This document shows, piece by piece, positions 1 through 64,000 of a stretch of 64,000 nt of DNA. The notes beneath the pieces were generated by a model. The model saw only the letters and a list, made by a program, of their open reading frames with translations. It did no database searches and had not been told where the DNA came from. The stretch lies in the NCBI GenBank assembly GCA_016180645.1, contig JACPAV010000012.1:1-64000 (forward strand). The letters run 5' to 3'. Both the position numbers and the translations under genes were made by a program. The stretch comes from Nitrospirota bacterium (GTDB lineage Bacteria > JACPQY01). Position 1 is the stretch's first letter. Every line of letters begins with the position of its first letter.

Positions 1-27
1 ACCGGAAAACGGCTCCTGTCTCAACAT

Positions 28-1617
28 TCACGGCGTGGAAATGGCCTTCCCTCGTGAAGTGATGTTCACACAGCATGGAAAAATGGCAAAAGTCGAGCTA
101 AGGGCCTCGCGCGCTACCTCCACGCCAGAATGAGCGGGATGTGCGGGGGAGTGGGCCGAGCCGAAAACGGTCCGCTCAAAGAAATCTATCCCGTTGACCT
201 GGTTGGTGCCCTCGTAGATTTGAAGGAGCTTCGCGTCACGATAAAGCTTTTCGACCTGCCCCTCCGAGCGGATCCCGTCCTGCCCCATGAGGAGAATTGC
301 GCGACGAGCATTCTCGACGGCCAGGTCCGACCCGGTGATTTTGGCATGATCACCGAGGCCGGTTGCGTAGTCGCTCTGGCGCTGCCTCCCAGGGTCCATG
401 ACACGGTCTGCCATCATCCTGGAAACGGTTGGAATGGCGAAGATTCCCTTTCCGAAAACCAGGCGTTTGACGACCTTGGGGACGAGTGACATCCCAGGAA
501 AATCGGCCGCGCCCATGACGCTCATGAGACCCCAAAGACCGTTGGCCATGGATCCTTCCATGAACGCTGCCCTCGCGGTCATCGCGTTTCGGGCCAGGGC
601 CGTGAGTTCGAACTGAACCCATTGGTGATCGATCAGCGGCCTTCCGGCCACGCGAGTTGTGAACGCGTGATTCAGAGCCAGTTCGAAGGCGCGGCGCGCG
701 ACTCCCGCGCCGAAAGCGCCGACACCGCTCCGGGTCAACCCGAGGACCAGCCGAATGATGTCCGCGGGTTCGACCTGTGAATCCACTTTGTTCTTTCGGG
801 GGATCACGCATCGATCGAAAACGAGTTCGACGGCCGGGCAGGCGAGCGTGCCCATCTTCCTCTCCACCCGACCCACCTTGAAGCCCGGCAGATCGGGGGT
901 GACAAGAAAAAGCTGCATATCGCTGAGGGGGCGTCCCGGCTCGGGCGGCGTCAGGAGGACAATGAGATCCGCCAGAGATCCATTGGAAATGAACACTTTG
1001 GTTCCAGTCACTTCGTAGCCTGTGGGGACCGGCCTGACACGAGTGCATGTTCTCGCGATGGGGAGCGTGTTTGTGTCTTCCATATCGGAACCGGCGCCCG
1101 GCTCAGTGAGGGCCGTCGCAATGAAATAGGGACGGCCTTCCCTCTCCCGCTGGATCGTTTGCGGCAGGATTCGCGCGACGATCTTGAGATCGAGCGTGGC
1201 CCCGATGGCGGCGACGCCGAGCATGTTGACGAACAGGAGATTCGCCACACCCGCACATCCGGCCGCGATCTCTTCGGCGATGGTGGGGATTCCGATCATG
1301 GGAAGCCCGAGCCCGCCGAGTGCATCCGGAACGGTCGCTGAAAAGAGCTGGAGATCACAGGCCCTGCGCAGCACATCCTGCGGCAGGTATCCGGGCGTCT
1401 TGTGCGCCTCACGTTCGATGTCGATCGCGCGCGGTGCGATCACTTCTTCCCGGAATTGGGCAATCTTCGCATGATACCGTTCCAAGCGTCTAATGGATCC
1501 GGGCGTGTACTGCTTGACGTAGGCCAGGGTGGGATAAAGTTCTTCGAATCTCGGCCTCGTGGGGGGCAAGTGTCCGGATTTCTCCATGGTGGGATCCGAT
1601 GCCGGTGAAGTTTCCAT
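28..1617 (-). CDS. acyl-CoA dehydrogenase (long form)
   Basis: Flavoprotein expected to introduce a 2,3-double bond into an acyl-CoA in a beta-oxidation-type pathway. The product is about 529 residues, longer than the ~380 of classical members, with an N-terminal extension and a C-terminal helical tail. TEPGAGSD (substrate/FAD loop) lies near residue 170. YEGTNQ, whose Glu is the usual catalytic base, lies near residue 467. The ATG at 1617 shares its A with the TGA of the upstream ligase gene (TGATG), so translation is probably coupled. An in-frame ATG at 1674 would overlap the ligase by 58 nt and is less likely. It is the last gene of a five-gene operon headed by a TetR regulator. The substrate cannot be read from sequence. 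Confidence 0.9.
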   Translation of the reverse strand: METSPASDPTMEKSGHLPPTRPRFEELYPTLAYVKQYTPGSIRRLERYHAKIAQFREEVIAPRAIDIEREAHKTPGYLPQDVLRRACDLQLFSATVPDALGGLGLPMIGIPTIAEEIAAGCAGVANLLFVNMLGVAAIGATLDLKIVARILPQTIQREREGRPYFIATALTEPGAGSDMEDTNTLPIARTCTRVRPVPTGYEVTGTKVFISNGSLADLIVLLTPPEPGRPLSDMQLFLVTPDLPGFKVGRVERKMGTLACPAVELVFDRCVIPRKNKVDSQVEPADIIRLVLGLTRSGVGAFGAGVARRAFELALNHAFTTRVAGRPLIDHQWVQFELTALARNAMTARAAFMEGSMANGLWGLMSVMGAADFPGMSLVPKVVKRLVFGKGIFAIPTVSRMMADRVMDPGRQRQSDYATGLGDHAKITGSDLAVENARRAILLMGQDGIRSEGQVEKLYRDAKLLQIYEGTNQVNGIDFFERTVFGSAHSPAHPAHSGVEVAREALSSTFAIFPCCVNITSRGKAISTP

Positions 1618-3338
1618 CAGGCCGCCACGGAGGAAGCGTGACTTTTGGATGTCGACACCTTTCCCCAGTCCCATGTATCGGGCGTGATGCCTTCTTCCTG
1701 AAGCGGTTGCTTGATCACGCGATGAGTGCCCGTCTTTGGAATCGATTCCACCACGCGGATATATCGCGGTAGGGCATGTTTCGGAATCTCCCGAGCCAGT
1801 TCGGCGCGGAGCTTCGCTGGATCGACGGTCCCTCCCGGCGCCGGGACCACCACGAGCATGACGTCCTGCTCGCCCAAGTCGGACGCCACGCCGAAGGCGG
1901 CGCTCTCAAGAACGGCGGGCCGTCGGTTTGCGGCGCTTTCGATTTCAAACGCGGAGACATTCTCACCCCTGACGCGCATCGAATCGGTTTTCCGCCCCAC
2001 AAAGGTGAGGTAGCCGTTCCGGTCGCGTGTCATGAGGTCCCCGGTATAGACCCATCCATCTCTGCATTTCTCGCGGCTGGCTTCCGGGTTGCGATGGAAC
2101 TCGACGCTCAAGTCGATCTTCCAGCCGAGGTAGTGAGCCAACTCGCCGGGACGCCCGATGCCGACATCGTTTCCATCCTCGCCGATGAGCATGTATCGGG
2201 TGCCTGGGATGGGCTTGCCCACGGACCCGGGTGGACCATAGCCGAGGTTGAATGTGGCGATGCCGCCGCCGTCCACGGCGCCGTAGGTTTCGATCAGTTG
2301 GACGCCGAATCTCTCCTGGAACGGCGCCCACTGTTCTTTCGGGCAGGCGGCGCTGATCATGCGGGTCACTTTGTGCGTGCGGTCGAGTGAAGTCGGGGGC
2401 TGTTTCATCAGGATGGAAATCATGGAGCCGATGGAGTTGAAAACCGTGGCGCCGCTCGCCCGCACTTCATTCCAGAAATGGGTCGCGGAAAATCGATCCG
2501 AGAAGACCACCCGGGCGCCGGCATAGAGAGAAAGCAAGGTGGTCACCATGAGCGCATTCGCATGGAAAAGCGGGAGGCAGGTGAAGTACACGTCATCATG
2601 ACTCAGAGTCATGTGGGCCAGAAGCCGCATGAGCTTCGCCTGGGAGCTTCCGTAGCGGTAGACGACGGCCTTCGGATGCCCGGTCGTGCCCGAGGTATAC
2701 ATGAGGAGGCACGCAGCTTTGGGATCCGGTTCGATTCCCCCTTCGATGACGCCCTGCGCACGGGTGACAAAGTGTTCGTACCCCAGAGTATCCGGAGGCG
2801 CCGCCGATTGTCGTTCGATGCAGATGATGTGCTTGAGCCGGGGGAGTTTGGATCTGAGCGGGCGCACGGTTTCGACGAGGTCGGAATCCACCAGCAGGAG
2901 GTCTACTCCCGAGTTCTCCAGGACGTAGGCCAGACCCTCCGACTTCAGCCCCGTGTTTATGGGGACGCAGGTCAGGCCGGCTTTTTGGGTGGCGAAGAAT
3001 CCATCGAGCCATTCGGGACTGTTCTTTCCCATGATGCCCACGCAGCCGTTCGCCGGCAGGGCCTCCTGGAGTGCGCGGGCCAGCTTGCCGGAGCGTGCGT
3101 CCATTTCGGCATACGTCCATCGTTCGGGCCCGAAGTCGACGAAGATCTTGTGAGGGTGACGCCGGGCCTTCAGGTGGAGTTCCTGCCCGAATGTGCGCTC
3201 GGTGCGGAAGGAGAGGGTACGCCGGCCAATCGTTTTGAGGAGCGTACCCAGAGCATCGCCCTGACGGTGTTCCTCCAGCAAGAGGCCCTTGAGTCCCCTG
3301 GCGATCATGGCCAGCATCGCGCGGTCGTTTCGGTCCAT
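1617..3338 (-). CDS. AMP-dependent acyl-CoA synthetase (FadD/FATP-like)
   Basis: Activates a carboxylic acid to its CoA thioester through an acyl-adenylate. The 573-residue protein has the ANL-superfamily signatures. The P-loop YTSGTTGHPK lies near residues 213-222, YTGDL near 429, and GRKTDSMRVRGENVS, the hinge to the C-terminal lid, follows it. A lid lysine (PKTGTHRVIK) lies near 540. The long N-terminus (about 50 residues before the adenylation core) resembles very-long-chain/FATP-type ligases. It lies directly downstream of the thiolase gene with no spacer (stop at 3339, start at 3338) and overlaps the dehydrogenase start by one base. With those neighbours it probably feeds the substrate acid into the pathway. 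The chain type is unknown. Confidence 0.9.
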   Translation of the reverse strand: MDRNDRAMLAMIARGLKGLLLEEHRQGDALGTLLKTIGRRTLSFRTERTFGQELHLKARRHPHKIFVDFGPERWTYAEMDARSGKLARALQEALPANGCVGIMGKNSPEWLDGFFATQKAGLTCVPINTGLKSEGLAYVLENSGVDLLLVDSDLVETVRPLRSKLPRLKHIICIERQSAAPPDTLGYEHFVTRAQGVIEGGIEPDPKAACLLMYTSGTTGHPKAVVYRYGSSQAKLMRLLAHMTLSHDDVYFTCLPLFHANALMVTTLLSLYAGARVVFSDRFSATHFWNEVRASGATVFNSIGSMISILMKQPPTSLDRTHKVTRMISAACPKEQWAPFQERFGVQLIETYGAVDGGGIATFNLGYGPPGSVGKPIPGTRYMLIGEDGNDVGIGRPGELAHYLGWKIDLSVEFHRNPEASREKCRDGWVYTGDLMTRDRNGYLTFVGRKTDSMRVRGENVSAFEIESAANRRPAVLESAAFGVASDLGEQDVMLVVVPAPGGTVDPAKLRAELAREIPKHALPRYIRVVESIPKTGTHRVIKQPLQEEGITPDTWDWGKVSTSKSHASSVAA

Positions 3339-4733
3339 CTAATTCTCCCGCTCGTAAATGTGAATAGTCAGCGCGGCCTCTTCGAAGCCGATATTGCCGC
3401 CCCCGTTTTCCGTGAGGGCGAATCGAGCGTTCCGTACTTGTCGATTCCCGGCACGACCCGTGAGTTGTTCGAACACTTCGTGGAGTTGGGCGACTCCGGT
3501 CGCTGCGATGGGGTGGCCGCGGCTTTCGAGGCCGCCGCTGGTGTTGAGAGGAATGCGCCCGCCAAGAGCGGTCGCGCCGCTTTCGGCCAGCTCGCCCCCT
3601 CCGCCCGGGGGACAGAGACCCAGCGTTTCAGAGTGGTGGATCTCGCCGTACGCCGTGGCATCGTGGAGTTCGGCTAGGCTGATGTCTTGAGGACCGATTC
3701 CGGCCTCCTGAAACGCCTTGTGGGCGGCACGCTGAGCGAGGTCCTCTCCCTCATCGATCGCGCGATGGGTTCCGCTCACGAGCACCGAGCTTCTCACACG
3801 TACGCGGGGCCCGTTCCCGCCTGACCGGGAGAGGAAACGTTCACTGCACAACAGCGCGGCCGCGGCGCCGTCGCCGATCGGCGCGCACATCGGGCGCGTC
3901 AGAGGGTAGCTGATGTCTTTTTCGCGCAGCACCTCATCGACCGAAAGCGGAACCCGCATTTGAGCCAGCGGGTTCAGACTGCCGTGTCGCCGGTTCTTGG
4001 AGGCCACCACGGCCAATTGCCGCTGTGTGAGTCCGTGCTTCTTCATGTGGTGACGGGCGGCGACTGCGTAGACGTCCATGAACGGGGACCGGTCGGAACC
4101 GCCGAGCCCTCCCTTCGCCCCACCGCCTGCGGCTTTGCGGAGGGTTCGAAAAAGCTCCGGGCCGTATCGTACGCGGATGGTGAGCGCGGCCCACAAGGCT
4201 TCCGCGAGTGTCGACGGCCTACGTTTTCGATTTCCATTCGGCTGCGGGGTCGGGCGGGCAGGAACTTTGTCCAACCCCTGCCGGTGAATCCACGTCTTCG
4301 TATCTTCGAGAGTGCGGGGAAGTTCATGTACATCCATCCCGCCGATGAAGCCAACCATCTGGAGCAGGGGATTCGGATGAGAGACTTTTTCGGCGCCGAT
4401 GACCAGGACGAGGTCCGATGCCCCGGCAAGGATGCGGTGATACGCAACGTGGAGGGCGGTGGAGCCGGAAGCGCAGGCGTTCTCCACATTGATGATGGGC
4501 ATGCCTTCAATGCCGATGCCGCGGAGGGCCACCTCTCCGCGGATGCAGGCCTGTCCCTCAATGGCTTCCCATCCCGAGTTGGCGAAAACGACGGCGTCCA
4601 GATCCTGACCCCGAAATTTCCAGCGCCGGAGGAGCGGCAGAACGGCCTGCTGTGCCAGTTCCCGAACCGAACGGTCCGGATACTTGAAGAAACGGATCAT
4701 CGAGGTATCCAACACGTAGGCGTTTGTCGGCAT
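3339..4733 (-). CDS. thiolase-family protein (SCP-x/acetyl-CoA acetyltransferase-like)
   Basis: Thiolase fold enzyme expected to cleave a 3-ketoacyl-CoA or condense acyl-CoAs. It has 464 residues. The nucleophile cysteine sits in NACASGS near residue 86 and the catalytic His in SRGHPIAATG near 407. The C-terminal loop reads ENGGG where degradative thiolases carry a second active-site Cys (CxGGG), so the usual acid/base Cys is missing. This pattern is seen in SCP-x-type and steroid-side-chain thiolase-like proteins. A ~40-residue insert rich in Pro and Gly occupies the middle. The gene lies 2 bp downstream of the reductase and abuts the ligase. The role in acyl chain cleavage is inferred from context. 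Confidence 0.85.
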   Translation of the reverse strand: MPTNAYVLDTSMIRFFKYPDRSVRELAQQAVLPLLRRWKFRGQDLDAVVFANSGWEAIEGQACIRGEVALRGIGIEGMPIINVENACASGSTALHVAYHRILAGASDLVLVIGAEKVSHPNPLLQMVGFIGGMDVHELPRTLEDTKTWIHRQGLDKVPARPTPQPNGNRKRRPSTLAEALWAALTIRVRYGPELFRTLRKAAGGGAKGGLGGSDRSPFMDVYAVAARHHMKKHGLTQRQLAVVASKNRRHGSLNPLAQMRVPLSVDEVLREKDISYPLTRPMCAPIGDGAAAALLCSERFLSRSGGNGPRVRVRSSVLVSGTHRAIDEGEDLAQRAAHKAFQEAGIGPQDISLAELHDATAYGEIHHSETLGLCPPGGGGELAESGATALGGRIPLNTSGGLESRGHPIAATGVAQLHEVFEQLTGRAGNRQVRNARFALTENGGGNIGFEEAALTIHIYEREN

Positions 4734-4735
4734 GG

Positions 4736-5821
4736 CTAATCCAGGATCTTGTGCGTGACGTCCAATGTCTTAAGTTCCGCGATGGTTTCGGCCGCCCCGA
4801 ACGCTTGGGCCGTGGAGATCACTCCCGTGCGTTTGTGTCGCCCGGAAATGAGCCGTTCAGATGCCCAACCTCCGAGAAGGCCAGTGACGACATACGGTCG
4901 GCTGCCGAGGAGAACGCTGATCTTGCGATCGTGATCGCCTTCACCCGCGGCCAGCACCACGTAGCGCGTTTTTTCCGACGTCTCCGGCGGGGGAGTTTTT
5001 CGGACCCACTCCACCATTTTGTCGCCGATGGGATCGAGGGCGCGCCCGAACACCTTCGACATTCGGGCCCATAGGCGCATGAACGGGAGGGTCGAAGGTA
5101 GGATTTCAGAAGCCATGTAAGTCCGGACGATTTTGATTCCCGGTTCCGAAGCGAAATGGAGTGCCTCGCCTCCCGGCATGACAATGGCCGGCCTGGGGCG
5201 AACCTCGCCGGGGACCATGACCGGCTCAATCTTGCTCAGGGGATTGGGATCAAGCTTGCCATCGATGAAACTGAAGCCCGGTCGCCTCGCCACGCGAAGG
5301 AGCGATTTCGAAGAGGCCACCGTGGGATCACCTTCCGGCGCGTAGAGCACGGTGTACCGGTCCAGATGGGGATATCGTTCGCGCAGCGCATGGGCGGCCG
5401 CCTCGCCCAGGCTGTAGTACCACGAATTGGCGTTGACGATGACTCGCTTTTCTTCGGCCGCGCGCTTCCCGTATCGCTCTTTGACGAGGAGCATGAAGTC
5501 CTGCTCGCCGGTGGTGTCCAAGTAGTGGGAGCCGGCGTTGAGGGCCGCGCGGACCACGGTTTCGCCGAGCAGCGAAAACGGCCCCGTGATGTTGATGACA
5601 ACGGCGTGATCCTTGAAGGCTTGGGTCAGGGCCCTTTCCGTGTGTTGCGCCGCGGCGAGGCGGATGGAAGGATCGCGCAATTCGGTTCGGAAAGCTTCCA
5701 GCCGTTCCAGACTTCTTCCGCCCATTGTGAAGGGGATCCCCCGGCGCTTCAGTTCATTGCAGGTGAGGCGACCGGTGTAGCCGGTGGCGCCGTAGACGAA
5801 AACTCTTGGAGTGTCAGCCAC
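4736..5821 (-). CDS. saccharopine dehydrogenase-like NAD(P)-binding oxidoreductase
   Basis: The 361-residue protein begins with a Rossmann nucleotide-binding motif (VYGATGYTGR, residues 9-18) followed by GGRSLERLE. This is the pattern of the saccharopine dehydrogenase/trans-acting enoyl reductase family, which includes mycobacterial enoyl reductases that act on complex lipids. It is unlikely to make lysine here, since the neighbours are acyl-CoA enzymes. A paralogue with similar architecture lies at 15939. The start is GTG at 5821 and overlaps the end of the TetR gene by 8 nt. The substrate is unknown; reduction or isomerisation of an unsaturated acyl chain is an inference. Confidence 0.8.
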   Translation of the reverse strand: MADTPRVFVYGATGYTGRLTCNELKRRGIPFTMGGRSLERLEAFRTELRDPSIRLAAAQHTERALTQAFKDHAVVINITGPFSLLGETVVRAALNAGSHYLDTTGEQDFMLLVKERYGKRAAEEKRVIVNANSWYYSLGEAAAHALRERYPHLDRYTVLYAPEGDPTVASSKSLLRVARRPGFSFIDGKLDPNPLSKIEPVMVPGEVRPRPAIVMPGGEALHFASEPGIKIVRTYMASEILPSTLPFMRLWARMSKVFGRALDPIGDKMVEWVRKTPPPETSEKTRYVVLAAGEGDHDRKISVLLGSRPYVVTGLLGGWASERLISGRHKRTGVISTAQAFGAAETIAELKTLDVTHKILD

Positions 5822-6455
5822 GTGATATTCCCTCCTTCAACATTCCGGTCAAGCTCAAGGCCGTAAGCGTGTCCACGGCCTCCTTCTTTCCCAGCCAGCG
5901 ACGATTGCCGTTTTGCTCCGCATACACCTGGGCGATGTGTAGCGACATGCCGAGAAGCGCCTCGGCGACGAGTCGCGGGGAGAGGGGGACGGTGAACCCG
6001 GACTTGGACGCGGTTTCGAGGTCTTCAGTCAGGTCCTGCACGAATTCGGAAAACGCCTTTCGGATGAGCCGGCCGTACGGGCCTGCGTCATGCCGTCGGA
6101 GGATCAGCATCAGGAACATTTCGCGATTCTTCTCAACGGCGTCGAAGAAGATCTCGAAGGCCCGTCGGATTCGTTGCAAGGGGTCGCTTTCAGCGGAGCC
6201 ATCCTGCAATCCGCGCGCTTTTCGCACTTCGCCGCGGATTTCCTCCACGGCCTGTCGCGTGCCTTCCAGGAAGAAGGACTGGAGGTCATTGAAATAGAGG
6301 TAGAAGGTGCCGACGCCCACGCGCGCCTCGCGGGCGACGTCGCGCACCTGGATCCTGTCGATCCGCTTCTTGAGGATGATCTTGCGCCCGGCCTCGATCA
6401 GGCTGGTCCGGGTCTTCTCCCTTTGCTCCCTGTTCTTCTCGGCGTTTCGGCCCAT
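5814..6455 (-). CDS. TetR family transcriptional regulator
   Basis: The 213-residue protein has an N-terminal TetR helix-turn-helix (SLIEAGRKIILKKRIDRIQVRDVAREARVGVGTFYLYF, split over residues ~17-54) and a helical ligand-binding domain. It probably represses the operon that it heads and is released by an acyl-CoA or related ligand (family knowledge plus context). ATG at 6455 was chosen because the reading frame upstream of it (to 6506) runs into the palindromic operator at 6493-6524. The stop overlaps the reductase start by 8 nt, so regulator and pathway genes are co-transcribed. Confidence 0.88.
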   Translation of the reverse strand: MGRNAEKNREQREKTRTSLIEAGRKIILKKRIDRIQVRDVAREARVGVGTFYLYFNDLQSFFLEGTRQAVEEIRGEVRKARGLQDGSAESDPLQRIRRAFEIFFDAVEKNREMFLMLILRRHDAGPYGRLIRKAFSEFVQDLTEDLETASKSGFTVPLSPRLVAEALLGMSLHIAQVYAEQNGNRRWLGKKEAVDTLTALSLTGMLKEGISRG

Positions 6456-6492
6456 GGGAGAAAGAGGGGCTACCGTTGCTCCCAGGCCTGTA

Positions 6493-6524
6493 TATTGACA
6501 GAACAAATGTTCATTCAGTCAATA
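6493..6524. promoter_or_regulatory. nested palindrome, probable TetR operator
   Basis: The 32-bp stretch is bounded by the perfect inverted repeat TATTGAC / GTCAATA and contains a second one, GAACA-AA-TGTTC. It lies 38 bp upstream of the TetR start codon at 6455. TetR regulators of acyl-CoA metabolism commonly bind such long interrupted palindromes. Autoregulation of the minus-strand operon is inferred. Confidence 0.6.
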
Positions 6525-6616
6525 AATATCATGCCCAGTTATTTTGTCAAGGGGGTATCCCGCCTGACTGCGGGGTGGCGTGGACGAGAGGACAAAAGGG
6601 GTCTACTAATCTAGTG

Positions 6617-6892
6617 ATGAAGAGCGTGACAATTTCGGCGCTCAAGGCGGGGCTGTCAGCGATCCTCCGGCAGGTACGACGCGGCGAGCGCATCATCATT
6701 CTCGACCGACGCGAGCCGGTGGCGGAGATCGTGCCCTTCGAGAAGCGCGGGCAGTCTTCGGAGGAGCGTCTCGTGCGGGAGGGGCGGCTCCGGCCCGCCA
6801 CCCGCCGGTGGTCGGACCTTCGCTCCAGGCCCCTCGGGCGGAGCATCGGTCTGGGCGAACTGCTGGACTCCGTGCGGGAAGATTCTGAGTGA
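6617..6892 (+). CDS. antitoxin, Phd/YefM type
   Basis: The 91-residue protein has an N-terminus (MKSVTISALKAGLSAILRQV, then RRGERIIILDRREPVAEIVP) that matches the Phd/YefM antitoxin DNA-binding fold. The C-terminal half is basic then acidic, as expected for the toxin-wrapping region. The reading frame is open to 6476, but ATG 6617 fits the family start. GTGA couples it to the following PIN toxin (GTG 6889, TGA 6890-6892). The pair should neutralise the toxin and autorepress. Confidence 0.85.
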   Translation: MKSVTISALKAGLSAILRQVRRGERIIILDRREPVAEIVPFEKRGQSSEERLVREGRLRPATRRWSDLRSRPLGRSIGLGELLDSVREDSE

Positions 6893-7314
6893 GATTTTAC
6901 CTCGACTCCAGCACGATCCTTCGAGCGGTCTTCGGGGAGGCGGGGCCCACGCCTCGAGTGGGCCAGGGTGATCAGGTTTACACGTCTGAGATTGCCGAGG
7001 TCGAAGTCTTTCGTACCCTTGACCGGGCCCGGCTTGCGGGCAAGCTCACCGACGCGGAGACGGCCATCAAGGCCAAGGAACTGTCCGAACGGCTCACGGC
7101 GGTTCGGCTCGTGCCGGTCGCACGGGAAGTGATCGAAACCGCGCGCGCCGGCTTTCCGGTGCCGGTGCGGGCGTTGGACGCCCTTCACGTCGCGACGGCC
7201 CAGTGGCTCCAACGTGAGCTTGGCGAAGATCTCCGGTTTTGGACCCACGACCGCCGTCAGGCCATCGCGGCGCTCGCGCGCGGCCTGAACGTCGAGGGGG
7301 TCAGCGTGCAATAG
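6889..7314 (+). CDS. vapC: VapC-like toxin, PIN-domain RNase
   Basis: The 141-residue PIN domain protein is predicted to cleave RNA with Mg2+ when not bound by antitoxin. Acidic PIN residues are visible: Asp in YLDSST (residue 6), Glu in EIAEVEVFR (~40), Asp in LDALHVATA (~97) and Asp in FWTHDRR near the end. The start is GTG 6889, overlapping the antitoxin stop. The last ~40 bp of the gene and its downstream flank recur in degenerate form at about 7410-7448. Confidence 0.85.
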   Translation: MRFYLDSSTILRAVFGEAGPTPRVGQGDQVYTSEIAEVEVFRTLDRARLAGKLTDAETAIKAKELSERLTAVRLVPVAREVIETARAGFPVPVRALDALHVATAQWLQRELGEDLRFWTHDRRQAIAALARGLNVEGVSVQ

Positions 7315-7448
7315 ATCGGCGAGCCATGGTCACCTCCCATGCCAGCCACCATCGCAAGAAAATAGATGTATCAAGTCCAGACTTGACCCCAACCCCCCGG
7401 ATTTCCCGCGCGGCCGGAACGTCGAAGGGGTCAGAGTACAATAGATCG
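7282..7448 (+). repeat. duplicated vapC 3' end in non-coding DNA
   Basis: The end of vapC (from about 7282 through its stop to ~7320) is repeated with a few changes at ~7410-7448. Both copies run from GCGGCC(T/G)GAACGTCGA through GGGGTCAG and end in CAATAGATCG. The copy lies in a gene-free stretch (7315-7584) that otherwise holds GGGGTC-type tags. It may be a gene remnant or a duplicated mobile-element boundary. Confidence 0.5.
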
Positions 7449-7497
7449 TTGCGCCGTGGGTCAACTCGCAGGCCACACCGCAATCATCCTACTCACA

Positions 7498-7520
7498 ATT
7501 CAATGTGCAAAAGTGACCCC
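7498..7520 (-). repeat. GGGGTC tag, inverted copy left of the DUF5677-like gene
   Basis: Read on the minus strand this 23-bp sequence is GGGGTCACTTTTGCACATTG plus AAT. It matches the plus-strand tag at 8533-8555 (GGGGTCAGTCTTGCACATTG plus AGT) with three differences. The two form an inverted pair around the gene at 7585-8412. Confidence 0.6.
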
Positions 7521-7584
7521 GAAGCCCCCCGAAACATGATGCCGTGAATCATGCACCACCTGTCTCCGGGCCGTGTCGCGGCGT

Positions 7585-8412
7585 CTACTGGGGATTGACG
7601 TTCCGCAATTGAGTTTCGGCCTCTTCCAGTTTTTCCTTCAGGCCGACGTCCCACCGGTGGTCCCACGCCCGCGCGACGGAGATGAAGAACAGGGTCGCCA
7701 TTTGGAGTATCAGGTGCGCGTCCTTGAAATGCCGACTGTCATGGACCTCAACTCGCTCCGGTTTGAAATCAAAGACGCTTGAAAAAGCGGACGAAGTAGG
7801 ATGCGCGTAAGCACTCAGGTACGAATAAATGTAGTCGTAAAGCGTCGCCAACTTGGTTGCCTCTGCCAGACCACGGAAACCCGTCGGATGCCAGTGATGG
7901 CGTTTGAAGCCATGCCGTTTTTCAATCTCCAAGCGCCTGCTTTCCAACTTCTCCTTAATTTCGGGGGTCATGCGCCCCGATTGCACGAGGTGTCTCAGCG
8001 AATCGGGGTGGAACTGGTAACGGATGTTCTCCCATTCGCCGAACTCTAGGAAGCGCGCCGCCCGTTCTTCGGTTTTTGAGTCGTCGCTGAAGATGTACGC
8101 GACGGTCAGCAACGTTTCGAGCATCGAACGGACGACGCCCATCGCGTCTTCCGGCAACCCCTCGCGGACAAGCGTCACGGCGGCTTCGTACGAACGAAAC
8201 GTCTTGGCCATCAGGCCGTGCGCTACTCGCTGCGAGAACTTGCTGGCGATGTGGCTCTCTTGCCTCTGGTTGAGCGAGTCCTTGCCGTTGGCGTAGAGGT
8301 TGTGAACCGTGATGCCGATTGTGACGGTCGGGAGGCAGTGGGAGAGCTTGGGAGGCCAGTTGACCAGTGGGCTGACGGATTCGGTCGATTGACGAAGGAC
8401 TTGTTCCGGCAT
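7585..8412 (-). CDS. DUF5677-like protein of unknown function
   Basis: The 275-residue all-helical-looking protein has the pattern RSMLETLLTVAYIF, then ARFLEFGEWENIRY, and a late YSYLSAYAHPTSSAF segment, which recalls the DUF5677 family. No catalytic motif can be assigned with confidence. ATG 8412 (MPEQVL) was preferred over the far upstream start at 8550 because the extra N-terminus is encoded by repeat-like DNA. It lies alone between two toxin-antitoxin pairs and is bracketed by inverted GGGGTC tags, which suggests it moved as a cassette. A defence or stress role is possible but unsupported. Confidence 0.6.
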   Translation of the reverse strand: MPEQVLRQSTESVSPLVNWPPKLSHCLPTVTIGITVHNLYANGKDSLNQRQESHIASKFSQRVAHGLMAKTFRSYEAAVTLVREGLPEDAMGVVRSMLETLLTVAYIFSDDSKTEERAARFLEFGEWENIRYQFHPDSLRHLVQSGRMTPEIKEKLESRRLEIEKRHGFKRHHWHPTGFRGLAEATKLATLYDYIYSYLSAYAHPTSSAFSSVFDFKPERVEVHDSRHFKDAHLILQMATLFFISVARAWDHRWDVGLKEKLEEAETQLRNVNPQ

Positions 8413-8495
8413 GATAGGTAGGATTCTACTTGATAGGCCGAGAGGGGGGAACGCTCGCTGGCGCGGGAAACGCGCCGCCGCGGTCTCTTGCAGCC

Positions 8496-8523
8496 TGCGG
8501 GGTCTTATTGCAGATTGAGTTAT
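8496..8523 (+). repeat. direct repeat copy A (TGCGGGGTC...GAGTTAT)
   Basis: This 28-bp sequence recurs at 9404-9432 with a single one-base insertion. The two copies bracket the RHH/PIN toxin-antitoxin pair. It belongs to the same GGGGTC-headed tag family seen at 7498 and 8533. Confidence 0.65.
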
Positions 8524-8532
8524 GGGAAGGTA

Positions 8533-8555
8533 GGGGTCAGTCTTGCACATTGAGT
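8533..8555 (+). repeat. GGGGTC tag, right of the DUF5677-like gene
   Basis: The sequence begins GGGGTCAGTCTTGCACATTG. It is the inverted partner of 7498-7520 and lies 10 bp after direct repeat copy A. Such GGGGTCAG-N-TTGCA tags are often seen around small mobile cassettes in environmental genomes; that link is from general experience and was not tested here. Confidence 0.55.
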
Positions 8556-8654
8556 CCCTCTTCTATTTGGCTCAGGTCCCGGCGGCGCGGCGGCTCTATT
8601 TCACGCATCCTATCGAATCGTTGTTGAATCAGCGCTTGAGGAGGCTTCTCCGGC

Positions 8655-8921
8655 ATGGTAATCTTCCAGAAGATGAAATCTCGACGCGAAGCCGCTCTCC
8701 TCATGAATCCGTCGGTGCGGCGGCAGATCGAGCGCATTGCCAGGGAAAGCGGCGCCCCCATTCACACCCTCATCGAGAGAGCCGTGAAAAAATTCGTACG
8801 TGAGTTCGATGACTCCAAGAGGGAGCGCGCGTTCCGGCGTCTCGCGTCCGCCAAGGCTCGTTCGATGGGGATCAAGACCCTTGACGATGTAGACAAACTC
8901 GTCCACTCCCTTCGAAGCTAG
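8655..8921 (+). CDS. antitoxin, probable ribbon-helix-helix type
   Basis: The 88-residue basic protein has MNPSVRRQIERIARESGAPIHTLIERAVKKFV (split over residues ~17-48), the spacing of a ribbon-helix-helix DNA-binding domain. A charged tail follows, suited to binding a toxin. It directly precedes a PIN-domain frame, the usual order of type II antitoxin then toxin. ATG 8655 gives the best start; the coding frame closes with TAG at 8919-8921. Confidence 0.7.
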   Translation: MVIFQKMKSRREAALLMNPSVRRQIERIARESGAPIHTLIERAVKKFVREFDDSKRERAFRRLASAKARSMGIKTLDDVDKLVHSLRS

Positions 8922-8934
8922 GACTGTTCCTAAA

Positions 8935-9354
8935 CTGCGCGTCGTTCTCGACACGAATATCTACGTTTCGGCCTACATCTCTACACTCGGCAATCCCCGC
9001 AAGGTGTATGACGGCGGAAAGCAGCGGAGATTCGAGACCTTCTGGTCGCCCTTCATCAGAGATGAACTCAGGCGGGTGTGGATTGAGAAGTTCGGGCTAT
9101 CGGAGCCGTTCTTGACGGAGCGGTTGCGCTCCATCTCGGCGTGGGCGCAGATGGTCGAACCGACCGAAACGCTGGACGTCGTGAAGGAGAGCCCTGACGA
9201 CAATCGAATACTTGAATGCGCGGTGGCTGCGCACGCCGATTACCTCGTGACAGGCGACAAGGCGCACCTTCTTCCGCTTGGAACACTCCGAAATACGCGA
9301 ATCATCTTGCCCGATACGTTCATACGAGAGGTCCACAAGGTGCGTGGCGGGTAG
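8935..9354 (+). CDS. PIN-domain toxin (COG1569-like), non-ATG start
   Basis: The 139-codon frame reads LRVVLDTNIYVSAYIS at its head. It carries the first catalytic Asp (DTN), Glu in SPFIRDELRRV and Asp pairs in SPDDNRILECAVAAHADYL and TGDKAHLL, as in PIN RNases of the putative toxin component family. No ATG, GTG or TTG lies between the upstream stop (8890-8892) and the DTN motif. The only usual near-cognate codon is CTG at 8935, with AGGA 11 nt before it. The GTG at 9004 would delete the catalytic Asp. The gene is therefore either started at CTG or has lost its start. It follows the antitoxin stop by 13 nt. Confidence 0.7.
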   Translation: MRVVLDTNIYVSAYISTLGNPRKVYDGGKQRRFETFWSPFIRDELRRVWIEKFGLSEPFLTERLRSISAWAQMVEPTETLDVVKESPDDNRILECAVAAHADYLVTGDKAHLLPLGTLRNTRIILPDTFIREVHKVRGG

Positions 9355-9403
9355 CCTGATAACCGTGGAACTTCTTCAAACACCCCGCCTTTCCGCCTTG
9401 GTC

Positions 9404-9432
9404 TGCGGGGTCATTATTGCAGATTGAGTTAT
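9404..9432 (+). repeat. direct repeat copy B (TGCGGGGTC...GAGTTAT)
   Basis: This is the 29-bp partner of 8496-8523, identical apart from one extra A. It lies 50 bp after the PIN toxin and so closes an ~0.9-kb unit containing the toxin-antitoxin pair. Confidence 0.65.
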
Positions 9433-9445
9433 CGTCCAAGCCGGC

Positions 9446-10105
9446 CTACGAGGCGGGGTCGGGGGAGCGAAGGGGGAGGGAGAGGAGGAGGGCTTTGAAT
9501 TCCTGGTAGGCCCCCTCGGCGCGGTCCAGATCATCCGAGAGGAGGGAAACCAATGGGAGGCCGGTCAGCACGGCCATGATCAGGTCGGCGATGGCGGGGA
9601 CTTTCGCGTCCAGCTTTTCGTCCGTCATGGTCAGTACGGATCGGATTCCGTCCATGAGCATCTTTCGCCGTTCTTCGATCTGTTGCCGGAATTGGGGTTT
9701 CAGTCGTTCGTCCGTGAGGGATCTCGCCAGCTGATCCAGAAACATCGGGAAGAAAGGTCGGGCCTGTTTCATGAGGCTCCAAGTTTCGTCCAGTGCCCAT
9801 CCTGCGCGTGTGGGCGATGGCCCCAGCTTCGCGGCTGCCTCCTGGATTCGCTCTGAGACGGCTTGAAACAGATGAAGCTGCACCTGGAGGAAGAGGTCGT
9901 CCTTGGTTTTGAAGTGATAATGCACGAGCGTCCGCGATACACCCGCCTCACGGGCGATATCTTCAATGGATGTGGCCTGCGAGCCGCTCCTGTTGAAGCA
10001 GTTGAGGGCTGCCTGCATGATGGCTTGCGAAGATGCCGCAGACTGCTCGGTTCTGGTGGGGCGTCTCTTCGCATGATCGCTCAAATCGATCGTTCTATCT
10101 TCCAC
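9446..10105 (-). CDS. TetR family transcriptional regulator
   Basis: This 219-residue regulator has a TetR helix-turn-helix at residues ~28-72 (AALNCFNRSGSQATSIEDIA, then REAGVSRTLVHYHFKTKDDL) and a helical C-terminal ligand domain. It is divergent from the acetoacetate-decarboxylase-like gene. Two near-identical 18-bp palindromes sit in the shared upstream region, one 22 bp from its start codon. It therefore probably represses both itself and the 10336-15403 operon. Its sequence differs clearly from the TetR protein at 5814. Confidence 0.88.
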   Translation of the reverse strand: MEDRTIDLSDHAKRRPTRTEQSAASSQAIMQAALNCFNRSGSQATSIEDIAREAGVSRTLVHYHFKTKDDLFLQVQLHLFQAVSERIQEAAAKLGPSPTRAGWALDETWSLMKQARPFFPMFLDQLARSLTDERLKPQFRQQIEERRKMLMDGIRSVLTMTDEKLDAKVPAIADLIMAVLTGLPLVSLLSDDLDRAEGAYQEFKALLLSLPLRSPDPAS

Positions 10106-10126
10106 TGCTAGTCACCTCCGATATCC

Positions 10127-10144
10127 TGACTATGCTGACAGTCA
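10127..10144. promoter_or_regulatory. TetR operator, copy 1
   Basis: TGACTATGCTGACAGTCA has 5-bp inverted ends (TGACT/AGTCA) and shares TGACT...TGACAGTCA with the copy at 10245-10262. It lies 22 bp upstream of the TetR start at 10105, in the right place to block that promoter. Confidence 0.65.
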
Positions 10145-10210
10145 AATACATTTCTACAGTCGGCTGGTACCAAAGTCAAGCCTCCATCATCTCTCATAAC
10201 GTTAATGTAC

Positions 10211-10239
10211 TTGACAAAACATCTGTAATTATTTATATG
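10211..10239 (+). promoter_or_regulatory. sigma70-type promoter for the 10336-15403 operon
   Basis: A -35 box TTGACA (10211-10216), a 17-bp spacer and a -10 box TATATG (10234-10239). The operator at 10245-10262 covers the expected transcription start, a classical repression layout. Confidence 0.6.
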
Positions 10240-10244
10240 TCCAC

Positions 10245-10262
10245 TGACTGACATGACAGTCA
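10245..10262. promoter_or_regulatory. TetR operator, copy 2
   Basis: TGACTGACATGACAGTCA is palindromic at 16 of 18 positions. It matches copy 1 at both ends and lies immediately downstream of the -10 box at 10234-10239. Assignment to the adjacent TetR protein is inferred from position and symmetry. Confidence 0.7.
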
Positions 10263-10335
10263 ATATACGTATCATGATTCTAGCAGGGCAATCCGTAACG
10301 GGGTTTCAACCCCAAAAGTGGAGGAGGTACACAAG

Positions 10336-11193
10336 ATGAGATACGCTGTCTTAACCCCCGCAGACAATCCGACACGCTACCCCATCATGCCGCTCTACCA
10401 CCTCGAATCGAGGGAGGCGATGGAAATGCACCGACGGCTGTGTTGGGAACTCAGCGACGCCGAGTACTACATTGTCGTTTTCAACCCGGAGGATCGAAAG
10501 TTCGTTGAAAGTTGCGTGCCGCCTCCGCTCAAACCGGTCCCGAGAGCGCCGTTGGTGGCGATCTTTGTTCAGCAACTGACGCTCAACGGCGGGAAGGGGA
10601 ACGATTCGCTCAATCGCGGATACTTCGAACTGATCGTCTCCGCGATGGCCACGTACCGGGGCAAGCTGGGGACTTACGCCTTGGCGATCCTGATCGAATC
10701 GGACATCGGCGCGATGCTGGGCCGGGAGATGTTCGGCACCGCCAAGAAATGCGGTCAATTCGAATACCAGAAAAACGGGAAACGCTTTTCGTGGAAGGCG
10801 ATCCGGCGGGATATTACTTTGGCCGAGGTAGAAGGGGACTTGGTCGACGGCGAGGTCGATCCGGAAAACATCCGGCGGATCATGGAACAGCCCTCGTTTC
10901 ACATGCAGCAGACCATGGCCCCGTTCGGAGCGGAGCTGCCGTATGCCTGTGCCCCTCGACTCATGGAAATGCAACTCGGGGTGCGGAGGATTCACCGGAT
11001 CGCTGCCTGCGAGAATGTTCGATTCGGTTTTCACGAGTCGCCCTTTGATCCGATCTGCCTTTTCAAGCCCAGGGAGATTCTCGCCGCCACCTATGTGAAT
11101 GCCGACACCGGCATCAATACCGTCCGGGACCTGGAGCCTCTCGATCCGGTGGCGTCTCTCCCGTGGCTCTTCTCGAAATTTGATCCTTTCTAG
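10336..11193 (+). CDS. acetoacetate decarboxylase family protein
   Basis: The 285-residue protein resembles the acetoacetate decarboxylase fold. The motif GREMFGTAKKCGQFEY contains paired lysines (K137, K138), corresponding to the Schiff-base lysine and its neighbour in the clostridial enzyme (REIYGFPKK-type motif). ATG 10336 was chosen over GTG 10318 because the strong ribosome-binding site GGAGGAGG lies just before it. It is the first gene after the operator-controlled promoter. Family members also act on other keto acids or as hydratase-like enzymes, so decarboxylation of a beta-keto acid released by the pathway is only likely. Confidence 0.8.
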   Translation: MRYAVLTPADNPTRYPIMPLYHLESREAMEMHRRLCWELSDAEYYIVVFNPEDRKFVESCVPPPLKPVPRAPLVAIFVQQLTLNGGKGNDSLNRGYFELIVSAMATYRGKLGTYALAILIESDIGAMLGREMFGTAKKCGQFEYQKNGKRFSWKAIRRDITLAEVEGDLVDGEVDPENIRRIMEQPSFHMQQTMAPFGAELPYACAPRLMEMQLGVRRIHRIAACENVRFGFHESPFDPICLFKPREILAATYVNADTGINTVRDLEPLDPVASLPWLFSKFDPF

Positions 11194-11230
11194 AGGTAGC
11201 AAACAGAGTGAATCCTTGGCGAGGACCACT

Positions 11231-11300
11231 CGCAGGCATGAAGCCTGCGCCTACCCGGAAATGCACTCACGGTAACCGCGGGCTTCAGCCCGCGTCATCA
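11231..11300 (+). repeat. intergenic double-hairpin repeat (CGCAGGC/CGCGGGC type)
   Basis: Two short hairpins, CGCAGGCATGAAGCCTGCG and CGCGGGCTTCAGCCCGCG, are joined by a linker containing CCTACCC. A copy about 85% identical over ~65 bp (by eye) lies at 32136-32200, and related modules lie at 30998-31065 and 60314-60373. It separates the decarboxylase-like gene from the dehydrogenase within one operon. Confidence 0.7.
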
Positions 11301-11326
11301 GGCCGGCGACGCTGAAGGAGGTCCAG

Positions 11327-12556
11327 ATGGTTGATTTCAAACTGACCGATCAACAGAGGGCGCTCGTGGCCCAGGCCCACGAGTTTGCGCGTGACGTGCT
11401 CCGACCGGCGGAGGTCGAACTCGACAAGATCGCCGATCCACAGGCCGTGTTCACGAGCGATCGGTTCCGGTCCGTCATGCGCGAAGCGTTCCGCCTCGGC
11501 TACCACAAGATGTCGTTTCCCACGCACATTGGCGGTCTTGGACTCGACCAGGTGACGGCCGGCCTGATCCAGGAGGAACTCTTGTGGGGAGCGGCCGGGT
11601 TGGGCCAGAGCCTGTTCGTGGCCAACTTCGTTCCGTTCACGGCGTTCCTTAGCGGTAAACCCTCGCTGGTGAAAGAGTTTGCCGAGCCGTACTGCGATGA
11701 CGCGCAGATGCACTTCAGCGCCCTCGTGGCGGTGGAACCGCACATGGGATCGGATCTTCTCTATCAGTGCGGGCAGACCAGCCGATTCCGAACCACGGCA
11801 AGAAAGGTCGGGGATGACTACATCCTCAATGGCTCGAAGGCGGCGTTCGTCTCGAACGGCACGCTCGCGAGCATGTTGGGCGTGACGGTGTCCATGGATC
11901 CCGACCTTGGCATCCACGGAACCGGGCTTTTCATCATCCCCGGAGATCTTCCCGGCATCAGCCGCGGCCGGCCCCTCGACAAGCTTGGCCTGCGCTGCCT
12001 CAACCAATCGGAGGTCTACTTCGAGGATGTGAAGGTTCACAAGCGGTACCTCGCGATCAGGCCGCGGGAAGGAAATTGGAGCAATTTCGTGAAGAGCTTC
12101 CTCTGCTTCGGGCAGGTGGGCGTGGGGAAGACGGCCCTGGCCCTCATGAGATCGGCGTACGAGATCGCCTTTGCGTACGCATCCGAGCGCATCCAGGGCG
12201 GCAGGCCGATCATCGAGCACCCCAACATCGCGCTGAAGTTGTTCGATGCGTTCTGCACCATCGAGGCGGCGCGCAACCTGCTCCTCCAGGCGAGCTGGTT
12301 CAACGCCACGCGATTTCCCAGCGATCTCACCCACGGCGTGGCCGCCCGCTGCTTTGCCTGCAACAATGGCCCCCGGGTGATCTCGGACATGATCCAGGTC
12401 CTGGGGGCCTACGGCATCTCAAAAGAAAGCCCGATCGAGAAGTTCTATCGGGACATCAAGCTGACCCAGATCGAAGACGGCGCGGTGGACACGGTGGGTC
12501 TGGAGGCCATGCAGATCCTTCAGGAACAGTCCGCGGTCCAAAGCTTTGCCGCGTAA
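11327..12556 (+). CDS. acyl-CoA dehydrogenase family protein
   Basis: The 409-residue protein has standard length for the family. It has the N-terminal helical domain (LTDQQRALVAQAHEFARDVL), the mid beta-domain (LNGSKAAFVSNG) and the C-terminal helical domain ending in FYRDIKLTQIEDGA. The Glu of IEDGA (~383) takes the place of the catalytic Glu in the usual YEGT motif. The usual TEPxxGSD loop reads VEPHMGSD. It is a distant paralogue of the gene at 28-1617. A strong ribosome-binding site (GAAGGAGG) precedes ATG 11327. With the SCP2 protein next to it, action on a sterol- or isoprenoid-like acyl-CoA is plausible. Confidence 0.88.
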   Translation: MVDFKLTDQQRALVAQAHEFARDVLRPAEVELDKIADPQAVFTSDRFRSVMREAFRLGYHKMSFPTHIGGLGLDQVTAGLIQEELLWGAAGLGQSLFVANFVPFTAFLSGKPSLVKEFAEPYCDDAQMHFSALVAVEPHMGSDLLYQCGQTSRFRTTARKVGDDYILNGSKAAFVSNGTLASMLGVTVSMDPDLGIHGTGLFIIPGDLPGISRGRPLDKLGLRCLNQSEVYFEDVKVHKRYLAIRPREGNWSNFVKSFLCFGQVGVGKTALALMRSAYEIAFAYASERIQGGRPIIEHPNIALKLFDAFCTIEAARNLLLQASWFNATRFPSDLTHGVAARCFACNNGPRVISDMIQVLGAYGISKESPIEKFYRDIKLTQIEDGAVDTVGLEAMQILQEQSAVQSFAA

Positions 12557-12566
12557 GGAGGAAAAA

Positions 12567-13202
12567 ATGAACGGAAACCACAAGATCAACGTGCCGAAAG
12601 ACATCACGCCGCTGGAGTTTTTCACCCGTTTCGTACCGGAGAACTTTCATCGGCGGGTGAAGGACTGCGACATGACGGAGTATCGGCCGCTCAACCTCAC
12701 CCTCCAATTCCGGATCACGGATATACCCGATGGGGAATTTGGAGTGAAGGTGATAGAGGGGACGAGAATCGAAGCCTTCCACGGGAAGATGCCGAACCCC
12801 CAAATCACATATGAATTTCCCTTGGGCCATTTCCGCGAGGCGGTCGAAGGAAAATTGCCTTGGGTTCCCTTGGAGATGGCCTACAACCCCGAGGCGCTCA
12901 GAAAAGGTCTCACGTCTGGCCAAGTGAGAGAGCAGATGGAATTGATCGGCGGCGTGAAGGGTCAGGCCGTGGTAAGTGTGAAACGGGAGGATGACCGGGT
13001 CGTGGACGTCAAGATGAATTTTCACGGGGCCGACGAACCCGCGATCGTCTTCAACGTAACCCACAAGGTTGTGGAGGGCATTGAGAAGAACGAATACACG
13101 GTCATGGAGGCGTTCATGGCCGGGAAGATCAAGCTGGCCGGTCCGCTCGAATTCGCCATGCACGTGATGGCCCTCATTCCGGAGCGCGAGGAGCAGGAGT
13201 AG
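12567..13202 (+). CDS. SCP2 sterol-binding domain protein
   Basis: The 211-residue protein has an SCP2-like pattern of alternating strands: LTLQFRITDIPDGEFGVKV, ITYEFPLGHFREAVEGK, and a C-terminal helix in MEAFMAGKIKLAGPLEFAMHVM. In this family the latter closes a hydrophobic lipid tunnel. It likely carries or presents a lipid or acyl-CoA to the neighbouring enzymes. ATG 12567 follows AAGGAGGAAAAA, a near-ideal ribosome-binding site, 10 nt after the dehydrogenase stop. It belongs to the same operon. Confidence 0.8.
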   Translation: MNGNHKINVPKDITPLEFFTRFVPENFHRRVKDCDMTEYRPLNLTLQFRITDIPDGEFGVKVIEGTRIEAFHGKMPNPQITYEFPLGHFREAVEGKLPWVPLEMAYNPEALRKGLTSGQVREQMELIGGVKGQAVVSVKREDDRVVDVKMNFHGADEPAIVFNVTHKVVEGIEKNEYTVMEAFMAGKIKLAGPLEFAMHVMALIPEREEQE

Positions 13203-13208
13203 CCCGGC

Positions 13209-14579
13209 TTGCAGCCCGGCAGGCTACAACTCCTGCTGCGAGTCGGCAGGCTGGCGCGGGTCCTCGCATCGGTGCTGGCCCGGTTCGCTTGGCGAAGCGT
13301 GGCTCACCTAGCCCGCAGGCCGTGGGTGGGATCCTCCGAATACGCGGACGAAACCTGGCGACTCCGCGGGTGGGCGCTTCGGACGCTCTGCCAGGAGATG
13401 GGCGCGACCTTCATCAAGCTCGGCCAGATCCTCTCGACGCGCCGGGATCTGATGCCGCCCTCCGCCCTCTCGGAACTCGAGAAATTGCAAGATGACATTC
13501 CCGGAGTGGACGGCTCCCTTGTCCGCTCGATTTTTCAGGCCGATTTCGGAAAGCCCGTGGAGGCCGTCTTTCGTACGTTCGAACACCAAGCGGACGCGAG
13601 CGCCTCCGTCGCCCAGGTCCATCACGGCATCCTGGGAGACGGCACCGAGGTGGCCGTGAAGTTTGTCAAGCCGGGCGTACACGAGCTGATGGAAATGGAC
13701 ACGCGATTGCTGGTCGTCTTCGCCGGAATCCTTTCACGAATTCCCTTCCGCTCGTTCCCATCCCTTCCCGGCCTCGCGGAAACTTTTTGCGAGATGCTCA
13801 GAAAGCAAACCGATCTGACGATCGAGGCGGAGAACAATCGGCGTTTCCAGACCCAGTTCCGCGAGGATCGGGAAATCATCCGCTTTCCCAGATTGGTTGA
13901 TGAATTCTGTTCCCGGAACGTTCTGACGATGGAATACATCCGAGGCGTCAAGCCGACGCGGCTGACCAACGGCGGACATGATCGGAAGAAGCTCGCGCTG
14001 AATCTGCTGCTTCTGTACTACAAGATGCTGATGCACGGTTACGTCCACGCGGACATGCATCCGGGGAACATCTGGGTGTCGGCCGAGGGATTCTACTGGG
14101 TTTTTGACCTGGGATTGGTCGCCCAAATGGACTGGGAGAAACGGCGAGCCTTCTTTGAAACGTGGGCCTCGCTATTCATGGGAGACGGACGGCCCCTGGC
14201 GCACTTGATCACCCAGATGTCCTTGTCCCATGATGTGCGGGACATGGCTGCGTTGGAGGGAGACACGACGGCCTTTCTGAGAAAGAGGAAACTGGATCGG
14301 ATCGTGGAACTCGATTTCGGCGCCATCATCATGGAGTTCGGGGACATCCAGCGGAAATACGCGATGGTGGCTTCCCCCGAACTCTCGGGGATCGGTGTTT
14401 CGCTCTTCGCGTTGGAAGGTTTGGCGCGCTATTTGGATCCTGATCTCAACATCGGGAAGTCGCTTGCTCCGCACCTCAAAAAGTTGCTGCGCAGGCTCTA
14501 CTTGATGGACCCGAATCGCAAGCCGCCATTATTGCAGCTCCATCACACACGGGAGCCGGCAGGACTAGAAGCCACATGA
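13209..14579 (+). CDS. ABC1/UbiB-family atypical kinase
   Basis: The 456-residue protein has the ABC1/ADCK signature. The KxGQ motif lies in FIKLGQILSTRRDLMP (~70), and ASASVAQVHHG, the Ala-rich loop that replaces the P-loop, follows. An invariant Lys lies in VAVKFVKPG, the catalytic-loop HADMHPGN near 280 and the metal-binding DLG (VFDLGL) near 299. Hydrophobic C-terminal segments are modest. Family members support ubiquinone synthesis or lipid handling as ATPases. Here it sits in a lipid-degradation operon, so a role in membrane lipid extraction is possible. The start is TTG 13209, 6 nt after the SCP2 stop. Confidence 0.85.
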   Translation: MQPGRLQLLLRVGRLARVLASVLARFAWRSVAHLARRPWVGSSEYADETWRLRGWALRTLCQEMGATFIKLGQILSTRRDLMPPSALSELEKLQDDIPGVDGSLVRSIFQADFGKPVEAVFRTFEHQADASASVAQVHHGILGDGTEVAVKFVKPGVHELMEMDTRLLVVFAGILSRIPFRSFPSLPGLAETFCEMLRKQTDLTIEAENNRRFQTQFREDREIIRFPRLVDEFCSRNVLTMEYIRGVKPTRLTNGGHDRKKLALNLLLLYYKMLMHGYVHADMHPGNIWVSAEGFYWVFDLGLVAQMDWEKRRAFFETWASLFMGDGRPLAHLITQMSLSHDVRDMAALEGDTTAFLRKRKLDRIVELDFGAIIMEFGDIQRKYAMVASPELSGIGVSLFALEGLARYLDPDLNIGKSLAPHLKKLLRRLYLMDPNRKPPLLQLHHTREPAGLEAT

Positions 14580-15403
14580 AGGACCTTCGCGACGCCGTGG
14601 CGCTTGTCACCGGGGCGGGGAGTGGAATCGGGAGGGCGACGGCTGTCGAACTGGCCCGGCAGGGATGCCGCGTGGCGCTGAACGATCTGCGAGCGGAATC
14701 GCTCGGTCACGTCGAGGAGGAGATCCGGGCGCTTTCCCTCGGTCGAAACCCTCTGGCCGTTTCCGCGGACGTTTCGGACCGCAGCGCGGCCGACGAAATG
14801 TGCGAGAAAGTGATGAGGGAAGGCGGACGCGTGGACATCCTGGTCAACAACGCCGGCGTGGGTCTGGTGGGCCGCATGGAGGAAACCTCGATAGAGGACT
14901 GGGAGTGGATCATGGGAATCAACTTGTGGGCGCATATCCACACCGTTCGCAAGTTGTTGCCGCCCATGCTCGAAAGGGGGAGTGGACACTTGGTCCATGT
15001 CTCCTCCGGTGCGGGGCTCGTGGCCGCGGGACCCTTGCTTGCCTATGCCGTGACCAAATTTGCGGTGGTGGGACTCGCCGAAGCGTTGGCCGCGCAGGTG
15101 CGCTCAGCGGGGATCGGGGTGACTGTGGTGTGCCCGTACGCGGTGAAAACCTCGATCATCGACTCGCTCCATTCGGCAAGGCCCTCATCAAAGGAAATCG
15201 ACGATTTTGCCCACCGCGCGGTGGAGAACGGAATCCCACCGGAAGAGGTCGCCCGCAAGATTGTGCGCGCCATCCGCCGGAACCGCTTCATGGTGTATAC
15301 GCACCCGTGGTTTCGATTCGCCGTATGGACCAAAGCCCTATGGCCTCAGTTATCGATTCGAATCAATGCCCGCCTGACCGACCGCCTGTATCCCCGGCGA
15401 TAG
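14576..15403 (+). CDS. short-chain dehydrogenase/reductase
   Basis: The 275-residue classical SDR has the cofactor motif TGAGSGIGRA (residues 12-21), NNAG near 90 and the catalytic YAVTK near 157 after a SSGAG serine segment. The Asp after strand 2 (ALNDLRAE) favours NAD(H). ATG 14576 overlaps the ABC1 stop (ATGA). It is the last gene of the operon and is suited to oxidising a hydroxyacyl-CoA or alcohol intermediate. The C-terminal segment is basic and hydrophobic (FRFAVWTKALWPQLSIRINA), suggesting membrane association. Confidence 0.88.
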   Translation: MKDLRDAVALVTGAGSGIGRATAVELARQGCRVALNDLRAESLGHVEEEIRALSLGRNPLAVSADVSDRSAADEMCEKVMREGGRVDILVNNAGVGLVGRMEETSIEDWEWIMGINLWAHIHTVRKLLPPMLERGSGHLVHVSSGAGLVAAGPLLAYAVTKFAVVGLAEALAAQVRSAGIGVTVVCPYAVKTSIIDSLHSARPSSKEIDDFAHRAVENGIPPEEVARKIVRAIRRNRFMVYTHPWFRFAVWTKALWPQLSIRINARLTDRLYPRR

Positions 15404-15630
15404 CGCGCGCGCCAGCGGGCGAAGGGATTCAGCGCATATCAGTCCTGATATTCCGCTCAATCCCAGTGAAGTCGGCCGCCCTAGCCTCCATGCAAACTGC
15501 CCGCTCCTGCTGCGAGGACTTGCATGAGCGGGCGAAGGGATTTCACGATGGTCGTCCTGACGCTCCGTGCAATCCGAAGGTTGTCAGGCTCCTGCCCTCC
15601 ATGTGGATTGCCGCTCTCCGCTACGCGGAT
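15404..15630. repeat. gene-free stretch with two copies of the tRNA-Gly 3' end
   Basis: AGCGGGCGAAGGGATT, the plus-strand complement of the tRNA-Gly 3' end, occurs at 15414-15429 and 15527-15542 as well as in the intact tRNA at 15631-15646. The copies are spaced about 113 and 104 bp, and flanking sequence (CCTCCATG...) is partly repeated. This resembles successive attachment-site duplications. No convincing gene is seen in the interval. Confidence 0.55.
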
Positions 15631-15702
15631 AGCGGGCGAAGGGATTTGAACCCTCGACCCTCGCCTTGGCAAGGCGATGCTCTACCACTGAGCTACACCC
15701 GC
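15631..15702 (-). tRNA. tRNA-Gly (GCC anticodon)
   Basis: The minus strand folds as a full cloverleaf. The acceptor stem GCGGGTG pairs with CGCCCGC with one G-U pair, and the D arm is GCTCAGTGGTAGAGC. The anticodon arm TCGCC-TTGCCAA-GGCGA gives anticodon GCC, and the T arm GAGGG-TTCAAAT-CCCTT closes it. The discriminator base is U, typical of tRNA-Gly. The CCA end is not encoded. Confidence 0.95.
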
Positions 15703-15812
15703 AATTTGCCTAAGATGCCACTCCCCACGGTCGACTGTCAACGCGCGTTCGCCCTGTGCAGCCCGCACCGCTCAGTGACGGCGAGTGGAAGGGGCATGAG
15801 GATTGAGCGCAG

Positions 15813-15832
15813 CCACTGAGCTACACCCGCAT
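15813..15832 (-). repeat. tRNA-Gly 5'-end fragment
   Basis: CCACTGAGCTACACCCGC (to 15830) duplicates the 5' end of the tRNA-Gly at 15631-15702 and lies ~110 bp on its other side. It lacks the rest of the tRNA. The interval 15703-15938 otherwise holds degenerate ATCAGC-like tandem repeats (15840-15878) and no gene. Confidence 0.6.
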
Positions 15833-15938
15833 CGTGAGCTGTCAGCCATCAGCTATCAGCCGACAGCAATCAGCCTTGAATGTATGTTTTTTCCGGCGGG
15901 TCGTCAACGAGGAAGGATTAAGGTAAAGTCACCTCTCG

Positions 15939-17015
15939 ATGGTCCAAGACGCCAAGCTCATGATCTACGGCGCCTACGGGTACACGGGCGATCTCATCGC
16001 GAGGCACGCGTGCAGTGTAGGACTGAAGCCTACACTCGCCGGCAGGGATGACACGAAGCTGCGGTCTCTTGCGAAAGAGCTAGATGTTCCATGGGTCGCC
16101 TTCGGATTAGAGGACGCCGGCCGGGTGGCGGAATCGTTGAAGGGGATCAGGGTTGTGATTCACGCTGCGGGTCCGTTCTCGCATACGGCCGGGCCGATGG
16201 CGGGCGGCTGCATCCGCGCGGGCGCACATTACTTGGACATTACGGGGGAGATCGAGGTGTTTGAATCACTGGCCCGGGACGACGCGGAGGCGAAGAAGGC
16301 CGGTGTGATGCTGATGCCCGGGGTCGGGTTCGACGTGGTGCCTTCCGATTGCCTCGCGCGGCATTTGAAAAACCGTCTCCCGACCGCAACCCACCTGACT
16401 CTCGCCTTCCAAGGGCTCAGCGGAGGATTTTCGCGCGGCACGGCGACGACCATGGCGGAAAACATCCATCGCGGAGGAGCGATCAGAAAGGACTCGAAGG
16501 TGACGCCTGTTCCTGCGGGCTGGAAAACGAAGAAGGTGGATTTCGGTCGTGGCCGTTCGATCACGTGCGTGAGCATTCCGTGGGGCGATGTTTCAACGGC
16601 ATTCCACAGCACGGGAATACCGAACATCGAAGTGTATGCTGCGTTCCCAGCGGGGATGCGATGGGGCATGGTTCTATCGCGACCGATTGCGGGACTGCTC
16701 GGTTCGGCTCCCGTGCAGAAATTTCTGAAAGGCCAAATTCGAAAACGTCCATCTGGTCCGTCGGCCCGGGCCCGTGAGGAGGGGATCAGCCGGCTGTGGG
16801 GAGAAGCTGTGGATGCCAAGTCCGGCCGCAGGATTTCCGCACGGATGCAGACACGGGAAGGGTACTTGTTGACGGCTCTGACGGCGGTTCGCATCGCGCA
16901 GAAGGTGCTTGCAGGGAAAGCGCCGGTGGGATTTCAGACGCCCGCGAAGGCGTATGGAGCGGACTTGATTCTGGAGATCGAAGGCTCCGTTCGGACCGAT
17001 GTTGGCAGCGAATGA
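15939..17015 (+). CDS. saccharopine dehydrogenase-like enoyl reductase family protein
   Basis: The 358-residue protein has an N-terminal Rossmann motif IYGAYGYTGDLIAR (residues 9-22), then AGRDDTKL and GPFSHTAGPM. It shows the same family layout as the protein at 4736-5821 but is clearly diverged. A central PGVGFDVVPSDCLA segment is typical of trans-acting enoyl reductase relatives. The second Gly of the usual GATGYTG motif is Tyr here. It stands alone between a tRNA region and a cyclase. Lipid-linked reduction is inferred from family and window context. Confidence 0.78.
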   Translation: MVQDAKLMIYGAYGYTGDLIARHACSVGLKPTLAGRDDTKLRSLAKELDVPWVAFGLEDAGRVAESLKGIRVVIHAAGPFSHTAGPMAGGCIRAGAHYLDITGEIEVFESLARDDAEAKKAGVMLMPGVGFDVVPSDCLARHLKNRLPTATHLTLAFQGLSGGFSRGTATTMAENIHRGGAIRKDSKVTPVPAGWKTKKVDFGRGRSITCVSIPWGDVSTAFHSTGIPNIEVYAAFPAGMRWGMVLSRPIAGLLGSAPVQKFLKGQIRKRPSGPSARAREEGISRLWGEAVDAKSGRRISARMQTREGYLLTALTAVRIAQKVLAGKAPVGFQTPAKAYGADLILEIEGSVRTDVGSE

Positions 17016-17160
17016 CGGACGGACGCGGCCTGAAGGCCACGGCTACCGACAGACGGTCGTAACGGGCCTGCGGCTTGCGGACACACATTGCAGTTGGGGC
17101 GGGCCGGTCGTATGATGACACCGCAAGTCGCGGAATAGGCTGAGTCAAAGGGGAGGTGGT
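17016..17160. other. gene-free leader of the cyclase gene
   Basis: Contains a small hairpin-like module, GCGGCCTGAAGGCCACGGCTACC (in two halves at ~17026-17048), related to the dispersed CGCAGG/GGTAG repeats. A strong ribosome-binding site, GGGGAGGTGGT, lies just before ATG 17161. No further signal was recognised. Confidence 0.4.
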
Positions 17161-18606
17161 ATGGAGATCAATATCAACGAAAAACTGCTGGACGAAAAAC
17201 TGACCGGTTTGGAAAAGGCGCGCGCCTGGAGTCCGAGGACGATCTCAAAACTGGAAACAACCATCCGAAGCGCCGAGGATCTGGACCTCTTTCGAATCAA
17301 TCCCAAAAGGTACGCCTCGGAACGAGGGACGGCTGAGTCGGAAGCGATCGACCTTTTTCTTCACTTGGCCCATCTGGGCCTGTTCCAGATGGATTGGCAC
17401 ATGACGTGCCCCGCCTGCGGGGACGTCCTCCAGAGTCTGCGAAGCCTGAGCCACGTTTCGAGCGAATTTTCCTGCGGACCCTGCAAAATGAACTTCGAAG
17501 CCAACCTCGACGACTACATCAGCGTGACCTTCACGATTGCTCCCCAGATCCGGAGGATCCGGTATCACGATCCTGAATCCCTTTCGCCCGAAGATTACGT
17601 TTACGGCTACAAATACAGCCAGGATGCGCGATTTTCGGGTGGCCCCCGCGTGGTGGACGGATACAAACCCATGGTGCGATTTGGTGAGCGCTTCCAGCCC
17701 GGCGAGCGGAAGTCGATGGGGATGACGTTGACGCCGGGGGTACTCGCGGTGAGGAACTTCGAGTCCGAGAGTTATTCGGCCTTCCTGGAGGTAGCGGAAA
17801 GCGGGGAGACGCGTGTTCTTCTCGAATTCATGGAGGGAAGCTGGAGAACAAAACCGCCCCGTTTGGGCGCCGGATCTGTTACGGCCGAAGTGGTGAATCT
17901 ATCGAGGCGGCCGCAAATTCTTGGGGGACTGAACCTTCCTCCGGGAGACCCCTCCGTCCGTCCCCTCCTGGAATTCGAGCCTTTCCTCTCGGGCAAGGAG
18001 CTTCTCACGACGCAAACCTTCCGCGACCTGTTCCGTTCCGAGGTCATCAAGGGAACCGAGGGAATCAGCGTGAAAGACATCACGTTCCTGTTCACCGATC
18101 TCAAGGGATCAACGGCGCTCTACGACCGGATCGGCGATTTGAAGGCGTACGCCTTGGTGCGCCAGCATTTCGACAGCCTGGGAAAAGTGATCGTGGGCAA
18201 TTCGGGAGCTATTGTGAAGACGATCGGGGATGCAGTCATGGCCTCCTTCCTGACCCCGAAGGACGGAGTGAATGCCGCGTTAGGCATGATCAAGGAGATC
18301 GACGCCTTCAATCAAACCCTACCGAGCAAAGACATCATCCTGAAGGTGGGCGTTCACAAGGGACCATCCATCGCGGTGACGCTGAACGAGCGGCTCGACT
18401 ATTTCGGCCAGACGGTGAACATCGCAGCTCGCGTGCAGGGGTTGGCCGAGGCCGAGGAGATTTACGTGACGGACGATGTCTATCGGTCGTCCCAGGTCAA
18501 GGGCCTCTTGGACGGCAGGGCCGTCACGCCCCTCAAGGCCACGCTCAAGGGCGTGCGCGACGAGATGCAGGTCTACAAGATCGCGCCGCCGGCCGTGGCG
18601 CACTGA
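17161..18606 (+). CDS. class III adenylate/guanylate cyclase with DUF5939-like N-terminus
   Basis: The 481-residue soluble protein has a C-terminal cyclase homology domain from ~300. TFLFTDLKGSTALYDR carries the first metal-binding Asp, GDAVMASF the second, and RLDYFGQTVNIAARVQ the transition-state region. The substrate-specifying positions were not resolved by eye, so cAMP is only the default. The N-terminal ~270 residues contain a zinc-ribbon-like pair CPAC...CGPC (~84-109) and resemble DUF5939 modules attached to cyclases of deltaproteobacterial type. No membrane segment is seen. The likely role is a cytosolic sensor cyclase whose signal enters through the N-terminal domain. Confidence 0.85.
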   Translation: MEININEKLLDEKLTGLEKARAWSPRTISKLETTIRSAEDLDLFRINPKRYASERGTAESEAIDLFLHLAHLGLFQMDWHMTCPACGDVLQSLRSLSHVSSEFSCGPCKMNFEANLDDYISVTFTIAPQIRRIRYHDPESLSPEDYVYGYKYSQDARFSGGPRVVDGYKPMVRFGERFQPGERKSMGMTLTPGVLAVRNFESESYSAFLEVAESGETRVLLEFMEGSWRTKPPRLGAGSVTAEVVNLSRRPQILGGLNLPPGDPSVRPLLEFEPFLSGKELLTTQTFRDLFRSEVIKGTEGISVKDITFLFTDLKGSTALYDRIGDLKAYALVRQHFDSLGKVIVGNSGAIVKTIGDAVMASFLTPKDGVNAALGMIKEIDAFNQTLPSKDIILKVGVHKGPSIAVTLNERLDYFGQTVNIAARVQGLAEAEEIYVTDDVYRSSQVKGLLDGRAVTPLKATLKGVRDEMQVYKIAPPAVAH

Positions 18607-18622
18607 CAGATTCGTTTCAAGA

Positions 18623-18650
18623 GATTCGCGTTACTCGCAGGACGCGAATC
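18623..18650. terminator. hairpin between convergent genes
   Basis: GATTCGCG and CGCGAATC form a perfect 8-bp stem with a 12-nt loop, 17 nt after the cyclase stop and overlapping the last codons of the convergent gene. No clear U-run follows on either strand, so termination is only suggested. Confidence 0.35.
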
Positions 18651-20676
18651 GGGTATCTTTCGGCGTAACGACCGTCGGAATTCCGTCGCGCGCGAACGTC
18701 TCAAGAAAACATCCCCACTGATATTGGACGGCGGGGATTTGGACGTAGACCGTGTGCCCGTTCTGCTGAATCGGATCTTCAAGCCATTGGTCCTGAACTG
18801 CGGTGACCATCGATCCATCGCCGGCCGCGACGTTGGACCGAACCGGAAAATCGGACTCAGGGAATCTGTAAAATAGTGCGAGCCCCGCCTCCATCAGGTT
18901 ATCGATGACGTCTCCCACTCTGGGGAATCCGTAGCCCACGGCCATCGCTCGTTGTGTCGCCCGGCTGAAATAGAGGTCGTCGTAGCCGTGTGGCACGAGC
19001 GCATGTTTTGCCGGCACGTCCGGGAGCGGACGCCGGACCAGATGCGGGATAAACGCGATGGGATCCGTTTTCTCGATGAATTGCTGGAAGAGGCCCATCA
19101 CGGGGTGGAGGACGTCGAGCGTTTCGCCCGGTTTCACGCCGACGGCCAGACTCAGCGTTTGCGCGGCGCCGGGAATCAGGTCGGTTGAGAAGATGAAGTA
19201 GCTCCAGTAGCCGCCGCTGCCAGTGGGGAGGATGGCCTGGGTCTCCCCGGAAGTGGCACCGAACAGATTGGCGTACATCGCGCCCATGCTTTGCCCCATC
19301 GTGACATGCCGGCTCATATCGAAACGAAATGCCCCATCCGAGCTTGACGCTCCCGGGCAGGTCGAAGCGTCAAGACGAACGGTCTCCACGAATTTCCGTT
19401 TGAGGAAAAGTTCGATCACGCCCTGGCGGAAGTTGTCGCGCAGGGCAACCAAGTTTCCGATTTGGAGATAGTCGTAGTCCGTTGCGGTGGGAACCCGGTC
19501 CGGCGAGATCGGCATCGCTGAGGCGCCTGCAGCGAAACCGCGCTTCGCGGCCACATACGCCGGACCCTGCCAGGGCGTTTCCGGACCGCCGGGGGTGAGC
19601 ACGGGTCCGCGATCCACCATTTGCGACGCGATGCCTCCCGACCCGTGAATGTATTCCATGTAGGGAAAACCCGCGGCCGGCATGGCACGCTTGGGTATGG
19701 TGAAAACGATCTTTACAATTTCGGTACGCTGGAGGCGCGGCAGGCCGGCGGAATCGAATTCGAAACGGCCGCCCTCGGAACGGAAGGGAGGTTCGCCCGT
19801 CTGGAATTGGGGCCACTCGACCGTTCCTTCGAGGTAGCAGAAGTCAGGTTCTTCGTGCGCCAGAATCGGCGGGGTAGCCCATCTTGTTGCGTGTCTTCCC
19901 GTGACGGAAGTGGCCATCCGGCGAAGGTCGGCGGCGGGATGATCCGTGGTGAATACCGTAGCTGCGGCGATGGCGTCCGCGGAAAGTTGGCTGCTGGAGT
20001 TCAGATAGTCGGCGAGCGGTTTGTAAAGACGCTGTAATTTCTCGCCGTCCGCGATCTGGGGAGTAAGTCCTCGGAGGGCATTTCCGAGCACGTCCGACTG
20101 GGCGAGCGGGACGCCATCCGTGTCCGTCACCGTTCGCAGGACGATAGCCGCGTAGGTGGCATCGGGCCACAAAGTCGCTCCCGGCCAGGGGATCATCGTG
20201 AGTGTGTTGGCGGACACATAGTTTCCATCGGAAGCGTAGAAACGTGAAAGGGCAGGGACCGACTCGCGATAACCCGGGCTCGATGGGGTAATGTTCAAGA
20301 AGAACGCCGTGAAAGGTACGCTTGGCACCTTCTCGGGGTTTGTGACCACCTTTTCGGTTGAAATGGCGCCATCGAACGCAAACGAAACCACCGGATTCAG
20401 GGCGAATCCGTCACGCTCTTCCGAGGCGAGCTGCGTGATTTGCCGGACCAGCGAATTCGATTGAGGATTCGGAAAGCGCGACAGGTCGATCGTCCGTGTC
20501 GAGGCATCAAGCAGGAGGTCGTTGGGGTAGGGCATCGACCAGAAGGAACCGTCCGACGGATCGAGCCGCATTCTTACCCGTCCCGGATTTTCCTCCGATC
20601 GCGAGCATTCGACCGTTGCAAGCGGGAGTATCTCGAGACAAAACAGAAGCCAACCCGTGCAGGAATGTCTCAGCAT
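18631..20676 (-). CDS. secreted alpha/beta-hydrolase (lipase-like), putative lipoprotein or exported protein
   Basis: The 681-residue protein starts with a hydrophobic export signal (MLRHSCTGWLLFCLEILPLA, then TVECS, a possible lipobox-like end). A nucleophile elbow HVTMGQSMGAMYANLF (GxSxG, Ser near 463) marks an alpha/beta-hydrolase core. An HGSGG-type oxyanion segment (YIHGSGGIASQ) lies earlier. The N-terminal beta-rich region with FPNPQSN and FDGAIS segments recalls the bacterial virulence factor lipase N-terminal domain. It likely hydrolyses an extracellular ester or lipid. It sits 15 bp downstream of the M20 peptidase gene on the same strand. Confidence 0.7.
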   Translation of the reverse strand: MLRHSCTGWLLFCLEILPLATVECSRSEENPGRVRMRLDPSDGSFWSMPYPNDLLLDASTRTIDLSRFPNPQSNSLVRQITQLASEERDGFALNPVVSFAFDGAISTEKVVTNPEKVPSVPFTAFFLNITPSSPGYRESVPALSRFYASDGNYVSANTLTMIPWPGATLWPDATYAAIVLRTVTDTDGVPLAQSDVLGNALRGLTPQIADGEKLQRLYKPLADYLNSSSQLSADAIAAATVFTTDHPAADLRRMATSVTGRHATRWATPPILAHEEPDFCYLEGTVEWPQFQTGEPPFRSEGGRFEFDSAGLPRLQRTEIVKIVFTIPKRAMPAAGFPYMEYIHGSGGIASQMVDRGPVLTPGGPETPWQGPAYVAAKRGFAAGASAMPISPDRVPTATDYDYLQIGNLVALRDNFRQGVIELFLKRKFVETVRLDASTCPGASSSDGAFRFDMSRHVTMGQSMGAMYANLFGATSGETQAILPTGSGGYWSYFIFSTDLIPGAAQTLSLAVGVKPGETLDVLHPVMGLFQQFIEKTDPIAFIPHLVRRPLPDVPAKHALVPHGYDDLYFSRATQRAMAVGYGFPRVGDVIDNLMEAGLALFYRFPESDFPVRSNVAAGDGSMVTAVQDQWLEDPIQQNGHTVYVQIPAVQYQWGCFLETFARDGIPTVVTPKDTRFASCE

Positions 20677-20691
20677 GAGGACCGATCGCGC

Positions 20692-22131
20692 CTACTCGTC
20701 GGCGTTTCTAATGAGTTGGTAGTAGAAGCGAACGCACTGCGTGAAATCTTCTACGCCGATCCGCTCATCCGTGCCGTGAAACCGCTTGAGATCGGCGGGC
20801 CGAAGCGTGAGAGGGAGAAACCGGTAGACGTTATCGCTGATGGATTCGTAGTGGCGGCTGTCCGTGGCGGCGATGAACAATGAAGGCGCGGTCAGGACGC
20901 CGGGGAAAATCTGGTGAATGGTTTTCTGAAGAGTTCGGAATGCGACGGAGTCCGCTCGCGACAGACGGGAGGGTTCCGTCTGAGCGCCTGCGGCGAGTGA
21001 AACCACGATGTGTGGATCTCGGGCGGTCGCCCGGACGTGTTCCAGGACGTCCTCGATCCGGTCTCCGGGAAGAATCCGGAAATTGACGACCCCACGGGCT
21101 TTCACCGGAAGTATGTTGTCCTTGATGCTTCCTTCCAGCATCGTGGCCGCCGTGGTGGTGCGGATCAAGGCGTTGGTCGGGGGCATGGCGGAAAGTTTTC
21201 GTGTCAGGAGGGGCTGGAGGAACCGGGCGTTGGCGAAGACGAGGCGTTTCTTGAAATCCATTTCAGGGCCGACAAAATCGAAGAGAAGCTTCGCAGCGCC
21301 ATTGAGACGGGCGGGCATCGGATTGTTTTCAAGATCGACGATAGCCTGACTCAAGATCCCCGCGGCGGTGTGATTCGGAGGCATGGAGGAGTGCCCCCCT
21401 TCGGCCTCAGCGGTCAACAGCACACTGACATAACCTTTCTCGGCGATGCCCATCATTGCGACGGGCGGCTTCACGCCCGGCATGAGGCCGTCCGTGACCA
21501 TCAGGCCCTCGTCCAGCACAAATTCCAGACGCACGCCCCGCGTTCGCAGGAGCTCGGCGATGTTCGACGCCCCCACCGATCCGCCGAGTTCTTCATCATG
21601 TCCGAAGGCGAGGTAGACCGTGCGGTGCGGCTCGTAGCCTTCGGCCAGGAGTTTTTCCACGGCTTCGAGGATCCCGATGACGCCGACCTTGTTGTCCATT
21701 GCGCCTCGGCCCCAAACGAAGCCCTGGGCGATTTCACCGGTGTATGGGGAATGGCTCCACGAGGATTCCGTGCCGGGTTGGACAGGAACCACATCCATGT
21801 GGCCCATGAGGAGGATGGGAATCTTCTGATCCGTTGCCCCCTTCCACGTGTAGAGGAGACTGTAGCCGGCCACGACCTCTCTCGACAGCTTTGCGTGGAC
21901 GAGCGGGTAGCTGCTTTCGAGCAGTTTGTGGAATCGGAGGAATTCAGCGGGATCGATCCGGGAAGGATCGGCATGAGAGACGGTTCGGATCTGAATCGCC
22001 TGGCTGAGGTGTTGGGACGGGAGCACACCGTCGAGATCGATTTTCGCCGGCTTGACCCGGACCTGCCGGGAGGGGAAACGAACGGCGTTGATCGTGGCGA
22101 GCGCTGCGACGCCGAGGGAGGCCAGGAACAC
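20692..22131 (-). CDS. M20 family metallopeptidase (PM20D1/CPS1-like)
   Basis: The 479-residue zinc-dependent amidohydrolase/carboxypeptidase has a GHMDVVP zinc ligand motif near 108, GRGAMDNK near 139 and the catalytic Glu pair HDEELGG near 180. One N-terminal membrane helix (FLASLGVAALATINAV) follows. The sequence upstream of GTG 22131 in the same frame remains open to the CorA stop. It would add a basic segment (LYRQHKKRGRKFLAA), which suits an inside-positive anchor, so translation may begin upstream at a CTG. PM20D1-type enzymes handle N-acyl amino acids, which would fit a lipid-oriented gene set; this is inference. Confidence 0.85.
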   Translation of the reverse strand: MFLASLGVAALATINAVRFPSRQVRVKPAKIDLDGVLPSQHLSQAIQIRTVSHADPSRIDPAEFLRFHKLLESSYPLVHAKLSREVVAGYSLLYTWKGATDQKIPILLMGHMDVVPVQPGTESSWSHSPYTGEIAQGFVWGRGAMDNKVGVIGILEAVEKLLAEGYEPHRTVYLAFGHDEELGGSVGASNIAELLRTRGVRLEFVLDEGLMVTDGLMPGVKPPVAMMGIAEKGYVSVLLTAEAEGGHSSMPPNHTAAGILSQAIVDLENNPMPARLNGAAKLLFDFVGPEMDFKKRLVFANARFLQPLLTRKLSAMPPTNALIRTTTAATMLEGSIKDNILPVKARGVVNFRILPGDRIEDVLEHVRATARDPHIVVSLAAGAQTEPSRLSRADSVAFRTLQKTIHQIFPGVLTAPSLFIAATDSRHYESISDNVYRFLPLTLRPADLKRFHGTDERIGVEDFTQCVRFYYQLIRNADE

Positions 22132-22221
22132 GGCGGCAAGAAATTTCCTCCCGCGCTTCTTGTGCTGCCGATACAGTTTCAGCGCGCGCCCCTTGGAATC
22201 AGAGGTCCGGCTCGAAAAGTT

Positions 22222-23190
22222 TCAAAGCCATTTCATCCTTCGGAAAATGGCAAGCATTCCCCCCATCAGTCCGATCGTAAACACCACGATTCCGATAAAG
22301 CCGAACGAAGAATCCGCTCCCGGGAGGTGGCGGAAGTTCATTCCGTAGATGCTGGAAATCAGCGTGGGGGGGAGGATCAGGGTGGAAATGATCGTGAGCG
22401 TTTTCATGATCTGGTTGGTTCGGGAATCAACCAGAATTCGGTAGGTTTCCTGGGATCCCGTCAGAAGATCGCGCGCGACGTTTGCGGTGTCGGCCAGGCG
22501 GTAGACGTGGTCGTAGACGTTTCGGAAGTAGATGAGCGAGCGTTTGGGGACCAATTCGTAGTTTCCACTCGACAACTGGCGGATGACTTCCAGTTGGGGG
22601 CCCAGCGTGCCCTTGAGATGGAGGAGGTTGCGCTTGAGGGTGATGATCCGATTCAACGTCCTGGAGGACTGGTCCGAGAAAATCTCGTCTTCCACATGGT
22701 CCACCTCGTCCTGGATCCGGTCCATGTAGGGAAAAAGCTCATCGACGGCGTGGTCAAGGATCTCGTGCATGAGGGCCTGGGCCCCTCGGGAGAGGGTGGT
22801 GGACACGTTTTTTCGGCAGCGATCGAGGCTGTCGTCGATGGCCCGGACGGGCTGCTTGTGGACGCTGACGATGAAGTTCCGGCCGAGGAACATGTCGATC
22901 TCATTCTTGTTGAATCCGCTGTACATGCCGTTCGGAGTGATGGCGTGGAAGACGACAAAGAGGTACCCCTCATAGAGGTCAATTTTCGGGTCGCGAACGT
23001 CGCCGAGGCAGTCCTCGATGGCCAGATCGTGAAATGCGAATTTTTCCGAGAGGCTCTTGATTTCGGTCGGACTGGGATTAAGGAAGTCGAACCAGAAGGT
23101 GGCGGCGCGGTCGAGGGGAAACTCAGGAACGGCGCCCGCCGGAAGGAGTTCCACCGGGCGGTCGGGTCGAGAGACAACAATGTTCAGCAC
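22222..23190 (-). CDS. corA: CorA-type Mg2+/Co2+ channel
   Basis: The 322-residue member of the CorA family has a cytoplasmic N-terminal alpha/beta domain, a long stalk helix and two C-terminal membrane helices. The selectivity motif GMN lies in SIYGMNFRHLPG (~282) and a short basic tail ends in RRMKWL. It mediates passive magnesium uptake across the inner membrane. It is transcribed ahead of the M20 peptidase gene, whose frame opens right after its stop, and is divergent from the HAD phosphatase with a 119-bp gap. Confidence 0.92.
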   Translation of the reverse strand: MLNIVVSRPDRPVELLPAGAVPEFPLDRAATFWFDFLNPSPTEIKSLSEKFAFHDLAIEDCLGDVRDPKIDLYEGYLFVVFHAITPNGMYSGFNKNEIDMFLGRNFIVSVHKQPVRAIDDSLDRCRKNVSTTLSRGAQALMHEILDHAVDELFPYMDRIQDEVDHVEDEIFSDQSSRTLNRIITLKRNLLHLKGTLGPQLEVIRQLSSGNYELVPKRSLIYFRNVYDHVYRLADTANVARDLLTGSQETYRILVDSRTNQIMKTLTIISTLILPPTLISSIYGMNFRHLPGADSSFGFIGIVVFTIGLMGGMLAIFRRMKWL

Positions 23191-23309
23191 GCTGATCTCC
23201 GTCTTCGCCGTTCATTCTCAAGCCAAGGCTACCATCTCTTCCGTACCCAGGCAATCGGATATCTCTTTCAGCCCGGACCCGGCGCGAGTATAATCGGGCA
23301 CCCGCGGTC

Positions 23310-24005
23310 ATGAAAAAGATTGGCGCGTTTTTCGATATCGACCACACCATCATTCACCATTCCACCGGCCGCATCTTTACGCTGTACCTGTATCGGAAGG
23401 GCTACCTTCAGGAGAAGCATCTTCTGAAAATGGGCTGGTACGAGATGCTCTACAAGATCAACAAGATGGATTGGCAGCGCATGATGGAGTACGGCCTGCG
23501 CATTTTTCACGGAATGCGGGTGACGGAGCTGGTGGACCTGATGGACGACTGTTTCGAGAAAGAGATGAAGCCCCAGATTTACACGGATGCCCGAACGCTT
23601 ATCCAGGAGCATCAGAAGAAAGGTCATGTCGTGGTATTCAACACGGCCACGATCCGGTACATGGTGGAGCGATTCCAGGAGTACCTGGGGATCCACCACG
23701 CCCTCTGTTCGAGCGTGGTGATTCACGACGGATTCATTACGGGGCAGGTGGGACAGGTTTGCTACGGGGCGAATAAGGCGAAACTGGCCGTGGAATTCTC
23801 GCAGGAGAGGAACGTGGACTTGTCGGAAAGCTACTTCTACACGGACAGTTTGTCCGACCTGCCGCTCCTCGAGATCGTGGGCCGGCCCCGTGTGGTGAAT
23901 CCCCAGCTTCTGATGAAGCGTGAGGCGCAGAAACGGGGTTGGGAGGTGCTGGAGTTCGAGCGAACCGAGGGAGGAGAGGAAGCCGCGTTGAACCGGGCCA
24001 AGTGA
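23310..24005 (+). CDS. HAD-IB family hydrolase (SerB-like phosphatase)
   Basis: The 231-residue protein has HAD motif I FFDIDHTI (nucleophile Asp ~9) and an unusual His in place of the common Gly after the second Asp. Motif II lies in FNTAT, with the motif III lysine in GANKAKL and the motif IV acids in YTDSLSDLPLLE. The helical cap between motifs I and II fits subclass IB. The family covers phosphoserine-type and lipid headgroup phosphatases. It is immediately upstream of ribBA (27 bp), but a role in riboflavin phosphate hydrolysis is not supported by known HAD-IB members. Confidence 0.82.
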   Translation: MKKIGAFFDIDHTIIHHSTGRIFTLYLYRKGYLQEKHLLKMGWYEMLYKINKMDWQRMMEYGLRIFHGMRVTELVDLMDDCFEKEMKPQIYTDARTLIQEHQKKGHVVVFNTATIRYMVERFQEYLGIHHALCSSVVIHDGFITGQVGQVCYGANKAKLAVEFSQERNVDLSESYFYTDSLSDLPLLEIVGRPRVVNPQLLMKREAQKRGWEVLEFERTEGGEEAALNRAK

Positions 24006-24032
24006 ACTGGTAGGATAAGACCCCAAGGAGAA

Positions 24033-25235
24033 ATGATGTCGGTATGTTCGATTGAAGAGGCCATCGGAGAAATCCGAAAGGGTCGCATGGTCATCATGAT
24101 GGATGAAGAGGATCGCGAGAACGAGGGCGACCTCGTCATGGCGGCGGAGATGTGCTCCCCCGAGGCGATCAACTTCATGGCGAAGTACGGGCGAGGGCTG
24201 ATCTGCGTGCCTGTGACAAGAGACAAAGCCAGACAGCTCGGCCTGTCGCTCATGGTGACGGAAAACACGTCTTCCAACACCACCGCTTTTACCGTTTCGA
24301 TCGATGGGAAGGACGGCGTGTCGACCGGGATTTCGGCGTTCGACCGCCACCGGACGATCCAGCTGATGGTGGGCGACGACACGAGGGGCGAGGATTTCGC
24401 CCGCCCAGGCCACATTTTTCCGCTCATTGCGCGCGACGGTGGAGTACTGGTGAGGGCCGGGCAGACGGAAGGATCCGTCGACCTCGCGCGGCTCGCCGGA
24501 CTCAAGCCGATGGCCGTCATTTGCGAGGTGATGAACGAGGACGGAATGATGGCACGCCAGATCGATCTCGAACGGTTCGGCAAGGAGCACGGGATCAAAC
24601 TTTGTACCGTCAAGGACCTGATCGAGTACCGGATGCTGAACGAACGACTCGTGCGAAAGCAGGTCGAGACCCGGCTCCCGACGGAGTTCGGCGAGTTCGA
24701 TCTCATGGCCTACGAGAACGTCATCGACGGGGCCGTTCATCTGGCGCTGGTGAAGGGACCGATCCACCGCGACGATCCGACGCTCGTCCGCGTTCATTCC
24801 CAGTGTCTCACCGGGGATTGTTTCAGCTCACTGCGTTGCGATTGCGGACCGCAGCTCCAGCGTGCCCTCCAGATGATCCACGAGGTTGGGAAGGGCGTGC
24901 TGCTTTACTTGAACCAAGAGGGGAGAGGCATTGGGCTTCTCAATAAGTTAAAGGCGTATTCGTTGCAGGACAAGGGGAAGGATACCGTGGAGGCGAATAA
25001 GCTTCTGGGTTTCAAACCGGACCTTCGGGAATATGGGACGGGAGCGCAAATCCTGCACGACATCGGGGTGGGCAAGATGCGACTGATGACGAACAATCCC
25101 AAGAAGATCGTGGGTCTCGAAGGTTATGGCCTGACCATTGAGGAACGCGTGCCGATTGAAGTTGAGTCGAATTCCCGGAACGTGCGTTACCTCCGCACGA
25201 AGAAGGAAAAGCTCGGCCATTTATTGTCTCTCTAA
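24033..25235 (+). CDS. ribBA: RibBA, bifunctional 3,4-DHBP synthase / GTP cyclohydrolase II
   Basis: The 400-residue fusion catalyses both entry steps of riboflavin synthesis. The N-terminal half (to ~200) makes 3,4-dihydroxy-2-butanone 4-phosphate from ribulose 5-phosphate. It shows [10 protein letters not shown] and RARxGH-like substrate motifs ([10 protein letters not shown]). The C-terminal half opens GTP, with zinc cysteines in [21 protein letters not shown] (~259-279) and the [12 protein letters not shown] motif. The start ATG 24033 follows a weak ribosome-binding site. No FMN riboswitch fits in the 27-bp gap to the HAD gene. Confidence 0.95.
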
Positions 25236-25237
25236 TC

Positions 25238-25702
25238 ATGCCCACGATTGTCGAAGGGGATTTGGTTGCCGGCGGACTGAAGTTTGCCCTTGTCGTCAGC
25301 CGGTTTAACAAGACCATCTCCCAGAACCTGCTGGATGGTGCCCTTGATGCGTTGCGCAAGCACGGGGTCAAGGACGATGCCGTCACCGTGGTGTGGGTAC
25401 CGGGTTCATTCGAAATTCCGCTTGCCGCGCGCCGATTCGCGCGGAGCAAGAAAGTCGACGCCGTGATCTGTCTGGGTGCCGTCATTCGGGGGGGTACACC
25501 GCACTTTGAATACATCGCCGGCGAGACCTCTTCAGGCATTGCCCATCTGGCTACGGAGTTCGAGATCCCCGTCATCTTCGGCGTCATCACCGCCGATACG
25601 ATCGAACAGGCCATCGAGCGATCGGGCGCGAAAATGGGCAATAAGGGCTGGGATGCGGCCCTCGCCGCCGTCGAGATGGCGAATCTCCTCAAAAAGATCT
25701 AA
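25238..25702 (+). CDS. ribH: 6,7-dimethyl-8-ribityllumazine synthase
   Basis: The 154-residue enzyme has standard length. It condenses the RibBA-derived butanone with the pyrimidine to make lumazine. The substrate-binding signatures VSRFN (residues 16-20), [22 protein letters not shown] and [15 protein letters not shown] are intact, including the conserved His of the PHFEY segment. It starts 2 bp after ribBA. Family members assemble into pentamers or 60-mers. Confidence 0.95.
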
Positions 25703-25715
25703 CCGGGCCTCGCCG

Positions 25716-26138
25716 ATGGGGGCGCGTCGCAGAGCACGGGAACTGGCTTTGCAGGTACTTTACGAAAGCGAATTCCGCGCACTTCCCGCCCACTCCATCC
25801 TGTCGGAGATTTGCAGTCACAGCCGATGGAGCAAGTCCGAATCCGATCGCGCCAAGGTCCTGGTGGAAGGCGTCGGATCACACGCACGGGAGATCGACGA
25901 CCTGATCGGCCGGGTGCTCGAGAACTGGCGGCTGGACCGGCTGCACATCATGGATCGAAATGTTCTCCGCCTCGGCGTCTATGAATTGCGATTCTGCAAG
26001 GACGTCCCGCCGAAGGTGGCGATCGACGAGGCGATCGAAGTCGCCAAGAAATTCGGGACTGCGGATTCCGGTGGGTTTGTGAACGGCATTCTGGACCGCG
26101 TCTTGAGCTCCGGTTCCACCGCGCACCATGTCGCCTAG
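25716..26138 (+). CDS. nusB: transcription antitermination protein NusB
   Basis: The 140-residue all-helical RNA-binding protein joins NusE in rRNA antitermination. Its hallmarks are an N-terminal ARELALQVLYESEF and a C-terminal DVPPKVAIDEAIEVAKKFG followed by FVNGILDRVL. ATG 25716 gives family length; the open frame upstream to 25476 belongs to the ribH overlap region. ribH-nusB linkage is common in bacteria and supports the call. Confidence 0.95.
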   Translation: MGARRRARELALQVLYESEFRALPAHSILSEICSHSRWSKSESDRAKVLVEGVGSHAREIDDLIGRVLENWRLDRLHIMDRNVLRLGVYELRFCKDVPPKVAIDEAIEVAKKFGTADSGGFVNGILDRVLSSGSTAHHVA

Positions 26139-26188
26139 GCTTTGTCACGAGATGAAAGGCAGTATGCGTTTGGCAACATGGTGCGTAC

Positions 26189-26227
26189 GCCCCGCCCTCA
26201 TTCGAAAGAATAGATTGGGAGCGGGGC
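26189..26227 (+). terminator. GC-rich hairpin after nusB
   Basis: GCCCCGCCCTC pairs with GGGAGCGGGGC over about ten pairs with one mismatch, 50 bp after the nusB stop. A second, shorter perfect stem (GTACCGCG/CGCGGTAC, 26232-26253) follows, and GCGCGGTAC recurs at 26272-26280. No U-run is visible, so terminator function is tentative. Confidence 0.4.
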
Positions 26228-26282
26228 TACTGTACCGCGTCCCAGCGCGGTACCGGACCCAAACATTGTCGGCGCGGTACTC

Positions 26283-26903
26283 GTGCGCGTCATCCTGACC
26301 GTCGAAAGCCTGCTGGACATTCCGGCGGACATGATTGTTCTGCCGCTCTTCGCGGATGAACGGCCGCTGAGGGGAGGGACGGGGTGGGTGGATTGGCACG
26401 AGTTGGGCGGTCTCTCGCGGCTCGCCTCCGCGGGCTACCTCACGGGGGCGTACCAGGACCAAATTCTCTATGCGCCGCTGCCCTTCTTCAAGAGCCGGAA
26501 GATGCTGCTTGTGGGTATGGGCGACCGGCGCGATTTCACCTACTTCAAGGTCTTCAAGCTCTACCGAAGCGTCATGGAAACGCTGGCCAAGCTTTCCGTG
26601 CGCGAATGCGTGCTGGGCCTTCCCGGCAAGACCGGGGGAGACGTGGACTTGCCCCGCTTCGTGGACCGAATGGTCAATGGATTGGTGGATGGAGCGTGGC
26701 AGGTGGAGACTTTCCTTGAGCACGGCGTTCTGACCATTGCCGAATCCGGGCCCGTTCGAGAGGAGATCTACATCACGCTTCAGCATACGCGGTCGGAATT
26801 GAAGGAAAAGGTTTCGATGGCGGTTATCCGGCACGACCAGCGCCCGAAGTTCGGCGCACCCGGCGCCGAGACGGGACCCGACACCCTCGACGCGGCGATC
26901 TGA
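26283..26903 (+). CDS. stand-alone M17 leucyl aminopeptidase N-terminal (macro-like) domain
   Basis: The 206-residue protein resembles the N-terminal non-catalytic domain of PepA-type M17 aminopeptidases (DMIVLPLFADERPL, YAPLPFFKSRKMLLVGMGDRRDF). Here the frame closes without the metal-binding catalytic domain. In PepA this domain aids hexamer assembly and DNA binding. No second half is found downstream (the next frame is a lipoprotein), so this is either a free-standing regulatory domain or a truncated gene. The start GTG 26283 is uncertain. Confidence 0.6.
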   Translation: MRVILTVESLLDIPADMIVLPLFADERPLRGGTGWVDWHELGGLSRLASAGYLTGAYQDQILYAPLPFFKSRKMLLVGMGDRRDFTYFKVFKLYRSVMETLAKLSVRECVLGLPGKTGGDVDLPRFVDRMVNGLVDGAWQVETFLEHGVLTIAESGPVREEIYITLQHTRSELKEKVSMAVIRHDQRPKFGAPGAETGPDTLDAAI

Positions 26904-26920
26904 CCGGAGGCATTTTGCGC

Positions 26921-26949
26921 TTGACATTCCGCGGCATTTTCTGATACCC
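26921..26949 (+). promoter_or_regulatory. possible promoter for the lectin-like lipoprotein
   Basis: TTGACA at 26921-26926 is followed by a weak -10 candidate (TGATAC, 26942-26947) at a short 15-bp spacing. It lies just before the reading frame at 26957. The -10 box is poor. Confidence 0.3.
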
Positions 26950-26956
26950 GTTTCAC

Positions 26957-27765
26957 ATGAGTCAACGCGTGTGGGGTAATGCAAGGAGCGTACGGAATGG
27001 GGGAGCGCCGAAGATCCCCGAAGAGCTAAGTCCACCCTTGGAAAAGAATCTTTGGCCCGTGCGCATTGCCGCCAATAAGAAACCTCCAAGAACAAATGAG
27101 CGGCTCCTACGCACCGTGGCAGCACATGAGAACATTGGGGGCAGGCGTAGAGGAGGAACGAGAAGGTGCATCATTTGTAGGCAAGGGCGATTCGTCAGCA
27201 GGGCGGGGTATCTGCTCGTAGTTCTCAGCTTCGCTGTCCTTGGCGCGGCATGCAGCGAGGGTGGGTCTGGCAGTGGGTTCACCGGCGTCGGCCTGAAGCT
27301 CCTTCTGAATTCTGAGGTCGGCACCGGCACTTTCCTCCGCGAAGGTGGTACGATCTCGAACCCGGCACGGTCATTGGTGTCTGGCACGGGTGGGTAAATC
27401 TAGGAGGAGTTCTTACTTCCGGACCCGCCGCAGCATCGTGGGGTTCAGGTCGGATTGATGTCTTCGCGCGGGGAACAGACAGCGCGTTGTATCAGAAACG
27501 GTACGACGGCGCCTGGCAGGATTGGGTAAATCTGGGTGGAGTGCTGACGTCCGACCCCGGCGCCGTCTCGTGGGGGTACGAACGTGTTGACGTCTTTGCT
27601 CGGGGAACGGATGGCGCTCTGAAACAAAGGTGGTATGAGAATGGCTGGCACGACTGGGAAGACATGGGAGGCCAGTTGTATGCTCCTTGCCGGATCGGCA
27701 CATCGTGTAGGTTACCTTCGATTGCACGCCGTTCCGGGGAGAGCGCGGTGCTGCCGTTTCCCTAG
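26957..27765 (+). pseudogene. lectin/beta-propeller-repeat lipoprotein, frameshifted
   Basis: The first frame (to a stop at 27395-27397) encodes a membrane-targeting segment RAGYLLVVLSFAVLGAACSE with a lipobox (LGAAC). A second frame, open from 27316, carries WxxWVNLGGVLTS, DVFARGTDSALYQKRY, then WQDWVNLGGVLTS and DVFARGTDGALKQRWY. These are tandem PLL/tachylectin-like propeller repeats of about 50 residues. The repeat frame lacks its own start, and the two frames overlap around 27316-27397. One frameshift would fuse a signal sequence to the repeats. It may be a true pseudogene, a sequencing error or phase-variable. The repeat number (about two and a half) is below a full propeller. Confidence 0.55.
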
Positions 27766-27780
27766 CGCCGCGTTGAACAA

Positions 27781-28485
27781 ATGGTTGAGCCGTTAGGTTG
27801 GAGGGGTATCGCGGTTCTTCTGACTGGTTTGCTGATCGCCGGGTGCAACAACCAAGTCTCAAATCCACCGAGGGCCGAAGCCAGCTCAGCCGAGGAAAAA
27901 GAACCTGAAGTTGTCGACAACGCATGCCCGGGCAAGCCGTATAGTTGTGAGTGCAAGTCGCAACCAGACGACGAGCTTAAGGGGACTTTTCTAGGCAAAG
28001 AGTTTGAAGAGATACGATATCCAGGTTCGGTGATCGACCTCGAATTCGGTGGTCCGCATGTAGTCGAATCCAACGACGACTATCGACAAGAACTGTTCGA
28101 CTACAGGCTCCCCTTGTCATTTACGGCAGGGTTCGCCCAATCCTGTGATAGATTTGAGGGAATCACCTTGCGCCGTACAGACAGGTGGATGCTACCTCCG
28201 TCAAAGGTGCAACATGCCAATTCGCCTCCCGTCGTGGTCTACATGTGGTTCGCCCCAGGCGGCAATCCGGAACGTACTCCGGGATACTGCTATTCTGAAG
28301 CGTTCCACCTGGAAGGAAATGATTGTACGTACCAGACCGAAATCTATCTCCGAACTGCCGGGCCTGGTGACGTAACAACTTACAGGATTGTTGTTCTGAA
28401 TTACTTTGAAGACTCGCCGTATGTGGACCAAGCCACAGGAACTTATGTCCGCGATTTCGTTTTCTCCGCCCCTCCTGCCCGATAG
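27781..28485 (+). CDS. lipoprotein of unknown function
   Basis: The 234-residue protein begins with a clear lipoprotein signal: WRGIAVLLTGLLIAGC, with Cys near residue 22 as the lipid site. An acidic linker (SSAEEKEPEVVD) and a mature domain with several cysteines (CPGKPYSCECKS, SCDRF, GYCYSEAF, NDCTYQ) follow, perhaps forming disulphides. No known family was recognised. It lies 15 bp after the frameshifted lipoprotein and is convergent with the aldo/keto reductase (12-bp gap). GC content looks lower than in neighbours. Confidence 0.65.
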   Translation: MVEPLGWRGIAVLLTGLLIAGCNNQVSNPPRAEASSAEEKEPEVVDNACPGKPYSCECKSQPDDELKGTFLGKEFEEIRYPGSVIDLEFGGPHVVESNDDYRQELFDYRLPLSFTAGFAQSCDRFEGITLRRTDRWMLPPSKVQHANSPPVVVYMWFAPGGNPERTPGYCYSEAFHLEGNDCTYQTEIYLRTAGPGDVTTYRIVVLNYFEDSPYVDQATGTYVRDFVFSAPPAR

Positions 28486-28497
28486 GCCCCAAGAAAG

Positions 28498-29466
28498 TTA
28501 TCCGCCGTAGAAGTTGCGCGGCCAGGCGTGCTTCTTGAGTTCTTCGAGCACGTCTTCAGACAGAGGCGACCCACCGGAAGCCCGAACGTTTTCCTCGACG
28601 TGTTCTGACCGGCGCATACCGGGAATGGTGGTGGAGACCGCCGGAGGGCTGAGGACAAATTTGAGCGCGCCCTGGGCGATGGAGCGAACGTCATCACGAA
28701 CCAGGAATTTCAATTTTTCGGCCCGATCCACCGTTTCCGTGAGTCGTTTGCCCTTGAAATATCGCCCGCGGAAGTCACCCTCGGCGAACGTCGTTTTGGA
28801 GGTCAATTTTCCCGTGAGCCCGCTTTCGTCCAATGGGCAGCGTGCGATGACGCCGGTTTCGTGCTTCCGGCAGGCGGGGAACAGATTCTGCTCCGGAGAT
28901 TGATCGAAAATATTGTAGATGACCTGCACGCAGTCGATTTCTCCCGTTGCCACGGCGTCGACGCCGCAGTCGGGATCATGATCGTTGAGTGAGAGGCCGA
29001 AGAAGAGGATCTTACCCTCCGCCTTCAGTTTCTCCTTGGCTTCCTTCCATTCGTCCTGTGAAGCCCAATCCTTGTGCCAGACGTGATATTGGAGGAGATC
29101 CACCTGTTCGAGCTGGAGATTCTTCAGGCTCTTGTCGACGCATTCCTTCACCCACTTCACGGGGAAGGTCTTCAGAATATTGGGATTGTCCGGGGGCCAG
29201 TGGTAGTCCTTCGGGGGGACCTTCGTTGCCACGTAGGCCGGCTGTTTCGTTTCTTTGAGAATGGAGCCGATGAGCCGTTCGCTGTGGCCGTCGCCGTACA
29301 CCAGCGCGGTGTCCAGGAAATTGATTCCCAGTTCCATGGCCCGGATGATGGCGGGCCGCGAGTTTTCGTCCTGCGGTCCGCCCCACCAGGTTCCGCCGAT
29401 CCCCCATGACCCCAGGCCGATTTCGGAAACGCGCAGTCCGGTTTTTCCAAGTTCGCGATATTGCAT
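28498..29466 (-). CDS. aldo/keto reductase
   Basis: The 322-residue NADPH-dependent carbonyl reductase has the (alpha/beta)8 fold. The catalytic tetrad is visible as Asp and Tyr in FLDTALVYGDGHSE, Lys in ATKVPP and His in LLQYHVWHKD. ATG 29466 begins MQYRELGKTGLRVSEIGLGSWG, the usual family start; the upstream in-frame ATG at 29532 would run into the SDR gene. Related proteins act in dehalogenation, sugar or xenobiotic reduction. It overlaps nothing and follows the SDR on the same strand by 4 bp. Confidence 0.9.
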   Translation of the reverse strand: MQYRELGKTGLRVSEIGLGSWGIGGTWWGGPQDENSRPAIIRAMELGINFLDTALVYGDGHSERLIGSILKETKQPAYVATKVPPKDYHWPPDNPNILKTFPVKWVKECVDKSLKNLQLEQVDLLQYHVWHKDWASQDEWKEAKEKLKAEGKILFFGLSLNDHDPDCGVDAVATGEIDCVQVIYNIFDQSPEQNLFPACRKHETGVIARCPLDESGLTGKLTSKTTFAEGDFRGRYFKGKRLTETVDRAEKLKFLVRDDVRSIAQGALKFVLSPPAVSTTIPGMRRSEHVEENVRASGGSPLSEDVLEELKKHAWPRNFYGG

Positions 29467-29470
29467 CCGG

Positions 29471-30280
29471 CTACTCCGCCTTGATTCGGAGAAAGCGATC
29501 CATGAGCCTCTCGGTGAGTCCGGATGGCGCAAGCCAGTCCAGTCCCGCGCCCAACTTGTTCATCATGCCGGGGATGACCAACCGTTCGGCGCCCGACGCT
29601 CCTTCGACCACGGCGCGCGCGACCTCATCGGGTGTGTTGGAGAGTCGTGGAGAGGGGCGCCGCAGATCGGCGTTCTTCCCAAATCTCTTCGCGCTTTTCT
29701 GGAAGTCGGTGGATGTGATTCCGGGGCACACGGCCATGACATGAATGCCGTACGGCTTGAGCTCGCTTCGGAGGGCGTCCGAAAGGGCGTTCAACGCCGC
29801 CTTGGACGCGCTGTAGGTGGCGAACTTGGGAATGGGCCGCAGGCCCGCCATGGACGAGATGTTGATGATCATGCCGGACTTCTTCGATTTCATGATGGGG
29901 GCGACCGCGTAGATCATGTTGAGGACTCCAAACAGGTTTGTTTCGAGCATCTCGCGGTGCTCCTCGATGGGGGCGGACAGCAGATAGCCGTAGACGCCGT
30001 ATCCGGCATTGTTGACCAGGACATCTATGGTTTTGAAAGCTCGCGTGATCGAATCGACGGCCTGCTCGACTTCCCGGGGACGGGTGACGTCCGCTCGGGC
30101 CACGTACGCGATCGAGCCGGCCTTCTGAACTTCCGATTGGACCTCCTCCAGCGCGCTCGACGTGCGCGCGATGAGTCCAAGCTTTGCCCCTTCCCGGGCG
30201 AAGGCAAGGGCGGTGGCACGACCGATCCCGGCGGAGGCGCCGGTGATCACCACCACGCGATCCTTGAACGTCCACCGCAT
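29471..30280 (-). CDS. short-chain dehydrogenase/reductase
   Basis: The 269-residue classical SDR has TGASAGIGRA (residues 14-23), NNAGYGVYG near 92 and the catalytic YSASK near 156. The position after strand 2 (LIARTSSALEE) carries Arg, favouring NADP(H). The C-terminus is basic and hydrophobic, as in lipid-directed SDRs. It is the first gene of a two-gene unit with the aldo/keto reductase and divergent from the bolA-like gene (73 bp). Confidence 0.88.
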   Translation of the reverse strand: MRWTFKDRVVVITGASAGIGRATALAFAREGAKLGLIARTSSALEEVQSEVQKAGSIAYVARADVTRPREVEQAVDSITRAFKTIDVLVNNAGYGVYGYLLSAPIEEHREMLETNLFGVLNMIYAVAPIMKSKKSGMIINISSMAGLRPIPKFATYSASKAALNALSDALRSELKPYGIHVMAVCPGITSTDFQKSAKRFGKNADLRRPSPRLSNTPDEVARAVVEGASGAERLVIPGMMNKLGAGLDWLAPSGLTERLMDRFLRIKAE

Positions 30281-30353
30281 GCGGACGAGACTATCTTTGC
30301 CGTGCCGGGGTTGTCAATGGACGCACGGATTTCTGGTACAATACCGGCGTTAC

Positions 30354-30593
30354 ATGGATGCGACAATCATTATCAAGAAGATCCAGGCGTCGTTGGACGG
30401 CGCCCGTGTGGATGTAAAGGACCTGACGGGGACGATGGATCACTGGCAGGTCACGGTGACCGCTCCCCAATTCAGGGGCAAGTCCCTCGTGGAGCAACAC
30501 CGGATGATCTACGCCATACTCCACAACGACATGGAAGCCCAGGGCGGCGGGATCCACGCGCTGTCCATCAACACGGTCATATCAGAGTCGTAA
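30354..30593 (+). CDS. BolA/IbaG family protein
   Basis: The 79-residue protein has a short BolA-like domain: helix IIIKKIQASLDGARVDVKDL, then HWQVTVTAPQFRGKSLVEQH with the conserved His-Trp and RMIYAIL. BolA proteins bind CGFS glutaredoxins through [2Fe-2S] clusters and help distribute iron-sulphur clusters. The adjacent gene encodes exactly such a glutaredoxin, 22 bp downstream. The start ATG 30354 was chosen by family length. Confidence 0.88.
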   Translation: MDATIIIKKIQASLDGARVDVKDLTGTMDHWQVTVTAPQFRGKSLVEQHRMIYAILHNDMEAQGGGIHALSINTVISES

Positions 30594-30615
30594 CTCCGAA
30601 ATCAGCGAGGTGAAC

Positions 30616-30933
30616 ATGGCACCAACGGAACTCGTCAAGAAAGTCGAAGAGCAGGTTAAGGGGAACAAGGTCATCATTTACATGAAGGGTGAGAAGGATT
30701 TTCCGCAGTGCGGGTTCTCCGCGCGGGCGGTGGAAGTTCTCAAACAGTACAACGTCCCGTTCAAAGACGTAAACGTGCTGGAGGACGATGACCTGTGGGG
30801 GGCCTTGGAGGACTACTCCAAATGGCCCACGGTGCCCCAGATTTTCATCAACGGCGAATTTGTCGGCGGGTGTGACATCATCACGGAACTCCATCAGAAG
30901 GGTGAGCTTCAGAAACTGATTGACAAGACCTAG
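30616..30933 (+). CDS. grxD: monothiol glutaredoxin (CGFS, Grx4 type)
   Basis: The 105-residue protein has a thioredoxin fold with the monothiol active site QCGFSARAV (~32) and the GSH-binding segments WPTVPQIFINGEFVGGCDI. It carries or transfers [2Fe-2S] clusters, typically in complex with a BolA partner, which is the preceding gene. ATG 30616 follows the GAGGTG ribosome-binding site; a GTG at 30610 is a less likely alternative. A HesB/IscA gene lies 3.4 kb downstream. Confidence 0.93.
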   Translation: MAPTELVKKVEEQVKGNKVIIYMKGEKDFPQCGFSARAVEVLKQYNVPFKDVNVLEDDDLWGALEDYSKWPTVPQIFINGEFVGGCDIITELHQKGELQKLIDKT

Positions 30934-30997
30934 ACGGACTGAGCCGCAGCGGTATGCTCGGCGCGGGCACGATTTGAGTTTCCCCCAACGTCCAAGG

Positions 30998-31065
30998 ACG
31001 CACCCATAAAGGGTGCGGCTACCAAGACCGACCGCGTAGGCGCAGGTTTTGTGCCTGCGTCTTCG
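30998..31065 (+). repeat. intergenic double-hairpin repeat (module order A-B)
   Basis: It contains GCACCCATAAAGGGTGC followed by GGCTACC, then GCGTAGG and CGCAGGTTTTGTGCCTGCG. The same two hairpins occur in reverse order at 60314-60373. The rest of the 155-bp gap between glutaredoxin and esterase holds nothing else recognised. Confidence 0.65.
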
Positions 31066-31088
31066 GGAGCGGCCACGGTCTGCGCCGG

Positions 31089-32111
31089 CTATTCGGATGT
31101 CGGGGGCCTGGTGAGTCGCTCCTTGAAGAAATCCCAGATGGGTTTCATGCCGAAGAGGTACCCGTAGGGAACTTGAAGGATGGGGGTGGGCGAGGTCGGG
31201 AAGTCGTTGATCAATTCAAAGTAAGGGTAGATGTCCGGCGCGGTTTCGCAGTGGTACGGCTCGTCGTCGCCCGACTTGTACCAGTCCACTTGGTGGTCTG
31301 AAACGAAGGCCCTGAGCTTGGGATCGATGCGCACCGCCAGGTTGCCGGTGCTCGAGCCGCCGGAATGACCAATGAGGCCGACGCGGTCGGGGTCCACATC
31401 CTCCCGGCAACGTATGTACCGGAGGCCGAGGAGACTTTCGTACACCCGCAACGAGATCAGGTTGAAACCGTTCAGGAGAAGCGTCCGCGTGACCTCGTGT
31501 TCATCTGCGTCGATGTTCATGGCTCGAAGGGTAAGCATGAGGATTGCGTAACCGTGCGCGGGGTATTCATTTCCGTGGAAGGTGTCGCGGTAGATTTCCG
31601 CGGTGTCACCGTGGCCGTGGAGGGCGACGATTCCGGGGGATGGCCCGCCTGTTTTCGGAGTAAGGAGGATGCCTTTGAAGGTTCCGACAAGGGGATCTTC
31701 GAATAGGAGCGCGGTCTCTTCGTATTCGGCGGATGAGGTTTCCCCGGTGATGGCGACCTTGAGTGGACGGTTGTCCAGTCCTTCCTCAAGGAAGCGCATG
31801 TTCAGGCGGTCGAGTAGCATCTCCCGGAGCGTTTCGGCCGGCATCGGTTCGGCAACGATGGGTGTTCGACCCGCCGGGATGTCGGAAAGTTTCCGGTTTA
31901 GTTCGTCCTCCGTGATGGGGCTTGCGTACGGGGCGGCGATGGCGGGAAAGGCGAGATAGTCCCCGGTGCAGCTCTTCGAGTCCTCACAGGCCCAGTCCGC
32001 GCCCGGCTTATCCTCCACCGTCAGCGTCCGACACCCTTCGGGACGACTTTGGGTATCGGCGGTGCAACCGCAGGATACGGCGAGCGCCGCGAATATCAGG
32101 GCTTCGAGCAA
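31089..32111 (-). CDS. serine hydrolase lipoprotein (acetyl xylan esterase/dienelactone hydrolase-like)
   Basis: The product is ~340 residues from the tentative TTG start at 32111. It opens with LLEALIFAALAVSCGC, a short lipoprotein signal with a Cys. An alpha/beta-hydrolase core shows the oxyanion region VALHGHGDTAEIYRD and the nucleophile elbow GLIGHSGGSSTGNLAV (Ser ~253). A late HCETAPDIYPYFELIND may hold the catalytic His. The frame extends upstream to 32501, but codons there translate the intergenic hairpin repeat at 32136-32200, so that part is rejected. It follows the GH31 gene on the same strand and may help degrade an acylated polysaccharide. Confidence 0.65.
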   Translation of the reverse strand: MLEALIFAALAVSCGCTADTQSRPEGCRTLTVEDKPGADWACEDSKSCTGDYLAFPAIAAPYASPITEDELNRKLSDIPAGRTPIVAEPMPAETLREMLLDRLNMRFLEEGLDNRPLKVAITGETSSAEYEETALLFEDPLVGTFKGILLTPKTGGPSPGIVALHGHGDTAEIYRDTFHGNEYPAHGYAILMLTLRAMNIDADEHEVTRTLLLNGFNLISLRVYESLLGLRYIRCREDVDPDRVGLIGHSGGSSTGNLAVRIDPKLRAFVSDHQVDWYKSGDDEPYHCETAPDIYPYFELINDFPTSPTPILQVPYGYLFGMKPIWDFFKERLTRPPTSE

Positions 32112-32135
32112 AATGGATGCCTGGCGCGAGTCTCC

Positions 32136-32200
32136 CGCAGGCGTAAAGCCTGCGCCTACCCTGAATGCACATTCTCGGTAGCCGCGGGCTTTAGCCCGCG
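32136..32200 (+). repeat. intergenic double-hairpin repeat, second copy
   Basis: CGCAGGCGTAAAGCCTGCG and CGCGGGCTTTAGCCCGCG match 11231-11300 over ~65 bp with about 85% identity by eye. It lies between the GH31 and esterase genes. Confidence 0.7.
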
Positions 32201-32253
32201 TGATTGCGCGAGAGGGTCTAGCGACGCTGTCCCGCAGGAAATGGCGGAAGAGG

Positions 32254-34347
32254 TCAGGGGGCTTGAAGATCATCGAGCACAGACGCTCCGGCCCGGATGA
32301 AGATGGGGATGCGATCGAGAGGCACCGGATCTTCGAAGTCCACCGGTCCGGTGAGCCGGCGTGACCGGTTCCAGAAGTCGACCCATTTGCCCTTGGGGAG
32401 GTAGACACTCTGTGTGCGCTTCCCCACTTTCCACACGGGAGCGACCAGAATATCGTCGCCGAAAAGGAACTCCTCCCAAAGATCTTTGGCGCGGGGATCA
32501 TCGGGATAATTGAAGACGAGCGGCTTGGCGATGGGGCGCCCGCTCCGATGCGCTTCCTGGGCGTGGCGGTAGGTGTAGGGCACGAGCGCGTGGTGAAGTT
32601 TTACGTACATGCGGTAAATGTCGATCATTTCAGTGTCGTAGCGGGGATTGGTTGGCATGTCCCATGGGGCGCGGGAGCCGACCCCTCCGATTTCCATGAT
32701 CGGGCAGAAGGCGCTGAACTCGATCCACCGGGCGAAAAGCTCACGATCGCCGAACTGCTCATAGCCGCCCGTGTCGGATCCCCAGATGGGGAACCCGTTG
32801 AACGCGTTGTATTGAACCGCAAGGATAGCCGAACGCAGTCCGAGATCGGTCGGAGCGCCCAGAATGTTTTTGCCCGGGATGTCGCCGGCGGAGAATACAG
32901 CCCACTGTTGGCTTCCGGCGTAGCCGGCGCGGGGGTAAACGAGAAAGTCGTCTCCGCGTTCGGCTCGCATGATGTCGTGGTGCACTTTGGCGAACAGGAC
33001 CGGATAGTCGTTGCGCACTTCACGGCCGGTTCGACCATCGCTGTAGATGTCCGTCACCGCGTCGGGAACATCTTCGTCGCCGCGATCCAGCTTAAGACCG
33101 GCGAAACCCATCCTGACGAGCGGTGTAATTTTATCGATCCACCATTGGACGGCGTCCGGGTTGGTGTAGTCGATAATGAAACGGGAGCTTGGAGCGAGGA
33201 AACCTCCATCCGTCGCCTCGCGATGGGTGTTGACGCCGGTGGCCCAGGGCGCCACCCAGAGAAAGACGTGATAGCCGCGCGCGTTGAGCGCATCGACTAT
33301 CTGCTGTGGATTCGGAAAGCGGGTCTCGTCCCATACGAGATCGCCGAAACCGGGTTCCTCGGGAATAGGGAGATCCGGAAGATCGCCCGTGGCCCAGGGA
33401 CGATCGATGGTGTAGTTTCCGACGGGGATATCGAGGGCCTCGTAGTGGGTCACGTCGTCCACCACATCGGCATTCATTTCGATTCCGTCCAGAAGGGCAG
33501 GCGGCGCGGTGCGGTGTTCATCCCGCCATCGCCAGTGCTTGAAGGCCCATTCAGGGGGAAGGAACGGGCGGCCCGTGAGGGTGGTGTAGCGGTCGAGAAT
33601 CCGGTCGTGCGTCGGCCCGCCGATGAAATCGAAAGTCCAGGTTCGGACGCCGGGCGGCATTTCGAACTGGATATCGATGGCTTCGCGCTCGGTGGCGGCG
33701 AGATCGTACGTTCCGATGGAAGTTCCCTCCACGTAGATCCCGTAGCCGCGCGAGGTCTGGAAGAACGGAGTGTAGAGCGCCACCGAGTTGGCCACGCGCA
33801 TCGGGACGATGAGGCCGCGCCTGTCGAGAGACCCCAACTCCGCCGGGATGAACTCGCTGGTTACGGGGTTTGAGGCGATCCGTTCCATCAGGCCATAGAT
33901 GATTTCGTTGGGTGGGGATTGAAGGCGCAATCCGGCAGCATTGGCGGCGCCTGGCGGCGGGGTGAGATTCAATCGTGCGACGCCGTTGAGAGGGAAGGAA
34001 AGTTTCAGCGTCGCATCGCCCGCGGTTGTGGGGCACTGAAAGTGAACGTCGTCACCCTCGCGTTCGAATCCGGAGACGGCGGTGATGGGCACGCGCTTGC
34101 CTGCCAGGGAGAAGAACAGGGCAGGTTTCGCGCCCTTCACCTCTCCGTTTCCGGTATGGAAGATCAGTCCACCCTCGGATCGAGAAATCTCGATGGTCGC
34201 CTCCGGCCCGCGGATTTCGACCCTTCCGTTCTCATCGGACACGCGCACGCGAGGGAAGGAGGAAGGACAGGCCGATACGAGGATCGAGCTCAAGGCCAGT
34301 AGGGCCGCATGTGTTCGGATGAGGGTGCGATGGAGTGAGAAGAACAA
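32254..34347 (-). CDS. glycoside hydrolase family 31 lipoprotein
   Basis: The ~697-residue exported alpha-glycosidase has a GH31 catalytic barrel. The nucleophile Asp lies in GLKLDRGDEDVPD (~421) and the acid/base Asp in WGSDTGGYEQFG (~525). An HYR-type entry and FAHWRW-like segment (WAFKHWRWRDEHR) line the site. The N-terminal beta-sandwich and C-terminal beta domains are present. TTG 34347 gives a lipoprotein signal (LHRTLIRTHAALLALSSILV, then SAC), so it is likely outer-membrane or periplasmic. The upstream frame to 34458 overlaps hesB and is rejected. Substrate (alpha-glucan, xyloside or sulphoquinovoside) is unresolved. Confidence 0.85.
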   Translation of the reverse strand: MFFSLHRTLIRTHAALLALSSILVSACPSSFPRVRVSDENGRVEIRGPEATIEISRSEGGLIFHTGNGEVKGAKPALFFSLAGKRVPITAVSGFEREGDDVHFQCPTTAGDATLKLSFPLNGVARLNLTPPPGAANAAGLRLQSPPNEIIYGLMERIASNPVTSEFIPAELGSLDRRGLIVPMRVANSVALYTPFFQTSRGYGIYVEGTSIGTYDLAATEREAIDIQFEMPPGVRTWTFDFIGGPTHDRILDRYTTLTGRPFLPPEWAFKHWRWRDEHRTAPPALLDGIEMNADVVDDVTHYEALDIPVGNYTIDRPWATGDLPDLPIPEEPGFGDLVWDETRFPNPQQIVDALNARGYHVFLWVAPWATGVNTHREATDGGFLAPSSRFIIDYTNPDAVQWWIDKITPLVRMGFAGLKLDRGDEDVPDAVTDIYSDGRTGREVRNDYPVLFAKVHHDIMRAERGDDFLVYPRAGYAGSQQWAVFSAGDIPGKNILGAPTDLGLRSAILAVQYNAFNGFPIWGSDTGGYEQFGDRELFARWIEFSAFCPIMEIGGVGSRAPWDMPTNPRYDTEMIDIYRMYVKLHHALVPYTYRHAQEAHRSGRPIAKPLVFNYPDDPRAKDLWEEFLFGDDILVAPVWKVGKRTQSVYLPKGKWVDFWNRSRRLTGPVDFEDPVPLDRIPIFIRAGASVLDDLQAP

Positions 34348-34366
34348 GCTCGAACGCGTCAGGCGA

Positions 34367-34780
34367 TCACGCCTGGAAGGAGAGGCCGCAGCCGCAGGAG
34401 CTTTTGACGTTCGGATTCTTGAACTCGAACGTGCCCGCGAGAGGATTGGAACCGGCATCGAGGACCGTTCCCTTGAGATAGATCAGGCTCTTCATGTCGA
34501 TGAATACCCGTACGTTCAGCGGAGCATCGAAAATCTTGTCGGTTGGACGCGCCCGCTTTTCGGGGTCCATCTTGTACTGCATGCCATTGCACCCGCCGCC
34601 CACGACACGAATTCGGAGGCCGTAACGGCCGCTCTCGTCCTGCACATTTTTAGATTTTAGAAGATCAATCAGCCGCTTGGCGGCTTTCTCGGTTACGGCG
34701 AAGGGTTGTTTCGAATCTCCGGACGGGGGCCCAGGTGTGGGGAGTGATCCGCCGGCCAAAGAATGTTCCGTTGTGTCCAT
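34367..34780 (-). CDS. HesB/IscA/ErpA-type iron-sulphur carrier
   Basis: The 137-residue A-type carrier has a ~25-residue variable N-terminus followed by the conserved domain. The three cluster-binding cysteines are present as GGGCNGMQY and SCGCGLSF at the C-terminus. It receives and delivers Fe-S clusters. ATG 34780 lies 1 bp after the nuoB stop, so it is translationally linked to nuoB, an iron-sulphur protein that would be a natural client. The in-frame start at 34924 lies inside nuoB and is rejected. Confidence 0.9.
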   Translation of the reverse strand: MDTTEHSLAGGSLPTPGPPSGDSKQPFAVTEKAAKRLIDLLKSKNVQDESGRYGLRIRVVGGGCNGMQYKMDPEKRARPTDKIFDAPLNVRVFIDMKSLIYLKGTVLDAGSNPLAGTFEFKNPNVKSSCGCGLSFQA

Positions 34781-34781
34781 A

Positions 34782-35381
34782 TCAAGTGGGGATGGATGCC
34801 ATGGGTTGCGGTGGCCGCTCCGGGCTCGTGCCCTCTCCGCCTGAGGCGGACACTTCCCCCATCCTGGAGGTCGGCACCACGTACGGCTTGCGCGTACCGC
34901 GATGACGAAGCGGTTGCTCTTCACGAATGAGCTTTTGGAGATACATCAGGCCGTCGGCCAGTGCTTCGGGTCGGGGAGGGCATCCGGGGACGTACACGTC
35001 AACCGGAATGACTTTGTCCACGCCGCGGAGGACGGAATAGCCGAGGTCGAAGAGCCCGCCGCAGTTGGAGCAGCTTCCCATCGAGAGGACCCACTTGGGC
35101 TCGGTCATCTGTTCCCAAAGAAGGCGGACGCGTGTCGCCATTTTGTACGTGATCGTTCCGGCGATGATCATCACATCGGACTGCCGCGGCGTGGCGCGGA
35201 AGATCATACCGAAGCGATCGAGGTCCAATCGCGGCCCGCCGGACTGCATCAGCTCGATTCCGCAGCACGCGGTGGCAAACAGCATGTACCAGAGCGAATT
35301 GCTCCGGCTCCAGTTGATGAGATCTTCGAGCTTGGCCACCACCACGGTGCCCGCTTCACTGACCGAATCGCGAATGCCCAT
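34782..35381 (-). CDS. nuoB: NADH-quinone oxidoreductase subunit B (orphan)
   Basis: The 199-residue protein has NuoB/PSST signatures for cluster N2: [11 protein letters not shown] with the tandem Cys, [10 protein letters not shown], and [11 protein letters not shown]. In complex I this subunit hands electrons to quinone at the membrane interface. No other nuo gene is nearby; it sits between fabF and a HesB gene. The C-terminal ~35 residues (after [10 protein letters not shown]) are atypical. Their codons contain a diverged copy of the in-frame repeat also found in murD and the ftsZ leader (34813-34866). Confidence 0.9.
34813..34866 (-). repeat. in-frame coding repeat, NuoB copy
   Basis: On the minus strand it runs CCAGGATGGGGGAAGTGTCC (first 20 bases) and ends GAGCCCGGAGCGGCC. 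Both ends match the copies at 50223 and 58402; the middle holds an extra palindrome TCCGCCTCAGGCGGA. It is read in the same phase, giving [15 protein letters not shown] compared with GEMPREGRSPER. Confidence 0.6.
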
Positions 35382-35423
35382 CCCGGTTATTATCTCAGAG
35401 TTGGGACCAAAGGGCCAATTCGC

Positions 35424-36689
35424 TCAAGACGACCGCTTAAACAGCAGGCAGGCGTTGGTGCCGCCGAAGCCGAAGGAGTTGGAGAGGGCGTAGCGGATCT
35501 CTTGGGCGCGGGGCGTGTTCGGGACGTAGTCCAGATCGCACTTCGGATCGGGAGTGTCGTAGTTGATTGTTGGAGGGAGCATGCGATTCTGAATGGCGAG
35601 AACGGTGTAGACGGCCTCAATGGCCCCGGCTGCGCCGAGGGGGTGACCGGTCATCGATTTGGTGGAGCTGACGGCGAGTTTCGCGGTGCGCGGGCCGAAG
35701 ACCTTCTTGATGGCGGCCGTTTCGTTCATGTCGTTGTATTCGGTGGAAGTGCCGTGGGCATTGATGTAGTCGACCGCCTCCGGACCGACCTGGGCATCGT
35801 CCAGAGCCATCTGCATGCAACGAGCTGCGCCTTCGCCCTCGGGCGCCGGGGAGGTCATGTGATAGGCATCTCCGTTGAGGCCATAGCCGACGACCTCCGC
35901 AAGGATTTTCGCCCCCCGATTCACGGCGTGTTCCCATTCTTCGAGGACCACAACTGCGCCGCCTTCGGCCAGGATGAAGCCATCGCGCTCTTTCTCGAAA
36001 GGACGACTTGCTTTTTGCGGGTCACCGTTCCGAGTGCTGAGCGCCTTCATTGAGCCAAATCCGGCGATGGCCAAAGGGCACACGACCGATTCCGCCCCCC
36101 CCCCGAGCATGATATCCGAGGTGCCGTTCTGGATCAGGCGGAAGGCTTCGCCGATGGCGTGGCTGCCCGCGGCGCAGGCCGTGGTGGTGCACAGATTCGG
36201 ACCCTTGGCGCCGAGCTGGATGGAAACATGCCCGGCGGCCATGTTGGGAATGACGAGGGGGATGAAGAACGGCGTCACGCGCCTGGGGCCTTGTTCCACC
36301 AGAGTCGAATGGGTTTTCTCGATCATGGAAAGACCGCCCATGCCGACTCCAATGACGACACCGGCGCGGGAGGCATTGTTTTCGGCAATCGAAAGCTTCG
36401 CGTCTTCGACGGCCATCCGGGCGGAGGCCACGGCGAATTGGGAGAAGCGCTCCATCCGGCGGGCCTCTTTCTTTTCGACATAGTTTTCCGGGTTGAAATC
36501 CCGCACTTCGCCGGCAATCTGGGTGGGATACGTTGACGCATCGAACTGGCTGATGCGGCCGATACCGGACTTCCCTTCCATGAGGGCCGTCCAGTTCTGG
36601 CTCACGCCGGTGCCGAGCGGGGACACGATGCCGAGGCCCGTGACCGCCACCCGCCTGCGCACCGGACCCGGAGAGGGCCGGTTGCTCAC
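35424..36689 (-). CDS. fabF: 3-oxoacyl-ACP synthase II
   Basis: The 421-residue condensing enzyme elongates acyl-ACP with malonyl-ACP. The Cys-His-His triad is visible as TTACAAGSHAIG (~168), NAHGTSTEYND (~307) and KSMTGHPLGAAG (~344). The N-terminal VAVTGLGIVSPLGTG and C-terminal NSFGFGGTNACL are typical of KAS II. It follows acpP by 3 bp on the same strand. It is the last fab gene in the block reaching back to yceD. Confidence 0.95.
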   Translation of the reverse strand: MSNRPSPGPVRRRVAVTGLGIVSPLGTGVSQNWTALMEGKSGIGRISQFDASTYPTQIAGEVRDFNPENYVEKKEARRMERFSQFAVASARMAVEDAKLSIAENNASRAGVVIGVGMGGLSMIEKTHSTLVEQGPRRVTPFFIPLVIPNMAAGHVSIQLGAKGPNLCTTTACAAGSHAIGEAFRLIQNGTSDIMLGGGAESVVCPLAIAGFGSMKALSTRNGDPQKASRPFEKERDGFILAEGGAVVVLEEWEHAVNRGAKILAEVVGYGLNGDAYHMTSPAPEGEGAARCMQMALDDAQVGPEAVDYINAHGTSTEYNDMNETAAIKKVFGPRTAKLAVSSTKSMTGHPLGAAGAIEAVYTVLAIQNRMLPPTINYDTPDPKCDLDYVPNTPRAQEIRYALSNSFGFGGTNACLLFKRSS

Positions 36690-36692
36690 TCG

Positions 36693-36941
36693 CTACTGGG
36701 ACTGATGCTGCTTGATATAGCCGGTGACGTCCTTGACCGTCTTGATTTTCTCCGCCTGGTCCTCGGGGATTTCAATGCCGAATTCCTCCTCCAGGGACAT
36801 CATCATTTCCACGATGTCCAGGGAGTCGGCGCCCAGATCGTCCACGATGGAAGAGTCGATCTTCACTTCGTCCACGTCCATTCCAAGCTGCTCTGCGATG
36901 ATTTCCCTGACGCGCTGTTCGGTGTTTGCTGCTGCTACCAT
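36693..36941 (-). CDS. acpP: acyl carrier protein
   Basis: The 82-residue acidic helical protein has the phosphopantetheine attachment Ser at residue 40 ([13 protein letters not shown]). The rest ([19 protein letters not shown]) is canonical. It carries the growing acyl chain for FabD, FabH, FabG and FabF, all encoded around it. ATG 36941 follows a GGAGG-containing leader. Confidence 0.97.
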
Positions 36942-36989
36942 GGGGTTCCTCCCTGTCCCCCGCCCACGTTGGGGCGGGAAACCTTATGG

Positions 36990-37769
36990 TCACATGTACA
37001 AGCCGCCGTTGATGGAAACGACTTGTCCCGTTATGTACGAGGCCTTGTCCGAGGCCAGAAAACAGACGATTTCGGCGACTTCTTCCGGCCGCCCGAAACG
37101 TCCCAGTGGAATCTGTTGTTTCATGTTTTCTTTCGCCTTTTCGGGGAGCTTCTCCGTCATTTCGGTTTCCACGAAGCCCGGGGCCACCGCGTTCACGGTG
37201 ATCTCGCGTCCGGCCAGCTCCCGCGCCAGCGATTTCGTGAAACCCACGAGGCCCATCTTGGACGCCGCGTAGTTCGTCTGCCCGACGTTTCCGAAGAGCC
37301 CGGAAACGGACGCAATGTTGATGATGCGTCCCCAGCGTTTTTTCATCATACCCTTGGCAACCGCCCGACTCAGGGCGAAGGCCCCTTTCAAATTGGTTCG
37401 CATGACTTCATCCCATTCGTCATCCGACATCCGGATGAAGAGATTGTCCTTGGTGACGCCCGCATTGTTCACGAGAATTTGAACGCCTCCCCATTGTCCG
37501 TCAAGTTCGAGGCACATCTTCCGAGCCTCGCCGGTATCCGCCACGTCGAACCCGTAGGCGCGCGCTTCCGCTCCGGCCGATTTCAGCTCCTGCACGACCC
37601 GATCCGCCGAGTCTTTGTTCGACCTGAACGTGAACGCCACCTTGGCCCCTCTTGCGGAGAGAAGTCGAACGATCTCCCGACCGATGCCCCGGCTTCCCCC
37701 GCTGACGAGGGCCACCCGGCCCGACAGGGGTTTTTCGGGGGTCGCATTCACACTCGATTCAGGCGGCAT
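36990..37769 (-). CDS. fabG: 3-oxoacyl-ACP reductase
   Basis: The 259-residue SDR reduces 3-ketoacyl-ACP with NADPH. It has SGGSRGIGREI (residues ~24-34), NNAGVTKDNLF and catalytic YAASKMGLVG, plus the FabG-type C-terminus ITGQVVSINGGLYM. The N-terminus (MPPESSVNATPEKPLSG) is ~17 residues longer than usual because the start overlaps the fabD stop by 11 nt; an internal start is possible. Its linkage with acpP supports a role in primary fatty acid synthesis. Confidence 0.94.
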   Translation of the reverse strand: MPPESSVNATPEKPLSGRVALVSGGSRGIGREIVRLLSARGAKVAFTFRSNKDSADRVVQELKSAGAEARAYGFDVADTGEARKMCLELDGQWGGVQILVNNAGVTKDNLFIRMSDDEWDEVMRTNLKGAFALSRAVAKGMMKKRWGRIINIASVSGLFGNVGQTNYAASKMGLVGFTKSLARELAGREITVNAVAPGFVETEMTEKLPEKAKENMKQQIPLGRFGRPEEVAEIVCFLASDKASYITGQVVSINGGLYM

Positions 37770-38745
37770 GAGACGTGTACGCCGTGGAGAGGGCCTGCCT
37801 CAGTTTTTCGTTCCATCCCGCCGACTCCATGGCAATGCATGCGGCCTGGGGGGCGATACGGCGGACGAGGCCCGTCAGGACCTGGCCTGGGCCGACTTCC
37901 AAGAAAATCTCCACGCCCGTTTCGCTCATGTGCTTGATCGTATCTTCCCATAGCACAGGCGACACGATTTGTTGAGTCAGCCGGCGGCGGGCCTCCTGAG
38001 CAAAAGAGGCGTCATCCGGCGCCGGGTGAGGACGGGCCGTAACATTCGAGTAGACCGGGATCGCAGGTTTCCGGAAGGTGAACCGCGCAAGCAGCTCCTG
38101 CATGCGGTCCGCGGCGGGCTGCATCAGGGAGCAGTGGAAGGGGGCGCTCACGGAGAGGGGAATCACCCTCTTGGCGCCCCGCCCGCGGGCTTCTTCACCC
38201 GCCTTCTTGACCGCCGCCGCCTCTCCGGCAATGACAATCTGTCCGCTCCCGTTATAGTTGGCGGGGGAGACGACGCCGTTTCCGGAGGACACACTGCGGC
38301 AAACCTCGTCCAGCGCCGCACGATCGAGTCCCAGCACGGCCGCCATGGCGCCCCGACCGGGCGGAACCGCATCCTGCATATACCGGCCACGCTCCCTCAC
38401 GCATTGGAGGGCATCGGCGAATTCCATCGCTCCGGCGGCCACGAGGGCCGAAAACTCTCCGAGACTGTGCCCTGCGCATGCGGTGGGCGTGAGGTCGAAA
38501 CTCTTTCTGAGATGCTGGAGCGCGGCCACGCTTGCCGCGAGGATGGCCGGCTGGGTATTCGCGGTGAGGGTGAGTTCCGATTCCGGCCCCTCAAACATGA
38601 GTTTAAGGAGGGCGGTGCCGAGGGCCGGATCGACCCGCTCCAGGAGGGCACGGCAGTCGGCGTCCGTGTCGTACAGCGATTTCGCCATGCCGACGTACTG
38701 GCTCCCCTGGCCGGGGAAGATGAGCGCAATTTTTCTACTTACCAT
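37759..38745 (-). CDS. fabD: malonyl-CoA:ACP transacylase
   Basis: The ~328-residue enzyme transfers malonate from CoA to ACP. It has the N-terminal FPGQGSQYVGMAKSL, nucleophile Ser in AGHSLGEFSAL (~94), Arg in ALQCVRERGRYMQ and the active-site His in SAPFHCSLMQPA. ATG 38745 (MVSRKIALIFPGQ) overlaps the fabH stop by 7 nt; a further ATG at 38766 is less likely. It sits between fabH and fabG. Confidence 0.95.
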   Translation of the reverse strand: MVSRKIALIFPGQGSQYVGMAKSLYDTDADCRALLERVDPALGTALLKLMFEGPESELTLTANTQPAILAASVAALQHLRKSFDLTPTACAGHSLGEFSALVAAGAMEFADALQCVRERGRYMQDAVPPGRGAMAAVLGLDRAALDEVCRSVSSGNGVVSPANYNGSGQIVIAGEAAAVKKAGEEARGRGAKRVIPLSVSAPFHCSLMQPAADRMQELLARFTFRKPAIPVYSNVTARPHPAPDDASFAQEARRRLTQQIVSPVLWEDTIKHMSETGVEIFLEVGPGQVLTGLVRRIAPQAACIAMESAGWNEKLRQALSTAYTSHAA

Positions 38746-39719
38746 CGGAGGGTCATCGCGCCCCACGTCAGCCCTCCGCCCATGGCCGCCAGGATCACGA
38801 CATCTCCTTCGCGCAGGCGGCCTTCTCGTGAGGCTTCATCCAAGGCGATCGGCAGGGAAGCGGCCGACGTGTTGCCGTACTTGTCGATATTCACGAACAC
38901 CTGGTCGTCCTTGAATCCGAGTCTTTCCTGAATGGATCGGATGATCCGGAGATTGGCCTGGTGAATCATCAGGAGGCGCACGGTGTCGGGCTTGAGGCCG
39001 TTGCGTTCGATCTCTTTTCGGATCGCGGCCTCGGTGGCGCGCACGGCCCACTTGAAGACCTCGGGTCCGTTCATATGGATGAACTGCTCGCGCGCTTCCA
39101 GCATTTTCAAGCTCGGCGGCCGGGCCGATCCGCCGCCGGGGATGCACAGGAAATTCCCGCCCTTGCCATCGGCGGCCAGATGGAACGACACGATTCCGCG
39201 CGACGAGCGTCCGTTCTTCGAGAGGACCGCCGCGCCCGCGCCGTCGCCGAACAGGATGCACGTTCCGCGGTCCTGCCAATCCGTCACTTTCGAGAGGAGA
39301 TCGACGCCCACCACGAGTATTTTCCCCGCGTCGGTCGACTTGAGCATCGAATCGGCGACCGAGAGGGAGTGAACGAATCCGGAGCAGGCGGCGTAGAGGT
39401 CAAAGGCGAACGCGCGGGTCGCGCCGATTTCCTTCTGGATGAGGCATGCGGTGTTGGGCATGATGGAATCCGGGGTCGTCGTGGCGACGATGATGCCGTC
39501 CAGATCCTCCGGGCGCACTTTCGCCTGATGCAACGCCGCCGTCGCCGCGCGCGCGCCGAAAATCGAGCTGGATTCCCCTTCCGCGGCAATCCGGCGCTCC
39601 CGGATGCCGGTCCGTTCGACAATCCAGGCGTCCGAGGTCTTGACCATCTTCTCGAGGTCGGCATTCGTGAGGCGTCGCTCGGGCAGGGCGCTTCCGAGGC
39701 CGGCGATGATGTTGCCCAC
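38739..39719 (-). CDS. fabH: 3-oxoacyl-ACP synthase III
   Basis: The 326-residue initiating condensing enzyme joins an acyl-CoA primer to malonyl-ACP. The Cys-His-Asn triad appears as DLYAACSGFVHSL (~112), IHQANLRIIRSI (~248) and YGNTSAASLPIAL (~278). The length and GTGIRERRIA motif are typical. It starts one base from the plsX stop. Primer choice (acetyl or branched) cannot be told from sequence by eye. Confidence 0.95.
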   Translation of the reverse strand: MGNIIAGLGSALPERRLTNADLEKMVKTSDAWIVERTGIRERRIAAEGESSSIFGARAATAALHQAKVRPEDLDGIIVATTTPDSIMPNTACLIQKEIGATRAFAFDLYAACSGFVHSLSVADSMLKSTDAGKILVVGVDLLSKVTDWQDRGTCILFGDGAGAAVLSKNGRSSRGIVSFHLAADGKGGNFLCIPGGGSARPPSLKMLEAREQFIHMNGPEVFKWAVRATEAAIRKEIERNGLKPDTVRLLMIHQANLRIIRSIQERLGFKDDQVFVNIDKYGNTSAASLPIALDEASREGRLREGDVVILAAMGGGLTWGAMTLRW

Positions 39720-39720
39720 G

Positions 39721-40731
39721 TCAGTTCTTGACCATGTGGTGAAACACCCGTTCCATCTGGCCGATCAAGTCCTTGTGCGCCAGCTCGGAAGCGGATCGGA
39801 CGGCGTTGCGGATGGCCTTGGGCGATGAAGCGCCGTGCGAAATGATGGTGATGCCGCGCACGCCCAGAAGAGGCGCCCCGCCGTATTCGGCATAGTCGAG
39901 TCGCTTCGCAAGTTCCTTGAGATAGAGCGCTGGGACGGCCGACACCACCTTGCGGAAGGTTGATTTGGTGAGCTCCGTCTTGATGAGCGAGAGGATCATT
40001 TCCGCGAGACCTTCGCTGGCCTTTAGGATCGCATTGCCGACGAAACCGTCGCAGACGACCACGTCGACCTTACCCTTGAAAATGTCCCGCCCTTCCACGT
40101 AGCCGGTGTACCGGACGGGCGCCGCCTTCAGCGCCTCCGCCGTTTTTTGGGTTAAGTCGTTTCCCTTGGATTCCTCTTCGCCGTTCGCGAGGAGCCCCAC
40201 CGTGGGGGCCGATTTACCCAGGAGCGCCTTCATGTACGTGGCGCCCATCACGGCGAAATCCCGGAGGTGTTGCGGTTTGCAATCGACATTCGCGCCCGCG
40301 TCGATGAGGAGACAGGTGGAGTTGTTGGTCGGAACGGGGGTGGCGATGGCGGGCCGTTCGATGTCCGCGAGCCGTTTCAGGGTGAAGAGCGCACACGCCA
40401 TCACCGCGCCGGAGTTGCCCGCGCTGACGAAGGCAGAGGCTTTTCCATTCCTTACCGCTTCAAGTCCCACCACGATGGACGAACCTTTCCGACGGATGGC
40501 CTTGGCGGGGCTCTCGTCCATGGCCACCACATCGGGGGCGTCCAGAACCTCGATGGGGAGGTCGTAATAGGAGAAGCGCTTCAGCTCATGATCCACGGTG
40601 TTCTTGCGGCCTACGAGGAGCACCGGAATCTTGAGGTCGCGGGCGGCCTGAATGGCGCCGTCCACCGCGGCCATCGGCGCGTGATCGCCGCCCATCGCGT
40701 CCACCGCGACGGGAAGAATTTTCGGGGTCAA
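39721..40731 (-). CDS. plsX: phosphate acyltransferase PlsX
   Basis: The 336-residue peripheral membrane enzyme converts acyl-ACP to acyl-phosphate for phospholipid synthesis. Its hallmarks are VAVDAMGGDHAP near the start, SAGNSGAVMACALF, and the C-terminal DYAEYGGAPLLGVRG with SHGASSPKAIRNAV. The start is TTG 40731, with the family N-terminus MTPKILPVAVDAMGGD. The order rpmF-plsX-fabH-fabD-fabG-acpP-fabF is a widely conserved arrangement. Confidence 0.95.
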   Translation of the reverse strand: MTPKILPVAVDAMGGDHAPMAAVDGAIQAARDLKIPVLLVGRKNTVDHELKRFSYYDLPIEVLDAPDVVAMDESPAKAIRRKGSSIVVGLEAVRNGKASAFVSAGNSGAVMACALFTLKRLADIERPAIATPVPTNNSTCLLIDAGANVDCKPQHLRDFAVMGATYMKALLGKSAPTVGLLANGEEESKGNDLTQKTAEALKAAPVRYTGYVEGRDIFKGKVDVVVCDGFVGNAILKASEGLAEMILSLIKTELTKSTFRKVVSAVPALYLKELAKRLDYAEYGGAPLLGVRGITIISHGASSPKAIRNAVRSASELAHKDLIGQMERVFHHMVKN

Positions 40732-40735
40732 GGGC

Positions 40736-40915
40736 CTACTTTTCCGCCGGGAAGATTTCGCGTTCCTTGTACGTTCCGCACTGGGGGCAGACCGTGTGCG
40801 GGCGCTTCACGTTTCCACACTTCGGGCATTTGGAGGAGGCCGGCACGGCCAGGCCCGTATGGGTCCGCTTCGAGAGCGTTCGGGACCGTGAATGTTTGCG
40901 CTTGGGATTTGGCAT
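40736..40915 (-). CDS. rpmF: 50S ribosomal protein L32
   Basis: The 59-residue basic protein starts MPNPKRKHSRSRTLSKRTHT. It has a zinc-ribbon of CPKCG and CPQCG, the zinc-binding form of L32. It is part of the large ribosomal subunit. It sits between yceD and plsX, its near-universal neighbours. ATG 40915 was selected over longer open frame because of the conserved N-terminus. Confidence 0.96.
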   Translation of the reverse strand: MPNPKRKHSRSRTLSKRTHTGLAVPASSKCPKCGNVKRPHTVCPQCGTYKEREIFPAEK

Positions 40916-40952
40916 GTGAACTCCTGACAGTCGTGCGGAGCCTCGGACGCCC

Positions 40953-41513
40953 CTAGCGGGGGCAGCCGCAGGCTCCCGGGTTGAGGTTTGCGCCGCACCG
41001 GGGGCACAGGCCTTTGCATTCCTCACGGCAGAGGAATCGCATCGGCACGGCGAGGTTCATGTGTTCCTCGATCATCGGATCGAGGTCGATCATACCAGAA
41101 AAGTAGGCTTCCGTCCCCATCTCCTCCGCCGAGAGTTCCACGTCGGCGCGACCGGCGCCACGGCCGTGTGGAGCATTTCGATGGCCGCCCCGCCGGTGGG
41201 AGGCTCGATCGGGTTCGTCCTCCATTTCGACCACCTCCTTGCGGGGGACGCACAGAAGGTCGAACTTGTATCGGAGCGGGCAGGGGAACTCCGCCAGACA
41301 GCGCACGCAAACGGCTTGAACCGTGACAGCAAGTGATCCCCTTACGAGCACGTCTCGATGGCTTCGCTGGAGGTGGATCTCGGCTTCGAGCGGCCGGGTA
41401 AACGTGAGATCATCCACCATGCTCCGCTTCTGATGATGCTTGAGCCAGTCGACATCCATCTCGACGCGAAGTGACATGCCTTCCTGCGGTATCTGATCCA
41501 CCCTGATTTTCAT
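40953..41513 (-). CDS. YceD/DUF177 family protein
   Basis: The 186-residue protein of the DUF177 family usually precedes rpmF and has been linked to 23S rRNA metabolism in other bacteria. It has the internal cysteine pair VCVRCLAEFPCPL and the acidic EDEP segment. A C-terminal cysteine-rich end CREECKGLCPRCGANLNPGACGC is present, suggesting metal binding. A His/Arg/Gly-rich loop (~110-125, RRGGHRNAPHGRGAGRAD) is an unusual insert. It heads the fab operon and is divergent from mraZ (310 bp). Confidence 0.85.
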   Translation of the reverse strand: MKIRVDQIPQEGMSLRVEMDVDWLKHHQKRSMVDDLTFTRPLEAEIHLQRSHRDVLVRGSLAVTVQAVCVRCLAEFPCPLRYKFDLLCVPRKEVVEMEDEPDRASHRRGGHRNAPHGRGAGRADVELSAEEMGTEAYFSGMIDLDPMIEEHMNLAVPMRFLCREECKGLCPRCGANLNPGACGCPR

Positions 41514-41748
41514 GGGATGTCGTTTGTGATTGTGCTTTGCCCGGTCTCAATATCTCGATCGGGTCCGATCGAGCGGGCGGATTATCCCAATTTTCGTCCG
41601 CGTGTCAAACGCCCCCATGTTGCGCGGTCCCGTGCCAAGACTTCGGGCGACTCAACGGCTCCCGCGTCAGTCCCGGTCGAACCTCACATTCCACTTTAAG
41701 TTTCCCAACGCCGCAAAAGCCTCTTTATAGGCAATCGTGGGATATTAC
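41514..41748. other. gene-free stretch between yceD and mraZ
   Basis: This forms most of the 310-bp divergent region between the fab block and the dcw cluster. Apart from the mraZ promoter immediately to its right, no recognised repeat, hairpin or small gene was found. A promoter for the minus-strand fab operon is expected here but no clear -35/-10 pair was assigned. Confidence 0.4.
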
Positions 41749-41777
41749 TTGACAAGAAAACCACAGAATTGTATATT
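41749..41777 (+). promoter_or_regulatory. strong sigma70-type promoter of the dcw cluster
   Basis: TTGACA (41749-41754), a 17-bp spacer and TATATT (41772-41777), close to consensus and 44 bp upstream of mraZ. GTGGGA (41737-41742) and TCCCAT (41779-41784) lie on either side of the promoter and could serve as MraZ boxes for autoregulation; that is inference from the known TGGG-type boxes. Confidence 0.75.
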
Positions 41778-41823
41778 GTCCCATGAAATGGTATGAAATA
41801 CCGTACGGATCTGACGGAGGCAC

Positions 41824-42264
41824 ATGGACAGTTTCAGAGGCAGTTTCGTCCACACAATTGACTCCAAGGGACGTCTCAGTATCCCCTCAAGATTTCGGCA
41901 ACTTCTCAAGGAAGCTTATGCCGCGGACAGCCTTGTTTTGAGCCACTACGATGGGTGCCTCAGGGCCTTTCCGCTCGCCGTGTGGGAGAAGATGGAAGAC
42001 CGAAACCGCGAGAAGTTGGATCTCCTTCCGTTTGCCGATCCCGCGGCGATTCGGACGATCCGCTCCATCAATGCCAATGCGCAAGAATGCGAGGTGGACC
42101 GATTGGGCCGGATTCTCGTTTCGAGGAATCTGCGCGAAGCGGGGGACCTCAGGCAGGACGTGGTGATCGTGGGGATGACGACCTATTTCGAAATTTGGGC
42201 ACGCGAGCGCTGGTTGGCCCAGCTCGAGAAGGACCGCGAAGCGGCTGTTTCGGGTGGGGCATGA
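41824..42264 (+). CDS. mraZ: transcriptional regulator MraZ
   Basis: The 146-residue protein has two SpoVT-AbrB-like DNA-binding repeats. The first is FRGSFVHTIDSKGRLSIPSRF and the second ECEVDRLGRILVSRNLREA. It forms a ring and regulates its own dcw operon. The ribosome-binding site ACGGAGG precedes ATG 41824. The stop overlaps the rsmH start (ATGA). Confidence 0.95.
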   Translation: MDSFRGSFVHTIDSKGRLSIPSRFRQLLKEAYAADSLVLSHYDGCLRAFPLAVWEKMEDRNREKLDLLPFADPAAIRTIRSINANAQECEVDRLGRILVSRNLREAGDLRQDVVIVGMTTYFEIWARERWLAQLEKDREAAVSGGA

Positions 42265-43187
42265 GTCCAGCGGGCCAGGCGTGGGAACACCAACCGGTGA
42301 TGGTGAACGAAGTGGTTCAGTGGATGAACCCGTCGGCGAACAAAGTGTACGTTGACGGCACGCTGGGCGACGGCGGTCACTCGGAGGCGATCCTGGAGGC
42401 CTCGTCGCCGGACGGCATTGTCGTCGGCGTGGACGTCGATGACGATGCGATCCGTTCGGCGCGGGATCGTCTCCGCCGGTTCGGTGATCGTTTTCAGACC
42501 GTGCGTGGAAACTTCCGCCGTCTGCAATCTCTCTTGCGAGAGGCGCCGGCCTTTTCGCGCGAGGAGGCGAAAGCGGATGGCATCCTCTTCGATCTGGGCG
42601 GGAGCACGCGGCAGTTCCTCTCGCCCGAACGGGGATTCAGCCTCAGCGCGGACGGGCCGCTCGACATGCGGATGGACCGCACGCTCCCGACGACGGCGGC
42701 CGATGTGGTGGCGGAGGAGCGTGAGGACCGGCTGGCCGAAATTTTCAAGGACCTGGGTGAAGAGCGGTTCGCGCGCCGGGTGGCCCGAGACCTGGTTCGT
42801 CGGCGAAGGCGAAACCCCATCAGGACTACGCGCGATCTCGCCGACTGCGTGGCGGGCGCGGTGGGGCCGCGACGCGGCCGTCTTCATCCGGCCACGAAGG
42901 TGTTCATGGCCCTCCGGATTTTCGTAAACGAGGAAATGGAAGCCCTGGAGGAGGGCCTGCGGGAGGCGATTCAAGCCCTGAAGCCGGGTGGACGATTCCT
43001 CGTGCTCACCTATCACTCGCTGGAGGACCGTCGAACGAAGCATGCTTTTCGCGATGCGAGCCGGGGAGATTCCCCGAAGTTTGTACTCTTATCCCGGAAA
43101 CCTCTCACGCCCTCCGTTCGTGAACGGCGGGAGAATCCCCGTTCGCGCAGCGCGAAGCTCCGCGGTGTGGAGGCGCTGCCGGGGTGA
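42261..43187 (+). CDS. rsmH: 16S rRNA m4C1402 methyltransferase
   Basis: The 308-residue SAM-dependent enzyme methylates N4 of C1402 in 16S rRNA. EHQPVMVNEVVQWM opens the protein. SAM-binding DGTLGDGGHSEAIL, FDLGGSTRQFLSPERGFS and the C-terminal LTYHSLEDRRTKHAF are all typical. In FDLGGSTRQ the usual Ser of DLGxSSxQ is Gly-Ser. ATG 42261 is coupled to mraZ; the longer frame before it is the mraZ shadow. Confidence 0.94.
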   Translation: MSPAGQAWEHQPVMVNEVVQWMNPSANKVYVDGTLGDGGHSEAILEASSPDGIVVGVDVDDDAIRSARDRLRRFGDRFQTVRGNFRRLQSLLREAPAFSREEAKADGILFDLGGSTRQFLSPERGFSLSADGPLDMRMDRTLPTTAADVVAEEREDRLAEIFKDLGEERFARRVARDLVRRRRRNPIRTTRDLADCVAGAVGPRRGRLHPATKVFMALRIFVNEEMEALEEGLREAIQALKPGGRFLVLTYHSLEDRRTKHAFRDASRGDSPKFVLLSRKPLTPSVRERRENPRSRSAKLRGVEALPG

Positions 43188-43456
43188 AGTTGAAACTGGC
43201 CGTCCTCGGCCTTCTCAACGCCTTTCTCCTCCTGGGCTACGTCTGGTGCCGGCTCCAGACGTATGACATCGGCTACGAGATCAGCCGGAATCTCGAAGAG
43301 CTACAGACCGCTCGCGATTCGAATTCGAGGCTGAGGCTGGAGTACTCGCGGCTGTCTTCGCCGTCGCGAATTCGCGACGAGGCTGAAAACCGATTGGGCC
43401 TGAAGCCGCTCCGGCCGGCGCAGCGTGTGGTCTTGGAGGTTCCAGTCGGTGGATGA
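43184..43456 (+). CDS. ftsL: cell division protein FtsL-like
   Basis: The 90-residue bitopic protein has one N-terminal membrane helix (LAVLGLLNAFLLLGYVWC) followed by a short coiled-coil (ISRNLEELQTARDSNSRLRL) and a C-terminal tail with LGLKPL. The position between rsmH and ftsI, size and topology fit FtsL of the FtsQLB complex, which diverges widely in sequence. GTG 43184 overlaps the rsmH stop (GTGA). Confidence 0.8.
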   Translation: MKLKLAVLGLLNAFLLLGYVWCRLQTYDIGYEISRNLEELQTARDSNSRLRLEYSRLSSPSRIRDEAENRLGLKPLRPAQRVVLEVPVGG

Positions 43457-45170
43457 GCCGGTGAGATCCTGGCGCGAACGATCGTCCAGGCGATTCGCGG
43501 TCCTGACCGGAATACTGTCTCTGGCGCTCGCGGTCATCGGCGGGCGGGTATTCATGCTCGCCTATCTCACCGATCCGGAGATCGCGAACCGGGCGCGCCG
43601 GCAGCAGGGGGATGTCATTGAGCTGGCGCCGCGTCGAGGGAAGATCCTCGATCGCAACGGGACCCTCCTTGCCATCAGTCGCCAGATGGCCTCCGTGTAC
43701 GCCCATCCGAGGAAAGTTCAGAACAAAGTCGCCGCGGCGCGCCGGCTGTCGCCGTTCGTCGGCCGATCGCCGGAAGCGGTTCTTCGCGATCTGCGTCAAA
43801 ACAAGAACTTTGTCTGGATCGCCCGACAGGTGTCCCCTGCGGTCCGCGATGATCTTGAACGACGACCGATTGAGGGCGTGGGGTCATTTCCGGAGTACAA
43901 GCGGTTCTACCCCTCGGGCCCGATGGCCGCGCATGCGCTCGGCTTCGTCGGTCTCGACGGAAAGGGCCTGGAAGGGATCGAGCTCGCGTATGACACCCTC
44001 CTGAAAGGAAAATCCTCCACGCTGGTCATCACCCGCGACGGGCTGGGCAACATGATTTTCGACGGCGTGTCGGATGAGTACGAGAGCGAGGGGCAGGGCC
44101 TCGTGCTGACGATGGATCTGAACGTCCAGTCGCTCGTCGATGCCCGCCTTCAGGAGGCCGTGGATTCCTCGGGAGCCAAGCGCGGCTGGGCCGTGGCGAT
44201 GGACCCGCAGAGGGGCGAGATTCTGGCCTGGTCCACCGTTCCAAGCTTTGATCCGAACGCCTTCCGAACCCTCTCGCCTCATCAGTGGAAGAATCACCTG
44301 GTGGCCGACGCCATCGATCCCGGCTCCACCCTGAAGGCCATCGTGATGACCGCCGCGCTGGAGACCGACGCCTTCAACGAGAAGGACACCCTGTACTGTG
44401 AGAACGGCGAGTACAAGTTCTACGACCGTGTGATCCACGATTTCCACAAATATGAGAGGCTCAATTTCCTCGAGGTGTTCCAGCTTTCGAGCAACATCTG
44501 CGCCGCGAAAATCGGGGTCGATCTCGGGCGAAAGACGGTCTATGAATTTGTGAAAAAATTCGGTCTCGGCGACCGGACGGGGATCGACCTTCCCGGCGAA
44601 ATCCGGGGGTTGATCTCGCACTATTCGTCGTGGACGCCGGTGGACGTGGCGAACATTTCCTTTGGGCAGGGCCTGGCCGTGACTCCCATCCAGATCGCGG
44701 GCGTATTTTCCGCTTTTGCCAACGGTGGGCAGCTCGTTACGCCTCACCTTGCGAAGAAAGTGACCGACGCGCATGATCGATTGGTGAGGGAGATCGACTT
44801 TCCACCCGGCCGCCGGGTGGCCTCCGCTCGCACCATCGAGCGCGCCGTGCGGATTCTGGAAAGCGTGGTGACCGACAAGGGCACGGGCCGTCTCGGGATG
44901 GTCGAAGGATACCGCGCGGCCGGCAAGACGGGAACGGCGCAGAAATTGGATCCCGTGACCAAGACGTATTCGAAGGACGCCTACGTGGCCTCTTTCGTCG
45001 GATTCGCGCCGGCGGATTCGCCGCGGGTGGTTCTGCTGGTCATGCTGGACGAACCGCGAAAGATCATCTACGGCGGGGTTGTGGCGGCGCCGGTCTTCCG
45101 GGCCATCATGACGGAACTGCTCCCCTATCTGGGTGTCTACCCGAACTCGGCTGACGTCCGCACATCCTGA
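43449..45170 (+). CDS. ftsI: septal penicillin-binding protein (FtsI/PBP3)
   Basis: The 573-residue class B transpeptidase crosslinks septal peptidoglycan. It has a short cytoplasmic N-terminus, one membrane helix (RFAVLTGILSLALAVIGGRV), a PBP dimer domain and the transpeptidase domain. The active-site Ser293 lies in DPGSTLK, SxN in LSSNICAAK, and KTG at 493-495 (AGKTGTAQK). GTG 43449 overlaps ftsL by 8 nt; the earlier frame start at 43425 lies inside ftsL. No PASTA repeats follow. Confidence 0.93.
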   Translation: MDEPVRSWRERSSRRFAVLTGILSLALAVIGGRVFMLAYLTDPEIANRARRQQGDVIELAPRRGKILDRNGTLLAISRQMASVYAHPRKVQNKVAAARRLSPFVGRSPEAVLRDLRQNKNFVWIARQVSPAVRDDLERRPIEGVGSFPEYKRFYPSGPMAAHALGFVGLDGKGLEGIELAYDTLLKGKSSTLVITRDGLGNMIFDGVSDEYESEGQGLVLTMDLNVQSLVDARLQEAVDSSGAKRGWAVAMDPQRGEILAWSTVPSFDPNAFRTLSPHQWKNHLVADAIDPGSTLKAIVMTAALETDAFNEKDTLYCENGEYKFYDRVIHDFHKYERLNFLEVFQLSSNICAAKIGVDLGRKTVYEFVKKFGLGDRTGIDLPGEIRGLISHYSSWTPVDVANISFGQGLAVTPIQIAGVFSAFANGGQLVTPHLAKKVTDAHDRLVREIDFPPGRRVASARTIERAVRILESVVTDKGTGRLGMVEGYRAAGKTGTAQKLDPVTKTYSKDAYVASFVGFAPADSPRVVLLVMLDEPRKIIYGGVVAAPVFRAIMTELLPYLGVYPNSADVRTS

Positions 45171-45177
45171 TCGACAC

Positions 45178-46656
45178 GTGAAACTCTCTGCCCTCCTCAA
45201 AGGAATCAAGCCGGTCCGGTGGAACGTGGCGCGGGACACGGAAATCCTTCACCTGACCGCGGATTCGCGGGACGTGAAGCGCGGCTCGGCCTTCATCGCC
45301 GTCCGGGGAACAAAGTCGGACGGCCATCAGTTCCTGGCTCAGGCGAGGGTGAACGGAGCGGCGGCGTGCATCGTCGAAACGGTGCCGGAAGGCGAGTTGG
45401 CCCGAAGCGTGCCTTGGGTCCTCGCTCCCAGCTCCCATGAGGCGATGATTCATGCGGCGAGAAATTTTTTCGGCGATCCGGCCTCCCAGATGACCGTGGT
45501 GGGGGTGACCGGCACGAATGGGAAAACGACGTTCACCTACCTGATGGAAGGGGTGCTGGAAAGCGCGGGAATGCCCACCGGAGTCGTAGGGACCGTGAAC
45601 TACCGGGCTCGTCGGAAGATCTGGCCCAGCAAGAACACCACACCGGGCGCGGTCGATCTCCAACGTATGCTCTCCGAAATTCTGAAAATTGGAGCCAAAC
45701 ACTGTGTCATGGAGGTCTCCTCCCACGCCCTCGACCAGAAGCGGGCGGACGGAATCGAATTCGACATCGTGGTCTTCACGAATCTGACCCAGGACCATTT
45801 GGACTATCATGCGGACATGGAAATGTATGGGAACGCGAAGCGCCGATTGTTCACCGAGCTCCTGGAATCCAGCCGGAAGAAGCGGAAGGCGGCCGTGGTG
45901 AATGTCGACAGCGCGTTCGGCGCGGCCCTCGCCCGCCAGCTCCATGGGCGGGTCGTCCGGTACGGATGGGAGACGGGTGACGTGCGGGTGTTGCAGTCGC
46001 GAGGCGATGAAAACGGAACCCAGGCCGTGGTGTCCACTCCCGAAGGCCCGGTGGAAGTTCACTCGGCGCTCGTCGGCCGTCACAATCTCTACAACATTCT
46101 TGCGGCCGTGGCCGCCGGTTGGGCGATGGGTCTGGGCCGGGAAGACATGAAGCGGGGCATTGCCCGCGTTCGCACGGTTCCGGGCCGGATGGAGAGGGTG
46201 GATCACGCCGGCCGATCCGTCTGGGTGGACTACGCCCACACGCCCGATGCCTTGAAACACGTGCTTTTGGTGACGAAAAGCATCACGCCGGGCCACGTCA
46301 CCTGCGTTTTCGGCTGCGGCGGCGACCGCGATCGCGGGAAGCGTCCTCAGATGGGAAAGATTGCATCCACGCTCGCGGATCGCGTGATCATTACTTCAGA
46401 CAATCCCCGCTCGGAGGACCCGCTCCGCATCATTGAGGAGATCAAGCGAGGAATCGAGGCCCGGCCCGAGATCGAAATCCTTCCCCTTCCCGACCGCCGG
46501 CAGGCCATCGTCGAGGCGGTGCGAGGGTGCGGTCCCGGAGACGGCATTCTCCTCGCAGGGAAAGGGCATGAGGACTATCAGATCATCCGCGACAAGAAAC
46601 TCCCCTTCAGCGATGTAGCGGTGGCGAGGGAAGCGTTGAAGGCCCATGCGTCCTGA
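45178..46656 (+). CDS. murE: UDP-MurNAc-tripeptide ligase MurE
   Basis: The 492-residue Mur ligase adds the third amino acid to UDP-MurNAc-dipeptide. It has the ATP motif GTNGKTTFTYL (~112-122), the central domain with HxNxxxDHLDYH and the C-terminal Rossmann domain. D408NPR (SDNPRSEDP) is the signature for meso-diaminopimelate as substrate, so the peptidoglycan is of the Gram-negative type. GTG 45178 follows the ftsI stop by 7 nt and gives the family N-terminus MKLSALLKG. Confidence 0.95.
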   Translation: MKLSALLKGIKPVRWNVARDTEILHLTADSRDVKRGSAFIAVRGTKSDGHQFLAQARVNGAAACIVETVPEGELARSVPWVLAPSSHEAMIHAARNFFGDPASQMTVVGVTGTNGKTTFTYLMEGVLESAGMPTGVVGTVNYRARRKIWPSKNTTPGAVDLQRMLSEILKIGAKHCVMEVSSHALDQKRADGIEFDIVVFTNLTQDHLDYHADMEMYGNAKRRLFTELLESSRKKRKAAVVNVDSAFGAALARQLHGRVVRYGWETGDVRVLQSRGDENGTQAVVSTPEGPVEVHSALVGRHNLYNILAAVAAGWAMGLGREDMKRGIARVRTVPGRMERVDHAGRSVWVDYAHTPDALKHVLLVTKSITPGHVTCVFGCGGDRDRGKRPQMGKIASTLADRVIITSDNPRSEDPLRIIEEIKRGIEARPEIEILPLPDRRQAIVEAVRGCGPGDGILLAGKGHEDYQIIRDKKLPFSDVAVAREALKAHAS

Positions 46657-48097
46657 GGCGGAAGCACGAACGGTGAAGTTCACGCTGAAAGACCTGATGC
46701 GCGCGACCGGAGGAATTTTCCGGGGGGGTCGCTCCACGGCCACGTTCGACGGCGTCAGCACCGATTCGCGGGATGTTCGCTCCGGCGCCCTCTTTTTTGC
46801 GCTCTCCGGCCCGCGGTTTGATGGCCACCGGTTTGTGGTTTCGGCCTTGAAATCCGGCGCCTTCGGAGCGGTGATCCGGGAGGGTGAGGCGCCCTCCCTC
46901 CGGGGCCCGGCCACGGCCGCCCGGGAGGAGAGCATTCTCGTGGAGGTCTCGAATCCTCTCGACGCCCTCGGCGACCTGGCGCAACAGGCGCGCGCTCGCT
47001 TCGCGGGGGCGGTGGTGGGAGTGACCGGCAGTAATGGCAAGACCACAACCAAGGAAATCCTCCGACTCCTTCTGGGCACCCGACTCGACGTGGGGTGCAC
47101 CTCGGGAAATTTCAACAATCAGATCGGCCTGCCCCGGACCCTCCTGGGGTTCTCCGGAGATGAAAAAGTCTGGGTCCTTGAATTGGGAATCAATCAGAGG
47201 GGCGAGATGGAACGACTGGCGGCCGTCGCATCGCCCACGATCGGGGTGATCACCGACCTTTCCGAATCGCATTTGGAAGGGCTGGAGTCCGGAGAAGGGG
47301 TCGCCGAAGAAAAGGGCAGGATGTTTTCCAGGATGGGGTCGGACGGTGTGGCGGTCGTCCCTTTTGGAAATCCGTTTGTGCCGGTTGCGCTTCGATCCTT
47401 CGCCGGACGCGCGGTGACTTTCGGGTTGGACGAGCGGGCGGACGTCCATGCGCGAAATATCCGCCGAGAGGGAATCCGAGGCGCGCGATTCGAACTGCAT
47501 TCGAGGGGGGAAAAACTGGACCTCCTCCTTCCGGGGGGGTCCACACCGGTTCTCCTCAATACGCTGGCGGCCATCGCCGCCGGCCAGGAAGCCGGATTGG
47601 AACTCGGGGACGTTGCGGCGGGGATCGAGAAATTCACACCCGTCAAAGGGCGACTGAACGTCATCGAGGGACGATGGACGATCGTGGACGACACGTACAA
47701 CGCCAATCCGGCTTCCACGATCGCGGCCCTGAAATTTCTGAAAATGGAGATGCGTCCAGGAAGGACGGTCTGCTGTTTGGGGGACATGAAAGAGCTAGGG
47801 ACGGCAAGCGAGCGATGGCACAGGGCCATCGGCCGGGAAGCGGCAACGCTGGGCTATGGCTGCATCATTGCAGTGGGGAACATGGCTTCGTGGGTTGCCG
47901 AGGGGGCCAAGGAAGGCCGCTGTCCTCCAAACAAAGTTTTTTCGTGCGGAACCGCGGACGAAGCGCTCGACGTGTTGCGGGAGCAGCTCCGCCCCGGGGA
48001 CGGCGTGCTGGTCAAGGGCAGCCGCGCCATGGCGATGGAACGAGTGGTTGAGGGGTTGAAGAAAATGGAGGAAGAGATTCGTGGATCGTCCTCCTGA
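46646..48097 (+). CDS. murF: UDP-MurNAc-pentapeptide ligase MurF
   Basis: The 483-residue Mur ligase joins D-Ala-D-Ala to UDP-MurNAc-tripeptide. It has an N-terminal TDSRDVRSGALFFAL segment, the P-loop VTGSNGKTTTKEIL (~126), ELGINQRGEM and the C-terminal VDDTYNANPAST. ATG 46646 overlaps murE by 11 nt; GTG 46673 is an alternative start. The adjacent Ddl supplies its substrate. Confidence 0.95.
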   Translation: MRPEAEARTVKFTLKDLMRATGGIFRGGRSTATFDGVSTDSRDVRSGALFFALSGPRFDGHRFVVSALKSGAFGAVIREGEAPSLRGPATAAREESILVEVSNPLDALGDLAQQARARFAGAVVGVTGSNGKTTTKEILRLLLGTRLDVGCTSGNFNNQIGLPRTLLGFSGDEKVWVLELGINQRGEMERLAAVASPTIGVITDLSESHLEGLESGEGVAEEKGRMFSRMGSDGVAVVPFGNPFVPVALRSFAGRAVTFGLDERADVHARNIRREGIRGARFELHSRGEKLDLLLPGGSTPVLLNTLAAIAAGQEAGLELGDVAAGIEKFTPVKGRLNVIEGRWTIVDDTYNANPASTIAALKFLKMEMRPGRTVCCLGDMKELGTASERWHRAIGREAATLGYGCIIAVGNMASWVAEGAKEGRCPPNKVFSCGTADEALDVLREQLRPGDGVLVKGSRAMAMERVVEGLKKMEEEIRGSSS

Positions 48098-48102
48098 CCG
48101 CC

Positions 48103-49179
48103 GTGCTGTACTACCTTTTCTTTCCGTTCCGGGACATCCACACGGTGTTCAACGTCTTCCGCTATATCACCTTCCGGACTTTTTGGGCGCTCATGACCGC
48201 GCTGATTCTGGGGTTCATCATCGGTCCGGCCCTCATCCGGAAATTTGCGGCGCTCAAGATCGGGCAGACCATCCGGCCGGAAGGGCCGCAGGGACACGCC
48301 TCGAAAGCCGGGACGCCCACGATGGGAGGCGCGCTCATCCTATCCGGAGCGATTCTCTCCGTGCTCCTGTGGACGAACGTGCGGAACGCCTATGTGTGGA
48401 TTCTCCTCTTGGTCACGGCCGGCATGGGGTTGGTGGGGTTCCTGGACGATTGGTTGAAGTTGAAGCGTGGCGCCGCCCGAGGGCTTTCCGCGCGCGAAAA
48501 GTTTCTTTTCCAGTGCGTGGTGGCGGCTGCCGCCGCCTATTTCATTTTCCGACTGCCGAACTTCTCCACGGAGGTCTGGATCCCCTTCTTCAAGAACCTT
48601 CACCCGGACATCGGCCTCTGGTACCTGCCGTTCATGATGCTGATCATCGTGGGCACGGCGAACGCGGTGAATCTCACGGACGGTCTGGACGGACTGGCCA
48701 TAGGACCGATCCTGGTGGCGTCGCTCGCCTTCGCGGTGTTCGCCTACGTGGCCGGCCACAGCCAGATCGCGGAGTACCTCCAGGTGCGTTTTGTGCGCGG
48801 GGGGGGGGAAGTGGCGGTTTTCTGCGGGGCCCTGTTCGGGGCGAGTTTGAGCTTCCTCTGGTACAACTCCTATCCGGCGCAGGTGTTCATGGGCGACGTG
48901 GGCTCGTTGGCGTTGGGCGGCGCACTGGGGGTGGTGGCGATCGTCAGCAAACAAGAGCTGTTGCTTCCCATTGTGGGCGGAATTTTCGTGGTCGAAACGC
49001 TCTCGGTGATCATCCAGGTGACGTCGTACAAATTGAGAAAAAAGAGGGTCTTCCGCATGGCGCCATTCCACCATCACCTCGAACTCAAAGGGTGGTCCGA
49101 GCCGAAAATCGTGGTCCGATTCTGGATCCTCTCCATCCTGCTCGCCGTGTTCGCCATGAGCACGCTGAAGGTCAGATAA
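48103..49179 (+). CDS. mraY: phospho-MurNAc-pentapeptide transferase MraY
   Basis: The 358-residue integral membrane enzyme has about ten helices and makes lipid I. The conserved loops are GTPTMGGALIL, FLDDWLKL with tandem Asp, NAVNLTDGLDGLAIGP, FMGDVGSLALGG and the C-terminal RMAPFHHHLEL with the HHH motif. The start is GTG 48103, 5 nt after murF. Confidence 0.95.
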   Translation: MLYYLFFPFRDIHTVFNVFRYITFRTFWALMTALILGFIIGPALIRKFAALKIGQTIRPEGPQGHASKAGTPTMGGALILSGAILSVLLWTNVRNAYVWILLLVTAGMGLVGFLDDWLKLKRGAARGLSAREKFLFQCVVAAAAAYFIFRLPNFSTEVWIPFFKNLHPDIGLWYLPFMMLIIVGTANAVNLTDGLDGLAIGPILVASLAFAVFAYVAGHSQIAEYLQVRFVRGGGEVAVFCGALFGASLSFLWYNSYPAQVFMGDVGSLALGGALGVVAIVSKQELLLPIVGGIFVVETLSVIIQVTSYKLRKKRVFRMAPFHHHLELKGWSEPKIVVRFWILSILLAVFAMSTLKVR

Positions 49180-49180
49180 T

Positions 49181-50695
49181 TTGAAATCTCAAATCTCAAA
49201 TCTCAAATCGGCCCGCGTGGCCGTTCTGGGCCTGGCCTCCACCGGGCGAGCGGTGTGCAGGTTCCTCCTAAGAGAGGGCGCCACGGTATTGGGACTGGAC
49301 CAGAAGGATACCCTTCTCATGCAGGAAATCGTGAAACCCCTGGTGGAAGCGGGCGTGACCGTCCGTCTCGGTCCGCATCGCAGCGAGGATTTTCGGGGAG
49401 TGGATGTGCTGGTCCTGAGTCCCGGCGTGTCGATTTCTCATCCCACGATCAAGGAGGTTTCGAACCGGATCCCCGTCTGGAGCGAGATCGAACTGGCGTA
49501 TCGCCATCTGAAGGCTCCGATCATCGGCGTGACAGGGACCAACGGCAAGAGCACGACCACGGTGCTCATCGGCAAGATCTTGGAAGCGGCGGGAAAGCGG
49601 GTCTTCACGGGCGGCAACCTCGGAACGCCCCTCATCGAAGCGGTCGGTGGCTCCTGGGATTGGATCGTCTGCGAAATCAGCAGTTTCCAGCTTGAGGCGA
49701 TTCGGGAGTTCAGGCCGAAAATCGGCGTCTTTTTGAACATCACGGACGACCATCTGGACCGGCACAAGGATTTCAACGAGTATTTCGACGCCAAGAAACG
49801 ATTGTTCGAACACCAACGAAGCGAGGATTTCGCCGTCATCAATCTGGATGATCCGCTGTTGGCGGATTGGGCCCGCGCATTGTCCGCCTCGCTCATCGGT
49901 ACGAGCCGGCTTCGATCGACCTCGCCGGGCGCCTTCCTCCGGGGGGACGAGTTGGTGTACGGCGATACCCGTGTCGAGGAGAGCTATCCGCTGGCGGAAG
50001 CCAACCTCAAGGGCGTGCACAACATTGAGAACATGCTGGCTTCGATTGCGGCGGCCCGCCTCGCCTTCTGTCCGCCGGATGCGATCCGCTCCGTCCTGAA
50101 AACATTCCAGCCCCTTCCGCACCGGATGGAATGGGTGGGAGCGGTGAAGGGCGTCGACTTCTACGACGATTCCAAGGCCACCAACGTTGGCGCGGTGATT
50201 CGCGCCATCGAATCGATGACCCCCACGACGGGGGAAATGCCGCGGGAGGGCAGGAGCCCGGAGCGGCTGACCCGCAAAACGGTCTTGATCCTCGGCGGCC
50301 TCGACAAAGGTGGGGATTTCGGCCTGATCGCGAGTCAGTCCGATCGAATCCGCCATGCGGTCTTGATCGGCCAGGCCAGGCAGCGATTGGAAGAAGCATT
50401 GCGGGGCAGGGTGGAGACCTCCCCCGCCGGATCGATGGGTGAAGCGGTGCGGTCGGCGTGGAAATCCGCGGAAGAGGGAGATGCGGTGCTGCTTTCACCG
50501 GCGTGCGCGAGCTTCGACATGTTCAAAAGCTACAAGGATCGAGGTGAACAATTTTGTGAGGCCGTCAGGAAACTGGCGGCCGAAGTGTCCGCTTCAGGGC
50601 GGGAGGGGTCCCAGGCCCGGAAGACAGGCAGCAAGCCGAGCGATGGAGGGACGGCGAAGTCGCCAAAAGGGGTTTATGAAGCGCGCATGCATTGA
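49181..50695 (+). CDS. murD: UDP-MurNAc-L-alanine:D-glutamate ligase MurD (with inserts)
   Basis: The 504-residue Mur ligase adds D-Glu to UDP-MurNAc-Ala. It has VAVLGLASTGRAVCRFL at the N-terminus, the P-loop GVTGTNGKSTTTVL (~117) and a central domain with NITDDHLDRH. DDSKATNVGAVIRAIES and LILGGLDKGGDFG lie in the C-domain. About 20 residues (~347-366) between those two segments are encoded by the in-frame repeat 50223-50270, and the tail beyond ~467 by a diverged copy. Both are absent from typical MurD. The first ~11 residues (from TTG 49181) come from a tandem AAATCTC repeat, so a GTG at ~49217 may be the true start. Confidence 0.93.
   Translation: MKSQISNLKSARVAVLGLASTGRAVCRFLLREGATVLGLDQKDTLLMQEIVKPLVEAGVTVRLGPHRSEDFRGVDVLVLSPGVSISHPTIKEVSNRIPVWSEIELAYRHLKAPIIGVTGTNGKSTTTVLIGKILEAAGKRVFTGGNLGTPLIEAVGGSWDWIVCEISSFQLEAIREFRPKIGVFLNITDDHLDRHKDFNEYFDAKKRLFEHQRSEDFAVINLDDPLLADWARALSASLIGTSRLRSTSPGAFLRGDELVYGDTRVEESYPLAEANLKGVHNIENMLASIAAARLAFCPPDAIRSVLKTFQPLPHRMEWVGAVKGVDFYDDSKATNVGAVIRAIESMTPTTGEMPREGRSPERLTRKTVLILGGLDKGGDFGLIASQSDRIRHAVLIGQARQRLEEALRGRVETSPAGSMGEAVRSAWKSAEEGDAVLLSPACASFDMFKSYKDRGEQFCEAVRKLAAEVSASGREGSQARKTGSKPSDGGTAKSPKGVYEARMH
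49184..49210 (+). repeat. tandem AAATCTC repeat at the murD start
   Basis: AAATCTC occurs in three tandem 7-bp units followed by AAATC at the very 5' end of the murD frame, encoding KSQISNLKS. A related block, with an added palindrome, lies at the 5' end of ftsW. Confidence 0.55.
50223..50270 (+). repeat. in-frame coding repeat, murD internal copy
   Basis: This 48-bp element starts CCACGACGGGGGAAATGCCG and ends GAGCCCGGAGCGGCTGA. It is identical to 58402-58449 at 46 of 48 positions. It is translated as TTGEMPREGRSPERLT. It contains the small palindrome GGGCAGGAGCCC (one mismatch pair). Confidence 0.85.
50582..50622 (+). repeat. in-frame coding repeat, murD C-terminal diverged copy
   Basis: GAAGTGTCCGCTTCAGGGCG plus GGAGGGGTCC resembles the middle of the NuoB copy (GAAGTGTCCGCCTCAGGCGG plus AGAGGGCACG). 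It is translated in the same phase as AEVSASGREGSQAR. The match to the shorter copies is weak. Confidence 0.4.
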
Positions 50696-51948
50696 CCCCG
50701 CCTCGAACCCATCTCAGATCTCAAATTTCGAATTTGAGATCGCCGGAACGCGGCGGCGGACTCGACTGGCCGCTCGTGGTGGCCGTGGCCTCTCTCTGCA
50801 TTCTGGGCGCCTTCATGGTCTACAGCGCGAGCTACTTCTACGCCCTCAAGAAATTCGAGGATCCGAGCTTCTTCTTCAAGAAACAGCTCCTCTGGCTGGC
50901 GGTGGGACTGATCTCGATGCTGGCGGCATCCCGGATTCGCCTGGAAACCTGGGGCCGACTCGCCGCGCCGCTTCTGCTGCTCAGTATCATCATGCTGGGA
51001 CTGGTTCTCACGGGATTGGGCACGGAAGTCGGCGGCGGGCGCCGGTGGTTCCGGCTCGGGGGATTCAGTTTTCAGCCGGCCGAATTGGCCAAGTTCAGCT
51101 TGATTCTCTACATGGCCGGCTCCTTGCCGCGGAAAGAAGACTCCATGCGTAGTTTCCTGAAGGGCGTTCTGCCCTACCTGATCATCGGAGGACTCTGCGT
51201 CGTTCTCGTTCTGGCCGAGCCGGATTTCGGGATGGCCATGACCATGCTCGGGCTCGTGCTGCTCATGGTGTTCATCGCGGGGATGCGTTTCCGGTACGTG
51301 GCCATGACGGTCCTGGCGGCGGCGCCGATGGCCGTTTTTCTCGTCATGAAGCAGCCGTATCGCGTGAAGCGCGTCGTTTCCTTCCTCAACCCCTGGGAAC
51401 ACTACGAAGGGAGCGGGTTCCAACTGATCCAATCCCTTCTTTCGTTCATGGCCGGGGGGGGGGCGGGAGTCGGACTGGGCTCGGGCCGGCAGAAGCTGTT
51501 CTTTCTGCCCGAAGCACACACTGATTTTCTCCTGGCCGTGGTGGGGGAGGAGTTGGGACTGGTGGGCGTGTTGATCGTTCTCGGACTGTTCGGACTGATC
51601 CTGCACCGCGGTCTCCAGATCAGCCGGCGCGCGCCGGATGCGTTCACGTCGCTCCTGGCCACAGGGCTCACGCTGCTCATCGTGTTCCAGGCTATACTGA
51701 ATGCAGGGGTTTCGGTGGGGCTTCTTCCGACGAAGGGAATGCCCTTGCCCTTCATGAGTTATGGGGGTACATCGATATGGGTCAATTTGATGGCCGCGGG
51801 AATTCTCCTCGGCATAGGCAGGAGATCCCATGAAACGGTTGTTGATCGCATGCGGGGGTACGGGGGGGCACCTGTTCCCGGCATTGGCGGTCGCGGAAAA
51901 ATATGGGGAAGCCAGGGTCGGCTCCCCGGAGGGACACAGGGATCGTGA
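50692..51948 (+). CDS. ftsW: lipid II polymerase/division protein FtsW
   Basis: The 418-residue SEDS-family glycosyltransferase has about ten membrane helices. VYSASYFYALKKF near the start, GGRRWFRLGGFSFQPAELAKF, the catalytic Asp region NPWEHYEGSGFQLIQSL, VVGEELGLVG and LPFMSYGGTSIWVN match the family. The start is TTG 50692, overlapping murD. The C-terminus runs 119 nt into murG in another frame, adding ~40 residues (HETVVDRMRGYGGAPVPGIG onward) not typical of FtsW, so the normal stop may have been lost. Residues ~9-17 are encoded by a strong palindrome. Confidence 0.92.
   Translation: MTPPRTHLRSQISNLRSPERGGGLDWPLVVAVASLCILGAFMVYSASYFYALKKFEDPSFFFKKQLLWLAVGLISMLAASRIRLETWGRLAAPLLLLSIIMLGLVLTGLGTEVGGGRRWFRLGGFSFQPAELAKFSLILYMAGSLPRKEDSMRSFLKGVLPYLIIGGLCVVLVLAEPDFGMAMTMLGLVLLMVFIAGMRFRYVAMTVLAAAPMAVFLVMKQPYRVKRVVSFLNPWEHYEGSGFQLIQSLLSFMAGGGAGVGLGSGRQKLFFLPEAHTDFLLAVVGEELGLVGVLIVLGLFGLILHRGLQISRRAPDAFTSLLATGLTLLIVFQAILNAGVSVGLLPTKGMPLPFMSYGGTSIWVNLMAAGILLGIGRRSHETVVDRMRGYGGAPVPGIGGRGKIWGSQGRLPGGTQGS
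50717..50741 (+). repeat. perfect 11-bp hairpin within the ftsW start region
   Basis: GATCTCAAATT - TCG - AATTTGAGATC. It lies 25 nt after the TTG start of ftsW and could affect its translation. It shares the ATCTCAAAT core with the tandem repeat at the murD start. Confidence 0.7.
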
Positions 51949-52933
51949 ACTCTTGTTCGTCGGTGTAGAAGACAAAGTCTTCGAGAAAGTCCTCTCGAAG
52001 CAGGGCCTGCCCTATCGGACGATTTCCTCGGGCGCCCTGCACGGAGGGGGATGGCGGGGTCGACTCCGTTCGGTGCGCCGCATCGGGCGGGGCATAGGGG
52101 AGGCACGAAAGATTCTCCGTGAATTCGCCCCGGACGCGCTCCTCGGCATGGGCGGATTCGCCCAAGTCCCCACTTTTCTTGCCGCTCGATTGGCGGGAAT
52201 CCCTTCGGCCCTTCATGAACAGAATGCGACCGCGGGGCGGGCCAATCTTCTCCTTTCGCGGCTCGCCGCACGGGTGTTCGTGTCGCATGACTCCGCCGTG
52301 AATCAGTTCCCGAAAGGCCGGGCCCTGTTCACCGGCCTTCCCGTCCGACGCTCCTTCTTCGAGTACCCGTCACCCGTCCCCCATCACCCGTCACCTTTCA
52401 CGCTTTTTGTGCTCGGCGGAAGCCAGGGAGCCTATTTTCTCAACCGGTTGATGGCGGACGTACTGCCGAAACTCGGAAGTCTGGCGGCCCGATTCCGATT
52501 CATTCACCAGACAGGGGAGGGTGACTACTCTTTCGTGGCGGATGCGTACCGGGCCGCGGGGGTTCGGGCGGAGACCGCCCCATTTTTCCACGACGTGGAT
52601 CGTCGCCTCCGGGAAACTCATTTGGTCCTCGCCCGCGCCGGGGCCTCATCCGTGGCCGAATTCTCCGCCGCCGGCCGCGGCGCCGTACTCGTGCCGTATC
52701 CATTCGCCGTGAAGGATCACCAATTCGCCAATGCCAGGGCGTTGGAATCGGCGGGCGGGGCGCAGGTCTTTCGCCAGAGCGAGATGACCGCCGACAAGAT
52801 GGCCAACATTCTCGCGTATTTTCTGGAGAAGCCTGAAAAGGCCGTGGAGATGGGGACAAACGCAGCGAAGCTGGCCCGCCCGGACGCCGCGAAGCGGGTT
52901 TGCGAAGAACTTGAAAAACTATGTCTGAATTAG
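51830..52933 (+). CDS. murG: UDP-GlcNAc:lipid I transferase MurG
   Basis: The 367-residue peripheral GT-B glycosyltransferase makes lipid II. It has GGTGGHLFPALAVAEKY at the N-terminus (donor/acceptor loop), GMGGFAQVPTFLAARL, HEQNATAGRANLLLS, LGGSQGAYFLNRL and the UDP-GlcNAc-binding ARAGASSVAEFSAAGR. ATG 51830 lies within the ftsW frame. A Pro/His-rich stretch YPSPVPHHPSPF (~180) is encoded by CCCGTCA-type tandem repeats (52365-52402). Confidence 0.95.
   Translation: MKRLLIACGGTGGHLFPALAVAEKYGEARVGSPEGHRDRELLFVGVEDKVFEKVLSKQGLPYRTISSGALHGGGWRGRLRSVRRIGRGIGEARKILREFAPDALLGMGGFAQVPTFLAARLAGIPSALHEQNATAGRANLLLSRLAARVFVSHDSAVNQFPKGRALFTGLPVRRSFFEYPSPVPHHPSPFTLFVLGGSQGAYFLNRLMADVLPKLGSLAARFRFIHQTGEGDYSFVADAYRAAGVRAETAPFFHDVDRRLRETHLVLARAGASSVAEFSAAGRGAVLVPYPFAVKDHQFANARALESAGGAQVFRQSEMTADKMANILAYFLEKPEKAVEMGTNAAKLARPDAAKRVCEELEKLCLN
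52365..52402 (+). repeat. CCCGTCA-type tandem repeat inside murG
   Basis: Degenerate heptads (CCCGTCA, CCCGTCC, CCCATCA, CCCGTCA, CCTTTCA) occupy the linker between the two murG domains and encode YPSPVPHHPSPF. Similar heptad filler, of different sequence, occurs at 62914-62941. Confidence 0.6.
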
Positions 52934-54348
52934 CCGGCGCAACCGATACGGCCTACCCCCGCATCCGTCGGGTCCACATGATCGGCGTGGGCGGGAGCGG
53001 CATGAGCGGAATCGCCGAAGTCTTGTTGACCCACGGTTATGACGTGAGCGGGTCGGACGCGAAGTGGACCTCCGTGACCGAGCGGTTGGAGAAGATGGGG
53101 GTGAAAGTTTCGATCGGTCATCAGGCGGAGAACGTGAAAGATGTGGACGTGGTGGTCTTTTCTTCCGCCGTGGCGCCGGACAATCCCGAAGTGTCCGAGG
53201 CCCGGCAGCGGGGAATCCCGGTGATTCCGCGGGCGGAAATGCTGGCGGAAGTCATGCGCATGAAATACGGCATCCTCGTGGCCGGCGCGCATGGAAAGAC
53301 GACCACGACCTCCCTTTTAGCCCATCTCCTCACCGAGGCGAAGTTCGACCCCACCGTGGTCATCGGGGGCCGTTTCCTCTCGTGGGGAGGGGGCGCGAAG
53401 CCCGGCCGCGGGAAATTCGTCGTGGCGGAGGCGGACGAAAGCGACGGCTCTTTCCTTAAGCTCAGTCCGACGATCGCCGTGGTGACGAATGTGGACCGCG
53501 AGCACATGAATCACTACCGCACGATGGGCCGGCTGAAGACGGCATTTCTGGAATTCATGAACAAAGTGCCGTTTTTCGGGCTCTGCGTGGTCTGCACCGA
53601 GAATCCAATTCTCCGGAAGCTCAGACCCAAAATCCAGCGCCGGGTGGTCACCTACGGTTGCAAACCCAAAGGGGACAGCTGGGCCAGGAAGATCACGTTC
53701 GACGGTGGCCGCAGCTCCTTCGAGGTCATGCTGGGGAAGGAGTCTCTGGGGCCATTCGAGGTCCCGCTCATCGGATACCACAACGTACTCAATTCCCTTG
53801 GCGCACTCGCCACCGCCCGGGAGCTCGGCATCCCGGTGGAAACCGCGCGGGCGGCTCTGAAGACTTTTCCCGGTGTGCACCGGCGGTTTGAAGTGAAGGG
53901 GGTCCACCACGATGTCATGATCGTGGACGACTACGGCCACCACCCACAGGAAATCCGCGTGACTCTGCGCGCCGCCCGTGAGAGCTGGCCGAAGCGGCGG
54001 CTCGTGGTGGCTTTCCAGCCGCACCGCTACTCGCGCACCCAGGATTTATTCGAGGAATTCATGGTCTCGTTTGGGGACGCGCATGAACTTTTTGTCGCCG
54101 ACATCTACTCGGCCGGCGAAACGGCCATCGAGGGCGTACACGCCTCCAAATTGGTGGAAGGCCTCAAGGCAAAAGGATTCGACCGAGCGCACTACCACGC
54201 CGACCGCCGGCAGATGACGGAGGAGATCGCGAGGCTCCTCCGGCCCGGAGATCTCTTTCTCACCCTCGGGGCGGGGGATATCTGGATGGTGGCCGAAGAA
54301 ATCATCCACCGGCTGACCCAGGAAGGAGAGCAGGCCCGTGTCGCTTAA
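52921..54348 (+). CDS. murC: UDP-MurNAc:L-alanine ligase MurC
   Basis: The 475-residue Mur ligase starts the stem peptide. It has HMIGVGGSGMSGIAEVL near the N-terminus, the ATP motif VAGAHGKTTTTSLLAHL (~119), EADESDGSFLKLSP, NVDREHMNHY and the C-terminal DDYGHHPQEIRVTLRA. ATG 52921 overlaps murG by 13 nt. It is intact by motif and length. Confidence 0.96.
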   Translation: MSELAGATDTAYPRIRRVHMIGVGGSGMSGIAEVLLTHGYDVSGSDAKWTSVTERLEKMGVKVSIGHQAENVKDVDVVVFSSAVAPDNPEVSEARQRGIPVIPRAEMLAEVMRMKYGILVAGAHGKTTTTSLLAHLLTEAKFDPTVVIGGRFLSWGGGAKPGRGKFVVAEADESDGSFLKLSPTIAVVTNVDREHMNHYRTMGRLKTAFLEFMNKVPFFGLCVVCTENPILRKLRPKIQRRVVTYGCKPKGDSWARKITFDGGRSSFEVMLGKESLGPFEVPLIGYHNVLNSLGALATARELGIPVETARAALKTFPGVHRRFEVKGVHHDVMIVDDYGHHPQEIRVTLRAARESWPKRRLVVAFQPHRYSRTQDLFEEFMVSFGDAHELFVADIYSAGETAIEGVHASKLVEGLKAKGFDRAHYHADRRQMTEEIARLLRPGDLFLTLGAGDIWMVAEEIIHRLTQEGEQARVA

Positions 54349-55306
54349 TGCCGAAACGCGCGCCGTGTTGAAGGAGACGCTCAAAAGCGATGTGGAGTTC
54401 GAGGCCTCCATGGCGAAGTGCACCACCTTGCGCGTGGGCGGGCCGGTCGATGCCATGGTCCACCCCCGATCCATCGATCAGGTCCAGTGGCTCCTGTCGT
54501 TCTGCAAGGCGCGGGGCGTTCCGTATTGGGTCAAAGGCCGCGGCTCGAATATGCTTGTCCTTTCCAAAGGCATTGAGGGCGTCCTCATCGATTTCACCGA
54601 GGGGATGTCAAAGATCAAACGGCTGGCCGGAAACCAGGTGTACGCGGAGAGCGGGGCCAACATCACGAAGCTCCTCGATTTCTGTCGGAAAGAAGGACTG
54701 GGTGGAGTGGAGTTCATCACGGGGACGCCGGGCACGGTGGGCGGCGCGCTGTTCATGAATGCGGGTGCGAACCAGGGCGAGATGAAGGACATCGTGCGCG
54801 AAGTGACGCTGGTGAACGGAACGGGCACGGTGGCGCGGAAGCGGCGCGAGGAGATCGGGTTCCGGTATCGCGCGAGCGGACTCGCGCCGGGGACGGTTGT
54901 CCTGGGCGTGACCTTTTCGCTCACCCCCAGGAAGCCCGAGGAGATCCGCAGCACCATCAACCAACTGATCAAGGAACGCCGCGCCAAGGAGCCGAAAGGC
55001 CATCCCAGCGCGGGATCGATTTTCAAGAATCCGCCCGGAGACTACGCGGGGCGGCTCATCGAGGCCTGCGGGCTGAAAGGCACTCGACTGGGCGGCGCCA
55101 TGGTTTCCCGGGAACATGCCAATTTCATCGTGACCACGGGCGATGCGAGCGGGGACGACGTTCTCGCGCTCATCCGCGACATTCGCGGGACCGTGAAGGA
55201 GAAAACCGGGATTCTCCTGGAGCCGGAGGTACAGATCGTGGGCCGACCCGAGCGGCAGGACCTGGAGGGGTTCATGGAGGAACTGAGTCGTGAAAGGAAA
55301 ACATAA
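54338..55306 (+). CDS. murB: UDP-N-acetylenolpyruvoylglucosamine reductase MurB
   Basis: The 322-residue FAD enzyme reduces the enolpyruvyl intermediate to UDP-MurNAc with NADPH. It has KCTTLRVGGPVDAMV, the FAD-binding WVKGRGSNMLVLSKGIEG, EFITGTPGTVGGALFMNAGA and the proton-donor segment HPSAGSIFKNPPGDYAGRLIE. The C-terminal EPEVQIVG carries the active-site Glu. It starts at GTG 54338, 11 nt inside murC. Confidence 0.95.
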   Translation: MSLNAETRAVLKETLKSDVEFEASMAKCTTLRVGGPVDAMVHPRSIDQVQWLLSFCKARGVPYWVKGRGSNMLVLSKGIEGVLIDFTEGMSKIKRLAGNQVYAESGANITKLLDFCRKEGLGGVEFITGTPGTVGGALFMNAGANQGEMKDIVREVTLVNGTGTVARKRREEIGFRYRASGLAPGTVVLGVTFSLTPRKPEEIRSTINQLIKERRAKEPKGHPSAGSIFKNPPGDYAGRLIEACGLKGTRLGGAMVSREHANFIVTTGDASGDDVLALIRDIRGTVKEKTGILLEPEVQIVGRPERQDLEGFMEELSRERKT

Positions 55307-56228
55307 ATACCAGGGGAAGAGAGTCGGCGTCGTCATGGGTGGCGCCAGCACGGAGCGGGAGATCTCGCTCAAGACCGGCGCCGCGGTGGCCGACGCCCTC
55401 GAAACGGAGGGTTTCAAAGTCGTCCGCGTGGTGGATCAGGCCAACCTGCTCGACGCGGTCAAGCAGAAGAAATTCGACGTCGCTTTTCTCGCGTTGCACG
55501 GGCGCTGGGGAGAGGATGGAACCGTGCAGGCGATTCTCGAGTACGCCGGAATTCCGTATACGGGCTCGGGGGTGCTGGCCAGTGCGCTGGGCATGAACAA
55601 GCTCCGATCGCGGCTTCTCTTCGAGAAGGCCGGCCTGCCCACGCCGCGCTGGTTCTCCCTGAACGGCTCGTCCGGCGGCCGGGTCCCCGAAGACGCCCCT
55701 TTCCAATACCCGTGGGTGGTGAAGCCGAATGGCGAGGGTTCCAGCGTGGGCGTGAACCTTGCCCGCTCACGGAGCGAGGCGGGCCGCGCGATCGACGAGG
55801 CCTTCCGGCACGACCACACGGTGCTCGTGGAGAAATTCGTCCCGGGCCGCGAAGTTTCCGTGGGCATTGTCAGCGATGCGCCGCTGGGCGCGGTGGAGGT
55901 CGTTCCCCGCGATGAGTTCGCGACCTACAAGGCTAAGTACACGGCCGGGATGGAGACGTTCTTCTGCCCGCCGCGGCTGCCCCGGCGGCTCGTCGAGGAT
56001 ATTCTGGAACTCGGGTGGAAAGCCCACGGAGCGGTCGGAGCGAACTACTACAGCCGAATCGACATGCGTGTCACGGAAGAGGGACGGCCGTTTATCTTGG
56101 AAATCAACACACTACCGGGGCTGACGCCCACGAGCTGGCTCCCGAAAATCGCCCAGCGGGTGGGGATCTCGTACCGAGGTCTCGTCCGGCTGATCCTCGC
56201 TTCCGCGTCCTTGAAGGCGGCCGGATGA
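55290..56228 (+). CDS. ddl: D-alanine--D-alanine ligase
   Basis: The 312-residue ATP-grasp enzyme makes the dipeptide used by MurF. It has VVMGGASTEREISLKTG at the N-terminus, HGRWGEDGTVQ, PYTGSGVLASALGMNK, ATP-binding VVKPNGEGSSVGV, EINTLPGLTPTSWLPK and a normal length. The start is GTG 55290, overlapping murB by 17 nt. Nothing suggests a D-Ala-D-Lac (VanA-type) specificity, although this was not modelled. Confidence 0.95.
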   Translation: MKGKHKYQGKRVGVVMGGASTEREISLKTGAAVADALETEGFKVVRVVDQANLLDAVKQKKFDVAFLALHGRWGEDGTVQAILEYAGIPYTGSGVLASALGMNKLRSRLLFEKAGLPTPRWFSLNGSSGGRVPEDAPFQYPWVVKPNGEGSSVGVNLARSRSEAGRAIDEAFRHDHTVLVEKFVPGREVSVGIVSDAPLGAVEVVPRDEFATYKAKYTAGMETFFCPPRLPRRLVEDILELGWKAHGAVGANYYSRIDMRVTEEGRPFILEINTLPGLTPTSWLPKIAQRVGISYRGLVRLILASASLKAAG

Positions 56229-56239
56229 TCGGACGATGA

Positions 56240-56335
56240 GGATTTGTTCTGGACCCCCCATCCTGATCTTCCCCCATAAGGAGGGAAGGGAGGAGAATTA
56301 CCCCCTCCCCCTCGACGAGGGAGGGTGGGGGTGAA
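56240..56335 (+). repeat. C/G-rich palindromic repeat between ddl and ftsQ
   Basis: The 113-bp gap contains CCCCCCATCCTGATCTTCCC and a stem-forming block CCCCTCCCCCTCGACGAGGG plus AGGG (56301-56325). Such CCCCTCN-hairpins are known as dispersed intergenic elements in diverse bacteria. It is the only sizeable non-coding gap inside the dcw cluster. Confidence 0.5.
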
Positions 56336-56341
56336 CACTCG

Positions 56342-57163
56342 ATGAAGATCAACAAGCGGCTTCGCAGCGGTGGATCCCGAATCCGCGGATTCTCCAGGGC
56401 CGTGACCGGATTCTTCGCCCGGGTGGCGGAAATCCCCCACGTGGGATCCATCCTGCTGGGCGCCTTCGTCGCGGGGATTCTGACGGCTCTCGCGGGCCAG
56501 GTCTTCGTCCTGAAGCGGGTGGTCGTGGAGGACACCGGGGGGTTCGAATCCAACCAGGTCGTGGGCTGGGCCGGACTCCACGGCGGAGAGAATTTGCTTT
56601 TCCTTGACCTACAAGATGTGGTAAAAAGGCTGGAAGCACAGCGATGGATCGCGGACGTGCGCATATGGAAAGTGTGGCCTCATACCCTCCGGGTTCGCCT
56701 CAATCGGAGAACCCCGTTCGCTCTCCTTTCCACATCTCAAGGCCTGGTGGCCGTTGATTCGGAAGGAAAACGTCTCGGAGGGGTGGAGGAAAACTCTCCT
56801 GGATTTCGCCTCCAAGGATTGGCCCTTCCGGAGTCCGGAACATTCGACGATCCGCGCTGGAAGGAAATTGTGATGCTTGCGACCCGAATTTCGAGCGCCC
56901 CGGATCTCGCGGGAGATCGTGTCGATACGGTGGCCGTGACTCCCGGTCGACTGGAATTCCAGACGTCCCGGTTTCGGATGGTATTTGCCGCGGGCCGCGC
57001 GGATGAGGGCTGGAAGACGTTTGAGAAATTCAGAACGGCGTACGGCTCGGAACGGCTGGATGAATTCCAGGTGTTTGATTTGACGATTGCGGATCGCGTG
57101 ATTACGCGTCCAACACCCATTAAGCAAGGCTCCCCCGGGCCTCTCACTTCCACCCAAGGCTGA
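56342..57163 (+). CDS. ftsQ: cell division protein FtsQ-like (POTRA)
   Basis: The 273-residue bitopic protein has a basic cytoplasmic start, one membrane helix (GSILLGAFVAGILTALAGQV) and a POTRA domain (LKRVVVEDTGGFESNQVVGW, followed by RWIADVRIWKVWPHTLRVRL). The latter is the conserved FtsQ element. Position before ftsA supports the call. The C-terminal ~100 residues are diverged. ATG 56342 overlaps the end of the C/G-rich repeat region. Confidence 0.85.
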   Translation: MKINKRLRSGGSRIRGFSRAVTGFFARVAEIPHVGSILLGAFVAGILTALAGQVFVLKRVVVEDTGGFESNQVVGWAGLHGGENLLFLDLQDVVKRLEAQRWIADVRIWKVWPHTLRVRLNRRTPFALLSTSQGLVAVDSEGKRLGGVEENSPGFRLQGLALPESGTFDDPRWKEIVMLATRISSAPDLAGDRVDTVAVTPGRLEFQTSRFRMVFAAGRADEGWKTFEKFRTAYGSERLDEFQVFDLTIADRVITRPTPIKQGSPGPLTSTQG

Positions 57164-57165
57164 CG

Positions 57166-58398
57166 ATGGCGCGCGGAGATATTGTCGTCGGACTCGATAT
57201 CGGTACCACGAAGATTTGCGTGGTGGTGGGCGAGGCGACGGAGTCGGGTACGGATATCATCGGCGTGGGCGACCACCCCTCCCGGGGCCTCCGCAAGGGC
57301 GTGGTGGTGAACATCGACAACACCGTCGAATCCATCAAGAAGGCGGTGGCCGAGGCCGAGTTCATGGCCGGGTGCGAAATCAACACCGTCTTTGCGGGCA
57401 TCGCCGGCGGGCACGTCAAGAGCTTCAACAGCACGGGCGTGATCGCCATCAAGGACCGTGAGGTCAAAACAGTGGACATCGACCGGGTCGTGGAAGCGGC
57501 CAAGGCGGTGGCCATTCCCATGGACCGTGAAGTCATCCACATTCTCCCGCAGGAGTTCATCCTCGACGGACAGGCCGGGTTGAAGGATCCGGTCGGCATG
57601 TCGGGTGTACGCCTGGAGTCGAAGGTCCATATCATCACGGCGGCCGTGACCTCGGCCCAGAACATCATCAAGTGCGCGAACAAGGCGGGGCTGGACGTGA
57701 GCGACATCATCCTTCAGCAGCTCGCAAGTTCCGAGGCCATCCTTACGCAGGATGAGAAAGACATGGGTGTGGCGATCCTGGATATCGGGGGGGGGACGAC
57801 CGATATCGCCGTTTTTGCGGACGGCTCGCTCAAATACACGTCGGTGCTCAATCTCGGCGGCGACCACGTCACGAACGACATCGTGGTCGGGCTGCGCACG
57901 CCGGCCCACGAGGCGGAAAAGATCAAGGAAAAGTACGGGTGCGCGCTGTCGAGCCTCATCACGAAGGACGAGAACATCGAGGTTCCCGGCGTGGGCGGGC
58001 GCAAGTCACGGCAGGAGAGCCGGAAGTTTCTGACGGAAATCATCGAGCTGCGAATGGAAGAGGTGCTCGAACTGGCGTTTCGGGACCTCGAGAAAGCCGG
58101 ATTCGGGGAGACCTTGACGGCCGGGGTGGTGATCACCGGCGGCGGTTCCATGCTGGAGGGATGCGTGGAGCTGGCGGAGAAGGCGTTCAACATGCCGGCT
58201 CGCAGGGGAATTCCTGAGAAAGTCGGCGGACTCTCGGATGCCGTGAAACATCCGAAGTACGCCACGGGCGTCGGCCTGGTGCAACTGGGAGGCGGATCGA
58301 GCAAGCGCAATCAGTTCCGCATCAGGGATGAGGAGATCTTCGACAAGGTCAAAGCAAGGATGCGAGAATGGTTCAAGGGGATAAAAGACTACTTTTGA
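57166..58398 (+). CDS. ftsA: cell division protein FtsA
   Basis: The 410-residue actin-fold ATPase tethers FtsZ to the membrane. It has VVGLDIGTTKICVVVGE at the N-terminus, the SHS2 subdomain (~85-160), ILDIGGGTTDIAVF, VITGGGSMLEGCVELAE and a C-terminal amphipathic helix VKARMREWFKGIKDYF as membrane-targeting sequence. It starts 2 nt after ftsQ and overlaps the open ftsZ leader frame by 31 nt. Confidence 0.96.
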   Translation: MARGDIVVGLDIGTTKICVVVGEATESGTDIIGVGDHPSRGLRKGVVVNIDNTVESIKKAVAEAEFMAGCEINTVFAGIAGGHVKSFNSTGVIAIKDREVKTVDIDRVVEAAKAVAIPMDREVIHILPQEFILDGQAGLKDPVGMSGVRLESKVHIITAAVTSAQNIIKCANKAGLDVSDIILQQLASSEAILTQDEKDMGVAILDIGGGTTDIAVFADGSLKYTSVLNLGGDHVTNDIVVGLRTPAHEAEKIKEKYGCALSSLITKDENIEVPGVGGRKSRQESRKFLTEIIELRMEEVLELAFRDLEKAGFGETLTAGVVITGGGSMLEGCVELAEKAFNMPARRGIPEKVGGLSDAVKHPKYATGVGLVQLGGGSSKRNQFRIRDEEIFDKVKARMREWFKGIKDYF

Positions 58399-58925
58399 CC
58401 CCCAGGACGGGGGAAATGCCGCGAGAGGGCAGGAGCCCGGAGCGGCTGAGCGAGAAGCAGGCGGAACTTTTCCAAGAGGGGTCAAGTTCCGGTTCGACGG
58501 AGGCGGCTGGTCCCACCGGATCTGCCGTGGCCATTGCGTCAGAGCCGTCGAATTCCGATACGCAGATAGGAGGGCCAAATTCCCTGAGCGCGGCGGAGGA
58601 ACCCGCCGGTGCATCGGGGCCAGTACGGTCCGGTACTTGCCAAGAAGAGCCGCTCCAGAGTGGGCGGCTAGAGGAGGAAAGTGCAGGGCCAATTGAGGAA
58701 ACCGTAGCGGCAGAGCCGGGAGATTCGGCGACGACCCACACGCCAGAGATGGCCGCCGAGGGTCAGTCGCCGGAAGCTCCGGCCTCCGACGGATCCTCCG
58801 AATCCACCTCCACGCTGGGGGAAACGTTTCTTCTCCAATCCTTGGAGCAGGAGTCGAATCCCTCCACACCGGAGGAAGCGCTCCTTGCCGAAGAGGGCGA
58901 GGAAGCATTGCAAAGGAGGCCTTCT
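58399..58925 (+). other. open frame between ftsA and the ftsZ core: possible FtsZ leader
   Basis: The ftsZ reading frame stays open for 186 codons upstream of its likely start (from ATG 58368). Translation would give an acidic, Ser/Pro/Glu-rich low-complexity sequence (EEPAGASGPVRSGTCQEEPL and similar) with no fold recognised. The first ~16 codons after ftsA are the 58402-58449 repeat (GEMPREGRSPERLS). It may be a genuine disordered FtsZ extension, a separate small protein, or non-coding insertion. The absence of stops over ~560 nt is notable. Confidence 0.5.
58402..58449 (+). repeat. in-frame coding repeat, ftsZ-leader copy
   Basis: This 48-bp element (CCAGGACGGGGGAAATGCCG at its head) differs from the murD copy at two positions. 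It begins 4 nt after the ftsA stop. It is read in the same phase as in murD. Confidence 0.85.
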
Positions 58926-60257
58926 ATGGAAGAGCAAAAAGGGACAACGGAGAAAGCGGCCGCCGCCGAATCGGCTCCCTCGACTGAAACCCCGGAGACG
59001 AGCATGTTCAAACTGGCGGAAGAGGAACCCACGTTCGGCGCGAAGATCAAAGTCTTTGGCGTCGGCGGGTGCGGCTGCAACGCCATCAAGAACATGTTCC
59101 AGTCCCATGTCCGTGGAGTGGAACTGATCGCGGCCAATACGGACGCGCAGCATCTTGAGAAACGGGCGAAAGCGGACAAGAAAATCCAGCTTGGTCCGGG
59201 ATCCACGCGTGGACTCGGCGCGGGCGGCGATCCCGAGCGGGGAAAGACGGCCGCGCAGGAAAGCCGCGAAGAGATCCGGAAGGTGCTCGAAGGCGCGGAC
59301 ATGGCTTTCATTACGGCCGGCATGGGCGGCGGCACCGGCACCGGCGCAGCGCCCGTGGTCGCCCAGATCGCCAAAGAAATGGGAATCCTGACCGTAGGCG
59401 TGGTGACCCGCCCCTTGGCCGATGAGGGCCCGCGGCGCCAGAAGCACGCCGAAGAAGGCCTCCGCGAGATGCGGAACTACACCGACACCATCATCGTCAT
59501 CCCGAACCAACGGCTTCTCGCCGTGGCGGGAGACCGGGATCTGCGCGAAGCGTTTAAGAAGGCGGACGACGTCCTGATCAACGCCGTGCGCGGGATCTCG
59601 GACATCATCACCGTACCGGGACTGGTGAACCGGGATTTCGCGGACATCAAGAGCGTGATGCAGGAAATGGGTCTGGCCATGATGGGCATCGGACTTGCGC
59701 AGGGCGAGAATCGCGCGAAGGAAGCGGCGGAATTCGCCATCTCCAGCCCGCTGCTTGAAGACGTGTCCATCCAGGGCGCGAAGGCCATCTTGGTGAACTT
59801 CACGGGCTACTCGATGACGCTCAACGAGGTGCATCAGGCCATTGATTACATCCGCCAGCAGGCCGGCGATCAGGCCCACCTGCTGTGGGGTGCCGTCTAC
59901 AACAAGAACAAGAAGTTCAAGGACACCCTGCGCGTGACGGTGATCGCCACGGGCTTCGGCACCACGAAGCGCGAGGAAACAACCGCTCGAACGGGGAACG
60001 TGCGCGAGCTGAGCGACTACGACAGCCCGACGTGGCTCCGGCGGAAACGCCAGGAGAAACCCGAGACAGCGGAGAAGGAGGTCGAACCCCTACCGCCCGC
60101 ACCGCAGCAGGCGGCCAGTGTGAATGCGAGCGCAAAAGCGGCGGCGGCGAAAACCGCGGCGGGCTACGGCGGCGTGACCATCCACGAGCGGTCGCGCGTG
60201 GAGACCACGGACGAGGACTACGACATCCCGACCTTTCTGAGACGCCGCCCGGACTGA
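58926..60257 (+). CDS. ftsZ: cell division GTPase FtsZ
   Basis: The 443-residue tubulin homologue forms the Z-ring. KIKVFGVGGCGCNAIKNM, NTDAQHL, the GTP signature GMGGGTGTGAAPVVAQIAKE, DEGPRRQKHAEEGL and the T7 region (NRDFADIKSVM) are intact. The variable linker (~350-425) leads to the conserved C-terminal peptide DYDIPTFLRRRP that binds FtsA. ATG 58926 has an ideal AAGGAGG 6 nt upstream and was preferred. Translation from 58368 would add 186 residues. The first ~40 residues before the core are low complexity. Confidence 0.95.
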   Translation: MEEQKGTTEKAAAAESAPSTETPETSMFKLAEEEPTFGAKIKVFGVGGCGCNAIKNMFQSHVRGVELIAANTDAQHLEKRAKADKKIQLGPGSTRGLGAGGDPERGKTAAQESREEIRKVLEGADMAFITAGMGGGTGTGAAPVVAQIAKEMGILTVGVVTRPLADEGPRRQKHAEEGLREMRNYTDTIIVIPNQRLLAVAGDRDLREAFKKADDVLINAVRGISDIITVPGLVNRDFADIKSVMQEMGLAMMGIGLAQGENRAKEAAEFAISSPLLEDVSIQGAKAILVNFTGYSMTLNEVHQAIDYIRQQAGDQAHLLWGAVYNKNKKFKDTLRVTVIATGFGTTKREETTARTGNVRELSDYDSPTWLRRKRQEKPETAEKEVEPLPPAPQQAASVNASAKAAAAKTAAGYGGVTIHERSRVETTDEDYDIPTFLRRRPD

Positions 60258-60282
60258 ACCGCGACCGGTTTTCGGATTTGTA

Positions 60283-60413
60283 CTGGGCTCTGTTTGATAA
60301 CGTGTTGGACCGGTAGGCGCAGGCTTCAGCCTGCGTCCGAAGACGCACCCGTAAAGGGTGCGGCTACCAAGAGAGGCGCCCCGGCAATGATGGGGTTTTC
60401 AAACAGAGCCTAG
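60283..60413. mobile_element. MITE-like element with 19-bp terminal inverted repeats
   Basis: The ends CTGGGCTCTGTTTGATAAC and (inverted) CTAGGCTCTGTTTGAAAAC match at 17 of 19 positions. The 131-bp interior has no gene and carries the CGCAGGCTTCAGCCTGCG and GACGCACCC/GGGTGC hairpins. A target-site duplication was not identified. It lies just after ftsZ. Confidence 0.55.
60314..60373 (+). repeat. intergenic double-hairpin repeat (module order B-A)
   Basis: GTAGG, CGCAGGCTTCAGCCTGCG, then GACGCACCCGTAAAGGGTGC and GGCTACC. It holds the same modules as 30998-31065 in the opposite order, nested in the inverted repeats at 60283-60413. Confidence 0.65.
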
Positions 60414-60421
60414 CTGCCCGA

Positions 60422-60515
60422 GTAGCCGAGCCTTACCTGGCCGAGGACGGCCTGGTACTGCGATATGAAGGCCGGCCATGGATGGCCGGCGATAAGCGCT
60501 GTAAGGCTCGGCTAC
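60422..60515. repeat. 94-bp palindromic element with perfect 15-bp inverted ends
   Basis: GTAGCCGAGCCTTAC and GTAAGGCTCGGCTAC are exact reverse complements. A second hairpin, GCCGGCCAT/ATGGCCGGC, sits inside. No gene is present. It follows the MITE-like element by 8 bp. Confidence 0.75.
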
Positions 60516-60551
60516 AAAGCGTGAGGGATTCGGCGAAGGTCAGCTCCTGAG

Positions 60552-61244
60552 TCAGTACCTGGGCACCGTCGGGTCAACCTCCGCGGACCAGGCTTCAATA
60601 CCGCCGGTCATGCTGCGCACGTTCGTGAATCCGTGCCCGGCGAAGTAGGACGCAGCATCCAAGCTCCGAATTCCGTGGTGGCAGTGGAAAATGATGGGTG
60701 TGTCTTTGGGCCAGCTCTCCATCATTTCCTGCGCAAGCTCCCGTGTGAGGAGAACGGAGCCGTCGATGGCGGCCATGCGCCGCTCGTGCTCGTCGCGGAC
60801 GTCCACGAGCTTGATGGCCGACCCTTGCTTGAGCAGTTGGGCGGTGTCCGATGCGCTGACCCGCATCTGCTTCTCGCCATCTTCGCTCTTCAGGATAAAA
60901 CTCATCACTTCCTGCATGTCCGTCACGCCGTGGTTGGCCATGACGTCCTTGAGCGTTTCGCTCTCCTCGTATCCGCAACTGCTGCATCCTCCAACGTGAT
61001 ACTTCTGGAATAGCGCCCGCTGCGCGCTCGGAAATCGCGAGAGGAGATCTCCCATCGTCATGTCCGCCGTGAGCGCTCCATCCGCCGTAGATCCGCCGTT
61101 CGGGCGTGACGGAGGGTTCTCAGGTGGCTTTAGCATGATCGTGGATTCACTCCCGAGATGTTCAACCGATGTGGTGACTTCGCTGGGAAGCACAACCGGC
61201 TTCCCGAGCGAAGCGATTTTCGAAACCAACGTTCCTAACCCCAT
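60552..61244 (-). CDS. rhodanese-like protein with DUF1858-like N-domain
   Basis: The 230-residue protein has a C-terminal rhodanese fold with the active-site Cys in IIFHCHHGIRSLDAA (~188) and KLVDVRDEHERRMAAI upstream. The middle region (MTMGDLLSRFPSAQRALFQK, then YHVGGCSSCGYEESETLKDV) resembles the small DUF1858 domain with a CSSC motif. Together these suggest persulphide or sulphur-carrier chemistry coupled to an iron-sulphur-linked process. No partner gene is adjacent. ATG 61244 starts MGLGTLVSKIASLG; the first ~60 residues are variable. Confidence 0.75.
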   Translation of the reverse strand: MGLGTLVSKIASLGKPVVLPSEVTTSVEHLGSESTIMLKPPENPPSRPNGGSTADGALTADMTMGDLLSRFPSAQRALFQKYHVGGCSSCGYEESETLKDVMANHGVTDMQEVMSFILKSEDGEKQMRVSASDTAQLLKQGSAIKLVDVRDEHERRMAAIDGSVLLTRELAQEMMESWPKDTPIIFHCHHGIRSLDAASYFAGHGFTNVRSMTGGIEAWSAEVDPTVPRY

Positions 61245-61362
61245 ATGGACCTCTCTTTCCAGTCGAATGCCTTTATATGTGGACTAACACGGTCCATAGT
61301 ATCAATGATGCGATACGCTCGCAATGGGATGACGGGTCGATCCTTGAGTTGAGAGCGTCCAA

Positions 61363-61488
61363 CAGAATGCGTAGGGGAGGGTCTTCAGACCTTCCCGACA
61401 AGAGGGAGCAAGCAAGTAGGGGAGGGTCTTCAGACCCTCCCGACAAGAGGGAGCATCTGAAGATGCTCCCCTACGAATCGGCATTCTG
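61363..61488. repeat. composite palindromic element with tandem 40-bp units
   Basis: Two 40-bp units starting GTAGGGGAGGGTCTTCAGAC (61371-61410 and 61416-61455) differ at one position. An inverted half unit (TCTGAAGATGCTCCCCTAC) follows. The block is framed by CAGAATGC (61363-61370) and GCATTCTG (61481-61488). It fills the gap between the amidase and rhodanese genes. Confidence 0.65.
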
Positions 61489-61524
61489 CTAGAGGCTCTA
61501 TACTTCGACGGCTGCTATCGAGGC

Positions 61525-62955
61525 TCAGCCCCGATAGGAAGATGAGCGGCGACGGAGGAAGGAGCGAGCGGCGAGGAAGGCCATTGCGAGGAGGCCGGGA
61601 GGGAGGCCGGAGGCGGATGGCGAAGGGAGGGATGTACAGCCGGGCGAGTCGGGAGGAGGGGGTGGGGTTCCGGGGTCACCGGACAAAGGATTGAAGGTTA
61701 CGGTCACGGATTCGGCACCTTTGTTGCCGGCCGCGTCCCAAGCTTCGGCGGTGATCTTGTTGCTGCCTGTTTGGAGCTTGACGGATGCGGCGAACTTGCG
61801 GCCCTCGGTGAGCGTGACATCCACCCCGTTCACCAAAGCCCGGGTGACTGAAAGGTTATCCGTCACTTCGCCGGACACGGTGATCTCCGCCTGATTCGTC
61901 GTGGCGCCGTCGGCGGGGAAAGCGATGCTGATGTCCGGTGCTTCCGTGTCCGATGGGGGGGGCGGTGGCGGTGGAGGCGGCGGCTCTTCGATTTTGGCCA
62001 GGCCGATGCTGCCCCACGTGGTTTGGCCTGCGACCACGGTTCGACTCAGGCTCCCTGCTTGGTATCCCGTGGCCACGGCGGTGACGGTGTAGTCGCCGGG
62101 GGACAACGAAAATGTATATACGCCGTTCAGATCCGATTGCGAGGAGACGTTGGAGATCAACGTTACGTCCGCATTGGGAATGCGAGCACCCGTTCCCAGG
62201 GATGAGTCGTAAATCATGCCCGTCAATGTTCCCGTGGATGGCGGCGGCGGGGGTGGCGGGTCGTCGGGTGGCGGTGGAGTGACCGCCGAAGGGTCGTAGT
62301 CGGCCATTCCGTAGTGATTCTGAATCCCGTGCAGGTGGGCTCGCGCCGCCTCCTGTCTCTTGGCGGGATCGTTCAGGTAGACGAAATCTCCTGCATTCGA
62401 AACAAAGGCCAACTCGTGCAACTCCGCAGGCATGGCCGTTTCGCGGAGGACGTGAAAGTTGGCCGTCAGATTGCCGCGGTCGCGCAACGGCCAATGCTTC
62501 ATGGCCTCGGCGTGAACGTCGTTGCGGAGCCGGGCCCCCGTGCCGCCTTCGGAATAGGAGAAGGTGGAGATGCCGTTCGCGGAAGGATCGGAGAAACTGT
62601 TGGTATGGATGGAAAGGAAACGATCCGCGCCGATGGAGTTGGCGTAGTCCGTCCTCGAAGAGAGGCTGACGAAGACGTCCGTCTCCCTCGTCATGGTGAC
62701 CTGCCAGTCGCCGCCGCCGCGGGTGTCGTCCGTGTCGCTCTTCAGGAGATCCCGGAAGCGTTCGGAGACATCGAGATTGATGAGTGCCTCTTTCAACCCG
62801 TTCGATACGGCGCCCGGGTCCGTTCCGCCGTGCCCGGCGTCTATGACGACTTTGGGCGAAGCCGCCCAGGCTTGGTTGGTGAGGAGTGAGGTATGAGGGG
62901 TGAGTAGAAAGACCAGGAACGAGGAACCAGGAACCAGGAACCGGCGGAGGATCAT
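61525..62955 (-). CDS. exported N-acetylmuramoyl-L-alanine amidase with C-terminal anchor
   Basis: The 476-residue protein has a signal peptide (~1-31, encoded largely by heptad repeats). An Amidase_3 domain follows with the zinc motif VIDAGHGGTDPGA, SIHTNSF and the catalytic Glu in ELHELAFVSN. A Pro-rich linker, a carboxypeptidase-regulatory-like beta domain (TGTLTGMIYDSSLG onward), a second Pro stretch and an Ig-like domain (TEAPDISIAFPADGA) come next. The end CTSLPSPSASGLPPGLLAMA plus FLAARSFLRRRSS (Cys, hydrophobic helix, Arg cluster) looks like a MYXO-CTERM-type surface anchor. It cleaves the stem peptide from MurNAc; the surface location is inferred. Confidence 0.8.
   Translation of the reverse strand: MILRRFLVPGSSFLVFLLTPHTSLLTNQAWAASPKVVIDAGHGGTDPGAVSNGLKEALINLDVSERFRDLLKSDTDDTRGGGDWQVTMTRETDVFVSLSSRTDYANSIGADRFLSIHTNSFSDPSANGISTFSYSEGGTGARLRNDVHAEAMKHWPLRDRGNLTANFHVLRETAMPAELHELAFVSNAGDFVYLNDPAKRQEAARAHLHGIQNHYGMADYDPSAVTPPPPDDPPPPPPPSTGTLTGMIYDSSLGTGARIPNADVTLISNVSSQSDLNGVYTFSLSPGDYTVTAVATGYQAGSLSRTVVAGQTTWGSIGLAKIEEPPPPPPPPPPSDTEAPDISIAFPADGATTNQAEITVSGEVTDNLSVTRALVNGVDVTLTEGRKFAASVKLQTGSNKITAEAWDAAGNKGAESVTVTFNPLSGDPGTPPPPPDSPGCTSLPSPSASGLPPGLLAMAFLAARSFLRRRSSSYRG
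62914..62941 (+). repeat. tandem CAGGAAC heptads in the amidase signal-peptide region
   Basis: Four consecutive 7-bp units (CAGGAAC, GAGGAAC, CAGGAAC, CAGGAAC) encode GSSFLVF-like residues on the minus strand. The next ~25 bp carry related GTGAGGA/GTGAGGT units. The repeat supplies most of the coding DNA for the hydrophobic signal segment. Confidence 0.65.
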
Positions 62956-63764
62956 TTGGAAACCAGGTCGCCCACGTAGATGACGCCCTCGGCGTCAAAG
63001 ACCAGTGCCTTCATATCGGGTGAAGGCGCCGGTCGCTGCTCGAGCCGGTCTTTCGTGAACGTGAGCCGGATGCGGCCGAGTTTTTTCAGGTCCTGTACGA
63101 ACAGGTCGGCGGAGAGGAGGTTCCTCCCATCGTCCGTCGATACGTCGAAGAAGACCAAATCGGAATCCGGCGAGAAGGCCGGGTGATTGCCTCGACCCAG
63201 GTTCAGCGTCCGGCCCGATGCCGGTTCATGAACGAAGAGGCCCGAGGCCAGCCCTTGGTACAGTACTTTGGATCCATCAGGCGAGAGCATCGGCGCGAAG
63301 AACTTGTCACCGCCCCGAGTGATCTGAATCGCAGGTGTCTTTGCTTGAATTATGAAGATTTCGTCCGATTCGGCGTAGACCTCCGTGCCGCCGCTCCGCG
63401 AGGGCGCCCGGAAAGTGGGAATCGTATGTAACGCGTTTCCCTGGAGGTCGATGGCGCGCAGCTTCTCGCTGCCCGCCCCGGGGAAGGATGTGATGAGGGC
63501 GCGGCTGTCGTTCGACCAGATCGGGCGGAACCCGGCCCAAGGGTCGCTCGTGAGTTGACTCAGTGTCCCTCCCGCGAGCGGCGCGACAAACAGGCCCCTG
63601 TATTTGAAGCCGGAGAAGGCGATTTGTTGGGCGTCGGGCGACCACGACGCGGCCATGTACTCGCCGCGAGCGAACTCCCGGATGTTGGATATCGAAATCG
63701 AATCCGCCCAACTTGCGGTGGCGGCTACGAAAACGCTTGCGAGGAGCCGAACCAACGTTTTCAT
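62952..63764 (-). CDS. TolB-like beta-propeller periplasmic protein
   Basis: The ~270-residue protein has an N-terminal signal peptide (MKTLVRLLASVFVAATASWA) and PD40/TolB-type propeller blades. Repeats such as AASWSPDAQQIAFSGF, GFRPIWSNDSRALITSF, PMLSPDGSKVLYQG and HPAFSPDSDLVFFDV show the SPDGxxIxF pattern. It probably forms a periplasmic six-bladed propeller for protein-protein contacts. ATG 63764 was chosen for the signal peptide; a TTG at 63809 would add 15 residues. It ends by overlapping the amidase start by 4 nt. No Tol/Pal genes are adjacent, so it is not assigned as TolB. Confidence 0.7.
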   Translation of the reverse strand: MKTLVRLLASVFVAATASWADSISISNIREFARGEYMAASWSPDAQQIAFSGFKYRGLFVAPLAGGTLSQLTSDPWAGFRPIWSNDSRALITSFPGAGSEKLRAIDLQGNALHTIPTFRAPSRSGGTEVYAESDEIFIIQAKTPAIQITRGGDKFFAPMLSPDGSKVLYQGLASGLFVHEPASGRTLNLGRGNHPAFSPDSDLVFFDVSTDDGRNLLSADLFVQDLKKLGRIRLTFTKDRLEQRPAPSPDMKALVFDAEGVIYVGDLVSK

Positions 63765-63872
63765 CTTGGACTGTGGAGGAGCAACTGAGATGCCAACTTT
63801 GATAGACAAGTAATTTCAATGCATTAAGAGCAACCCTTTCAAAGTGAGATTTCAGATTGAAAGGATCGTCCC

Positions 63873-64000
63873 CTAATCGGGACGTTTGCATCTCTCCAGC
63901 CACAAGCGAGCGTTTGACTCCACCTTCCCGCCCTCGATGGCACCGGCGATGGAGCAGACCATGGCGGGACGGGCAGCTAACACGGAGTCAAGGCTCTGAA
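63873..64000 (-). CDS. C-terminal part of an unidentified protein (partial at window edge)
   Basis: A minus-strand frame enters from the right edge and stops at TAG 63873-63875. It gives ~42 codons ending SIAGAIEGGKVESNARLWLE, then RCKRPD. The sequence is open and soluble-looking but too short to assign. The gene continues outside the window. The stretch 63765-63872 between it and the TolB-like gene holds nothing recognised. Confidence 0.4.
   Translation of the reverse strand, partial: QSLDSVLAARPAMVCSIAGAIEGGKVESNARLWLERCKRPD

Follow-up and report, generated by a model that had tools for sequence, protein, structure and literature searches.

The window, a 64,000-nucleotide stretch of a Nitrospirota bacterium contig, carries murD, ftsA and an ORF with FtsZ on its forward strand and nuoB on its reverse strand, and in or between these genes lie three copies of a short hairpin-forming element:

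49181..50695, forward strand: murD, host gene, 504 aa (Pfam; match to PDB 3lk7)
50219..50269, forward strand: 51-bp element copy inside murD, encoding TPTTGEMPREGRSPERL, MurD aa 347-363 (orthologue and solved-structure alignments)
50220..50234, forward strand: hairpin I of the murD copy, CCCCC-ACGAC-GGGGG (structure, covariation)
50239..50267, forward strand: hairpin II of the murD copy, outer stem GCCGC/GCGGC, inner GGGC-AGGA-GCCC (structure, covariation)
50582..50622, forward strand: weak relative proposed in the MurD tail, unsupported as a copy (2.8 bits, unfiltered search)
57166..58398, forward strand: ftsA, stop codon completed by the element (name from the first-pass annotation)
58368..60257, forward strand: ORF with FtsZ and a long low-complexity N-terminal leader (Pfam)
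58398..58448, forward strand: 51-bp element copy in the open leader upstream of ftsZ, its first A completing the ftsA stop TG/A
34782..35381, reverse strand: nuoB, host gene, 199 aa, Oxidored_q6 (Pfam)
34812..34871, reverse strand: 60-bp diverged copy at the nuoB C-terminus (covariance model, E 4e-8)

The repeat that the first-pass annotation recognized in murD and after ftsA is real, and slightly longer than the 48 bp claimed for it: the two copies are identical at 52 of 54 positions (50217-50270 and 58396-58449), and a covariance model recovers each at E ~1e-15. The longer, diverged minus-strand copy reported at the NuoB C-terminus also proved to be a genuine member (34811-34871, E 4e-8). 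The weak relative in the MurD tail did not hold up: an unfiltered search scored it at just 2.8 bits. It has a single exact 17-mer in common with the nuoB copy, and may be a decayed fragment of the element. A single common reading frame had been proposed as well: this is true of the murD, ftsA/ftsZ and nuoB copies, all in sense phase 0 of their frames (MurD reads TPTTGEMPREGRSPERL), but genome-wide both sense phases 0 and 2 occur.

In MurD, the peptide amounts to 17 extra residues and, as an added peptide should be, is absent from orthologues: it is missing from 29 of 29, including the 54%-identical protein of the one other member of the family examined (G001), a count read from the printed alignment, in which one orthologue has a short unrelated extension at the insert site. 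It is also missing in 3lk7, the insert sitting in a helix-to-strand loop before ILGGLDKGG. Solved homologues of MurD, SucD, DnaG and an alpha/beta hydrolase can be aligned on either side of the insert. The ftsA/ftsZ copy is placed differently: its first base serves as the final A of the ftsA TGA stop, after which the copy enters an open, possibly translated leader. This leader (58398-59030), roughly 200 codons long, acidic and of low complexity, precedes ftsZ.

At 11204-11260, 32109-32165, 30980-31027 and 60325-60372 the window has two other interspersed repeats, whose hairpins read GCAGGC..GCCTGCG and whose ends are CTACC; these are probably GTAG-type REPs.

Fold, distribution and insertion site

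The unit consists of two hairpins, CCNCC-AGGAN-GGNGG followed by GCCGC...GCGGC around a second stem with a GGA-containing loop, and begins with ACC... on the left and ends with ...GGCCG or ...GGGATG on the right. Net length is 51 bp, with variants of 54, 60 and 90: in the source genome of the window most copies are 51 nt net, the nuoB copy is 60, and five copies (L016, L022, L044, L045, L046) are a 90-nt long form with CCCTGAAGGAATCGATGGAATCGGGCAGGG inserted within hairpin II, all five within ORFs. The palindromic character suspected in the first-pass annotation is borne out by compensatory changes: in the source genome 21 cells are altered on both sides and the observed score was reached in 0 of 500 shuffles, as was also the case (0 of 500) for subfamily B of the Lindowbacteria. 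GGA is kept in the loops while the stems vary, although the loop is cut down to AGGA in the source-genome copies, and hairpin I of some of them no longer has GGA. Inspection of the end sequences revealed no terminal inverted repeats, a classical MITE trait; at the element, Rfam covariance models gave nothing near the gathering score.

Further copies, many of them in frame within genes, do exist, as the first-pass annotation had anticipated. With a covariance model built from 23 copies, 32 were counted at E<1e-6 in the source genome (G000; 4.7 Mb, 65 contigs), including copies that follow one another head to tail every 51 nt at two places (contigs C7 and C48). G001 has one. Deeper searches of three genomes of one other family, belonging to a different candidate phylum, found 5 (G030), 11 (G177) and 38 (G312), the last, a Candidatus Lindowbacteria, having the most of any genome. 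Of the 386 genomes surveyed, drawn from many families, the remaining 381 gave no copy, with filters strict enough that weak relatives may be missed. Most matches in a scan of named genomes were due to chance, the convincing copies being confined to Lindowbacteria and Eremiobacterota loci, with a single copy in one Eremiobacterota contig. Viral contigs, plasmids and phages yielded no match, and a phage or plasmid origin was rejected on this basis. In G030, more than 25 tRNA genes are densely packed in one array (contig C27, about 1.5-5.3 kb, L116), and three copies of the element lie between them, both orientations being represented.

The point of insertion can be read at several places. In G000 and G001, CG or TG stands directly before the element in 30 of the 32 copies whose left flank could be read (the count omits one edge-degraded copy, C7:154281). 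Eight copies interrupt tandem arrays of period 7 or 8, and in all eight the heptad or octad register is best restored when exactly 51 nt are cut out (one copy needs 52). G001 has a 26-bp repeat in two neighboring forms, one filled by the element and one empty. The element thus adds a net 51 bp (54 in its relatives) directly after YG, and has done so at numerous genes and spacers of a single genome. No target duplication is visible in the net 51 nt beyond the shared YG. Left flank and right end go together by subfamily, TG/TG in B and CG/CG in A; because only 2 of 7 TG-flanked copies from G000 and subfamily A have a TG right end, we think it likelier that the right end belongs to the element than that it is a true duplication, without regarding the matter as settled. 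Short period-7 and period-8 arrays host the element repeatedly in the source genome, on contigs C10, C3, C1, C26, C33, C21 and C6 (L011, L012, L017, L018, L021, L023, L048 and L049), and include the types CACGACT-, GTCCTGC- and GGGATCAC.

The repeat is, then, a real, dispersed, structure-conserved mobile element rather than a chance similarity, its mobility being deduced from the pattern of copies and not from movement observed directly. Its most probable identity is a non-autonomous, hairpin-ended mobile DNA element of MITE/REP-like type.

Copies inside genes and at gene junctions

Host genes in the source genome encode MurD, NuoB, succinyl-CoA ligase alpha, DnaG, ribonucleotide reductase, a polysaccharide export protein, a nitrate reductase delta-like protein, DUF1844 and DUF1329 proteins and a C25 peptidase. 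Among copies in robust ORFs there, 17 are sense and one is antisense (ORF calls are from a codon-usage script, and the N-terminal copies on C26, C10 and C21 may precede the true start); in Lindowbacteria alone the ratio is 11:6, not a significant bias (p 0.33). The 28 sense copies in ORFs of both lineages are in phases 0 and 2 only, phase 1 being absent, and read TPxxGEVPREGRSPERP in phase 0 and PQEGGSAARGQEPGAA in phase 2. The net lengths of in-gene copies are divisible by three. Roughly one third to one half of the source-genome copies fall outside gene interiors.

In the source genome, sense phases 0 and 2 contain no stops, or almost none, and encode hydrophilic peptides, while two of the three antisense phases are hydrophobic; purifying selection can therefore explain the pattern without any targeting of genes. 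An insertion inside a gene would survive when it does almost no harm, owing to its length, its freedom from stops and the hydrophilic peptide it encodes, and selection would remove insertions in other orientations and phases. Compatibility with coding looks like a consequence of the element's length, openness and end sequence, and not like its purpose.

The related subfamily B of Lindowbacteria is found mostly at gene junctions (ATG/A) and less in protein loops. It is 54 nt long with the right end GGGAGCGGGATG. Of its 36 copies, 35 follow TG and 24 follow ATG; ATG/A thus accounts for 24 of the 35 TG-flanked copies against a background of 27% (p 4e-7). Exact stop/start junctions, in which a long upstream frame ends in TG/A and a long downstream frame starts at the element's terminal start codon, were seen for 7 of the 24 ATG/A copies vs 5% of background ATGA sites (p 2e-4), with open-frame length serving as the proxy for a gene. 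Inserted at an overlapping ATGA, the element leaves the upstream TGA stop in place and gives the downstream gene a new ATG together with a ribosome-binding-like sequence; the source-genome copy at the end of ftsA follows the same logic for the stop codon. In the predicted fold, the A and U of the supplied ATG are paired within the outer stem, which would permit control of initiation.

Alternative readings and the mobilizing enzyme

Could the junction copies reflect the element's actual role? It might be a mobile translation-initiation cassette, its hairpin targeting overlapping stop and start codons, hiding the supplied start in a stem and bringing numerous downstream genes under the control of a single RNA-binding regulator, while the gene-interior copies would be tolerated by-products; we consider this rather unlikely. 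Another reading is a portable RNA control element binding CsrA/RsmA through ANGGA loops, in which the ATG/A copies set GGA beside the new start codon. The match is attractive: the loop GGA is invariant while the stems vary, the apical loop of Lindowbacteria copies (C-ANGGAU-G, e.g. GATACAGGGATGTATC) fits the CsrA SELEX consensus, and a CsrA gene was found in G000, G001 and G030. ANGGA hairpin loops are present in Lindowbacteria copies but only partly in the source genome, where the loop is shortened to AGGA, some copies have no GGA in hairpin I, and most copies lie in gene interiors or tails; CsrA is in any case common (139 of 386 genomes). CsrA binding becomes a minor rival, and quite improbable, because no CsrA gene was detected in two of the five carriers, G177 (81% complete) and G312 (88% complete), the latter with 38 copies.

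Removal of the insert after transcription, by RNA splicing or byp-like ribosome bypassing, would leave the proteins normal, and would suit a structured insert that is sense-biased in the source genome and sits in essential enzymes. Splicing needs neither a net multiple of three nor an open frame in the phases used, the element has both, and this makes splicing or bypassing unnecessary; moreover, some copies lie in intergenic DNA and in tRNA arrays, and no intron-like Rfam match was found. We regard removal as very improbable. The element could instead be an ordinary GTAG/CGTC-type REP moved by a RAYT, being a small hairpin repeat with some copies in genes and with RAYT-like genes in all carriers; this is unlikely, since neither end has GTAG or CGTC and the 20 RAYT/Y1 loci examined have no flanking element.

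For the non-autonomous MITE/REP-like element favored here, Y1 transposases are our best guess at a mobilizing enzyme, a guess made with low confidence. Y1 transposase genes are present in all five carrier genomes, and mobilization in trans by a Y1 single-strand transposase (IS200/IS605/RAYT type) may be proposed on two grounds: no duplication of the target is visible, and the left target dinucleotide matches the element's right end by subfamily. None of 20 RAYT/Y1 loci read in the five carriers, with about 1.5 kb on each side, is flanked by the element, and RAYT mobilization of the kind that has flanking copies was rejected for this reason. Autonomous versions and half-copies were looked for, and none was found.

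Relation to known repeats and significance

Several families of small repeats invade ORFs. Rickettsia palindromic elements (RPE), to which the first-pass annotation likened the repeat, are small hairpin-forming repeats found in frame in many unrelated genes, to which they add a peptide (PMC10969869, PMC3733652); they are reported as ~150 bp, with some families shorter, and as having a CGTC end (PMC3733652, PMC10969869). The likeness lies in the in-frame insertion into conserved ORFs (MurD, SucD, DnaG and others) and in the hairpins, evident in both fold and covariation. Going by RPE descriptions, the differences are the absence of CGTC from either end, a length of 51-90 bp, the use of two sense phases and the occurrence in two unrelated uncultured lineages. 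The core idea of an RPE-like, peptide-adding repeat withstands the checks set out in the first-pass annotation (further copies, in-frame positions inside genes, absence from MurD orthologues, a conserved hairpin fold), with three corrections: two phases are in use, many copies lie outside gene interiors, and the Lindowbacteria relatives are mostly at junctions. By the tests available, the element is not in the RPE/CGTC class.

GTAG/CGTC-tagged REPs are also short hairpins, some of them in ORFs, and their GTAG termini can supply a stop codon (PMC3733652). The present element shares the short hairpins and the location of some copies within ORFs, but has no tag, is a two-hairpin unit, inserts at YG and, in subfamily B, supplies a start codon from its right end. 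PARCELs, tandem 25-residue amphipathic repeats in ORFs without assigned function (PMC2996958), are similarly palindromic, protein-coding and spread across distant taxa, but are tandem where our element makes single insertions in conserved enzymes. QMITE1/2 of Coxiella are MITEs able to fuse in frame with ORFs, 150-400 bp long and with direct repeats (PMC5896051); the element resembles them in being MITE-type and in frame with ORFs, and differs in its 51-90 bp and in having no clear target duplication. Functionally, it is closest to RPE and intragenic REPs (PMC3733652, PMC10969869), yet is best filed apart from them. This separation from RPE/REP membership was made because the tests for GTAG and CGTC failed and there was no Rfam match.

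Most citations of protein-coding palindromic elements concern Rickettsia. The presence of another family, apparently unrelated, in free-living uncultured lineages suggests that the seeding of essential enzymes with in-frame peptides is a more general route of protein change, and the subfamily at stop/start junctions would offer a natural example of operon translation re-engineered by a mobile element.

Follow-up and report, generated by a model that had tools for sequence, protein, structure and literature searches.

FtsZ of this Nitrospirota bacterium is probably translated from the ATG at 58926, as a 443-aa protein with a short clade-specific N-terminal tail, behind a long untranslated spacer that carries an inserted repeat (Table 1). 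The repeat family, and not an ordinary leader, is the part of this locus worth pursuing. The locus lies in a 64,000-nt stretch of DNA, hereafter the window, for which a first-pass annotation had proposed a low-complexity leader of 186 residues fused to FtsZ.

Table 1. Positions of the ftsA-ftsZ features and of the repeat copies in the window.
Feature	Position	Strand	Remarks
ftsA	57166..58398	+	ends TTT-TGA; TIGR01174, 474.8 bits; final 31 nt shared, in another frame, with the reported leader
ftsA-ftsZ spacer	58399..58925	+	ftsZ frame open throughout; most likely untranslated (no peptide conservation, noncoding-like codons); 419-nt spacer in the relative
51-nt two-hairpin repeat copy	58396..58446	+	begins with the ftsA stop TGA; TGA again at 58447-58449; genome BLAST, covariance model, covariation
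Shine-Dalgarno sequence AAAGGAGG of ftsZ	58912..58919	+	-11.6 kcal/mol with the anti-SD; conserved in the relative
ftsZ CDS	58926..60257	+	most likely start ATG 58926, 443 aa; TIGR00065, 419.3 bits; SD and start conserved
Second Met	59004..59006	+	start of MFKLAEEEPTFGAKIKV; weaker SD, -6.6 kcal/mol; ATG in the relative too
Repeat copy in murD	50217..50267	+	in frame, +17 residues; gap against the relative's MurD; Mur_ligase_C spans the copy
Third, diverged repeat copy	34814..34873	-	48.1 bits

The ftsZ frame and its start site

The ftsZ frame runs without a stop from the ATG at 58368 to 60257 on the forward strand (629 aa, stop codon 60255-60257), and residues 219-541 of this open frame match the TIGR00065/FtsZ profile well above its curated cut-off (419.3 against 295.2 bits), which makes the product a member of that family. 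Evaluating the in-frame starts revealed that 58926 has a full Shine-Dalgarno sequence, AAAGGAGG, 6 nt upstream of the ATG, with a predicted anti-SD pairing of -11.6 kcal/mol versus -3.3 to -7.6 kcal/mol at all other in-frame starts, 59004 included. The ribosome-binding site that the first-pass annotation had placed here is thus genuine and by far the strongest in the frame.

The comparison with other genomes rests on a single relative (G001, locus L036 on JACPQY010000071.1, labelled as a Nitrospirae MAG), the sole genome to emerge from searches at the levels of family, order, class and phylum, beyond which further loci in the contig search reached only ~54% identity or less. The two species share 84.8% identity in FtsA and 76.9% in FtsZ, and the block around the ribosome-binding site and start, AAAGGAGGCCTTC(T/A)ATGGA(A/C)GAGCAA, is identical at 24 of 26 positions, a further point in favour of translation starting at 58926. 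At the FtsZ start the similarity between the two species breaks off abruptly.

The FtsZ that begins at 58926 carries an N-terminal tail of 26 aa that is partly conserved in the relative. Both this tail and the C-terminal linker look disordered, and both align between the species (0 of 2000 shuffles scored as high in either case). The segment from 59004, MFKLAEEEPTFGAKIKV, presumably resembles the usual FtsZ N-termini. As side observations, the 26 residues encoded by 58926-59003 precede the usual-looking N-terminus MFKLAEEEPTFG, and the relative has a similar, shorter tail; the CCTTC between the Shine-Dalgarno sequence and the ATG (58912-58926) is likewise conserved, AAGG and CCTT could pair across the Shine-Dalgarno sequence in that interval, and AAAGGAGGCCTT occurs once in the 464 kb examined.

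The spacer between ftsA and ftsZ

The first-pass annotation had set the leader at 558 nt in front of ftsZ, and the frame is open over this length as described; its first 31 nt (58368-58398), however, still belong to ftsA, whose 3' end is read there in a different frame, leaving a true intergenic length of 527 nt. The composition was also as described, the translation being acidic and rich in Ser, Pro, Glu and Ala with 13% hydrophobic residues, and a Pfam search with leader residues 1-186 gave no match. With its first stop at 60255-60257, the frame allows a leader that is fused to FtsZ or one that is untranslated, and the separate product that had been suggested is ruled out for ordinary termination.

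We propose that a T-poor and G+C-rich composition (64% GC, only 14% T) accounts for the open ftsZ frame of the spacer. Markov simulation gave a chance of 0.04-0.13 for an open frame at the leader's length and composition, and among intergenic stretches from 400 kb of the same genome together with the window, the frame of the downstream gene was open in 1 of 30 cases at a length of 525 nt and in 2 of 35 at 420 nt. An open frame here is therefore uncommon without being remarkable at 64% GC and 14% T, in a case that was selected for being open. For FtsZ this carries a caution: an upstream open frame in a GC-rich genome is weak evidence of a protein, and automated gene calls here could give FtsZ a false extension.

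Stops or frameshifts in relatives had been named beforehand as what would speak against the leader; this did not hold for the one relative, whose 419-nt spacer is likewise open in the ftsZ frame (chance 0.16-0.37 by simulation, ~0.06 empirically), so a long form is possible, and we judge this shared openness to be the best evidence for a putative coding leader. Such a long FtsZ, in which a fast-evolving, acidic and disordered leader of ~170-186 residues would be made alongside the short form from 58926, is nevertheless improbable in our estimation. Its candidate starts are ATG 58368, TTG 58395 (a TTGA overlap with the ftsA stop) and ATG 58416 inside the repeat, and both species have the TTGA overlap as well as an AAGGA-type Shine-Dalgarno sequence 7 nt before the ATG at 58368 (-5.2 kcal/mol); the conserved ATG and TTGA are, however, dictated by FtsA's own sequence, and the strong conserved Shine-Dalgarno sequence at 58912-58919 would have to lie within coding sequence. 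That other proteins of the same genome tolerate the same repeat in frame also counts in favour of the long form. Against it, the leader peptides of the two species (159 and 139 residues) did not align, 1175 of 2000 shuffles scoring as high, whereas the disordered segments that are truly part of FtsZ keep their similarity; the clade-level protein conservation expected of a translated extension was thus absent from the leader peptides in the one relative compared. The DNA of the two spacers likewise gave no alignment beyond the Shine-Dalgarno block.

Separately, synonymous-site conservation at the ftsA 3' end was considered as a sign of an overlapping start and set aside, since 13 of 18 sites against a gene mean of 0.59 is not striking. 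A different dispersed repeat, GTAGGGACGCATTCTCATGCGTCC (L036 2696-2719), sits in the spacer of the relative, which also speaks for an untranslated spacer; this repeat has the appearance of a GTAG-REP and occurs at many places in that genome.

Codon usage, which the first-pass annotation had put forward as a check, gave a noncoding-like outcome. GC at the three codon positions is 0.67/0.60/0.65 in the leader, where ftsA has 0.61/0.39/0.82 and the ftsZ core 0.64/0.43/0.82, and the synonymous codon score of the leader is -0.074 bits/codon (coding expectation 0.142±0.043, unbiased choice -0.179±0.06), with the ftsZ frame scoring no better than the leader's two other forward frames. Calibrated on low-hydrophobicity windows of the same genome, the leader scores -0.065, at the noncoding mean (-0.06±0.13; coding 0.086±0.097), and the relative's leader scores 0.014, between the two means. 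A fourth-order periodic model gave the leader -9.8 nats in total in the ftsZ frame against +104 for the ftsZ core. Split by part, the first half of the leader scores as noncoding (-13.4 nats at 58449-58688), which tells against a long FtsZ, and the second half holds a weak coding signal (+4.4 nats at 58689-58925), which speaks for one. The two other forward frames lie much lower, at -37 and -42 nats, and this lead of the ftsZ frame is a reason for some doubt about the noncoding reading. Codon tests have little power on disordered sequence, and even the true FtsZ N-tail of 26 aa scores low; we estimate that the coding statistics favour a noncoding leader only few-fold. The leader as a protein is thus disfavoured on three counts: it shows none of the amino-acid conservation that the disordered segments of FtsZ keep, its codons are noncoding-like, and its long form has no comparable Shine-Dalgarno sequence.

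Even less probable than a long form as such is a dual-isoform FtsZ in which ribosomes starting at the ftsA end or on the repeat, where an AGGA in a hairpin loop stands 8 nt upstream of an ATG, would make a ~66 kDa protein beside the short form. Were it true, an essential division gene would owe part of its coding sequence, and perhaps a start site, to a mobile repeat. The open frame and slight coding character of the second half could also be those of a decayed gene, or of an earlier and longer FtsZ, a reading that we hold to be very improbable in view of the missing domain match, the missing similarity to the relative's spacer, and the unique part of the spacer, which had no other significant match in the genome by BLAST.

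We infer that the spacer is untranslated, and its length may reflect control of FtsZ, a reading compatible with the untranslated spacer. The gap between ftsA and ftsZ is mostly below 100 nt in 80 other loci, with about a dozen of 141-545 nt; since the spacer exceeds 400 nt in both clade members, unlike most loci, it may have a control function, by analogy with E. coli, where the ftsA-ftsZ region gives rise to the antisense RNA StfZ (PMC9628754). A leader RNA, an ftsZ promoter region or an antisense RNA locus that sets the FtsZ level is possible on these grounds, if on balance unlikely, as a Rfam 15 search of 57000-60400 gave no match up to E 5, the promoter and terminator scan found a single weak promoter-like site that lies inside ftsA and by eye is not kept in the relative, and the two spacers lack DNA alignment beyond the Shine-Dalgarno block.

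The two-hairpin repeat

The repeat that the first-pass annotation had seen at the start of the leader is indeed there, and is one of ~32 copies that a covariance model finds in the 4.7-Mb genome. The same model finds one strong copy in the relative's genome and none in 96 other genomes (two of 98 in all), and the viral contigs searched held none. The unit is 51 nt, tandem copies having a period of 51, and a second form measures 90 nt, both multiples of three. In a 16-copy alignment it folds into two adjacent hairpins, the second interrupted, with pairing in 98.2% of cells, and five pairs show changes on both sides (0 of 500 shuffles); read directly, the majority consensus is free of stops in all six frames. 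Copies inside genes would therefore add 17 or 30 residues. AGGA or ACGA loops occur in both hairpins. The 90-nt form (L023, L141, L142, L143) has a different, longer apical part, CCCTGAAGGAATCGATGGAATC..., and lies in frame in the SucD-like gene and the alpha/beta hydrolase gene.

At ftsA the pattern TTT-[TGA]-48 nt-[TGA]-GCGAG suggests a 51-nt insertion at the stop codon that would leave FtsA unchanged. In the sequence of events we propose, the hairpin repeat entered at the ftsA stop codon and is now bordered by TGA at either end, which would preserve the normal end of FtsA, and a spacer of ~476 nt was lengthened by 51 nt; this order of events, like the mobility of the repeat, we infer from the present arrangement. 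Unlike the nine copies described next, the one upstream of ftsZ is not flanked on either side by coding signal of a shared open frame.

Nine copies of the genome have coding signal in a single open frame on both sides. The MurD of this genome has a 17-residue insertion relative to the relative's MurD exactly at the murD copy, and further in-frame copies lie in a SucD-like CoA ligase (CoA_binding domain), a DUF1329 protein and an alpha/beta hydrolase (Abhydrolase domain). Core genes such as murD and the sucD-like gene thus hold a 51- or 90-nt structured repeat with their frame unbroken, and the nearly empty sister genome allows filled and empty repeat sites to be compared directly. The single strong copy there (C40:2913-2963, locus L117) interrupts a GTAG-type palindrome with a net insertion of 51 nt, and an uninterrupted palindrome follows within a few dozen bases, so that a filled site and an empty one are neighbours. 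That every copy has a target duplication of exactly 3 bp was considered and not adopted as a rule, as this fits several copies (ftsZ, murD, DUF1329 and G001) and fails for some.

Other repeats were also seen in these genomes. The GTAG-type palindrome is separately present in both. A C25-peptidase gene (L017, C33:4878-7925) has further short repeat-like stretches in its translation, HPEPVEGW and PFDKLRVSGE, which suggests that more than one small repeat family lies inside genes of this genome. Within the window, a 40-nt segment at 61371-61455 is directly duplicated between genes with 97.5% identity, and short dispersed pairs that are 87% and 92% identical occur at 11231-11295 with 32136-32201 and at 30989-31027 with 60334-60372.

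Comparison with known systems

Among systems with comparable FtsZ starts, heterocyst-forming cyanobacteria have an FtsZ N-terminal peptide of ~51 aa that is highly conserved in the clade (PMC6175996). Their extension, like the one here, is treated inconsistently by gene callers (PMC6175996), whereas the leader described here is without conservation and only the 26-aa tail from 58926 is partly conserved. With the E. coli ftsA-ftsZ region and its StfZ RNA, the locus shares noncoding sequence between both genes and, by analogy, a possible control role.

As for the repeat, GTAG- and CGTC-tagged REP elements are short palindromes, some of which lie inside ORFs or give stop codons to flanking ORFs (PMC3733652); the present repeat differs from them in having no terminal GTAG or CGTC tag in the 16-copy alignment and in having two hairpins. 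The closest likeness is to Rickettsia palindromic elements (RPE), which are small dispersed stem-loop repeats found between genes and in frame inside conserved protein genes, 105-146 bp long, with terminal inverted repeats and a single long stem (reviewed in PMC2229807, citing Ogata et al. 2000). Like these, the present repeat is dispersed with stem-loops (~32 copies; five covarying pairs, 0 of 500 shuffles) and lies in frame in conserved genes (those for MurD and the CoA_binding, DUF1329 and Abhydrolase proteins). Its 51 or 90 nt and its two hairpins in a row, in contrast, do not match the RPE size and terminal inverted repeats, so that length and architecture set it apart; among the 98 genomes searched it is confined to two, of one lineage that has no relation to Rickettsia. 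Our best reading is of a protein-compatible dispersed family seen only in this two-genome lineage, which works like a Rickettsia palindromic element but is not one, and which would add another independent example to a phenomenon best known from Rickettsia, that of dispersed repeats compatible with protein.
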